Origin: a virus
Virus record (IMG/VR): IMGVR_UViG_3300021171_000033
Coordinates: 1-33,865 of that record
Reading direction: 5' to 3' (one strand)
DNA: 33,865 nucleotides
Positions 1 through 33,865 of the stretch are shown here, piece by piece. The notes below the pieces were generated by a model. That model was not told the origin of the DNA and did no database searches. It worked only from the letters and a program-made list of their open reading frames with translations. Position 1 is the stretch's first letter, and every line of letters starts with the position of its first letter. Position numbers and translations under genes: made by a program.

Positions 1-8
1 ATCTGCAT
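1..8 (-). CDS. start of a leftward gene cut by the window edge
   Basis: On the minus strand an ATG begins at position 8. It is preceded by AAAGGAAAATT, a good ribosome binding site six bases from the ATG, and it lies 24 bases after the stop of the 133-residue gene. Only the first two codons and part of a third are inside the window, so no product can be named. The call rests on the ribosome binding site and the operon context. Confidence 0.45.
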
Positions 9-31
9 AATTTTCCTTTGTAGGTTGGCCG

Positions 32-433
32 CTATCTGCGGCAGTCGAAATCCGAATAGTCTAAGCCGCGGTTCATCTCCCGCTGCAGCCGCACCTCTGC
101 CCGCTCGCGCTCAATGCGCTCATGCTCCGGCCAGCACTTCGCGGCCAGTTCGAAGATGATGCCGAAGACGCAATCCTCGATCGACTGCGGATTGTCCATC
201 ACCACGTCGTTGTCGAAGTAGACGAGCGCGGCGCCATCGTCGGCCAGGGCTTCGACTTCGACGGCGACCATCGCGCCCCACTTCGGATCGGGCGTGGCCG
301 GAGCCAAGCGGATACGGTAGCGGTGCGACTCGTGGGTGAGGACGCAGCCGTCGGTGATGAGTGTGATATGCGGTTCACCATGGTCGTGGCAAAGGCCCTG
401 CTTGCCGGCACATTGATGCGAAGGTTTGTTCAT
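32..433 (-). CDS. hypothetical phage protein, 133 aa
   Basis: Not recognised. The start ATG overlaps the stop of the upstream gene as ATGA, so translation is probably coupled. The N-terminal 20 residues hold two Cys and several His (CAGKQGLCHDHGEPH), which could bind a metal, but the spacing matches no zinc motif I know. The middle is a mixed alpha/beta-like stretch with an acidic surface (VEVEALADDGAALVYFDND), and the last 40 residues are charged and probably helical (ERIERERAEVRLQREMNRG). It belongs to the leftward early-type operon that starts near 903. The gene call is secure; the function is unknown. Confidence 0.75.
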   Translation of the reverse strand: MNKPSHQCAGKQGLCHDHGEPHITLITDGCVLTHESHRYRIRLAPATPDPKWGAMVAVEVEALADDGAALVYFDNDVVMDNPQSIEDCVFGIIFELAAKCWPEHERIERERAEVRLQREMNRGLDYSDFDCRR

Positions 434-726
434 ACACGTTGCCCTGTTTTCTCGATTGCGGCGACAACTTGAGAGACTATGCCAGCATCATCTGCCCTAC
501 CGTCGAGGCATGGCAAGCACGACTTGAGTGCAGCCAATAGCTCCGGGGCGGCGGCGATCAATCGAGCATTGGCTTCGCACCGAAGCCGCGCCACGATCGC
601 GTCACCACCGCCAATGCCACCCTTCACCTTGACGATGGTGAAATGATCCGTGATTCTGGCGCCAGAACTTAGGGCTTCGGAATCGCGCCGAACTTCCCAC
701 GGTCCCGGAGTGTAAGTGGTGCTCAT
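430..726 (-). CDS. small conserved phage protein with TPGPW and ANARLIAAAPELL motifs
   Basis: The protein is 98 aa from ATG 726; a GTG six bases earlier (732) would overlap the previous stop as GTGA and is the alternative start. It opens with TPGPWEVRRD and later has EANARLIAAAPELLAALKSC, a pair of motifs that recurs in short hypothetical proteins of many phages of Gram-negative bacteria. Function is unknown. It sits between two other small leftward genes and overlaps the next one as ATGA, so it is read from the same early-type message. Confidence 0.75.
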   Translation of the reverse strand: MSTTYTPGPWEVRRDSEALSSGARITDHFTIVKVKGGIGGGDAIVARLRCEANARLIAAAPELLAALKSCLPCLDGRADDAGIVSQVVAAIEKTGQRV

Positions 727-728
727 CC

Positions 729-866
729 TCACCGCCCCAGCAGCGCCCAGCGGATGAACTCGGTGCCGTGCCCAAGGCTGCGCAGGTAGTGGATCGCGCG
801 AGTGCAGCCATTACGCAGGCTGGTCATCATGCTACGGGCGAGGGTGACGATTTGGGCTAGGGTCAT
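729..866 (-). CDS. first gene of the leftward operon, basic 45-aa protein
   Basis: The start at 866 is chosen because CAGGAG lies eight bases upstream. A longer frame reaching 938 would run through the promoter at 910-938 and has no ribosome site. The product has the sequence pattern of one or two short helices (LAQIVTLARSMMTSLRNG, AIHYLRSLGHGTEFIRWALLGR) with many Arg residues and no acidic patch. It is too short to assign. As the first gene after the promoter it could be a regulator or host-takeover peptide, but that is inference from position only. Confidence 0.55.
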   Translation of the reverse strand: MTLAQIVTLARSMMTSLRNGCTRAIHYLRSLGHGTEFIRWALLGR

Positions 867-909
867 GGCGGCTTCTCCTGTGTGCTTGTTCGATACCTTC
901 AATGTCGGC

Positions 910-938
910 ATTCTGTTCCATCTCTTTACATCCGTCAA
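910..938 (-). promoter_or_regulatory. leftward sigma70-like promoter
   Basis: On the minus strand TTGACG (plus 933-938) is followed after 17 bases by CAGAAT (plus 910-915). Transcription should start near 903, leaving a leader of about 37 bases with a ribosome site before ATG 866. It lies back to back with the rightward promoter at 948-976; the two -35 boxes are only nine bases apart, so one bound protein could affect both. Confidence 0.55.
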
Positions 939-947
939 GAGAAATAT

Positions 948-976
948 TTGACTTCTGTAAAATCATCAGCTAAGAT
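948..976 (+). promoter_or_regulatory. rightward sigma70-like promoter, predicted leaderless
   Basis: TTGACT (948-953), a 17-base spacer and TAAGAT (971-976) match the sigma70 consensus well. Only six bases separate the -10 box from ATG 983, so the predicted transcription start falls at or next to the A of the ATG. No Shine-Dalgarno sequence precedes that ATG. The mRNA should therefore be leaderless, as for lambda cI made from PRM. Confidence 0.7.
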
Positions 977-982
977 CATCCC

Positions 983-1144
983 ATGAATGCGCAAACAGCC
1001 CGTAAACGCAGAGACCGGGAGATGGCTAGGCTAAGACGACTGGGCCTTCGCGATGTGGATATCGCTGTCCGCACCGGGGTGACTCGTGCCAGAGTGGGGC
1101 AGATTCTGGGGCCGCGCCGAGTTGCATCGGAGAAAAAGCTCTGA
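983..1144 (+). CDS. small helix-turn-helix protein, 53 aa
   Basis: A very basic protein (many Arg and Lys in the first 20 residues) followed by RRLGLRDVDIAVRTGVTRARVGQILG at residues 18-43. The pattern of a helix, a Gly turn and a second helix ending in VGQIL resembles sigma70 region 4-like and other small DNA-binding helix-turn-helix domains. It is the first gene of the rightward transcript and starts exactly where that transcript is predicted to start, so it may be translated from a leaderless mRNA. Position in the divergent control region suggests a transcription regulator, possibly of the two adjacent promoters. No known repressor family is recognised. Confidence 0.65.
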   Translation: MNAQTARKRRDREMARLRRLGLRDVDIAVRTGVTRARVGQILGPRRVASEKKL

Positions 1145-1181
1145 TATTCTATGCGCGCCGAAATTGTCACTCGGTGTGAAT

Positions 1182-1282
1182 CACCAGAAGAGCCCGGAAG
1201 GGCGGCAAGCAGTCGAGATGCTTCTGGTGTCATCTCGAGTGCGCTAAGGGTGACTCCTTGGCAGGCCGCTCTCCCGGGCTTT
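1182..1282 (+). ncRNA. candidate structured RNA: three-way junction with possible pseudoknot
   Basis: Bases 1189-1206 pair with 1265-1282 in 17 of 18 positions (three G-U pairs, one A-C mismatch). Inside this stem two hairpins fit: TCGAGATG (1213-1220) with CATCTCGA (1231-1238), and GCTAAGG (1243-1249) with CCTTGGC (1256-1262). The 10-base loop of the first hairpin (1221-1230) is complementary over nine bases to CACCAGAAG at 1182-1190, just 5' of the basal stem, which would give a pseudoknot or a switch. An alternative small stem AAGCA (1207-1211)/TGCTT (1219-1223) also exists. The region has no convincing reading frame. It lies in the rightward transcript after the HTH gene. Function is unknown; cis-acting antitermination, a regulatory switch or a ribozyme are possibilities only. 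Confidence 0.5.
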
Positions 1283-1520
1283 GCATTTCCGGTCGCACTC
1301 CGGGCGTTACCAAGGGCTAGCCGGCCGCGCGGAAGAATAGGCTACCGAGCTGTTGTGGTTCGGCGGTTGGGGTGGTGCCTCTCGGGAAAGGGGTGCGCTG
1401 CGTGGCCGAAGGGGGTCCGACTAAAGATCGGATCACACGCGGTATGAAACACCGAAGACTCTTCCTGTCCCCAATGGGGGTAGGGGGAGTATTTTCCGAA
1501 GCTATGGGGGAAAGCTACCC
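1283..1520 (+). other. non-coding stretch with further hairpins, no supported gene
   Basis: No frame here has a ribosome site plus protein-like composition. A nested hairpin is visible: CTGCGTG (1398-1404) with CACGCGG (1436-1442), enclosing TCCGA (1416-1420) with TCGGA (1428-1432). A small CCCC-AAT-GGGG hairpin lies at 1469-1479. These may belong to one larger RNA together with 1182-1282, or be unrelated GC-rich pairings. No convincing terminator T-tract follows any of them. Confidence 0.4.
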
Positions 1521-1652
1521 ATGAGGCATAGTAACCGTCCTGACCGGCATGCCTACATGAAATTAAGGCAAGAACAAAATCGCGCCCGCGTTGTTAAAGC
1601 AGAAGAATGGGCGTGGCCCAGGACAATTGGGTTCCTGCGCAGCTATGAATAA
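1521..1652 (+). CDS. small basic protein, 43 aa, coupled to the replication gene
   Basis: ATG 1521 follows GGGGGAAAG by a few bases. The 43-residue product starts MRHSNRPDRHAYMKLRQEQ and is rich in Arg, Lys, Gln and Glu, consistent with a small nucleic-acid or protein-binding peptide. Its stop overlaps the start of the next gene (ATGAATAA at 1645-1652), and the next gene lacks a clear ribosome site, so re-initiation from this peptide probably drives translation of the replication gene. Function is not recognised. Confidence 0.5.
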   Translation: MRHSNRPDRHAYMKLRQEQNRARVVKAEEWAWPRTIGFLRSYE

Positions 1653-2106
1653 CAACCGCGGTACCAGACTTGATCTAACCGATCTACCAGAGGATTGGGC
1701 TGACTTCTGCCTGAAGCTAAGGCCAGATCTAAAGCCCTACGAGCTGTGGGAAGAGTTCAGGGATTACTGGATATCAGTTCCAGGACAGCGCGGCCTAAAG
1801 CTCGACTGGTACGCGACCTGGCGCAATCGGGTGCGAGCGGTTCCGGTTAAGCAGACATTGCAGGATCAGAAGCCGCGGCCGAGATCGAGCTGGAAGCCAT
1901 TGCCGCCGCGCAATCCGGATTCGCCGGCGTATCGTGAGTTCTGCGAGTGGAGCCGCAAGTTCAGGGAGCGCGCGGCCTGCGAGCATCCTGATGCTGTGGA
2001 TAACTTCGTGCGCGCCGGTGCTTTGTCCGAAGCAGATCGGGAATGGATCGAAGAGAGGATAGCGATACAAGAGGAAGGCAATGCGCTACGCGAACCGCAG
2101 AGATGA
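1645..2106 (+). CDS. DnaT-like / replication-protein C-terminal domain protein
   Basis: The protein is 153 aa from ATG 1645; a longer frame from 1591 overlaps the preceding small gene and has no ribosome site. Residues 12-60 read as a short helical domain, LPEDWADFCLKLRP...FRDYWISVPGQRGLKLDWYATWRNRVR. This W..F..YW...G.K.DW..TWRNW/RVR pattern is the signature of the DnaT-like segment found in phage replication and helicase-loading proteins. The expected role is to bring the host helicase to phage single-stranded DNA. The rest is a Pro-rich linker and a charged C-terminal helix. It overlaps the following nuclease gene by 26 bases. Only the small domain supports the function. Confidence 0.6.
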   Translation: MNNNRGTRLDLTDLPEDWADFCLKLRPDLKPYELWEEFRDYWISVPGQRGLKLDWYATWRNRVRAVPVKQTLQDQKPRPRSSWKPLPPRNPDSPAYREFCEWSRKFRERAACEHPDAVDNFVRAGALSEADREWIEERIAIQEEGNALREPQR

Positions 2107-2371
2107 AAACGAGCCCGGCATCGTGGAGGCTCTGCATAAGGTGGGCGCGCAGGTGTTTCATCTGAACGACGAAATAGCGGATCTGGCGGTTAGGTTCAGG
2201 AATCAATGGTTTCTGATCGAAGTGAAAGGAGAAAGAGGAAAATTGACGTTTCGGCAATCTACAGCCAGGTCGGTGGTCGGTAACGATGCCCTGCCGGTCG
2301 TGAAGACAATCGACGAGGCATTGAAAGTCCTTGGCCAGCGGGCACCTCTCGCGCGGCAGCGCACGCCGTAA
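2081..2371 (+). CDS. VRR-NUC-like PD-(D/E)XK nuclease, 96 aa
   Basis: ATG 2081 is preceded by GAGGAAGG. The order of motifs fits small phage VRR-NUC or resolvase-like nucleases: RRDENEPGIVEALHKVGAQV (residues 6-25, with Glu11), EIADLAVRF (Asp34), FLIEVKGE (Glu47 and Lys49, the E-x-K pair that holds the metal), then Gln59 in LTFRQS. This fold cuts branched or single-stranded DNA in replication and recombination. Families normally have GxPDL where this protein has EIADL, a mild deviation. It overlaps the DnaT-like gene, supporting a replication or repair role. Confidence 0.75.
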   Translation: MRYANRRDENEPGIVEALHKVGAQVFHLNDEIADLAVRFRNQWFLIEVKGERGKLTFRQSTARSVVGNDALPVVKTIDEALKVLGQRAPLARQRTP

Positions 2372-2411
2372 GGCGACATGGCGTTAGCGGTCCGGTGCCC
2401 GCTCGTTAGGT

Positions 2412-2440
2412 TTGACTCACATGGCAGGACAAGCTAGGAT
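2412..2440 (+). promoter_or_regulatory. second rightward promoter, predicted leaderless
   Basis: TTGACT (2412-2417), 17 bases, TAGGAT (2435-2440), then six bases to ATG 2447. The geometry is the same as at 948-983, down to the six-base gap between -10 and ATG. It stands in a 75-base gap before the packaging genes and no ribosome site precedes the ATG, so a leaderless start is again predicted. It could supply the late operon. Confidence 0.65.
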
Positions 2441-2446
2441 AATCTC

Positions 2447-2650
2447 ATGGACCGGTTCCACCAGCTCGCCCCGAAACTGTGGCGCCATACGAAGAACCTC
2501 ACGGGCGACCCCGTATTCGACGAATCCATTGCGCGCTGCACAAACCAGGACATGCGGGCCAAGCTATGGCAGCACATAGGAGGAATGGGTGAGAGCTACG
2601 GGTCCAAAACCGGCTACCGAGGGTATTCTGGATATGCGGGCGATGACTGA
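2447..2650 (+). CDS. hypothetical protein, 67 aa, first gene after the second promoter
   Basis: The product starts MDRFHQLAPKLWRHTKN and ends in a Gly/Tyr-rich tail (GYRGYSGYAGDD). It has no recognised domain. The ATG sits six bases after the -10 box of the 2412 promoter and has no Shine-Dalgarno sequence. The C-terminus overlaps the next small gene by eight bases (ATGACTGA). It precedes the terminase genes, but no link to packaging is visible in its sequence. Confidence 0.6.
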   Translation: MDRFHQLAPKLWRHTKNLTGDPVFDESIARCTNQDMRAKLWQHIGGMGESYGSKTGYRGYSGYAGDD

Positions 2651-2741
2651 TCCTGAGGACGATGACGACGAGGACGCTGGCCCATCGCCAGCTCCATGGG
2701 AATGGGACGGATCCGCGGACGAGGAAGGATGGGTAGGATAA
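2643..2741 (+). CDS. tiny acidic protein, 32 aa
   Basis: The frame opens at an ATG that overlaps the previous stop (ATGACTGA) and ends one base before the ATG of the next gene. The peptide is strongly acidic: about a third of the residues are Asp or Glu (MTDPEDDDDEDAGPSP then WEWDGSADEEGW). Tight packing between two coding genes and the biased composition support a real gene. Acidic peptides can mimic DNA or coat basic proteins, but nothing specific is supported. Confidence 0.4.
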   Translation: MTDPEDDDDEDAGPSPAPWEWDGSADEEGWVG

Positions 2742-2897
2742 ATGCCCAAAGGAACCAGAGTCGCGCGCTGCGTCGAGCACGTCAAGTCAAAGGGGGGCAA
2801 CGTTAACCCGTATGCCGTGTGCCAGAAATCCACGGGACAGTCGGACTCCACCGGCAAGCCGCTGCATAGCAGCAAAGACAAGAAGAAAAAATCCTGA
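2742..2897 (+). CDS. small conserved phage protein, 51 aa
   Basis: The product begins MPKGTRVARCVEHVKSKGG and continues with NPYAVCQKSTGQS, then a Lys-rich tail. This Cys-His-Cys arrangement with NPYAVCQ is familiar from very short phage proteins of unknown role found near packaging or head genes. The start immediately follows the previous stop, with GTAGGAT as a weak ribosome site. Cys10, His13 and Cys27 could bind a metal. Confidence 0.65.
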   Translation: MPKGTRVARCVEHVKSKGGNVNPYAVCQKSTGQSDSTGKPLHSSKDKKKKS

Positions 2898-2923
2898 TAT
2901 ATCAGGGACATGAATCTAAGCAA

Positions 2924-3298
2924 ATGGCAGAACGAGGGGCCCCCCCAGGTAATCAAAACCCACTCAAGGCAAGGATATGGGATACAGCACTTGCCTTGAC
3001 GATGGAAAAGCGCGGCATAACCCGACTGGAGGCTATGTCGTCAGTACAGGAGGCAATGCTAAGCAAGGCTCAGTCTGGAGACATGCCAGCCATCAAGGAA
3101 TGGCTTGAGCGTGAATCTGGCAAGGTCGCCCAGGCGATGGTCATAGAAGGTGGCGATGAGCCAGTCCGCATACACCTTACATCCAGTCAGGCCCTACAAG
3201 CTAAGATACGAGGACTTGTTGCCGTTCCCGGAGTTGTTCAAGGCTTGGGAGAGTCTGGAGAAGGAGCCGAACGGGGCGAGGGAGCTGGCGAAGTCTGA
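2924..3298 (+). CDS. terS: terminase small subunit
   Basis: Residues 1-70 carry the usual small-terminase features: MAERGAPPGNQNPLKARIW at the start, a helical region with ITRLEAMSSVQEAMLSKA, then GDMPAIKEWLERESGKVAQ. Small terminases recognise the packaging site and hand DNA to the large subunit. It lies directly upstream of the large subunit. At 124 aa it is short, and its last 48 residues are read in a different frame from the large subunit over a 143-base overlap. That tail is rich in Gly and Glu (GLGESGEGAERGEGAGEV) and may be non-conserved. Confidence 0.8.
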   Translation: MAERGAPPGNQNPLKARIWDTALALTMEKRGITRLEAMSSVQEAMLSKAQSGDMPAIKEWLERESGKVAQAMVIEGGDEPVRIHLTSSQALQAKIRGLVAVPGVVQGLGESGEGAERGEGAGEV

Positions 3299-4781
3299 CC
3301 GCTTCTACCTGCTCGTAAACGTCTTTCGACGGCACGACATGCTACACCCCTGGCTGTACGCCAGGTGCCGCGAGGTGGAGAACTTCCCGGACGGCTACTT
3401 GGATCTGTGGGCGCGCGAGCACTACAAGTCAACGATCATCACCTACGCTGGCGGGATCCAGGAGATTCTTAAGAATCCTGAGATAACGATAGGGATCTTC
3501 AGTCACACCTCTCCGATCGCCAAGGGATTCCTGCGCCAGATCAAGCGGGAACTAGAGACCAACGAGGTCCTGAAGCAGCTCTTCCCTGACATCCTGTACG
3601 AGAACCCGTGGAAAGATGCGCCCAACTGGAGCTTAGACTCTGGCATCACCGTAAAAAGGCGCTCCAACAGCAAGGAATCGACCGTGGAGGCCCACGGCTT
3701 GGTGGATGGTCAGCCGGTATCGAAGCACTTCGCGCTGCGCGTATACGACGATGTAGTGGTTCCTGCGAGCGTTTCCACGCCGGAGCAGGTCCAGAAGACC
3801 ACCGAAGCGTGGGAGCTGTCCGATAATCTGGGGACGGTGGACGGCCGGAGCTGGCACATCGGAACGCGGTATTCGTTCGACGACACCTACGAGCAGATCA
3901 TCAAGCGAGGAGCCTGCCGGCCGAGAATCTATCCCGCAACGCACGACGGAACGATCACGGGTCGCCCGGTGCTGTTCCCGCCCGATGTATGGCAGCAGAA
4001 GGTGCGCGACCAGGGAGAGGCGACGATCGCCTGCCAGATGCTTCAGAATCCGCTGTCTGGCACGCACCGCATGTTCGACGTGAAGGACCTGAAAATCTAT
4101 GAGATTCGCCCTCAGACTCTCCAAGTTTACATTATGGTCGACCCAGCCCGCAGCCAGAAGAAGGGATCGGATAACACGGCTATTGCGGTCATTGGCATCG
4201 ATTATGCTGGAAATAAATATCTTCTGGACGGCTACCGCCACAAGATGGACCTCACAGAGCGCTGGGTCAGGACCCGCGACATGTGGAAATGGTGGAGCTC
4301 GACCAGCGGAGTGCAGGGATGCAATGTAGGGTACGAGTCGTACGGAGCGCAGGCCGACCTGGACTACTTCCATGAGCGTCAGAGAATCGAACGAATCCCA
4401 TTCCTTATCGAAGAACTGGCCTGGCCCAGAGACGGTGAAGGCAGCAAGGTGGACCGGGTGCAGCGCCTGACGCCGGATGTACGGAACGGCCGCTTTTACA
4501 TCCCCTACAACACCGACGGCGAGAACCTTACCCGCGCCCAGCGCGAAATGCTTGAGTCCGGCCAGGACTACCGCATTGCAAGAAAAATAATCCACAAGGG
4601 AGTGCGCGAGGCGGGCAAAATGGAGGCGTACGATCTGACCGAAGACTTCAAGATGGAGATGGCCTATTTCCCGTTCGCTGGCAAGAAGGATCTTATCGAT
4701 GCGGTCAGCCGCATCTTCGACATGGAGCCCGTCATGCCGGGCGTTGGCAGCAATCAGTACGCGGAGCCGGTTTACACATGA
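3156..4781 (+). CDS. terL: terminase large subunit
   Basis: The packaging motor has an N-terminal ATPase and a C-terminal nuclease. ATG 3156 is chosen because AGAAGGT lies just upstream; a GTG two codons earlier is possible. From ATG 3156 (541 aa), WAREHYKSTI at about 85-94 is the variant Walker A of this podovirus group, RVYDDVV at about 195-201 is Walker B, and TEAWELSDNLGT and GTRY follow as coupling motifs. The RNase H-like nuclease starts with YIMVDPA (Asp329), then GYESYG near 392, and DLIDAVSRI near the end. It resembles terminases of BcepC6B-type podoviruses in remembered sequence pattern. It overlaps the next gene as ATGA. Confidence 0.95.
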   Translation: MSQSAYTLHPVRPYKLRYEDLLPFPELFKAWESLEKEPNGARELAKSDRFYLLVNVFRRHDMLHPWLYARCREVENFPDGYLDLWAREHYKSTIITYAGGIQEILKNPEITIGIFSHTSPIAKGFLRQIKRELETNEVLKQLFPDILYENPWKDAPNWSLDSGITVKRRSNSKESTVEAHGLVDGQPVSKHFALRVYDDVVVPASVSTPEQVQKTTEAWELSDNLGTVDGRSWHIGTRYSFDDTYEQIIKRGACRPRIYPATHDGTITGRPVLFPPDVWQQKVRDQGEATIACQMLQNPLSGTHRMFDVKDLKIYEIRPQTLQVYIMVDPARSQKKGSDNTAIAVIGIDYAGNKYLLDGYRHKMDLTERWVRTRDMWKWWSSTSGVQGCNVGYESYGAQADLDYFHERQRIERIPFLIEELAWPRDGEGSKVDRVQRLTPDVRNGRFYIPYNTDGENLTRAQREMLESGQDYRIARKIIHKGVREAGKMEAYDLTEDFKMEMAYFPFAGKKDLIDAVSRIFDMEPVMPGVGSNQYAEPVYT

Positions 4782-5038
4782 TTCAGAACTTCGAACAAGG
4801 GGATCTGGTCACACTGAAAGCTCTTGGCGATTCATCTAGACCAGTGAAATACCGAGTCCATTACCCAGTAGGCTCCCCTCAGATCATCGAGGCCGATTCG
4901 TACAAGCTGGAGAACGGCTGGCACAAGTTCGAATGCTACGAAGTCAACCGCATGGAGCCGTACTGGCGCCATTTTTCTGATGACGTCACCGTGGAGAAGA
5001 TCGAGTGGCCGTACCCATTACTCTCGGAAAATCTGTAA
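4778..5038 (+). CDS. hypothetical protein, 86 aa
   Basis: The start overlaps the terminase stop as ATGA. The product looks like a small beta-barrel-like protein: FEQGDLVTLKALGD, then alternating hydrophobic and polar residues (KYRVHYPVGSPQIIEADSYK), with several aromatic residues in the second half. The GDLV..K pattern recalls small SH3-like phage proteins, but this is not enough for a function. It lies between terminase and portal genes, where short accessory genes of unknown role are common. Confidence 0.7.
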   Translation: MIQNFEQGDLVTLKALGDSSRPVKYRVHYPVGSPQIIEADSYKLENGWHKFECYEVNRMEPYWRHFSDDVTVEKIEWPYPLLSENL

Positions 5039-5190
5039 CGACGCGCCAGTTCAGCCTGATGGCCATGGTCATCGAGGCTTGGGGAGAGCAGTGGACTGAG
5101 CGCGATATCGCTTATGAGTTCAGCTCCGCGTATACCAAGCAGAGCACGGACACGACCAATCGGGGCTTCTACAACGGGGGGGCGCACTGA
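5005..5190 (+). CDS. hypothetical protein, 61 aa
   Basis: GTG 5005 is favoured because GGAGAAG lies six bases upstream; a later ATG at codon 19 (MAMVIEAWGEQW) has no better site. The product contains SLMAMVIEAWGEQWTERDIAYEF, probably one helix, with a polar C-terminus. It overlaps the preceding gene by 34 bases and the following gene by one base (TGATG). No family is recognised. Confidence 0.6.
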   Translation: MAVPITLGKSVTTRQFSLMAMVIEAWGEQWTERDIAYEFSSAYTKQSTDTTNRGFYNGGAH

Positions 5191-5321
5191 TGGGCATGTG
5201 GGACTACCTGACTCCATTCCAGATCGTCTACGAGGCTTCCAAGTACAGCTCGCTGGAAACGGGCTTCCCGTCGAAGTACTACGCGCTGCTGCTGCATCCG
5301 ATCTGGGGGAAGAACCCGTGA
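5190..5321 (+). CDS. small protein, 43 aa, easily missed
   Basis: A coupled start (TGATG) and a coupled end (GTGA with the next gene) define this short frame. The sequence MGMWDYLTPFQIVYEASKY then LLLHPIWGKNP is aromatic-rich. It shows no signal peptide or long membrane segment. Tight packing with both neighbours is the main evidence. Function is unknown. Confidence 0.55.
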   Translation: MGMWDYLTPFQIVYEASKYSSLETGFPSKYYALLLHPIWGKNP

Positions 5322-5662
5322 GCGATGCCCAGTTCATCATTCAGGACATAACGTCCACCGAAGACATCCAGATGATGCAGAAGGCCAAGATGGTGGGCGA
5401 GATCCTGAACGAGCACTACCCGTCCCATCTGTGGTTGGTGTGCTGGCAGGGCGGCGCGCTCGTGGTAAAGAACTTGGCGCTCGGCAGCCACTACGGCTTT
5501 ATCATGCGCGATGATCCTGACTACGGCGTTCTGGCGCACAATGCCATGATTGCCGGCGGGGAGCTGCTGGAGCGTGCCCGCATGAAGCGCGGCAAGTGGG
5601 ACGGTGAGATGCCTACGCATCTGGACGGAGCGGACCCTAGGATATGGAAGCCAATACATTGA
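5318..5662 (+). CDS. hypothetical protein, 114 aa
   Basis: The frame is open further upstream, but that part overlaps two small genes. GTG 5318 overlaps the preceding stop as GTGA and gives a product of 114 aa starting SDAQFIIQDITSTEDIQMM. The middle, HYPSHLWLVCWQGGALVVKN, is a beta-rich core, followed by LGSHYGFIMRDD and a helical MIAGGELLERARMKRGKW. The size and composition are typical of a conserved protein found just before portal genes in related podoviruses. Its role is unknown. Confidence 0.7.
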   Translation: MSDAQFIIQDITSTEDIQMMQKAKMVGEILNEHYPSHLWLVCWQGGALVVKNLALGSHYGFIMRDDPDYGVLAHNAMIAGGELLERARMKRGKWDGEMPTHLDGADPRIWKPIH

Positions 5663-5672
5663 ATCCAGATCC

Positions 5673-5816
5673 ATGACAGAAGATCCGTTCCGGGTACCGG
5701 ATCCAGAGTACGAGACTCAGACTATTCCTGAGCCTGACAGGTTTGCAGGCTATCGGGCTTTGGATCCACAGGAATATTCCATCTGGATGCAATGGATAGA
5801 GGACGCTAATAGCTGA
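5673..5816 (+). CDS. small acidic protein upstream of the portal, 47 aa
   Basis: ATG 5673 opens a frame that ends in TGATG with the portal start. The product is acidic and Pro-rich (MTEDPFRVPDPEYETQTIPE) with a C-terminal aromatic helix (YSIWMQWIEDANS). There is no clear ribosome site. The coupled end supports it. No family is recognised. Confidence 0.5.
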   Translation: MTEDPFRVPDPEYETQTIPEPDRFAGYRALDPQEYSIWMQWIEDANS

Positions 5817-8050
5817 TGGGCTGGGAGATAGACAAACAGCAGCAGCCTCTATCGATAGAGGACCCGCGCCGGCATCGCAAACCTGAGATAGACACTGAGA
5901 CCTACCAGGGAGAGATGGGTGCCGATCGCGTATTCGGCGATATCCCGGTTGCTGCCGATGAGCCGGTGCCCGGCGTAGAGGGTGGAGACCAGGACGAGCA
6001 GGCAGAGGATCAAACATACGACTGGATGCGCGTGGCCAAGGAGTCGTGGCGCTCGAGCACCAGCTTTTTCGACACCAACTACCGCAAGCGCATCGAGGAC
6101 GGGATCCGTGCCTTCAATTCGCAGCACTCGCAGGACAGCAAATATAATACTCAGGCTTACCAGAAGAGAAGCAATATTTATCGCCCTAAGCTGCGTTCCA
6201 TCGAGCGTAAGAACGAAGCTGCAGCGGCAGCTGCCTTCTTCTCTAATGTGGATGTGGTCGATATCCAGGCTCAAAACCAACAAGACAAAATTGAGCTCGC
6301 TTCGGCGGCTATTAACAAGGAGTTGGTCCAGTATCGCCTGGAGCGGTCCATCAAGTGGTTCCAGGTTCTGCTGGGCGGCCTGCAGGATGCGCAGAAGACC
6401 GGGTGCGTGGTGTCACGCGTGTACTGGCAGTTCGAGCAGGACCACCGCGGCAATATCAAGAAGGACAAGCCCACTGTCGAGCTGATACCTCTGGAGAACT
6501 TCCGGTGGGACCCGGCGGCCAATTGGCTAGATCCCATCGGCGAGTCGCCCTACCTGATTCATCTCATCCCTATGTACGTCTGCGACGTCAAGACCAAAAT
6601 GCAGACGCCCGATGCCAAGACCGGCGCTCCAGAGTGGCGCCAGTACGGCGACAACGTCATCAAGATGGCTCAGGACAGCATGCCGGATACGACGCGGGCC
6701 ATCCGGGAGCGCATGACAGAGGACGCCTATTCGGCCCAGCGGGCGGTGCAGGACTACTCGATCGTCTGGATTCAGCGCCACATTCACCGCCGGCGCGGCG
6801 TGGACTGGGAGTTCTATACGCTGTCGGACCAGGTACTACTGACGACGCCTCAGCCGCTGGAGGTCAGTACTTGGCACGGGCAGCGTGATTACGTGCTCGG
6901 CAACTGCATCCTGGAAACGCACACCAGCATTCCGCCGTCGCTCGCCGAGCTGGGCAAGCAGCTCTTCGACGAGATCAACGAAGTCACCAACCAGAGGATG
7001 GACAATGTTAAGTTTGTCCTTAACAAAAAATGGATCGTGCGTCGCAACCGTAACGTGGACACCGCCGGACTCACGCGCAACGTTCCGGGAGGTGTGGTTA
7101 CAGCAGACGATCCTGAGGGCGACATTAGAGAGCTTACCTGGCCTGATGTCACGGGATCTAGCTTCCAGGAACAGGATCGACTTAGTGCTGAGGCTGACGA
7201 ACTTCTCGGAAACTTCAACGCCGTCAACCTGCCTAGAACTGGACAGCTAGCCGATACCGTACACGGCGCCCAGATGCTAACGGCGCCCAGCTCCATGATG
7301 ACCGAGTACCTGCTTCGCACGTTCGTCGAGACGTTCGTGCTGCCGGTCATGAAGCTACTTATAAAACTGGAACAGCACTACGAGACCGATGACAAGATAC
7401 TGGCCCTGGCGGGGCAGAAGGCCCAGATATACCAGCGGTACGGCATAAACCACATCACCGACAACCTGCTGAACCAGGACTTGACCATCCGTGTCAGCGT
7501 CGGCATGGGCGCCACCGATCCGGCCAGCAAGCTTCAGAAGTTCGTCATCGGTATCACCGCGTTCATAAACCTTCTGAAGAATGCACCGCCGGGCCTGTTC
7601 AACGTCCAAGAGATTTCCAAGGAGATATTCGGGCACCTCGGCTATCAGGATGGCTCTCGCTTCATGACGCAGGACAATCCTGCTGTTGCGGACCTGCAGA
7701 TGAAGCTGAACCAGGCCCTGCAGTTCATCCAGAAGCTGGGCAAGGAGATACAGGACCGCACGCAGGACAACCAGACCAAGGTCGAAGTGGCAAAGATCAG
7801 CGCCGGCTCGCGCGAACATGTTGCGGCCATTGCTCACCCGGGTGGGATAGATCCGATGCACACGCATCTACTGAAGGCGCACGAGATCGCCTTGAAGCAC
7901 GAGATGGATCTTAAGAAACTGGATGCGGAGCTCCGCAAGTTCGTTCTGGAGCAGATAGCAAAAGTCAAAGCGGCCAGAGCCCAGGCTCAATTGGCGACGA
8001 GGAAGCAGGACTTCGCGGAGAAACACCCGAAAGAGAAACAAAATGGATGA
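5816..8050 (+). CDS. portal protein
   Basis: The portal is the dodecameric ring at the capsid vertex through which DNA is packaged and ejected. At 744 aa it is in the range of large podovirus portals (P22 gp1 has about 725). Typical pieces are visible: RKRIEDGIRAFN, YRPKLRSIERKNEAAAAAAF, KTGCVVSRVYW, LIPLENFRWDPAANWLDP with SPYLIHLIPMYV, and EINEVTNQRMDNVKFVLNKK, followed by a long helical C-terminus (about 620-740) rich in Gln, Lys and Ala that may form the barrel. It follows the terminase and precedes the scaffold and capsid genes, the normal order. The TGATG overlap with the small upstream gene sets the start. Confidence 0.93.
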   Translation: MGWEIDKQQQPLSIEDPRRHRKPEIDTETYQGEMGADRVFGDIPVAADEPVPGVEGGDQDEQAEDQTYDWMRVAKESWRSSTSFFDTNYRKRIEDGIRAFNSQHSQDSKYNTQAYQKRSNIYRPKLRSIERKNEAAAAAAFFSNVDVVDIQAQNQQDKIELASAAINKELVQYRLERSIKWFQVLLGGLQDAQKTGCVVSRVYWQFEQDHRGNIKKDKPTVELIPLENFRWDPAANWLDPIGESPYLIHLIPMYVCDVKTKMQTPDAKTGAPEWRQYGDNVIKMAQDSMPDTTRAIRERMTEDAYSAQRAVQDYSIVWIQRHIHRRRGVDWEFYTLSDQVLLTTPQPLEVSTWHGQRDYVLGNCILETHTSIPPSLAELGKQLFDEINEVTNQRMDNVKFVLNKKWIVRRNRNVDTAGLTRNVPGGVVTADDPEGDIRELTWPDVTGSSFQEQDRLSAEADELLGNFNAVNLPRTGQLADTVHGAQMLTAPSSMMTEYLLRTFVETFVLPVMKLLIKLEQHYETDDKILALAGQKAQIYQRYGINHITDNLLNQDLTIRVSVGMGATDPASKLQKFVIGITAFINLLKNAPPGLFNVQEISKEIFGHLGYQDGSRFMTQDNPAVADLQMKLNQALQFIQKLGKEIQDRTQDNQTKVEVAKISAGSREHVAAIAHPGGIDPMHTHLLKAHEIALKHEMDLKKLDAELRKFVLEQIAKVKAARAQAQLATRKQDFAEKHPKEKQNG

Positions 8051-8321
8051 GTCCGAACAGCGCAATATCCTGATGGAGACCGCGATTCTCGGTAAACAGG
8101 CCGAAATGTTCCTGAATTCCGATGTCGGCAAGTACTTGCTTGCCCGTGCGGACGAAAAGAGTAGGATATGTTACGAATTGCTTAAGAAAGTAGCTCCCTG
8201 GCGTCAGAAACGCATTCGTGACCTTCAGAACGAGATATGGAAATGCGAGAGTTTCCGGTCCTGGCTGATCGAGGCGGTTAACGAGGGCCAGTTTGCTTCA
8301 GAGGAGATGCTGGAAAGATGA
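8043..8321 (+). CDS. hypothetical protein between portal and scaffold, 92 aa
   Basis: A highly helical, charged protein starting MDESEQRNILMETAILGKQAE, with DVGKYLLARADEKSRICYELLKKVAP in the centre and two Cys. It overlaps the portal stop by eight bases and the scaffold start by four (ATGA). Short helical proteins at this position in podoviruses are usually of unknown role. A helper of portal or scaffold assembly is possible but not shown. Confidence 0.7.
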   Translation: MDESEQRNILMETAILGKQAEMFLNSDVGKYLLARADEKSRICYELLKKVAPWRQKRIRDLQNEIWKCESFRSWLIEAVNEGQFASEEMLER

Positions 8322-9316
8322 GTGACGAAGGAAGACAGCGGCTCGACGAGCTCGAATCCGTCAAGGGCGACATCAATTCGACCAACAACCAGCGCCAGAT
8401 GAACGCGCGCGAGCGCATCGCCCGCAATGCCGAGTTCCTGGCTGCCAAGGAAGCGGCGGATCAAGGGCTGGAATTCTCTCCAGACGATGGCCCCGCTGAT
8501 GACGACCTATCCGGCGGAGTGTCTGACTCATACGCTGTCACTGACGAGACGCTAAAGAGCGATTTAGCACAGCAACCAAGGCAGCGGGCGGAGCCCGAGA
8601 AGCCCCGCACCTACAAGATCAAGGTTAACGGACAGGAGGTAGACCTGTCCGAAGCAGAACTTATCGAACGCGCCCAGAAAGTGGAGGCGGCCGATAGGTA
8701 CCTGGCAGAGAAGAAACGGGAAGCCGATCTTCTGCTGGCAGAAACCCGCCTGAAGCTCGAGCAGCCATCCGTTACGACGGACGTTGCACCAGAGGTATCC
8801 GATGAGGACCTGGAACTGGTAAGAGCACTGCAGGTTGGTGACGAGTACACCGCCGCTAAGGCACTTAGAGCGCGTCTGGCACGTCAGACGACCACGCAGC
8901 CGGCTATCTCCATGGACGCCGTTGCTGCAAAGGTCAAGGACGATCTAGAGCACGCCAATGCCACAAAGTGGTTTGCTCAGGAATACAAGGATGTCGTTAC
9001 CGATCCAAAGCTCATGATGATCGCCAATCAACTAGACGCGGACTTCCGGAAGATGGATGCGGCAGAGAAGAAACTGACTCCATACATGGACCGCTATCGG
9101 GCTATTGGGGAAGAAGTCAGGAAGTGGAAAGGCACGAATCCTGAGGCAGCCGAAAAGCTGCAACGCAAGAAAGAGACCCTCAAGACTATCCCGCAGGCTT
9201 CCATGAAGTCCGGATCAGTCGTTGAGGACGATGATCAAATGTCAGAAGAGGAATACCACCAGAAGGCTATCCAGGAAACAGCCAGACGGAGGTATCAGAC
9301 TCATCTAGGAGGTTAA
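8318..9316 (+). CDS. capsid scaffolding protein (probable)
   Basis: The product is 332 aa, almost entirely charged and helical, with low hydrophobic content. It has a coiled-coil-like N-terminus (RQRLDELESVKGDINS), an acidic Pro-rich linker (about 50-95), a short beta segment TYKIKVNGQEVDLSEAELI near 104-122 of the kind common in scaffold proteins, then long Lys/Glu/Arg helices (EKKREADLLLAETRLKLEQ). It stands between the portal and the major capsid gene, the classical scaffold position. Scaffolds fill the procapsid and leave before packaging. The assignment rests on composition and position. Confidence 0.7.
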   Translation: MSDEGRQRLDELESVKGDINSTNNQRQMNARERIARNAEFLAAKEAADQGLEFSPDDGPADDDLSGGVSDSYAVTDETLKSDLAQQPRQRAEPEKPRTYKIKVNGQEVDLSEAELIERAQKVEAADRYLAEKKREADLLLAETRLKLEQPSVTTDVAPEVSDEDLELVRALQVGDEYTAAKALRARLARQTTTQPAISMDAVAAKVKDDLEHANATKWFAQEYKDVVTDPKLMMIANQLDADFRKMDAAEKKLTPYMDRYRAIGEEVRKWKGTNPEAAEKLQRKKETLKTIPQASMKSGSVVEDDDQMSEEEYHQKAIQETARRRYQTHLGG

Positions 9317-9319
9317 CTA

Positions 9320-9348
9320 GTGGCTGGTCAGGTTGATATAAAACCTGT
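9320..9348 (+). CDS. major capsid protein, exon 1 (29 bases)
   Basis: GTG 9320 follows AGGAGG by seven bases and opens MAGQVDIKPV. The frame continues only to a stop at 9429, so it cannot be a whole gene. The first 29 bases are taken as the 5' exon of the capsid gene: the 5' splice site is placed after T9348, which forms the U-G pair of the P1 helix (see the intron entry). Joined to position 10139, the junction codon is GTC (Val) and the total length is 966 bases, 321 aa plus stop, in one frame. The splice point is a prediction from pairing and frame. Confidence 0.75.
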
Positions 9349-10138
9349 TGCCATAATTATGGCAGTAGGTTACGCTGCATGTTTACCGAGAGGTGAATAT
9401 GCGCCTAACCAAGGAAGTCCTAACGAGGTTTGAGAGCTATTACCGTCGTGGAAACGAGAACGAATGTTGGCCGTGGCTTGGTTCGAAGCAATCCAGGGGA
9501 TATGGATTCTTCGGACTTCGTGCCAGTGGTGTGTCTAGAAAGACTTATTCGGCGCATCGCTTGGCATGGTCCATCGCAAACAGTCGTGACATTCCAAGCG
9601 GGAAGATGATATGTCACACCTGCGACAATCCATCTTGTGTGAATCCGAAGCACCTGTATCTGGGTACTGGATTCGACAACAACTCGGATACCGTGGTTCG
9701 TGGCAGGGCGAATCGAAAAACGGGAGAGCAATGCTCTTGGGCGAAACTCACGGAGCAGGATGTTCTAGCAATCCTGGAGAGCAAGGAAAAGCAGGTTATT
9801 CTTGCTCGTCGCTACAAAGTCTCTCAGTCTCATATTTCTCACCTGAAATCATGCAAGAGAAAACTCTGGACTCGCGTAAAAGCCTGACGTTAAAACTGCG
9901 TGAATTGCTGGAAACCCCTAACGGATGGTGCCGAGGGCAATCAGCAGCCGAGCCCCGAAAGGGGAAGGTTCAACGACTATCCCGAGAGGGAGTACGGCCC
10001 AGTGGCCGGAAGCGCGCAGCACCTAATGGTGAAGATATAGTCTGGTCTGCATGGAAACATGCAGCAGCACTTCGGTGCGGTCCAAGCCTAACGAGCTTAG
10101 GGCGAACACAAACGATGGGCAGTCTCCACCCTTGGAGG
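9349..10138 (+). ncRNA. group I self-splicing intron in the major capsid gene
   Basis: The core is clear. P7 is GACTAT (9975-9980) with ATAGTC (10037-10042), in the usual context CAACGACTATC and AAGATATAGTC. TGCTG (9906-9910) pairs with CAGCA (9942-9946). CCCC-GAAA-GGGG (9953-9964) fits the P6 region, and 3' hairpins follow: CTGCATG-GAAA-CATGCAG (10047-10064), GCAC-TTCG-GTGC (10067-10078) and CTCCA/TGGAG (10124-10137). P1 spans the 5' junction as a hairpin, 9342-9354 pairing with 9359-9371, with U9348-G9365 as the splice-site wobble. The terminal G is placed at 10138, the only choice just after the last hairpin that keeps the capsid frame. The intron removes about 790 bases and contains the HNH gene at 9399-9887. 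Peripheral helices are not fully assigned. Confidence 0.9.
9399..9887 (+). CDS. intron-encoded HNH homing endonuclease
   Basis: The product is 162 aa from ATG 9399, with GAGAGG just upstream; a GTG two codons earlier is less likely. The N-terminal part has ECWPWLGSKQSRGYGFFG, then AHRLAW, and the catalytic core ICHTCDNPSCVNPKHLYLGT with NNSDTVVRGR. This is the HNH_3 arrangement with a Cys-rich metal-binding core. The C-terminus (AKLTEQDVLAILESKEKQ then ILARRYKVSQSHISHLKS) is a helix-turn-helix for DNA binding. Such enzymes cut intron-less copies of the capsid gene so that the intron is copied in. It lies inside the group I intron. Confidence 0.92.
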   Translation: MRLTKEVLTRFESYYRRGNENECWPWLGSKQSRGYGFFGLRASGVSRKTYSAHRLAWSIANSRDIPSGKMICHTCDNPSCVNPKHLYLGTGFDNNSDTVVRGRANRKTGEQCSWAKLTEQDVLAILESKEKQVILARRYKVSQSHISHLKSCKRKLWTRVKA

Positions 10139-11075
10139 CTTTCTTTACTCGCGGCAACTGAGCAATGTTCTGAGAATGAACGTTCAACCATTGGTGAAAT
10201 TCCGACAATTCGCGGACGTTCGGGACGCCTCTCAGCAGGGGCGAAAGAAGGGCGATACCTTCACTTGGGATGTCATTTCAGACGTCGCTACGCCCGGAGC
10301 AGTGTTGATCGAAACCAACACGATGCCGGAAACAAATCTAACCATTACGCAGGGGACTCTGACGATTACCGAGTACGGAAATTCGATTCCATATTCCGGA
10401 AAACTCGACAATCTATCAAAATTCCCTGTAATCGAGATCATTCAGAAAGGGTTGAAGAACGATGCGGTCAAGACGTTCGATAGAGCGGCCTGGACGCAGT
10501 TCAATCAGACCCTGCTGCGTGCGGCTCCTACTGGCGGTTCGTCTGCCACGGGCGCTATCACGCTGACGACGAATGGTACTGCGACCATCACGAATAACGA
10601 CTTCTATAACAACAGTTATGCGAAGTCGATCGTGGACACCATGAAGGAGCGCAACATCCCGGCCTATATCGGGGATGACTATTACGCTCTGGCATGGCCT
10701 ACGACGCTGCGCACGTTCAAGAACAATTTGGAGACTATCCACCAGTATTCGGATACGGGATTCAAGCTGATCATGAACGGGGAAATCGGGCGCTACGAGA
10801 ATGTTCGTTATGTAGAGCAGACCAACGTAGCAAAGGGCACCGGCACGGACGGTATCACGACCACCGCATGGACTAACGGCAAGTCGGACTGGATCTTCTT
10901 CTTCGGAAACGACACCATTGCGGAAGCCATGGCGATCCCGGAAGAGATGAGAGGAAAGATCCCGACTGACTATGGACGGTCCAAGGGTGTAGCGTGGTAC
11001 TACCTTGGCGGATTCGGCATTGTCCACACACTAGCCATCAATACACGGGTGGTTAAGTGGGACTCGGCGGCATAG
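10139..11075 (+). CDS. major capsid protein, exon 2
   Basis: Reading from 10139 in the frame set by exon 1 gives TTT CTT TAC, that is FLYSRQLSNVLRMNVQPLV, then KFRQFADVRDASQQGRKKGD and VATPGAVLIETNTMPETNLT, followed by TITEYGNSIPYSGKLDNLSK. This order resembles the N4 gp56-type / HK97-fold capsid family, in which an N-terminal arm is followed by a positively charged loop and a long helix (IEIIQKGLKNDAVKTFDRAAW). The C-terminus GIVHTLAINTRVVKW is also typical. An ATG at 10176 would delete the conserved region before it, so the gene is best read as spliced. Position after the scaffold supports the call. Confidence 0.88.
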
Positions 11076-11084
11076 GAGACAGAT

Positions 11085-11591
11085 ATGTCACAGCAAACTG
11101 TCAAGAATGTTGCCTACGACAATGCGGTATCACTTGCCCGCTTGTTCCTACCTCTTCCTTTGTCTGCTGCCGGCGCTACGGCAACTTGTGCCCAGTATTT
11201 CGCTCTGGGTAACGAGACGCTGTATGCCGCGCATGGCATTCAGAGAGTGGCCGGTACTTCCACGTTCACTACTACCGCAACCACGGTTGTAAGTGGCACA
11301 TCCACGACTGTAGTCAGTACGTATACGGCTGCTACGACGGCGCAGGCGTTCCGGGTTTCAGGAACTACTACGACCACGTTCCAGACGTTTCCTATTGCTG
11401 CGGCTAATGGTGCCAATGGTGCAGTGGCTCTGCATAACTTCACTGCATGTGGTACGGCGGCAAGTGGTACGGGTGGTACTAACTTGGTTGCAGGGGACCA
11501 GATTTACATGGTCCTGAGTACCGATGCAACTGCTACAGTATTGCCCATGTGGGAGATTGCTGTTACTCCCCTTGCTAACGTAACGGCATAG
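11085..11591 (+). CDS. probable head decoration or structural protein, 168 aa
   Basis: GGAGAC precedes ATG 11085. The product is rich in Thr, Ala, Val and Gly with alternating beta-strand patterns (FTTTATTVVSGTSTTVVSTY) and few charges. This composition, and a place directly after the capsid gene, suggest a beta-sandwich decoration or head-fibre protein. No family signature is recognised. The length suits a small head-surface protein. Confidence 0.55.
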   Translation: MSQQTVKNVAYDNAVSLARLFLPLPLSAAGATATCAQYFALGNETLYAAHGIQRVAGTSTFTTTATTVVSGTSTTVVSTYTAATTAQAFRVSGTTTTTFQTFPIAAANGANGAVALHNFTACGTAASGTGGTNLVAGDQIYMVLSTDATATVLPMWEIAVTPLANVTA

Positions 11592-11599
11592 GAGGAAAT

Positions 11600-12091
11600 A
11601 TGGCCGTAGATAGCATGCAGAAGAACACCGGTAGAAGGGGATCTTCGAAGCCTTCAGGAAAGGGTGGCACTGACTTGACATTAGAAGTAGTCAAGAACCG
11701 CGTCAAGACTCCTGATGGCCAGATGATCCCTACCGGGAAGTCCGAGGCAACGGATGCCGGGTTCCTGAATAAGGACACCGTGTATTCGAATACCAAGGTC
11801 TTCGAAAGGTATGGGCACGGCGGTCAACCCCAGTCGGGGAAGATCGAGGGCATGCATTCCTATATGCCCAATCAGGCACTGGATGTACCGGGCTTTGACG
11901 CCAATGGGGGATGCTTCCACAAATGGGGCACTCCTTATGGCGAAGCGGCCTATTTCAACCAGTTGCCTCCGGGTCCGGATATCAACGACCAGGCGTATGC
12001 ACTCATTCACGACATGCCGCTCGAGGTTTACCACGGCGGGGTGACGTATGAGTCGGATACTCCGTGGCCTGTACGAGATATCCCTGAGTGA
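11600..12091 (+). CDS. hypothetical head-region protein, 163 aa
   Basis: AGGAGG lies five bases before ATG 11600. The N-terminal 60 residues are basic and flexible (KNTGRRGSSKPSGKGG). The rest is rich in Gly, Pro and aromatics (MHSYMPNQALDVPGFDANGG, YGEAAYFNQLPPGPDIND), suggesting an extended protein that binds others. No known domain. It is followed by a hairpin that may be a terminator, so it could close the highly expressed capsid block. Confidence 0.65.
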   Translation: MAVDSMQKNTGRRGSSKPSGKGGTDLTLEVVKNRVKTPDGQMIPTGKSEATDAGFLNKDTVYSNTKVFERYGHGGQPQSGKIEGMHSYMPNQALDVPGFDANGGCFHKWGTPYGEAAYFNQLPPGPDINDQAYALIHDMPLEVYHGGVTYESDTPWPVRDIPE

Positions 12092-12104
12092 TGAAAGAGG
12101 AAAC

Positions 12105-12126
12105 GGCGGGCTAATAACCCGCCTTT
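12105..12126 (+). terminator. possible intrinsic terminator after the capsid block
   Basis: GGCGGG (12105-12110) pairs with CCCGCC (12118-12123) around a seven-base loop, followed by TTT. AAA lies just upstream, so it could act in both directions. The T-tract is short, so termination would be partial. It ends 10 bases before ATG 12136, so it might instead hinder translation of that gene. Confidence 0.5.
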
Positions 12127-12135
12127 CCGCATAGT

Positions 12136-12318
12136 ATGGCGCATACAAGAGGAAAGGCATTGCACGAGACTCATCCGCATGGAGTCAGCGGAGGAGTTGG
12201 ATCAAGACATACAGAACCGCATCCTCATGCAAAAGGTGGATACGTACACAAACACCGTATGCATTCAGGTGGTGGTCCGATTACTAGTACCAAGAAGGGG
12301 AAGAAGGCTCCGGAATGA
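12136..12318 (+). CDS. histidine-rich small protein, copy 1 (60 aa)
   Basis: Twelve of 60 residues are His, spread through HETHPHGVSGG, RHTEPHPHAKGG and VHKHRMHSGGGPIT. The next gene encodes a paralogue with the same H-x-TH...G-S-x-H...PHP...KG..VH-x-HRMHSG-x-G-x-IT pattern, so the two arose by tandem duplication. Histidine spacing of this kind can bind divalent metals, but no known zinc or copper domain matches. The start at 12136 has no clear ribosome site and follows a hairpin; a TTG at codon 9 (after AGAGGAAAGG) is an alternative. Function is unknown. Confidence 0.6.
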   Translation: MAHTRGKALHETHPHGVSGGVGSRHTEPHPHAKGGYVHKHRMHSGGGPITSTKKGKKAPE

Positions 12319-12494
12319 GCACCTATAAGAAGCATCCAAAGAACACCGCGGTTCATCCGACGCACGCATCAGGACATCCGGAAGGTTCGTATCACCGCGA
12401 TCCTCATCCGAGCGGGAAGGGCAAGAAGGTACATAACCACCGGATGCATTCCGGGCGGGGTGAGATTACCGATTACGTTAAGAAGGAGCGCTAG
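12315..12494 (+). CDS. histidine-rich small protein, copy 2 (59 aa)
   Basis: The start overlaps the stop of copy 1 as ATGA. The sequence MSTYKKHPKNTAVHPTHASG then GSYHRDPHPSGKGKKVHNHR aligns with copy 1 over most of its length and shares the end motif HRMHSG-x-G-x-IT. Ten residues are His. It is more basic than copy 1. A virion or metal-binding role is conceivable from its place between capsid and other structural genes, but no experimentally known family is recognised. Confidence 0.65.
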   Translation: MSTYKKHPKNTAVHPTHASGHPEGSYHRDPHPSGKGKKVHNHRMHSGRGEITDYVKKER

Positions 12495-12496
12495 AC

Positions 12497-13003
12497 ATGG
12501 CTAAGCAAAGTTTGCAGGACAAGTTCCAAATTACGGTTCCGTTCAATCCTAACGATGATGATGAGAATCGTGACTGGGTATGGCCCACTAACAAGACTCT
12601 GAAGCCCAGAGCGATTCACGGCGGTTATGCGGACGGGAATATTTCTGAATTTGCGTTAGGCCCGAAAGGATCACAGCATGAGCCTATGAAAGACCAGCTG
12701 CCGTATGTGAATATGGCTGTAGCTGGCAATGATGGTCCTACTTGGACCGATATGCAGGAGTGGGTATGGAGCGAACATGGTGGAGCTCCGCTGGTTACTG
12801 CGTCGGACTCCGATGTGACCAATTCTGTGATGCAGCCTAAGCACTTACGAGACGGGTTCACGTTGCATGACATGGGGAATACTGACGATCAATATACAGG
12901 TGAGGGCGTCGATCAGTTCTACGGTGATGCCACGGGGGAGGACGATGCGGGGAATCGTTACTCGGGCTTCGTAGAGCGTAACAACTACTTAGATAGAGAA
13001 TAA
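12497..13003 (+). CDS. hypothetical protein, 168 aa
   Basis: The start ATG 12497 is three bases after the previous stop. The product is acidic and rich in Asn, Asp, Gly and aromatics (FNPNDDDENRDWVWPTNK, TDMQEWVWSEHGG, YGDATGEDDAGNRYSG), with no membrane segment. It has no recognised domain. Its stop directly precedes the next start (TAAATG). It lies in the block of small structural genes, so a minor virion protein is the likeliest role, by position only. Confidence 0.65.
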   Translation: MAKQSLQDKFQITVPFNPNDDDENRDWVWPTNKTLKPRAIHGGYADGNISEFALGPKGSQHEPMKDQLPYVNMAVAGNDGPTWTDMQEWVWSEHGGAPLVTASDSDVTNSVMQPKHLRDGFTLHDMGNTDDQYTGEGVDQFYGDATGEDDAGNRYSGFVERNNYLDRE

Positions 13004-13393
13004 ATGGCCACGATCACCCCTGCCAACCCTAATGCTCCGATGGCGGTAGTCCACTATTATGTGGACGAGTCTGGAGTGGCGCAGCAGGTATCAGCAGAGA
13101 CGCCATATCCAGTCCAGCCCTCTGCGGCCTATGGCACTCTAAGCACTGCTGGCACTACCACGGTAGATGCATCGCCAGGCGTGTTCTATGGATTGAATGT
13201 GCTGACGGCCGGAGCTGCTTCCACCATCCAGGTCCTGGACGGCACTACGGCCCTCACCGGTACTCTGACCAACCAGGCTGCCGGAGCCGTAGCAACCGGG
13301 TTGCCTTCCGGCATAGGAGTGCGCTACCTCACTTCTCTGGTGGTCATTACAGCCGGCACGGGCGTATCCACGACCGCTGTTTATAGCGCATGA
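13004..13393 (+). CDS. small structural-type protein, 129 aa
   Basis: The sequence is dominated by Ala, Thr, Val and Gly with beta-strand periodicity (VHYYVDESGVAQQVSAE, TIQVLDGTTALTGTLTN, VRYLTSLVVITAGTGVS). Short beta-sandwich proteins of this composition are often head-decoration or Ig-like virion proteins. It overlaps the methyltransferase gene as ATGA at the 3' end. No named family is recognised. Confidence 0.6.
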   Translation: MATITPANPNAPMAVVHYYVDESGVAQQVSAETPYPVQPSAAYGTLSTAGTTTVDASPGVFYGLNVLTAGAASTIQVLDGTTALTGTLTNQAAGAVATGLPSGIGVRYLTSLVVITAGTGVSTTAVYSA

Positions 13394-13914
13394 CCAAGCT
13401 GGGCAGCATCTGCAGCAAGGGAACGCTCGACAACATGGCGAGCATCGCGCGCGAATGCCCCGCCGGCTGCTTTGTCGAGGTCGGAGTCTACGAAGGAGGA
13501 TCAGCCCAGGTTCTGTATGAGATAGCAGTAGAGCAAGGCCGAGAGATATTCCTGTACGACACTTTCAAGGGGATTCCGTATTCAGACCCGGTAGATTCCC
13601 ACAAGGTAGGAGACTTCAAAGGGGGTGATCCAGAGTACATCAGCCTCATACTACCTAAGGCTATGGTCGTACAGGGAATATTCCCGTCCAGTGCAGTCAG
13701 GATGCCGCCCGTGGCGTTCGTTCACCTGGATGTGGATCAGTACAGGAGCTACAAGGAGGCGATCGAGTACTTGGAACCGATGATGGTTCCAGGAGGGGTG
13801 ATGTGGTTCGATGATTACGATTGCACGCCTGGCGCGACTGTGGCGCTCAATGAGCGGTACGGCAAGGAAGCCCTCTCACGGTTCAAGGATGACAAATACT
13901 TCAAGAGGTTCTAA
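13390..13914 (+). CDS. TylF-like class I methyltransferase, 174 aa
   Basis: Residues 28-40 CFVEVGVYEGGSA form the SAM-binding loop, LYDTFKGIPYSDPVD (55-69) is the TylF/macrocin O-methyltransferase signature, FVHLDVDQYRSYKEAIEYL (110-128) includes the metal-binding Asp pair region, and GGVMWFDDYDCTPGATVA (135-152) matches the end of the fold. The family moves a methyl group from SAM to hydroxyls of sugars and related molecules. At 174 aa it lacks the usual N-terminal extension (family members are near 240 aa), so it is a minimal core. It sits between structural genes and overlaps its upstream neighbour. The substrate is unknown; sugars added by the GT9-type gene downstream are one possibility. 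Confidence 0.85.
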   Translation: MTKLGSICSKGTLDNMASIARECPAGCFVEVGVYEGGSAQVLYEIAVEQGREIFLYDTFKGIPYSDPVDSHKVGDFKGGDPEYISLILPKAMVVQGIFPSSAVRMPPVAFVHLDVDQYRSYKEAIEYLEPMMVPGGVMWFDDYDCTPGATVALNERYGKEALSRFKDDKYFKRF

Positions 13915-13918
13915 CGGT

Positions 13919-14182
13919 ATGCACACCTTCAACAGCAAGGCTCCGCACGGAGTGATCTACGGACACCCCGTCGCCCGCTTCGAGCAGAACGGCATCTACT
14001 ACGACGGGTCAGGACGGGAAGTGGTTCCGGAGCGCATGAACGAGATAGAGGAGGTCGCTCAGATCGAGCAGGCTGCGGCAGAGGAAAAGCGCCTGAAGGA
14101 GCTGGCGGAAGCCATGCCTTCATTGAAGAGGCGCGGTCGCCCTCCAGGATCAAAGAACAAGTCCAAGCAGAAAGCAGCCTGA
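13919..14182 (+). CDS. small protein with C-terminal AT-hook-like tail, 87 aa
   Basis: ATG 13919 lies four bases after the previous stop. The N-terminal part (KAPHGVIYGHPVARFEQNG then YYDGSGREV) is a short beta-like segment. A charged helix follows (MNEIEEVAQIEQAAAEEKRL), and the end is KRRGRPPGSKNKSKQ, which contains the RGRPxGSKNK pattern of AT-hook proteins that bind the minor groove of AT-rich DNA. A DNA-contacting role inside the head or in packaging is plausible; nothing beyond the motif supports it. Confidence 0.65.
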   Translation: MHTFNSKAPHGVIYGHPVARFEQNGIYYDGSGREVVPERMNEIEEVAQIEQAAAEEKRLKELAEAMPSLKRRGRPPGSKNKSKQKAA

Positions 14183-14191
14183 GGGTGGCAT

Positions 14192-14386
14192 GTGGATGAA
14201 CGGCGCGAAGTCAGACTCAACGACGAGCAGTTCGAAGCGATCGCGAAAAGGGCAGCCGATATCGCTCGCCAGGAATTCTATGCGGCAGTCGGGAAAACTG
14301 TCGTTGGAGTCGTTCTACGTTACGGTGGGACGGGCCTTGGTGCGATTGCTCTCTATGAAGCCGTTAAAATAGGGCTGAAGACGTGA
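14192..14386 (+). CDS. small protein with a hydrophobic C-terminal helix, 64 aa
   Basis: GTG 14192 gives MDERREVRLNDEQFEAIAKR, a charged helical half, followed by AVGKTVVGVVLRYGGTGLGAIALYEAVKIGL, a Gly-rich hydrophobic segment that could be membrane-associated. Proteins of this size and pattern recur in phage genomes without a known function. The stop overlaps a tiny ATG frame as TGATG. Confidence 0.6.
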   Translation: MDERREVRLNDEQFEAIAKRAADIARQEFYAAVGKTVVGVVLRYGGTGLGAIALYEAVKIGLKT

Positions 14387-14427
14387 TGGGGAACGAACTG
14401 GAGAAATACAGGAAGTTGTTTCAGTAG
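14386..14427 (+). CDS. possible 13-residue coupled peptide
   Basis: An ATG overlapping the previous stop opens MGNELEKYRKLFQ. It may be a translated leader or chance. No ribosome site of its own is seen. Kept only because of the TGATG overlap and the protein-like composition. Confidence 0.25.
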   Translation: MGNELEKYRKLFQ

Positions 14428-14450
14428 ATCACAAAACCATCAATAATATA

Positions 14451-14475
14451 AGGAGAGGGATCAACTGGTCCCATG
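14451..14475 (+). promoter_or_regulatory. ribosome site with hairpin and minimal ORF before the bifunctional enzyme
   Basis: AGGAGAG (14451-14457) is followed by a hairpin, GGGATC/GGTCCC around AACT (14457-14472), and then by ATG TAA at 14473-14478. The real start ATG 14485 has no ribosome site closer than this. Folding of the hairpin would bring AGGAGA to about 12 bases from ATG 14485. The minimal start-stop could also hold a ribosome. Either would be a translational control device; this is inference. Confidence 0.35.
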
Positions 14476-14484
14476 TAAAGTAAA

Positions 14485-16068
14485 ATGGTTTGGAGAATTG
14501 AAGACCCTCAAGGAGATGAATCCTCAAAGATTAAATACGAAATTGTCCCCTATACCCGAGGACGAGTACTGGATATCGGCTGCGGCAACCACAAGCCTTT
14601 TGCGCACTTCATCGGAGTCGATAACAACAAGGACGCGCACCTCTTCGGCATCCTGTGCAAGCCGGATCTGTGCATGGATGCGGAGAACCTGGAGCTCGTA
14701 GCAGATGGATCGATGGATGCGGTCTACTCGGCGCACACACTGGAACACGTCGAGGATCCGCTAAAGGTCCTGAAGCACTGGTGGAGCAAGATCAAGGTAT
14801 ACGGATACCTGATCCTGTACCTGCCGCACAAGGGCCTGTATCCGAACATCGGGGAGAAAGGCGCCAATCCGGATCACAAACACGACTTTGTGCCGTCCGT
14901 AATCGTCAACCACATGCGCAAGGTCGGGCAGTGGGACATGCTGCGGGACGAGGTCAGGGGAGAAGGCAGGGAGTATTCCTTTTTTCAGGTCTACCAGAAG
15001 CTGCCCAAAGGGCATCAGCAGAAGTTCTCGTGGAGCAAGCCGCGACCGCCCAAGAAAGCGGCCGTGATCCGTTATGGAGCTTACGGAGACCTTCTACAGG
15101 CATCGAGCATCTTCAAGGGGCTAAAGGACGATGGATACCACGTTACTCTGCATAGCTCTCCCCCTGGCGTTGATGTGGTTAGCGCTGACCCCAACATCGA
15201 CGAGATCATCATACAAGACAAGGATCAGGTTCCTAATCTTGAGCTTGGTCTTTTCTGGGATAGCCTTCGTCCCAAGTACGACAAGTTCGTAAATCTGTCC
15301 GAATCCTGCGAGGGCTCGTTGCTGGCCCTTCCCGGTCGTACCCCTTACGGGTGGTCGCCAGCCGCGCGACATGCGCTGTGCAATCTGAACTACCTGGAAG
15401 TACAGCACGCCCTCGCAGGAGTTCCTCACAAGCCGCAAGTCATGTTCTATCCGACCGAAGAGGAGAAGAAATGGGCGAAGGTGCAAAGACAGAAAATGGG
15501 CCGCTACGTGATCCTATGGGCCTTGGCTGGTTCTGGTGTCCACAAGACGTGGCCGTATGTGGATGCGGTCATTGCCAATTTGATGCTGTCCTATCCGGAT
15601 GTGGACGTGATCCTTACCGGAGACCAGTTCTGCCAGATACTGGAGGGCGGATGGGACAAGGAGCCGAGAGTGCATCGGATGTCGGCCCGGATCAGCATGC
15701 GGCAAGCACTGAGTCTTGCACAGATTAGCGACTGCGTGATAGGTCCCGAGACCGGAATGCTCAATTCGGTCTCTTGCATGGACATGCCAAAGATCGTGTT
15801 TCTGTCGCACTCTACACACGAGAACCTGACGCGGGACTGGAAGAACGTATACCCGATGTGGGCGGCCAATGTAGAGTGTATTGGCAGGGGCAAGAACGAG
15901 GCCCCGGCCTGTCACTCATTAATTTACGGCTGGCAGCATTGCACCAAGGCAGAAGGAGAAGCTGCCGGAACTGCAATGTGCCAGTCTCTTATTACACCGG
16001 AAGCCGTGTGTCAGGTGCTGCACAAGGTGATCGACGAAAGCAATCCGAGGATCGTACTGGCGGCATAG
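14485..16068 (+). CDS. fusion of SAM methyltransferase and GT9-type glycosyltransferase, 527 aa
   Basis: Two domains are visible. Residues about 20-175 are a class I methyltransferase: RVLDIGCGNHKPF (27-39, SAM loop), FIGVDNN, MDAVYSAHTLEHVEDPLKVL (77-96) and LILYLPHKG. Residues about 190-520 resemble glycosyltransferase family 9 (ADP-heptose:LPS transferases): VIRYGAYGDLLQASSIFKGL (194-213) is the N-terminal Rossmann start, ADPNIDEII follows, and DCVIGPETGMLNSV then PKIVFLSHST is the C-terminal donor-site region. Such enzymes add heptose or related sugars to lipopolysaccharide. In a phage it may glycosylate and methylate a virion protein, DNA or host surface glycan. The fusion is unusual. 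The start lacks a near ribosome site (see the hairpin upstream). Confidence 0.82.
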   Translation: MVWRIEDPQGDESSKIKYEIVPYTRGRVLDIGCGNHKPFAHFIGVDNNKDAHLFGILCKPDLCMDAENLELVADGSMDAVYSAHTLEHVEDPLKVLKHWWSKIKVYGYLILYLPHKGLYPNIGEKGANPDHKHDFVPSVIVNHMRKVGQWDMLRDEVRGEGREYSFFQVYQKLPKGHQQKFSWSKPRPPKKAAVIRYGAYGDLLQASSIFKGLKDDGYHVTLHSSPPGVDVVSADPNIDEIIIQDKDQVPNLELGLFWDSLRPKYDKFVNLSESCEGSLLALPGRTPYGWSPAARHALCNLNYLEVQHALAGVPHKPQVMFYPTEEEKKWAKVQRQKMGRYVILWALAGSGVHKTWPYVDAVIANLMLSYPDVDVILTGDQFCQILEGGWDKEPRVHRMSARISMRQALSLAQISDCVIGPETGMLNSVSCMDMPKIVFLSHSTHENLTRDWKNVYPMWAANVECIGRGKNEAPACHSLIYGWQHCTKAEGEAAGTAMCQSLITPEAVCQVLHKVIDESNPRIVLAA

Positions 16069-16071
16069 ATC

Positions 16072-17070
16072 ATGGCTACCAGCGGATCCTACAGCTTCAG
16101 CGTCAACAGCACTCAGATCGTCACCGATGCGATGCTGAACATAGGCAAGCTCGGAGAGGCTGAGGTTCCTACCGCTCAGGAATACGTAGATTGCCTGCTG
16201 AAACTCAATATGCTGGCCAAGCAGTGGATGGCCAAACAGGACTTCGCTCCCGGCTTGAAGATGTGGAAGAGGAGACATGGCGATCTCATGCTCAGTACTT
16301 CCCGCTTTTCCTACAATCTTGGTCCTGCTGGTGATAATTGGGCTGTGTCTGTTGCTGCTGCTAATGGACCTGGCATTGCTTCTCTTCAGTCTCAGCTCAC
16401 GGCGAACGCGGCAGCGAACGCCACGACTCTGACGGTCGGGACCGCGCTGATTACGAATTTCATGGCAGGAGACTTCGTTGTCGTTCAACTCAATACTGGG
16501 GACATTTTCTCGACTACTGTCAGCACTGTTAGCCTGAATGCTGGTACTTTTACTATCCCTGCCACTGGCCTTCCTTCTGCTGCTGCTTCTGGCAACTACG
16601 TATTTAACTACACCACCAAGGGACAGAGGCCAGAGGTAATAGAGGCTGTGGTGCTGCGAGACAACAGCGGGTCGGATGTGCCAATGCGCCTGTGGACGCT
16701 TCAGGATTACGAATATCAAGCCTCAAAGCAGCAGCCGCAGAACACTTCCGACCCGTCGGCGATCTACTACGAGAGCCAGCTTAACTCCGGCGTTCTGTAC
16801 CTGGATTGCGTAGGCGCTCAGGACACCAGCAAGCGACTGCATATCGACTTCTTCGAGCCGGTGCAGGACTTCGTGAACACGACCGACAGCCCGGACTATC
16901 CGCAGCGGTGGTATCTGGCGCTGTCGTGGGGACTCACAAAGCAGATCGGGCCGATGTTCAATTTGCCGTTCACGAAAGACATGGAAGATAACTTAAGGGA
17001 TGCGCTAGCGATCGCGCGGGAGCTTGATTCGGACAATACGAATATCTTCTTTCAGCCAGGGGTAGATTGA
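16072..17070 (+). CDS. P22 gp4-like head-to-tail connector / DNA stabilisation protein
   Basis: The N-terminus TQIVTDAMLNIGKLGEAEVPTAQEYVDCLLKLNMLAKQWMAK matches the helical bundle of P22 gp4-type proteins (long helix, GEGEEP-like turn, second helix). These form the ring below the portal and keep packaged DNA inside. At 332 aa it is about twice the size of P22 gp4 (about 166). Residues about 100-185 form a Thr/Ala-rich beta insertion (LTANAAANATTLTVGTAL), and the C-terminal part carries RLHIDFFEPVQDF and RWYLALSWGLTKQIGPMF. It is followed directly by the gp10-like hub gene. Confidence 0.78.
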   Translation: MATSGSYSFSVNSTQIVTDAMLNIGKLGEAEVPTAQEYVDCLLKLNMLAKQWMAKQDFAPGLKMWKRRHGDLMLSTSRFSYNLGPAGDNWAVSVAAANGPGIASLQSQLTANAAANATTLTVGTALITNFMAGDFVVVQLNTGDIFSTTVSTVSLNAGTFTIPATGLPSAAASGNYVFNYTTKGQRPEVIEAVVLRDNSGSDVPMRLWTLQDYEYQASKQQPQNTSDPSAIYYESQLNSGVLYLDCVGAQDTSKRLHIDFFEPVQDFVNTTDSPDYPQRWYLALSWGLTKQIGPMFNLPFTKDMEDNLRDALAIARELDSDNTNIFFQPGVD

Positions 17071-18491
17071 AGCAGATTCAACTGTTCGGCTCAGGCGTCA
17101 GCAGCAAGTCCTTGATCGTCACCGATCAGAGGCGGGTGAACTGCTACTACGAAAAGCGAGACGATGGCGAGAAAGGAAAGATAGCGGTATTCGGCACCCC
17201 AAATTACAACCTGTTCGCCAATCTGCCATCGATCGTGCGCGGGTGGTGGGTCTTCAAGAACAACATCGTTGCCGTGGCGGGGTCGGGCGCCTACACCATC
17301 AGCGCTCTAGGAGTAGTGACCAGCATCGGGACACTACAGACCTCCGCCGGCCTGGTGAGCATGGTGGACAACGGGGTGCTCCTTTTCATCGTGGACGGCA
17401 CCAAGTGCTATGGGTGGGACGGGACTACGTTCACCAGCCCCATCACTGACGCGAACATTCCTAACGGTGCAACGACGGTCGCATACAACGATACGTTCTT
17501 CATCTGCGAAACGCCGTCGGTCAATGGACAGTATGCGGTGTCCCCGTCGTTCTACACGGTTGGGACCGCATGGAATGCGCTGGCGATCGGCAATGCGTCG
17601 AGCAATCCCGATCCACTACTGGCAGTCGATACCGATCATGGGTTCCTGATCCCGTGGGGCTCATCGAGCATCGAGTTCCATCAGGACGTTGGCACCTCCC
17701 CGCTCCCGTATACGCCCATCGTTTCGGCGACTCAGCAGGTAGGTCTGGCGGCCAAGTTCTCCCGGGCCAAGTTCGACAACACGATGGCCTTCCTAGGCAC
17801 CAACCTGCAGGGCGGGTACTCCGTCTATAAGCTGTTCGGGTTCCAGCCGTTTGTCATATCTAGCCGGGACATCGATGCTTATTTGGTTAACTTCTCCACG
17901 GTTTCCGATGCTACCGCGATCAGCTACATGTGGGACGGGCACGCTTTTTACCTGCTGACATTCCCAAGCGCTGGCCGGTCATTCCTGTACGACGGCACCA
18001 CGAACGTATGGAGCGAGCAGCAGTCAGGGACGGGGCTCATCGGTCGATATGTCGGCAACCTGGCGATCGTCTTCAATGGACAGGTCTACATATCCGACTA
18101 CAGTAACGGCAACATCTACCAGCTGTCGGACCAGGTGTTCACGGACAACGGGAACGCTTGCATGCGCCTGATCCAGACCCGCCACATTCACGACGGGGGC
18201 AACATGATGGCCATCGACGAGGTGTTCCTGGACCTGGAAACTGGCGTCGGCCTGCAATCTGGCCAGGGATCTAACCCTCAGATCATGGTCAGCGTCAGCA
18301 AGGACGGCGGCAGGACGTTCGGAAACGAGCGCCTGATGTCCATAGGCATGGTGGGTCAGTACAAAGGCCCCAGGGCCACCCTGAGGCGTTTCGGGGCAGC
18401 TCGAGACTTCGTATTCCGTTTCAGGATGACCGATCCTGTCAAGTTCGCGGTGACTTATGGCGCTGCGGTGCAACGAGGGCTTGGCAAGTGA
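17067..18491 (+). CDS. P22 gp10-like tail hub / packaged-DNA stabilisation protein
   Basis: A TTG start at 17067 overlaps the previous stop as TTGA. At 474 aa the length equals that of P22 gp10 (472). The sequence has repeated beta-blade patterns: RRVNCYYEKRDDGEKGKIA, VVTSIGTLQTSAGLVSMVDN, GYSVYKLFGFQPFVISSRDI and AISYMWDGHAFYLLTFPSAG, matching the beta-propeller hub that closes the channel and carries the tail needle and spikes. FLYDGTTNVWSEQ and ISDYSNGNIYQL are further family-type segments. Order gp4-gp10 as in P22 supports it. Confidence 0.85.
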   Translation: MKQIQLFGSGVSSKSLIVTDQRRVNCYYEKRDDGEKGKIAVFGTPNYNLFANLPSIVRGWWVFKNNIVAVAGSGAYTISALGVVTSIGTLQTSAGLVSMVDNGVLLFIVDGTKCYGWDGTTFTSPITDANIPNGATTVAYNDTFFICETPSVNGQYAVSPSFYTVGTAWNALAIGNASSNPDPLLAVDTDHGFLIPWGSSSIEFHQDVGTSPLPYTPIVSATQQVGLAAKFSRAKFDNTMAFLGTNLQGGYSVYKLFGFQPFVISSRDIDAYLVNFSTVSDATAISYMWDGHAFYLLTFPSAGRSFLYDGTTNVWSEQQSGTGLIGRYVGNLAIVFNGQVYISDYSNGNIYQLSDQVFTDNGNACMRLIQTRHIHDGGNMMAIDEVFLDLETGVGLQSGQGSNPQIMVSVSKDGGRTFGNERLMSIGMVGQYKGPRATLRRFGAARDFVFRFRMTDPVKFAVTYGAAVQRGLGK

Positions 18492-18817
18492 ACCCGCCGT
18501 TCAACGAAGACCTGGTGGACGACAAGAAACGAGTATCGCGCGGCTGGATTTCCTGGATGCTAGCGGTTGCCGGCGGAGGAAAGATCACTCAGCCGGCGGT
18601 CGGGGCGAGCCCAGCCACCTACCGCAATACCACTATTTTCCGGCAGCAGGCGATTCTCACGGTCAATGCCCTGTCCTCGCTCCAAATCAGCCGCGACAAT
18701 ATTAATTTCTACACGCTCTCCACTATACTAGGGACTCCAGTAACCCTGTTTCCGCAGGATTATCTGAAGATTTCCTATGCCGGTGCCGCGCCCACCCTTA
18801 CGGTGATACCGATATGA
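18488..18817 (+). CDS. small tail or head structural protein, 109 aa
   Basis: GTG 18488 overlaps the previous stop as GTGA. The protein starts MNPPFNEDLVDDKKRVSRGW, has a hydrophobic Gly-containing stretch (ISWMLAVAGGGKIT), and ends in beta-like YLKISYAGAAPTLTVIPI. It resembles short proteins that accompany the hub in related podoviruses, but I cannot name a family. It overlaps the cupin gene as ATGA. Confidence 0.6.
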   Translation: MNPPFNEDLVDDKKRVSRGWISWMLAVAGGGKITQPAVGASPATYRNTTIFRQQAILTVNALSSLQISRDNINFYTLSTILGTPVTLFPQDYLKISYAGAAPTLTVIPI

Positions 18818-19155
18818 CAGAAACGGAACCGACTGACATCCATCATCACTTCGGGGGCGGCGTCTACATCAAGCAGAGCCTGATCCCGGCTGGCCATGTG
18901 CTAGTGCAGCATAAGCATAAGTACGAGCACATGACGATCCTCGCGAGCGGACGCGCCGTCGTGGATGGCGTGGAGCTATGCGGTCCCAAGGTATTCGTGA
19001 TCCCGCCGGAGAAAAACCACGGTGCCAGGACGATTACCGATTGCCTGTGGTTCTGCGTCCATGCCACAGAGGTTAGGGACCCGAGCGTCATGGAGCAGAT
19101 ACTGGTGATCCCTCAGAGCAAGGACGAAATACTTGAACTAGCGGGGAAGGTGTGA
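18814..19155 (+). CDS. cupin-fold protein, 113 aa
   Basis: A single-domain cupin. Motif 1 lies in HVLVQHKHKYEHMTILASGRA (residues 28-48), with His33, His35 and Glu38 or His39 as metal ligands. Motif 2 is VIPPEKNHGARTI (62-74), with His69. Cupins are small beta-barrels that bind a metal and act as sugar epimerases, isomerases, oxygenases or sensors. Extra His residues sit at the N-terminus (DIHHHFGG). It overlaps the GNAT gene by four bases and stands in the middle of virion genes, so it may be packaged or act on a virion component. The reaction is unknown. Confidence 0.75.
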   Translation: MTETEPTDIHHHFGGGVYIKQSLIPAGHVLVQHKHKYEHMTILASGRAVVDGVELCGPKVFVIPPEKNHGARTITDCLWFCVHATEVRDPSVMEQILVIPQSKDEILELAGKV

Positions 19156-19613
19156 AGATCCAGATCAGCGCCGAGCGCTGGGCCAAGTTCTGGCCCGACT
19201 GTCTCGCCCTGATGTGCGAGCACGACGAGGAATTGCACGAGCATGACGAGCGCGAGCCGTTCGCTCCGGACGATGCCATGTTCGAGGTGATCGACAAGGC
19301 CGGCGCTTCCTTGCTGATGGCCGCTAGGTACGAAGGCCGAATGATCGGGTACTGCATCTTCAATATATCGACCAGCCTGAGAACCAAGGGACTGGTATGC
19401 GCGGAGCAGAGCCTGTGGTTTGTCACCAAGTCGTATCGGGGCAGCACAGCCGGGATACGACTGTTCGATCGGGCGCTGGATGAATTAAGGCGTCGCGGAG
19501 TACAGAAGGTCTACCCGCACCACTGGTTGGCCTCTAACTCTCCCCGGGCGGAGGCGTTTTTCATACGCCGAGGAGCAACCGAGCTGGAGCGCGTCTACTC
19601 GCTCTGGATCTGA
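19152..19613 (+). CDS. GNAT-family acetyltransferase, 153 aa
   Basis: GTG 19152 overlaps the cupin stop. RYEGRMIGYCIFNI (59-72) is beta strands 2-3, SLWFVTKSYRGSTAGIRLFDRALDEL (87-112) is strand 4 plus the acetyl-CoA loop R-G-S-T-A-G, and SNSPRAEAFFIRRGATELERVYSL (128-151) is the C-terminal helix-strand. GNAT enzymes transfer acetyl groups from acetyl-CoA to amines. Phage GNATs near internal virion genes are known in several podovirus groups, with unproven targets. The N-terminus is acidic with His (CEHDEELHEHDEREPF). Confidence 0.82.
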   Translation: MKIQISAERWAKFWPDCLALMCEHDEELHEHDEREPFAPDDAMFEVIDKAGASLLMAARYEGRMIGYCIFNISTSLRTKGLVCAEQSLWFVTKSYRGSTAGIRLFDRALDELRRRGVQKVYPHHWLASNSPRAEAFFIRRGATELERVYSLWI

Positions 19614-19615
19614 CG

Positions 19616-20440
19616 ATGGCCTGCGTATCCATTCCTGTTGCCGCGATCGTCTCAGCTGGGGCCGGTGTCGCCAGCAGCGCTATCAGTTCCGGAGCCGCCA
19701 GCAGCGCGGCCAATACCCAGGCCCAGGGCGCCACCAATGCGGCCCAGATCGCCTCCAATGCCCAGCTGCAGGGTCTGCAGTACGTTCAGGGCCAGGAGCA
19801 GCCGTACAACACTGCGGGCCAACTGGCACTGAATCAGTACGAAAGCCTTCTAGGGCTGGGCGGTACAGGAGGTCCGTCCGCCGGCGCCGTCCCCACCAGT
19901 GGCATATCAGCCCGCCCCGGCCAGGGAGTTCCTGCAGGTAGTCCTGCCGCAACCGGAGGAAAGGGAATTACACCGGCAGGGACTGGTGGATTCGATATCA
20001 GCAAGCTCCCTGGCTATCAGTTCGAGCTGCAGCAGGGACAGCAAGCTTTGCAGAACAGCGCCGCGTCTCGTGGACAAGCTCTGTCCGGGAATACTATCCA
20101 GGGAGAAGTGGAGTTCGGTCAGGGTCTTGCTACCACGCAGTTTCAGCAGTACATGCAGGAGCTGGCCGGCCTTACCGGTATTGGACAGGCGGCGGCCAGC
20201 AGTACTGCAGCGGCCGGCGGGAATCTGATACCTGGCGCCGGCGCAAGTCTTGCAGGAGGCGTGAACGCTGCGGCCAATGCCAACGCTGCCGGCCAGGTGG
20301 GCGTTGCCAACGCGGTAACCGGAGGGCTTACCGGAGTTCTGAATAATCCACTGTTACAGCAGTCCCTGAGTTCGTATTTCAACCAGGCGCCTAATTACGA
20401 CGCCACGGCTACCTTGCCGGCATCCGCGTTCGGCCAATGA
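19616..20440 (+). CDS. ejection (internal virion) protein, P22 gp7-like class, 274 aa
   Basis: The sequence is mostly Ala, Gly, Gln and Ser in long low-complexity helices. It begins with a hydrophobic Ala/Gly segment (VAAIVSAGAGVASSAISSGA), has a central GYQFELQQGQQALQNSAASR and GQGLATTQFQQYMQELAGL, and ends with NPLLQQSLSSYFNQ. This pattern is typical of the first of three DNA-ejection proteins that form a conduit through the host envelope in short-tailed phages. Two further ejection-type genes follow directly. Assigned by composition and position. Confidence 0.7.
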   Translation: MACVSIPVAAIVSAGAGVASSAISSGAASSAANTQAQGATNAAQIASNAQLQGLQYVQGQEQPYNTAGQLALNQYESLLGLGGTGGPSAGAVPTSGISARPGQGVPAGSPAATGGKGITPAGTGGFDISKLPGYQFELQQGQQALQNSAASRGQALSGNTIQGEVEFGQGLATTQFQQYMQELAGLTGIGQAAASSTAAAGGNLIPGAGASLAGGVNAAANANAAGQVGVANAVTGGLTGVLNNPLLQQSLSSYFNQAPNYDATATLPASAFGQ

Positions 20441-20441
20441 T

Positions 20442-21896
20442 ATGGCGTTCATCCCGCAAGTAGACACATCGATTCCCCTGAGTGTTACGGACCCTCTGAC
20501 GCAGCAGGCGAGAGGTTTCGAGCTCGGGCAGGCCCAGTTAGCCGCCCAGCGCGATACTCAGTCGTACGAGCAGCAGCAGGCATCCCAGAAGGCTCTTAAA
20601 CAGGCTTTCCAGACGGCAGACACGTCCACTCCTGAAGGTCAGGCAGACCTGATCCGAAGGGTGGGACAGATCGATCCCAAGACAGCCCTTGGCCTGAAAG
20701 CTCAGTTCCAGGCACATCAGAAAACCGGCATGGAAATCGGCGAGATAGCGGCCAGGACCGAGAAGGAGAAAGCGGCTACCGAGAAAAGCCAGTCCGATAT
20801 CTCTGCTGGTAAGCGCGAGGCCATGGCAAGCTTCCTGGGGGACGTGAACCAGGAAATGTCCAATATCGCTCAGATCATCCCGGACAAGACGCTGCTACCG
20901 GGAACGCCCACCTACAAGGAAAGGATGGCCAAGGCCAACCAGATGGTGGATCAGTGGTCTTCGATCATGAAGACCAAGTACAACGATCCGGACATACAGG
21001 GGATCATCCAGAAAATAGACTCGCACGACTGGCAGACTCCCGACGAGTTCAGGAACCACCTTTCCAAGTTCCAGAAGCTTCAGGCTCAGGCCAAGCAGCA
21101 AGCGCCCCTGTCCAATGTAGGACGCGTCAATGCAGACATCGCCAGCGGCGCGGTTACGCCCGAGCAGGGGAAAGCTCTCATATCAAGGGAGACCGCACCT
21201 ACTGCCACGCAGATCAACATTGGAGACCAGTCGCAACTGAAGTCCGATGATCTGGAGTTCATGGCCAAGCAGTATCTGGCCGGGGATACCAGTGTCATGC
21301 AGAACCTTGGACGAGGGGTACAGGGATCCAGGAACATTGTTGCGCTGCGCAAGGAGATAAGGAAACAGGCCGAGGCCAGCGGGGAATCTCCAGAACAGGT
21401 AGCTACCCGCATTGCCGAGTTCGGAGGCCTGAAAGCAGAGGAACGAGCGACCGGTACTAGAGCTGCCCAGCTTGGCATCGCCGGCAATGCCGCCTTCAAC
21501 ATGGCCGGCATGGTGACGGACGCCTCCGCCAAGGTGAGCCGTACCAGGTTCATGCCGGTCAACAAGGCGCTGCTGGCCTACGAGAAGAACACGGGCGATC
21601 CTGATGTGGTGGCGTATGGAGCAGCTCTGACTTCGTTCATCAACGCTTATGGACGAGCGATCAATCCGACTGGAACGGCGACCGTTGCCGACAAGGACCA
21701 CGCCCGCGAGATGCTATCCACCGCACAGAGCCACGATCAGATCGTGTCGGTTATCAATCAGCTCAAGAAGGAGATCGAGGCGGAGAAGAAAGCTATCGGT
21801 CAGACCAAGCAGGATATCCGCGATCGGACGGGTTCTCCTGAGGGAGGGGCGGCCAAGAAGCTAACCTACGATCCAGCGACCGGTACGTTCAAATGA
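20442..21896 (+). CDS. ejection (internal virion) protein, 484 aa
   Basis: Almost entirely helical and rich in Gln, Ala, Lys and Glu: LTQQARGFELGQAQLAAQRD at the start, a long coiled-coil-like stretch TGMEIGEIAARTEKEKAATEK near 95-115, and a C-terminal helix LKKEIEAEKKAIGQTKQDIRD. There is a central region with LKAEERATGTRAAQLGIAGN. This is the second ejection protein of the block, probably an elongated channel component. It overlaps the next gene by four bases. No enzymatic motif is visible. Confidence 0.68.
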   Translation: MAFIPQVDTSIPLSVTDPLTQQARGFELGQAQLAAQRDTQSYEQQQASQKALKQAFQTADTSTPEGQADLIRRVGQIDPKTALGLKAQFQAHQKTGMEIGEIAARTEKEKAATEKSQSDISAGKREAMASFLGDVNQEMSNIAQIIPDKTLLPGTPTYKERMAKANQMVDQWSSIMKTKYNDPDIQGIIQKIDSHDWQTPDEFRNHLSKFQKLQAQAKQQAPLSNVGRVNADIASGAVTPEQGKALISRETAPTATQINIGDQSQLKSDDLEFMAKQYLAGDTSVMQNLGRGVQGSRNIVALRKEIRKQAEASGESPEQVATRIAEFGGLKAEERATGTRAAQLGIAGNAAFNMAGMVTDASAKVSRTRFMPVNKALLAYEKNTGDPDVVAYGAALTSFINAYGRAINPTGTATVADKDHAREMLSTAQSHDQIVSVINQLKKEIEAEKKAIGQTKQDIRDRTGSPEGGAAKKLTYDPATGTFK

Positions 21897-23017
21897 CCCA
21901 GACCGTAACCGTTCCCGGAGTGGGAGACCTGGATTTCCCGGATGACATGAGCCAGCAGGATATGGCCAATGCCATCAAGCATAACTTTCCGCAGATACAC
22001 CAACAGAAACAGGAGAATCCCAAAGAGGTACCCGGAGACTTGAAGTCATTCGACCTGAGAACTCCTGCAGAGCGCGTATCAGGCGGACAGGCAGTGGACT
22101 ATCTGGCCAGCCACGGTATGGCCAAGGTAGCCCCTGCGGTTGGGGCTGGCATCGATGTTTTGAAAGAAGTGCCGGCCCTGACGGTTGGTGGTGGCGCGGG
22201 CGGAGCTGCCGGCGGAGCGCTCGGATCGTTGATCGGGGGGAAGTCCGCCAGGCTCCTGATGCAAAGCGCTCTGAAGCCACTGAAGGAAGCCCGGGAGAGC
22301 GGCAAGGCTGCCAAGGCGATCGATACTCTGCTGGAAGAAGGGATCAGCGTCAGCGAAGGCGGGGTGCAGAAGCTCCGAGGTCTTATAGATGACCTGAACA
22401 CCGAGATAAAGCAGAAGATTTCGAGCTCCACATTGTCGGTCAGCAAGAAGAAGGTTGCCGACACGCTCGACCAGCTCACGCAGAAGCTAAAGAATCAGGT
22501 AAATCCCCAGGGCGACCTGAAGGCGATCCGGCAGGCGTGGAACGAGTTCATGCACCATCCGTCTTTCGGCTCCAGGGCCACTATTCCGGTTCAGGAGGCG
22601 CAGAAGCTAAAGCAAGGCACCTACAAGACGCTCGGGGAGAAGTCGTACGGCGAGGAAAAGACCGCTTCTATAGAGGCACAGAAGCAGCTCGCCAGGGGAC
22701 TTAAGGAACAGATAGAGAAGGCGCATCCGGAAATCGGCCCGCTCAATGCAGAGGAAGCAAAGCTCCTGAATGCGCTGGACCTGACCGAGCAGAGAGTGCT
22801 GGCAGAGATGAACAAGAACCCGGGCGGACTCACCTGGCTGGTTCACAATCCCAAGGCGGCCGTTGCCTTCATGGCGGACAAGAGCGGGCCCTTCAAGTCA
22901 TTGATGGCGCGCCTGCTTAATCGGGCTGGGCAGCCCACAGGAAAGGCCCTGGGGGCCGCTGCCGGGATAGGAGCGGTAGAGGGCCAGAAGGCTCTGAGTG
23001 CGCCTCCTGATCGTTGA
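21893..23017 (+). CDS. ejection (internal virion) protein with glycine-zipper membrane segment, 374 aa
   Basis: The N-terminus VTVPGVGDLDFPDDMSQQDMANAIKHNF matches a short motif seen at the start of many internal virion and transglycosylase-type phage proteins. At about 100-122 ALTVGGGAGGAAGGALGSLIGG is a glycine zipper, a membrane-inserting segment. The rest is helical, with Lys/Glu/Gln-rich coiled coil (LDQLTQKLKNQVNPQGDLKA) and a second Gly-rich stretch at the C-terminus (KALGAAAGIGAVEG). Expected role: insertion into the host membrane during DNA ejection. No lytic transglycosylase catalytic motif was seen. Confidence 0.7.
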   Translation: MTQTVTVPGVGDLDFPDDMSQQDMANAIKHNFPQIHQQKQENPKEVPGDLKSFDLRTPAERVSGGQAVDYLASHGMAKVAPAVGAGIDVLKEVPALTVGGGAGGAAGGALGSLIGGKSARLLMQSALKPLKEARESGKAAKAIDTLLEEGISVSEGGVQKLRGLIDDLNTEIKQKISSSTLSVSKKKVADTLDQLTQKLKNQVNPQGDLKAIRQAWNEFMHHPSFGSRATIPVQEAQKLKQGTYKTLGEKSYGEEKTASIEAQKQLARGLKEQIEKAHPEIGPLNAEEAKLLNALDLTEQRVLAEMNKNPGGLTWLVHNPKAAVAFMADKSGPFKSLMARLLNRAGQPTGKALGAAAGIGAVEGQKALSAPPDR

Positions 23018-24308
23018 TCCTATGGGGACCGGCCTTGCTCTTGGATGGCGGGCCGCGCAGCAAGGTCACAAGGTCAAATGGTTCGTGACCAACAAGCCTA
23101 CAGACGATCCGACTATCGGCATGGGATTCCCCATCACAAAGGTCGAGAACTGGCGCAATCACGTCTCGTGGGCAGAACTGATCTTTACGACCGACAACAG
23201 CAAGTTCATTCCAAGCCTGGAGGCAATGAAGAAACAGGGAGCGCCCTACTTCGGTCCTTCCGTGGAGTCCGCAAACCTCGAAATCAAGCGCGGCGAGGGG
23301 ATGAAGTTTCTAAAGCGCCACGGAATCGAAACCCCGCCGTTCCAGACCTTCAAGAGCCTTCAGGAGGCCGAGCAGCACGTATGGAAGAATGGAAAGCGAT
23401 GGGTCTTCAAGACTCTGGGGGACAACGAGGACAAGAGCCTGTCCTATTGCTCCAAGTCTCCAGCCGACATGATCGCCCGCCTGCAGCGCTGGCAGAAGCT
23501 CGGCATGAACCCAAAGGGAGAGGTCATGCTGCAGGAGTTCATACCAGGCGTGGAGGTCGGCGTATCGCGCTGGATGGGCTCCAACGGATGGGTGTCGGAC
23601 CCAAACATCAATTTCGAGCAGAAAAAGCTGATGTCCGGAAACTACGGCCCCAACACGGGAGAGATGGGCACCGTCATGTTCTACGTCAAGCAGGATAAGC
23701 TGGACGAAGATGTTCTGAAACCTCTAGAGCGCGTTCTGATGCAGATGGGGCACCTGGGCGACATCGACCTTAACTGCATCGTAGATGAGAAGGGAAAGGC
23801 GTGGCCGCTGGAGTTCACGGCGCGGCCTGGCTGGCCAGCGTTCAACATGATGCTAGAGGCGCACCAGGGCGATCCTGTCCAGTGGATGCTGGATGCCGTT
23901 AAAGGCGAGCGCACGCTTACCGTCTCCTATGACGTCGGGGTGTGCATCTGCCTGTGTCAGCCGGATTTCCCGTATTGCAAGTCTCCCAAGGAGCAGAAGG
24001 CCGGAATCCCGATCTACCTGAAGTCCACCAAGCATCTGCAGCCGCAGGAGGTGAGGATCGAGAAATTGCCAGTCATGGAGGGCGAGAAGACCACCGAGAA
24101 GCCGATCTGGGCGACCGCAGGGGAGTACGTCGGGGTAGTCACAGCGATGGGCCCCACGGTCTCTGTAGCACGCCAGAGGGCATACAAGACAGTGGATGAG
24201 ATACAGGTCCCCGACATGATCGTGCGGGACGATATCGGAGAGAGCCTTAAGAAGAATCTTCCCGAGCTGCAGAAGCACGGGTACGTGAAGGATGTTCGCT
24301 GGCAATGA
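22998..24308 (+). CDS. PurD/GARS-like ATP-grasp ligase, 436 aa
   Basis: GTG 22998 gives MRLLIVDPMGTGLALGWRAA, the Rossmann N-terminal domain. The ATP-grasp core follows: FKTLGDNEDKSLSY (137-150), MLQEFIPGVEVGV (177-189, the EEF-x-G-E-E element), YGPNTGEMGTV (216-226), nearly the GPNTGGMG hallmark of PurD, and PLEFTARPGWP (270-280) where PurD has E-x-N-x-R-x-G. The usual Asn of the metal site is Thr here (EFT). HQGDP (289-293) replaces the family GDPE. Family enzymes join an amine and a carboxylate using ATP; PurD makes glycinamide ribonucleotide. In this place the substrate is uncertain. It overlaps the ejection gene by 20 bases and the fibre gene as ATGA. Confidence 0.85.
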   Translation: MRLLIVDPMGTGLALGWRAAQQGHKVKWFVTNKPTDDPTIGMGFPITKVENWRNHVSWAELIFTTDNSKFIPSLEAMKKQGAPYFGPSVESANLEIKRGEGMKFLKRHGIETPPFQTFKSLQEAEQHVWKNGKRWVFKTLGDNEDKSLSYCSKSPADMIARLQRWQKLGMNPKGEVMLQEFIPGVEVGVSRWMGSNGWVSDPNINFEQKKLMSGNYGPNTGEMGTVMFYVKQDKLDEDVLKPLERVLMQMGHLGDIDLNCIVDEKGKAWPLEFTARPGWPAFNMMLEAHQGDPVQWMLDAVKGERTLTVSYDVGVCICLCQPDFPYCKSPKEQKAGIPIYLKSTKHLQPQEVRIEKLPVMEGEKTTEKPIWATAGEYVGVVTAMGPTVSVARQRAYKTVDEIQVPDMIVRDDIGESLKKNLPELQKHGYVKDVRWQ

Positions 24309-25300
24309 CCGTCAAGCTCTGCCCCCTCTTCAACGGACAGACGATGTTCACGCCTGCCGGCAATGTGCTGTCCGGCGGACTGATCCAGACCTACCTTGCT
24401 GGCACGACGTCACCTGCGGCCACCTACACAGACTCGACCGGACTGACGGCCAACCTGAACCCAATTGTCCTGACGTCGGCTGGGACCCTGCCAGCTCAGA
24501 TATGGATGCCGACCGGGGAGGCTCTTAAATTCGTCCTTCAGACTGCTGCAGGGGTAACGCTTCAGACCGAAGACAATATTAGTGGCATCAATGACACGAC
24601 ATCCTCTCCCACAAGCGAGTGGTTGGCACAGTCCGCTCCCACGTTCATCAGCGGGACCTCGTTCAGCGTTGCCGGAAATCAGACCTCTACGTTTCAGGTT
24701 GGCCGCAGGGTTCAGGCTCAGATCAATTCCGGCTTCATATACGCAACGATCAAGACGAGCGCCTTCACAACTCTTACGACTGTCACCCTAACCAATGACA
24801 GCGGAGCTCTAGACAATACTTTGTCGGCTGTTGCGGTTGGTCTTCTCGGTGAGACCAATCCGAGCGTTCCAGCGATCATCCCTTACGACGCGGTAGGTTT
24901 CCATGCCCATCTTGGCGCTAACCAGACGAGCGGGACCATAATCGTTTTTGATACGGTAGACAGTCAGGCCGGCGGCACGAACTACAGCAATTCGACCGGA
25001 TTGTTCACGGCCCCTTTCACCGGATGGTATGCGTTCTCTACTTCCATCAATGTTACCAATAGTGGTTCCGCTGCAACGGTTGGTGTATTTCTTATAACGA
25101 CATCATCGCAGAATTCTCTTGGAGCGGACGCGTCCGTTCCTACCGTTACTTCTACCGCGTGCTCCTGTTCTGTCGTTTGTCTTATGACTGCCGGGGATAC
25201 CTGTAAAGTCGTTACAACTTTTACGAACACAGCGACTTTGTTTACTGGGGCGGCCAACACAACTCAGTTTTCAGGATTCATGCTGAGAAGGACGGCATAG
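24305..25300 (+). CDS. tail fibre with shared anchor domain and C1q-like tip, 331 aa
   Basis: Residues 1-100 (PAGNVLSGGLIQTYLAGTTS, TYTDSTG, NPIVLTSAGTLPAQIWMPTG, EDNISGIND) are a head/tail-binding anchor domain that also begins the next gene, showing the two adhesins dock to the same site. Residues about 195-330 resemble a C1q/TNF-like jelly-roll: YDAVGFHAHLGANQTSGTI, then TGLFTAPFTGWYAFSTSINV and FSGFML at the end. C1q-type tips form trimers and bind host surface molecules. A linker with VGRRVQAQINSGFIYA lies between. No enzymatic motif is visible. Confidence 0.75.
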   Translation: MTVKLCPLFNGQTMFTPAGNVLSGGLIQTYLAGTTSPAATYTDSTGLTANLNPIVLTSAGTLPAQIWMPTGEALKFVLQTAAGVTLQTEDNISGINDTTSSPTSEWLAQSAPTFISGTSFSVAGNQTSTFQVGRRVQAQINSGFIYATIKTSAFTTLTTVTLTNDSGALDNTLSAVAVGLLGETNPSVPAIIPYDAVGFHAHLGANQTSGTIIVFDTVDSQAGGTNYSNSTGLFTAPFTGWYAFSTSINVTNSGSAATVGVFLITTSSQNSLGADASVPTVTSTACSCSVVCLMTAGDTCKVVTTFTNTATLFTGAANTTQFSGFMLRRTA

Positions 25301-27283
25301 ATGACGGCAGTAGTACTATCCCCGGTTGGTATCGGAACGCAGTGGCTCAACCCTTCCGGCTTGGTGCTGTCTGGCGGCAAGATCAACACGTATATCGCTG
25401 GGACGACGACACCGATCCCTACCTATACCGATGCGACCGGGAGCGTACTGAATGCCAACCCGATTATTCTAGATAGCACTGGTAGGTACTCCAATGAGAT
25501 ATGGTGGGCTGTCGGCTCCCACGTAAAACTGGTTATCACAGACAGTTTTGGAGTAATCCAGTTCACTCTAGACAACCTAACGGGGTTGAATGACATATCG
25601 GCTATCAGTTTCCCTATCAACAGATCCACGTTTACGGCGACCGCCGGCCAGACCGTATTCACCATCCCGAGCTACGTACCAGGAACCAATGCTCTCTCCG
25701 TATATGTCAATGGAGCGCACAAGGCATCGGGCACGGAATACACGGAAACCAGCACAACAACTATCACGTTCGCGTTCCAGGTACTGGTTGGGTCCGATGT
25801 AGATATCTACTACAGTGTTCCTAATAGCCTCGGGTCTCTTTCCGCTACCAATGTTGGCTACACCCCTCCCGGCACCGGGACGGTGGCGACGACGGTAGCA
25901 TCTAAGTTCGGACAATTTTTGACTAGTGTCAAAGATTTCGGGGCGGTCGGAAACGGAATTGCAGACGACACAGCAGCGATTCAACTTGCGATCAATTATG
26001 CACAGGGTGGCGTGACAGGTTTGTGGTTCCCGGCTGGTACTTATCTAGTTTCCAGCACACTTACCATCACCGGATCTCTATCAATATTCGGAGCAGCAAG
26101 GTATGCGTGTTATATCACGTGGACTAGCCCAACCTTGAATGTCATAAATTTCAACAGCGATACGGCATTCACTGTCGAAAACATGTTCTTTCTTGGGCCG
26201 TCCACACCGACCGCGGGCAGCGTAATTACTCTTACAGGCCCCACTGGAAGCGGAAATTTATTATCATTCATTAGAGACTGCGATTTCCAAAATAGTTGGA
26301 TAGCTTTTAATACTGGATCTGCTGCCCAATGGTCGATAAGTGGATGCTTTTTCGGAAACTATCAAAGCATAGGAGTTCAGATTCAGGATACGTTGAATCC
26401 GGATGCTGGAGATAGCGAAATATCAGATTGCCAGTTCTTCAATGCACTAATGACCATAGGGACAGGAATTCTTCAACTCTCCAGCGGAGGGTTGAGATTG
26501 ATAAGTAATAAGTTCAATGGTGGAGTGATTGCTTATCAACTCCAATTACCCTCTAGCGGAGCACTTACCAGCGACTTGTTAATCATAGGAAATAGTTTCG
26601 AGGACGGATTCACCGGAGAATTGCTTTTCACTAGACCATTTGGAGGAGCCGAGAATTTTACAAACGTCATTATAACTGGGAATCAGTTCTCTCCGATATC
26701 TCCATTTTCAACTGCTTGGACGGCTATCAACACGGATAACAACATCCCGCTATTCAAGATCACTATAAGTGGGAATCAGATCAATCTACCGATTTCCACT
26801 GGTAATCCAACGTTCACCGGAATCAACCTTGGAAGCAATGTTAATAGTTTCGTCATCGACGGAAATGAGATATACGCTAATGCCGGAAGCGGATCCCCTG
26901 TCAATTATGGGATCACAATCGCAGCCGCCGTTACTGGTGGACTGATAGGAGTCAACCGATTTGACGGATCTCCGTGGACATTGAAGATCGGAAATAATGC
27001 AGGGGCGGCCGTGCAGGTTATTCCCAATTCGGTGGTAAAGGGAACAACTGGAACATTCAATACTAACACTGTATTTGGAAATATCTTTAGCGGTAGTATA
27101 GCAATAACATTCGCCACCGCCTTCGATTCGGCACCGATTGTTACATGCAGCCCAGAGGGACTTTCGGCTGCTATTTCAGCTTTTCCAAGTGGGATAACTT
27201 CATCTGGCTTTACGTTGAATGCACTATCTGCTACATCTCAAACAAATCAAACAGCTAAATGGGTCGCACAAGGAATCGTATGA
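25301..27283 (+). CDS. tailspike with pectate-lyase-type beta-helix, 660 aa
   Basis: Residues 1-100 repeat the anchor of the preceding fibre (NPSGLVLSGGKINTYIAGTT then EIWWAVGSHVKLVITDSFGV). Residues about 106-172 are a beta domain common in phage fibres (FTATAGQTVFTIPSYVPGTN, DVDIYYSVPNS). DFGAVGNGIADDTAAIQLAI (212-231) is the start of a right-handed beta-helix of the pectate lyase 3 type, continued by repeated Asn/Gly/Ile rungs (GNQF, GNSF, GNEI). Such spikes are trimeric and usually bind and cut capsular or O-antigen polysaccharide. The beta-helix half is visibly AT-richer than the neighbouring genes, suggesting recent acquisition. Confidence 0.87.
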   Translation: MTAVVLSPVGIGTQWLNPSGLVLSGGKINTYIAGTTTPIPTYTDATGSVLNANPIILDSTGRYSNEIWWAVGSHVKLVITDSFGVIQFTLDNLTGLNDISAISFPINRSTFTATAGQTVFTIPSYVPGTNALSVYVNGAHKASGTEYTETSTTTITFAFQVLVGSDVDIYYSVPNSLGSLSATNVGYTPPGTGTVATTVASKFGQFLTSVKDFGAVGNGIADDTAAIQLAINYAQGGVTGLWFPAGTYLVSSTLTITGSLSIFGAARYACYITWTSPTLNVINFNSDTAFTVENMFFLGPSTPTAGSVITLTGPTGSGNLLSFIRDCDFQNSWIAFNTGSAAQWSISGCFFGNYQSIGVQIQDTLNPDAGDSEISDCQFFNALMTIGTGILQLSSGGLRLISNKFNGGVIAYQLQLPSSGALTSDLLIIGNSFEDGFTGELLFTRPFGGAENFTNVIITGNQFSPISPFSTAWTAINTDNNIPLFKITISGNQINLPISTGNPTFTGINLGSNVNSFVIDGNEIYANAGSGSPVNYGITIAAAVTGGLIGVNRFDGSPWTLKIGNNAGAAVQVIPNSVVKGTTGTFNTNTVFGNIFSGSIAITFATAFDSAPIVTCSPEGLSAAISAFPSGITSSGFTLNALSATSQTNQTAKWVAQGIV

Positions 27284-27723
27284 ACCTGATCGAGCAACTT
27301 AGACGAGACGAAGGCGTGCGCCATGTACCATACCAGGACTCGCGCGGTTTCTGGACATGTGGGGTTGGCAGAAAGCTAACTTCGGATTATCTTGGGCCGG
27401 ATGGAAATCCTTTGTCAATGGACCCCGTAAGCGACGAACAGGTGAATCAATGGCTACAAGCCGATATCCTGACGGTGCAGAATGGACTGGCGCCGTATCA
27501 CTGGTACCAGATCCAGGACGAGGTACGGCGCGGTGCCTGCGAGAACATGGCTTTCAATCTTGGCGTGCATGGACTGCTGCACTTTCCGCACTTCATCGCC
27601 GCGCTCGACATGAGAGATTGGGAGACGGCGGCCGAGGAAATGGCGGATTCCGAGTGGGCAAAGCAGGTAGGCGATCGAGCCAAGCGCCTAGAACAGCAGA
27701 TCCTGGCTGGGATATGGGTTTAG
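27280..27723 (+). CDS. endolysin, T4-type lysozyme (GH24)
   Basis: ATG 27280 overlaps the spike stop as ATGA, giving 147 aa. LRRDEGVRHVPYQDSRGFWT contains Glu11, Asp20 and Thr26 at exactly the positions of the T4 lysozyme catalytic triad. GVGRKL and the C-terminal GACENMAFNLGVHGLLHFPHF and WAKQVGDRAKRLEQQILAG complete the fold. It cuts the glycan strands of peptidoglycan. No signal or anchor segment is visible, so it should reach the wall through the holin encoded next. Confidence 0.93.
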   Translation: MNLIEQLRRDEGVRHVPYQDSRGFWTCGVGRKLTSDYLGPDGNPLSMDPVSDEQVNQWLQADILTVQNGLAPYHWYQIQDEVRRGACENMAFNLGVHGLLHFPHFIAALDMRDWETAAEEMADSEWAKQVGDRAKRLEQQILAGIWV

Positions 27724-27724
27724 T

Positions 27725-27970
27725 ATGAGTCTCTGGCAGCGGCTTGCACTGACATTTATAGACAAAGATGGAAGCATTGCTATTCCAGAAGTGGTTGCGA
27801 GCTGTATTGCTTTGGTTGTGTGCGGCCGCGCTATTCGTGATTGCTTTTCTGATGCTGCTTTTCCTTATGTTTCGGTCTGTGCTGCGATTGGCTCTCTCGT
27901 ATTTGGTCTTGCGGCGGCGGCGAGAGCGAGGGACGGGCTTCTAAAGCCAGAGGAAGAGGAGCATCGATGA
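27725..27970 (+). CDS. holin, two predicted membrane segments, 81 aa
   Basis: Directly after the endolysin. The product has a short N-terminal part (MSLWQRLALTFIDKDGS), a membrane segment near IPEVVASCIALVVCG, a second near FPYVSVCAAIGSLVFGLAAA, and a charged C-terminus RARDGLLKPEEEEHR. This is the class II-like layout of a small phage holin, which opens the inner membrane at lysis. It overlaps the Rz gene as ATGA. The family is not named from sequence; the role follows from topology and position. Confidence 0.75.
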   Translation: MSLWQRLALTFIDKDGSIAIPEVVASCIALVVCGRAIRDCFSDAAFPYVSVCAAIGSLVFGLAAAARARDGLLKPEEEEHR

Positions 27971-28488
27971 ATCCATACCTGATACTTGCCCAAGTCGGCA
28001 TCACGATCGGATTGCTGATCGGATGCTGGTTCTACCGCGGCCACATCGATGCGACCTCCTGCCAGGCAGCCAAAGCTGCCATGCAGCTAGCCGCGCAGAC
28101 AGAAGCGGCCGCCATCAAATCAGCGGCCGCCAAGGACTATGCCGATGCAGACCTCAAAGCCCAGGGGGTGATCTATGATTATCAAAAACGTGTTATATCT
28201 CTTTCTGCTGCTAGCGCTGACGCTCTCAATACTTCTAACCGGCTGCGCAGCGCCATTGCCATCTATGCCACCCAGCCTAACGCCGCAGGATCTAGCCCAA
28301 CTGTGCAAGCTTCCGGCGTATCCGTATGCCCTGCCGACGAAAGAGTTGGACGACTGGCGGACGTGGCCAGCGTACTGGATGCAGACGGACTCAAAGCTTC
28401 TAGGGACGCTGCAAGCTGCGCCGTCAAACTCACGGCCTGCGAAGGCTATGCAACAACCGTGATAAACCAGTTCAGGGTGCAGCCATGA
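27967..28488 (+). CDS. Rz: Rz-like inner-membrane spanin subunit, 173 aa
   Basis: One N-terminal membrane segment (LILAQVGITIGLLIGCWFY) is followed by a long Ala-rich periplasmic helix (AKAAMQLAAQTEAAAIKSAA) and a C-terminal region with Cys residues. This is the i-spanin layout: anchored inside, bound to Rz1 on the outer membrane, and joining the two membranes in the last step of lysis. It follows endolysin and holin. Another frame inside the gene encodes the Rz1 lipoprotein, the classical nested arrangement. Confidence 0.8.
   Translation: MNPYLILAQVGITIGLLIGCWFYRGHIDATSCQAAKAAMQLAAQTEAAAIKSAAAKDYADADLKAQGVIYDYQKRVISLSAASADALNTSNRLRSAIAIYATQPNAAGSSPTVQASGVSVCPADERVGRLADVASVLDADGLKASRDAASCAVKLTACEGYATTVINQFRVQP
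28175..28462 (+). CDS. Rz1: Rz1-like outer-membrane spanin lipoprotein, nested in Rz, 95 aa
   Basis: In the +1 frame relative to Rz and wholly inside it. The N-terminus MIIKNVLYLFLLLALTLSIL is a signal peptide, ending in the lipobox Leu21-Thr22-Gly23-Cys24. The mature part is Pro-rich (CAAPLPSMPPSLTPQDLA), as in Rz1 proteins. The lipid at Cys24 would hold it in the outer membrane, where it binds the tail of Rz. A weak ribosome site (GGGGG near 28166) precedes the ATG. Nested Rz1 genes are known in lambda-type phages. Confidence 0.85.
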   Translation: MIIKNVLYLFLLLALTLSILLTGCAAPLPSMPPSLTPQDLAQLCKLPAYPYALPTKELDDWRTWPAYWMQTDSKLLGTLQAAPSNSRPAKAMQQP

Positions 28489-28664
28489 TTCATCGATTCC
28501 CAAGCGGCAAGATGGTGTATTCGCCCGAGTTCAAGCGCCACGCAGTCCAGATCACGATCGACGAGAAGCTAACCCTGGCACAGGCGGCCGATCGCTTCAA
28601 GATATCGCCGGCTTCGATGCACCGCTGGCTATCTCATTACCGACTAGGACTTATGCCATGCTGA
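28485..28664 (+). CDS. small HTH protein resembling an IS transposase N-terminus, 59 aa
   Basis: The start overlaps the Rz stop as ATGA. Residues 12-50, YSPEFKRHAVQITIDEKLTL then AQAADRFKISPASMHRWLSH, match the helix-turn-helix at the start of IS3/IS66-type transposase OrfA proteins (Y-S-x-E-F-K...A...S.A.V.A.x.F.I.S.x.x.x.x.x.W). No catalytic part, terminal repeats or OrfB follow, so it is a stand-alone HTH and probably a domesticated DNA-binding protein. It overlaps the next gene by seven bases. A late regulator role is possible but unproven. Confidence 0.7.
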   Translation: MIHRFPSGKMVYSPEFKRHAVQITIDEKLTLAQAADRFKISPASMHRWLSHYRLGLMPC

Positions 28665-29284
28665 AACAGATCGCGTTCGTGCTGGCTAACGTCGCGGCTT
28701 CGTTCGTCCTATCTGCCCTTCAGGTTCTGCTACTGCCATTGCTGGCGTTCGGGATGCTCGTTTCCAGCCCGTCCACTAGCTGGGCTCTCCTGAAAGCATG
28801 GGCAGTGCAATGGGCCGCCCTGACGGCGCCGTTCGTGGTTCCTCTGATTGCTACGCCGTCCGGCTCGAGCTCGGTGCTCTGGAGCCTATATAACACCTCT
28901 GACGATATGTCCCCGGATCAGGGGATGCACATCCTGAACGGGGATCCGGTTCCCGGCATGTTCGAGCCGCAGGTAAAGGCCGTCTACGACGCTCTAGGAT
29001 GGCGCTGGAAGACGTGGTACTGGCTGGCCGGCAGGAACGTAGCCTACGGATTCTCGATGCTGCTGCGGCCTTCCTACGACTTCCATACGGCCACCATCGC
29101 GGTTACCGGAAGCCGTATCGACATGACCTGGCGCAATGGTGCGGTGCGACAGTACAACTGGCCGGCACTGACCGGGCCGCGCTTCATGTTCGGCTACAAG
29201 CTGCACAATTACCTGAACGGATTCCCTAAGGCCGGCCAGATAGATGTGAGCGGTGTGCCATTCTTCACCGCTCGCCTAAAGTGA
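28658..29284 (+). CDS. membrane-anchored protein at the end of the late operon, 208 aa
   Basis: Two N-terminal hydrophobic stretches (IAFVLANVAASFVLSALQVL and LLPLLAFGMLV, then WAALTAPFVVPLIAT) suggest one to three membrane helices. The soluble part contains LGWRWKTWYWLAGRNVAYGF and MTWRNGAVRQYNW, plus FMFGYKLHNYLNGFP. Aromatic-rich phage proteins with a WLxRNxAYGF pattern are familiar as conserved proteins of unknown function beside lysis genes. The stop overlaps the stop region of the opposite gene by nine bases. Confidence 0.65.
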   Translation: MLKQIAFVLANVAASFVLSALQVLLLPLLAFGMLVSSPSTSWALLKAWAVQWAALTAPFVVPLIATPSGSSSVLWSLYNTSDDMSPDQGMHILNGDPVPGMFEPQVKAVYDALGWRWKTWYWLAGRNVAYGFSMLLRPSYDFHTATIAVTGSRIDMTWRNGAVRQYNWPALTGPRFMFGYKLHNYLNGFPKAGQIDVSGVPFFTARLK

Positions 29285-29560
29285 AATCCTGATCCCCACC
29301 CGGATGTTCTGGACCACGCAGGCTCCCTCTGTTCCGGCCCAGATCCACGCGTGAACGTCCCGGTAGGGTTGCGGCAGTGCGTAGTGCAGCCCGACCTGGC
29401 CGGCGGTCGTCAGCATGAAATACTTGTTGACGCTCCCGACCGACGGATGCTTTCCCAGCAGCGGGTTGTATTCATGGTAGTACGCCGGCGCACTGGCCAC
29501 GGTCCTCGTCTGACCGTAATCGACCAGCGTCAAGCCTAGCGCTAGAAAGAACGGGTCCAT
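29276..29560 (-). CDS. small membrane protein, 94 aa
   Basis: ATG 29560 is chosen because the previous gene stops three bases upstream; a longer frame to 29644 would overlap that gene. MDPFFLALGLTLVDYGQTRT is a hydrophobic segment ending in the D..QT pattern, followed by EYNPLLGKHPSVGSVNKYFM, and a second hydrophobic stretch with TTAGQVGLHYALP. The D-x-x-QT...E-x-NP-x-LG-x-HPS pattern is known from small bacterial and phage membrane proteins of unknown role. It is the last gene of the leftward operon and ends inside the late operon's last gene. Confidence 0.65.
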   Translation of the reverse strand: MDPFFLALGLTLVDYGQTRTVASAPAYYHEYNPLLGKHPSVGSVNKYFMLTTAGQVGLHYALPQPYRDVHAWIWAGTEGACVVQNIRVGIRISL

Positions 29561-29562
29561 AG

Positions 29563-29727
29563 CTACCCAGTCGGCATTTTTTCGACGCAGACCGCCTTGT
29601 ATCCAGGCAGATCGATCTGGATCAGTCTGATGGCCTGCCGGCATTCCTGCTCCGATTGAAACTCGGCTGTGCCCACCAGGATGCTGGCGTGCCAGATCAG
29701 AAGGACCCAGATCGATTCGCCGATCAT
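29563..29727 (-). CDS. short secreted-type or membrane-associated protein, 54 aa
   Basis: The start overlaps the preceding stop as ATGA and the stop lies two bases before the next start. MIGESIWVLLIWHASILVGT is a hydrophobic start that could be a signal or anchor, followed by AEFQSEQECRQAIRLIQIDL and a second Cys (AVCVEKMPTG). Two Cys could form a disulphide in the periplasm. The overlaps on both sides support it; it is easily overlooked. No family is recognised. Confidence 0.55.
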   Translation of the reverse strand: MIGESIWVLLIWHASILVGTAEFQSEQECRQAIRLIQIDLPGYKAVCVEKMPTG

Positions 29728-29864
29728 TGCAGTGGCTCGTTTCTAAGGAGAACTACGGCGAGCTCGTATGCCGTTAGTGGCCCTGGTTCCACAGCTCTAA
29801 CCGGAGGCACCACGACCATGTGCTCGGCAAAGGTGAGCATCTTGAAGAATGCTTGCTCAGTCAT
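29724..29864 (-). CDS. small protein, 46 aa
   Basis: ATG 29864 overlaps the end of the upstream secreted-protein gene (ATGACTGA) and its stop overlaps the next start as ATGA. The product MTEQAFFKMLTFAEHMVVVP then PVRAVEPGPLTAYELAVVLL has no membrane segment strong enough to call. Strict coupling on both sides is the main evidence. Function is unknown. Confidence 0.5.
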   Translation of the reverse strand: MTEQAFFKMLTFAEHMVVVPPVRAVEPGPLTAYELAVVLLRNEPLQ

Positions 29865-30672
29865 GACGAGCCCCTTGGTCTCCGCAGTCGCTACATGGCG
29901 GCGTAGGAGTCGAGACATAGTGCTGCTGCAAGCCAGCACCCCACACTGGGATGTAGGAAAAGAAGTACGCCCCCTGCTGTATGTTGCAGCCCCGGCCGCT
30001 GCACCCCGTGCCGGTCACATACACTAGATACTTTCCCGGCCGGATCACGTTGTTGGTGGACTGATTCAAGGCCCACTTGTCGCAACTGGTGATTCGGGTT
30101 GCCCCTACCTGGACAACACAGCCATATGAGCCGTGCTGGAAGACAGCAGGGGTGCCATCGGCAAGCTGGGCCGTCCCCGCCACCGGCACCCATTGCTGCA
30201 AGGTGCATGGTGAGCCACCACAGAATCCCTGCCCCATCACCGGATTGCCGTTCGCATCGGTGGCTTCGACTGCCGGCACGATCGCAACCGGCGTAGGGCT
30301 CTCATCCGGCATGAAGGTGTAGTTCATGCTGGAGCATGCCCTGCCGCAGCTCTGGCCGCCATTGGAGCCGTACAGGGACCACGGCATGTAGGTGATGACC
30401 CAGCCGCCGCCTGCCGCCGTCGCATCTGCATCGCTGGTGTAGTAGCCATTCAGGTCAACCTGGATCGCCATGCTGAAATCACCCAGGACGTTCGTGTCAA
30501 CCTGTGTGCAGGTACCGCTCTGGACCGGACCTTGGTAGATCGTCAGGCGCCCGTAGTTGCCGGCCGTGCTCACCTGCGGTGGGCTGGATGATGGTGTGGG
30601 AACAGGAGTGCATTGCGCCCAGCTACAGACGCAAGCGACGAGAAGACAAAGCCCCGCGAGAATGTTTCTCAT
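29857..30672 (-). CDS. secreted Cys-containing protein, 271 aa
   Basis: AGGAGT precedes ATG 30672. MRNILAGLCLLVACVCSWAQ is a signal peptide; a Cys follows directly but the preceding residues do not make a lipobox. The mature protein is rich in Pro, Thr, Ser, Gly and paired Cys (SCGRACSSMNY, FCGGSPCTLQQW, TGCSGRGCNIQ, PPCSDCG), suggesting disulphides in the periplasm or on the surface. YGRLTIYQGPV and WVITYMPWSLYGS look like beta strands. No family recognised. It pairs with a similar secreted gene just upstream, in an operon that otherwise carries recombination genes. Confidence 0.7.
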   Translation of the reverse strand: MRNILAGLCLLVACVCSWAQCTPVPTPSSSPPQVSTAGNYGRLTIYQGPVQSGTCTQVDTNVLGDFSMAIQVDLNGYYTSDADATAAGGGWVITYMPWSLYGSNGGQSCGRACSSMNYTFMPDESPTPVAIVPAVEATDANGNPVMGQGFCGGSPCTLQQWVPVAGTAQLADGTPAVFQHGSYGCVVQVGATRITSCDKWALNQSTNNVIRPGKYLVYVTGTGCSGRGCNIQQGAYFFSYIPVWGAGLQQHYVSTPTPPCSDCGDQGARHD

Positions 30673-30685
30673 TGTTGGAAGACTC

Positions 30686-31549
30686 CTATTGGCAAAGGTA
30701 CTTCAAGTGAGCACCGAATGCGGTGCCGTTTTTGATATCCGTGCTGGCGTTCATATTGGCAATACCAGTGCTGACCCATCGCTGTAGATAAGCCGTGGTA
30801 CCGGAGACTACAAAAACCGGGCTGGCGCTTAAAGATACGGCAAAATTACTTGCGTTCATCAACGGCCCCCCGCCGTCGTAGGTGGCGCTCGCGCAAGGTA
30901 GGCCGCTGATCGTAATTGGCCCGGTGCTGCCAGCCGGGATCGTGTTCAACGTCAAGTAGAATTCCGCATCCATCACTTGCGCAGTTTGTTGAAAGTCTCC
31001 GTACGTAATCGTATAGTCGGCAGCTGGAACAGAGACCCCATTGAACTGAACAGTCGGAGTCCATTGGCCCGAATTCTGTGCAGTGACGTAGACCGGCGTT
31101 AAATCGCTTGCTTGGACGAGCGCACAATTAATTCCATTCCAAGTCCATCCTGTAGAGCATCCACTGAAATTGATGTTATTTGGGCTTCCGATCCCGCCGT
31201 AGTTTGCACCCACCCTTGAACCGCAACTACCTGCGTTGTTTTTACTTTTCCACCATCCCTGATAACTCCAAGGACCACCTCCACCTGGCGCACTGACTAG
31301 CCGTACTCCTTGCACGCCGGTTGTGGCGCAAGTATCAGGTATGCCAGACTGAACGTTGGATACCTGACTCCAGTAAGCGATGCAAGCAGCTAGCGTCAGG
31401 TGATTCCCGCCCGCATTACAATTTACATCGTCCGGACTTACCGTCACCGGATTACTCCCCCAAGGGGGAATTGACTGAAGTTGAGCCCAACACAACCCTG
31501 GCACCATCAACACCAACCACAAAAGTTTTCTCAATTCACTCTCCTTCAA
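30686..31549 (-). CDS. secreted Cys-containing protein, 287 aa
   Basis: The start overlaps the stop of the HNH remnant as ATGA. ESELRKLLWLVLMVPGLCWA is a signal peptide. The mature part has scattered Cys (VNCNAGGN, DTCATTG, GSCGSRVG, FSGCSTGWTW, LPCAS) and IPT/Ig-like beta patterns (PVYVTAQNSGQWTPTVQF, DYTITYGDF, ITISGLP). It may be an adhesin-like or receptor-masking protein. This stretch is AT-richer than the genes around it. No family is recognised; export to the periplasm or surface is the only supported statement. Confidence 0.7.
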   Translation of the reverse strand: MKESELRKLLWLVLMVPGLCWAQLQSIPPWGSNPVTVSPDDVNCNAGGNHLTLAACIAYWSQVSNVQSGIPDTCATTGVQGVRLVSAPGGGGPWSYQGWWKSKNNAGSCGSRVGANYGGIGSPNNINFSGCSTGWTWNGINCALVQASDLTPVYVTAQNSGQWTPTVQFNGVSVPAADYTITYGDFQQTAQVMDAEFYLTLNTIPAGSTGPITISGLPCASATYDGGGPLMNASNFAVSLSASPVFVVSGTTAYLQRWVSTGIANMNASTDIKNGTAFGAHLKYLCQ

Positions 31550-31755
31550 TCCGGGAACCGCCCGGTGCGGATTGCTATGTGAAGTTCGTATGAAGCCCTG
31601 TGCGCTCCTATCATTTTTCTATTGCCGTTTCCGATGGTGAAGCGGCCATAGCCTTTAGCAGAACTTGCTCCCGTCCAAATCCAACAACCATTCTCGGAAC
31701 GGACAATTTTTTGTAGAAATCTACCCATCATGTCTGGATTTCTTTTTTGGGGCAT
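31546..31755 (-). pseudogene. truncated HNH endonuclease (N-terminal half only, 69 aa)
   Basis: Residues 1-69 read MPQKRNPDMMGRF, ENGCWIWTGASSAKGYGRFT and AHRASYELH, the same N-terminal subdomain as the intron HNH protein (CWPW...GYGFF...AHRLAW). The catalytic half (the CHTCDNPSCVNP-HL region) is missing: the frame stops right after RTGRFPD, where the core should begin. The start overlaps NinB as TAATG and the end overlaps the next start as ATGA, so it is still translated in the operon. It is either a decayed homing endonuclease or a kept DNA-binding fragment. Confidence 0.75.
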
Positions 31756-32147
31756 TAGCACACTTCCAATCCAAGCTCTTGAGATGCAAAGATAGAAACA
31801 TTTTCCATGTAGTGCGCGAACGCCTTCACCGTCAGGCTCGTGGTCGATACCGGATAGCTGCCACTGGGCCCGTCGATGCGCGGCAGGAAGCGCTGTCGGA
31901 ATTCCTCGTGCCACACGTCCTTGTCGAACTGCCTGCCATCGACCCAGGCGCTCGCCGCGATGTCGGACAGCAGCGCCCAGTATCGACGGTTCTGCTCCTG
32001 CGAGCGCGTTGCGCTGTCGGCGGTCAGATGCACGACCATCGCCTCGTTGCGCCCGGCCATCGCTTGCCAGTTGCCGCGAATCATGGCGATCGCGCGCGCC
32101 AGGATCTTCTCATCTCGGATGATGTAGGAAGCGGAAAAGTCGCTCAT
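31755..32147 (-). CDS. ninB: NinB-like recombination mediator
   Basis: At 130 aa the product is close to lambda NinB (Orf, 146 aa). LTADSATRSQEQNRRYWALL is the family signature (T....R....QN..YW..L), followed by DIAASAWVDGRQFDKDVWHE and FLPRIDGPSGSYPVSTTSLT, with the typical STTSLT...F..YM segment after it. NinB/Orf binds single-stranded DNA and replaces RecFOR in loading recombinases. It overlaps ERF upstream and the HNH remnant downstream, so the three are co-translated. Confidence 0.85.
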   Translation of the reverse strand: MSDFSASYIIRDEKILARAIAMIRGNWQAMAGRNEAMVVHLTADSATRSQEQNRRYWALLSDIAASAWVDGRQFDKDVWHEEFRQRFLPRIDGPSGSYPVSTTSLTVKAFAHYMENVSIFASQELGLEVC

Positions 32148-32848
32148 GCTGCCGCCCTCGTCTTCGCTCTCGCTTTCGCCCTCGCATTCTCCGCCGCCTT
32201 CTTCAAGGCATCACGCGTTTTACTGTTCGGCCCTAGCAATCCCCACAGCGCCGTCTTCTGATCCGAGTCCAAGTCCTGCGCATCGATGTGCATCTGCGCG
32301 CCGCTTGGATTGCCATCGATCTCGACCATCTGCACCACATCAGCGGCCAGCTCGCGCAGCGCATCCATCTGCGCGGCCGGCAGGTTCACGCCACGCAGCG
32401 CATTGGGCACTGCAGCCACGCGGACCTCATGCGTCGTGGTATCGGCGTCGTTGTCTCCTTCGGTCGGGATCGAGAACGCCTGCATGCAGGCGTACTTGTA
32501 GGCCGCCGACATCGCTTTGTTCGTCGCCTTGTCGCCGCTGTCCATCGCCTCGCCGAAAGTAACGACGGTGTGCTTCGATCCGTCCTCGCTCGCAACGAAG
32601 TCGAATTCCATATGCACCGTTACGTAGAACAGCGCGGCGCCCTGCTTGCTCTCGCGCTCGACGCACTCGCGCGTCAGAACGCGTGGCAGGATGCACAGGC
32701 CGTGCTTCGCCAGCAGCGGCGACAAGGCGTTGTATACCTCATCGATCCCGCGGAACTTGTAGCGCTGCTGTTCGTTCGTACGGTCTTTGCTGATCCCGGT
32801 CTTCGCCAGCTCGCCCTGCACTGCGTTGATCGCTTTGTAGACGCTCAT
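32144..32848 (-). CDS. erf: ERF-family single-strand annealing protein
   Basis: At 234 aa the length is typical. MSVYKAINAVQGELAKTGIS, NEQQRYKFRGIDEVYNALSP and LAKHGLCILPRVL form the ERF start; FGEAMDSGDKATNKAMSAAY with KYACMQAFSIPTEGDNDAD is the conserved core. ERF proteins anneal complementary single strands in phage recombination and genome circularisation. The C-terminus is a Lys/Ala/Arg-rich helix (ALKKAAENARAKARAKTRA), probably for DNA or SSB contact. It overlaps ninB as ATGA. Confidence 0.92.
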   Translation of the reverse strand: MSVYKAINAVQGELAKTGISKDRTNEQQRYKFRGIDEVYNALSPLLAKHGLCILPRVLTRECVERESKQGAALFYVTVHMEFDFVASEDGSKHTVVTFGEAMDSGDKATNKAMSAAYKYACMQAFSIPTEGDNDADTTTHEVRVAAVPNALRGVNLPAAQMDALRELAADVVQMVEIDGNPSGAQMHIDAQDLDSDQKTALWGLLGPNSKTRDALKKAAENARAKARAKTRAAA

Positions 32849-32947
32849 ATTCTTCCTGCTCCAAAGTGTCCTGCTGCTGTCGCTCGTCAGTCATCGCCGA
32901 TTCCCCATTCGATTCGACCCGCTCATCCCTGCGGCGAACGTGCGCGA

Positions 32948-33865
32948 TCATGTCTCGGCAACTGGCGCATACTCCTCCGGCGCCTTGAAAAATAGCTGGG
33001 TCGGATCGGACTGCTTGCGCCAGGTCGAAGCCATAGCTGCCAAGCACTGCTTGCCGGCTCGACCGCCGTACGCATCCGGATCGACCGGCAGCACGTAGCG
33101 TTTGACTGTGCCGTCCGGCTCCGGGGTGCTATTGAGCACGTCCAGCAGCACAAGGTCGCCGTCTCGGAAAAGCTTCGCGGTGCGCAGGCCGACCAACGGA
33201 TGCGCATCCGAGCAATGATCGATGAGTTTTAGTTCCGCATCGGTGCAGTAACGATCGTACCCGTAGCGCTCGATCAGCACGCGTCGCACTTCGGCGTTCG
33301 ATTCCTGCTTGATCGACTCGACCGTGAGCGTTTCCGGATGCTCTATCACGGATGGATCGACTGCGACGCCGTGCCAGTGGCAAAGCGCCCAACCATCTCG
33401 GTATGCAATCGACGGGCCGGATTCTGAATGCAGGCGGCCGCGATCGTCTCGGTTAATGATCGCGGGACGATCCGAAAGTGCCAGCACATTCTCGTGCCAC
33501 CAACACCATCCGACGGATTTGGTCAATGCTTCGTCGATTTCGAACTTCGGCAGAGTATCGCCGTTCCATCCGAGCACATCGCGCAGGAAGGAAATGTACG
33601 AGCACCAACCAGACCAGAAAACGCCGCCTCGATAGTTGTAAACGGCTTTTCCGACCTGCGACCAGACCTGCGACACGACCTGTGACCCGACCTGCGACCA
33701 GACCTGCGACACGACCTGTGACCCGACCTGCGACTCGAACTGTGACCGGACCTGTGACCAGACCTGCGACCAGACCTGTGACCAGACCTGCAACTCGACC
33801 TGCGACTCGACCTGCGACCGGACCTGCGACTCGACCTGCGACCAGACCTGCGACCCGACCTGCGA
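32948..33865 (-). CDS. DUF6745-type protein with long SQV tetrapeptide repeat, cut by the window edge
   Basis: The frame is open to the window edge, so the start lies outside. The first 71 visible residues are a tetrapeptide repeat, S-Q-V-x (x is W, G, E, R or V). Residues after it show the DUF6745 pattern: GWCSYISFLRDVLG, VGWCWWHENVLALSDRP, LHSESGPSIAYRDGWALCHW, then NAEVRRVLIERYGYDRY and LDVLNSTPEPDGTVKRYVLP, ending EEYAPVAET. The domain is known from actinobacterial and phage proteins but has no established function. It belongs to the leftward operon with erf and ninB. Confidence 0.8.
   Translation of the reverse strand, partial: SQVGSQVWSQVESQVRSQVESQVELQVWSQVWSQVWSQVRSQFESQVGSQVVSQVWSQVGSQVVSQVWSQVGKAVYNYRGGVFWSGWCSYISFLRDVLGWNGDTLPKFEIDEALTKSVGWCWWHENVLALSDRPAIINRDDRGRLHSESGPSIAYRDGWALCHWHGVAVDPSVIEHPETLTVESIKQESNAEVRRVLIERYGYDRYCTDAELKLIDHCSDAHPLVGLRTAKLFRDGDLVLLDVLNSTPEPDGTVKRYVLPVDPDAYGGRAGKQCLAAMASTWRKQSDPTQLFFKAPEEYAPVAET
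33653..33865 (-). repeat. 12-base tandem repeat coding for SQV-x
   Basis: About 17-18 copies of a 12-base unit close to GACCTGCGACCA (plus strand) run to the window edge. Copies vary mainly at the codon of the fourth residue and at silent positions (tgcgac or tgtgac). The unit encodes Ser-Gln-Val-x, so the repeat stays in frame if copies are gained or lost. It may vary in copy number between isolates. Confidence 0.85.

Follow-up and report, generated by a model that had tools for sequence, protein, structure and literature searches.

A group I intron inserted beside the start codon of a phage major capsid gene and an apparent peptide scar of splicing

How can a virus make its most abundant protein from a gene whose reading frame closes soon after it has opened? 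The window, by which we mean the whole stretch of 33,865 nucleotides analysed here (IMG/VR record IMGVR_UViG_3300021171_000033), contains such a gene; all features below are on its plus strand unless stated otherwise. The capsid start codon is the GTG at 9320, preceded by a Shine-Dalgarno sequence (AGGAGG, 9307–9312), and the frame it opens closes at the TGA at 9431–9433, which is codon 38, just as an earlier note on this DNA had described. The same arrangement precedes the start codon in the closest relative, L001, which is intronless and whose protein is 99.7% identical to that of exon 2. The downstream frame encodes a major capsid protein, matching PHROG 1357 (E 1.6e-19) and, above the cut-off, Phage_capsid_4. 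The window capsid shares 50% identity with the putative major capsid protein of Escherichia phage PTXU04.

In the earlier note the interruption was put down to a group I intron and an HNH gene lying some ten codons into the major capsid gene, and a search with the Rfam group I model was proposed. That search gave a match to RF00028 at 9828–10064 with 86.2 bits (E 7.8e-21; cut-off 50), which is the sole Rfam RNA family match within the window. The catalytic core from P3 to P9 occupies 9895–10064. Its P7 pairing was found exactly where it had been placed, at 9975–9980/10037–10042, and the GAAA and TTCG hairpins are present at 9953–9964 and 10066–10077. Extra hairpins between P7 and P3′ (9981–9990 and 9994–10008) are a feature of subgroup IA, to which we assign the core. 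The HNH homing endonuclease gene does lie between the capsid exons, at 9399–9887 (162 codons and a stop), scoring 34.7 bits against HNH_3 and 28.1 bits against zf-His_Me_endon, in each case more than the cut-off, and with a match to PHROG 1872/59. The core, this gene and the intronless homologues together support the proposed split, and the element is a group I intron of subgroup IA, probably mobile and predicted from its sequence to be self-splicing. Since the gene is otherwise continuous in the intronless homologues, capsid synthesis would have to depend on splicing.

The window is a metagenome-derived virus record, and one might suppose that the intron is dead or the gene broken, with no splicing, and that the capsid protein comes instead from a different gene or from translation that begins internally. 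We regard this as extremely improbable, as the core scores well above cut-off, exon 2 is fully open and encodes a protein nearly identical to that of the intronless sister, the HNH gene is intact, and a second allele, L104, shares the layout. The in-frame Met at 10176 was considered as an alternative start and is not credible; the homologues start upstream of it, at MAGQVW.

Comparison with the intronless relatives placed both edges of the insertion. About 80 close relatives among viral contigs have an uninterrupted gene starting MAGQVWAV(S/N)SLGG(F/Y).YSRQLSN, and relatives in bacterial assemblies and named phages have the same or nearly the same start, so that about 90 intronless relatives start MAGQVW or nearly so. 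Homology to these genes on the 5′ side covers 9320–9333 (GTGGCTGGTCAGGT, encoding MAGQV), the ancestral part of exon 1, and stops after 9333; the intron block entered after base 14 of the capsid gene, at GTCAGGT^ATGG. On the 3′ side, the capsid sequence had been thought to resume at about 10139. But the 24 bases before this position, ATGGGCAGTCTCCACCCTTGGAGG, encode WAVSTLGG, found in the intronless relatives too, and exon 2 therefore starts 24 nt upstream, at A10115, from where it runs (A-TGG-GCA...) to the TAG ending at 11075. The last base of the intron is a terminal G, G10114, and its 3′ end, GAACACAAACG|, is common to related introns, including those of Vibrio phage 1.232.O and DSS3_VP1.

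The position of the 5′ splice site requires a choice between two in-frame U residues with a P1 helix worth considering, U9333 and U9348. Use of U9333 would give a 14-nt exon 1 and an intron at 9334–10114, and would restore the ancestral protein exactly (MAGQVWAV), with a U-A pair at the splice site. Use of U9348 would give a 29-nt exon 1 and a 766-nt intron at 9349–10114. Here the P1 hairpin (9342–9371) has 7 bp, between AACCUGU (9342–9348) and the guide GUAGGUU (9365–9371), with the canonical U.G as U9348.G9365 and an extension at 9349–9354/9359–9364. Exon 1 and exon 2 would then join in frame into 329 codons, including five extra ones, as MAGQV-DIKPV-WAV. Of the two candidates for the 5′ exon, the one of 29 nt proposed earlier is the likelier, but its ancestral part ends after the first 14 nt. 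The other 15 nt (9334–9348, in frame, DIKPV), which separate the insertion point from the U.G splice site 15 nt downstream, are absent from the intronless relatives, have a 12-nt counterpart in L104, and are probably a portable 5′ exon. A third site, U9384 (9 bp, U.G), was rejected because the corresponding frame of L104 stops first. A sigma-70-like match at 9333–9360 was at chance level and was also dismissed.

A scan for intron alleles at the same site found L104, which is complete and has its own HNH gene, and L101, which is partial, its sequence being cut before the 5′ exon. The same codon is interrupted in all three. The L104 intron has 767 nt, against 766 nt in the window. The L104 frame stops at codon 11, so only the equivalents of U9333 and U9348 remain. 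The P1 of the former is weak and bulged, with a U-A pair, while at the site 12 nt downstream P1 has 8 bp, a single bulge and a U.G pair (GGACAUCU/GGAUaGUCU), and the frame is kept (MAGQV-DGHL-WAV). Both complete alleles therefore possess a U.G P1 in frame with no stop before it, and the paired sequences differ. It is this repetition of the helix with changed sequence that makes us prefer the 29-nt exon, and on such sequence comparison U9348 is probably the 5′ splice site, with a peptide scar left in the capsid.

To our knowledge, a U.G pair at the group I 5′ splice site is near-universal. The comparator introns retain it, and it is native exon sequence that forms the 5′ splice site of the T4 td, nrdB and nrdD introns. 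With the U.G site, the window and L104 introns both begin U|UGC, like the DSS3_VP1 terL and Vibrio phage 1.232.O introns; the U.G helix of DSS3_VP1, GUGGGU/GCCCAC, was read by eye, as our script placed another pairing first. In shuffled sequences, in-frame U.G helices arose in 3.0% of cases for the window and 3.9% for L104 (about 0.1% jointly if independent), and helices of the U9333 type in 12% and 30% of composition shuffles, respectively; these percentages are indicative only, as the helix thresholds were fixed after the observed values had been seen.

An ordinary precise intron using U9333 is the main competitor of this reading, and we consider it unlikely although it deserves to be weighed. 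It restores the conserved protein perfectly, also with a P1 of 5–6 bp, and the 9-nt loop of that helix (CAGGU/ACCUG) resembles the P1 loops of two related capsid introns, L099 and L103, which by hand reading appear to join without a scar. The added codons, moreover, disrupt a spacing conserved in about 90 capsids, and only two complete alleles are known. Against this, the U9333 site requires U-A instead of U.G in both alleles, its equivalent in L104 is bulged and weak, helices of its type are frequent in shuffles, and it leaves the in-frame U.G helix of both alleles unexplained. A search with the exact consensus pattern found no intronless capsid gene with an extra 1–31 nt at the insertion point.

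Both sites might also be used, with overlapping helices that switch between a capsid isoform carrying the insert and one lacking it; initiating ribosomes might control the switch. The two U residues are exactly 15 nt apart and in the same codon phase; the segments 9329–9334, 9342–9348 and 9365–9371 have two possible pairings that exclude each other and are predicted to be almost equal in energy, the outcome varying with the upstream context. There is precedent in the c-di-GMP-controlled shift of 5′ splice site in Clostridium difficile (reviewed in PMC3984707). The alternative helix is poor in L104, however, and such switching, a further and less likely step beyond the use of U9348 alone, seems to us improbable.

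Taken as a whole, the locus is probably best explained by a mobile HNH-carrying intron with a portable 5′ exon and a peptide scar. A subgroup-IA intron, with its HNH gene between P1/P2 and P3, would have been inserted after base 14 of the capsid gene, and the inserted block would bring along the 15 nt upstream of the 5′ splice site. These portable bases, and not ancestral capsid sequence, would pair with the internal guide as P1. GTP would attack after U9348, and ligation at A10115 would produce a capsid of 329 residues with a 5-residue insert. The spliced junction is predicted to read ...CAGGTTGATATAAAACCTGT|ATGGGCAGTC, as opposed to ...CAGGT|ATGGGCAGTC without the scar, and the N-terminal capsid peptide to be AGQVDIKPVWAV rather than AGQVWAV. 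More generally, we lean towards a mobile unit composed of the intron and a portable 5′ exon of a few codons, which by supplying its own P1 partner would splice independently of the target sequence, and whose capsid scar of 4–5 residues could drift in concert with the guide.

Fewer than 30 nt separate the 5′ splice site from the capsid start codon, which puts the site where the footprint of an initiating ribosome ends or slightly outside it. P1 may therefore be unable to form while a ribosome is initiating, and the reverse, and splicing may be in direct competition with capsid translation. Disturbance of splicing by translation across a 5′ splice site is among the reports cited in PMC3984707.

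The HNH gene is intact. The window and L104 proteins are 55% identical, and pN is 0.32 against a pS of 0.82 (saturated), which indicates that the gene is kept by purifying selection. A peptide-pattern search for relatives of the protein found only two loci, at about 40% identity, and no close relative. Its ribosome site (9388–9393) and start codon (9399–9401) are enclosed in a hairpin at 9368–9410 with a predicted energy of −24.4 kcal/mol (z −6.4; none of 200 shuffles was as stable), whose outer stem competes with the P1 guide. The hairpin is likely, on this folding model, to damp HNH translation, and T4 endonuclease genes have comparable hairpins at their ribosome sites (PMC2988022). The L104 HNH gene (from 10167) likewise starts inside a hairpin, which stands in the same position, pairs the GGAGG of the gene and has a different sequence; the hairpin rather than its letters appears to have been kept between the two.

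As for mobility, occupied sites (the window, L101 and L104) and empty ones (L001 and about 90 others) coexist among the relatives. On the capsid tree the three occupied genes fall on separate, well-supported parts, the starred branches force three intron changes, and the sister of the window is intronless. Such a distribution is as expected of a mobile intron. By cleaving intronless relatives at their conserved MAGQVW codons, the endonuclease would spread the block through homing. DNA identity between the window and L001 is 100% at 8976–9100, about 84% around the insertion (9101–10455) and about 95% within exon 2. This dip is possibly a co-conversion tract; the same alignment contains other divergent blocks.

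Introns in phage capsid genes are known. Pope et al. (2013, PMC3706429) used RT-PCR and N-terminal sequencing to demonstrate splicing of an intron in the major capsid gene of mycobacteriophage LittleE, and they cite lactococcal phage Tuc2009 as a further case. Like the window intron, that of LittleE (about 820 bp) carries an endonuclease gene and is absent from close relatives. It differs in that the capsid is HK97-like with a cleaved N-terminal domain, the intron position is interior, the endonuclease, akin to LAGLIDADG enzymes, is encoded by the opposite strand, and the junction is precise, with no added residues (PMC3706429). The window departs from this precedent in its capsid family, in an insertion site next to the start codon and in an apparent peptide scar. 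The T4 td, nrdB and nrdD introns also combine an intron with an endonuclease gene whose ribosome site is sequestered by a hairpin, but they reside in genes of nucleotide metabolism and their endonucleases are of the GIY-YIG or HNH type (review, PMC2988022). The C. difficile c-di-GMP riboswitch intron resembles the window in splicing beside a start codon with alternative 5′ sites possible, but it is a regulatory element with an aptamer in the 5′ leader (review, PMC3984707). No aptamer or leader function was found at the window intron.

Our analysis also showed that Vibrio phage 1.232.O (MG592596; L087) has an unannotated group I intron, at about 2365–2677, close to the 3′ end of its capsid gene. 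The deposited capsid CDS is truncated at this intron, and an HNH gene lies downstream of the second exon. The intron shares with the window the capsid family, the type of intron core and the intron ends (U|UGC... and ...AACACAAAYG|). Unlike the window intron, it lies at the other end of the gene (KGVAW|YYLGGFG), has its HNH gene outside, and forms a canonical P1 with native exon sequence, adding no codons.

A peptide scar as predicted for the window and L104 appears to be new, and no description of such an arrangement was found in the literature searched, which left most subscription papers outside. Group I introns are, as far as we know, generally held to be traceless in the protein. If the 5′ site does lie 12–15 nt past the insertion point, the most abundant virion protein can gain residues from an intron that is spliced, which would suggest how such an intron avoids having to match its target.

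Some further observations were made on related introns and on the window itself. In all five viral contigs matching the P7–P7.2 pattern of the window intron (L099, L100, L101, L102 and L103), the intron lies close to the 5′ end of a major capsid gene; three capsid families are represented, namely P22 coat (L099, L100 and L102), Phage_capsid_3 (L103) and that of the window (L101). Read by hand, L099 has an exon 1 of about 53 nt and L103 one of about 23 nt. This may be an intron lineage specialising in capsid gene starts. A broader core pattern matched introns apparently in other genes, as judged from flanking ORFs rather than annotation, so this type of core is not generally restricted to capsid genes. 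In exon 1 of the L100 capsid gene, the expected start codon reads ACG (ACGGCCAACACATTG). Elsewhere in the window, an ORF on the minus strand (32948–33793) begins with many near-direct repeats of SQVWSQV/SQVGSQV.
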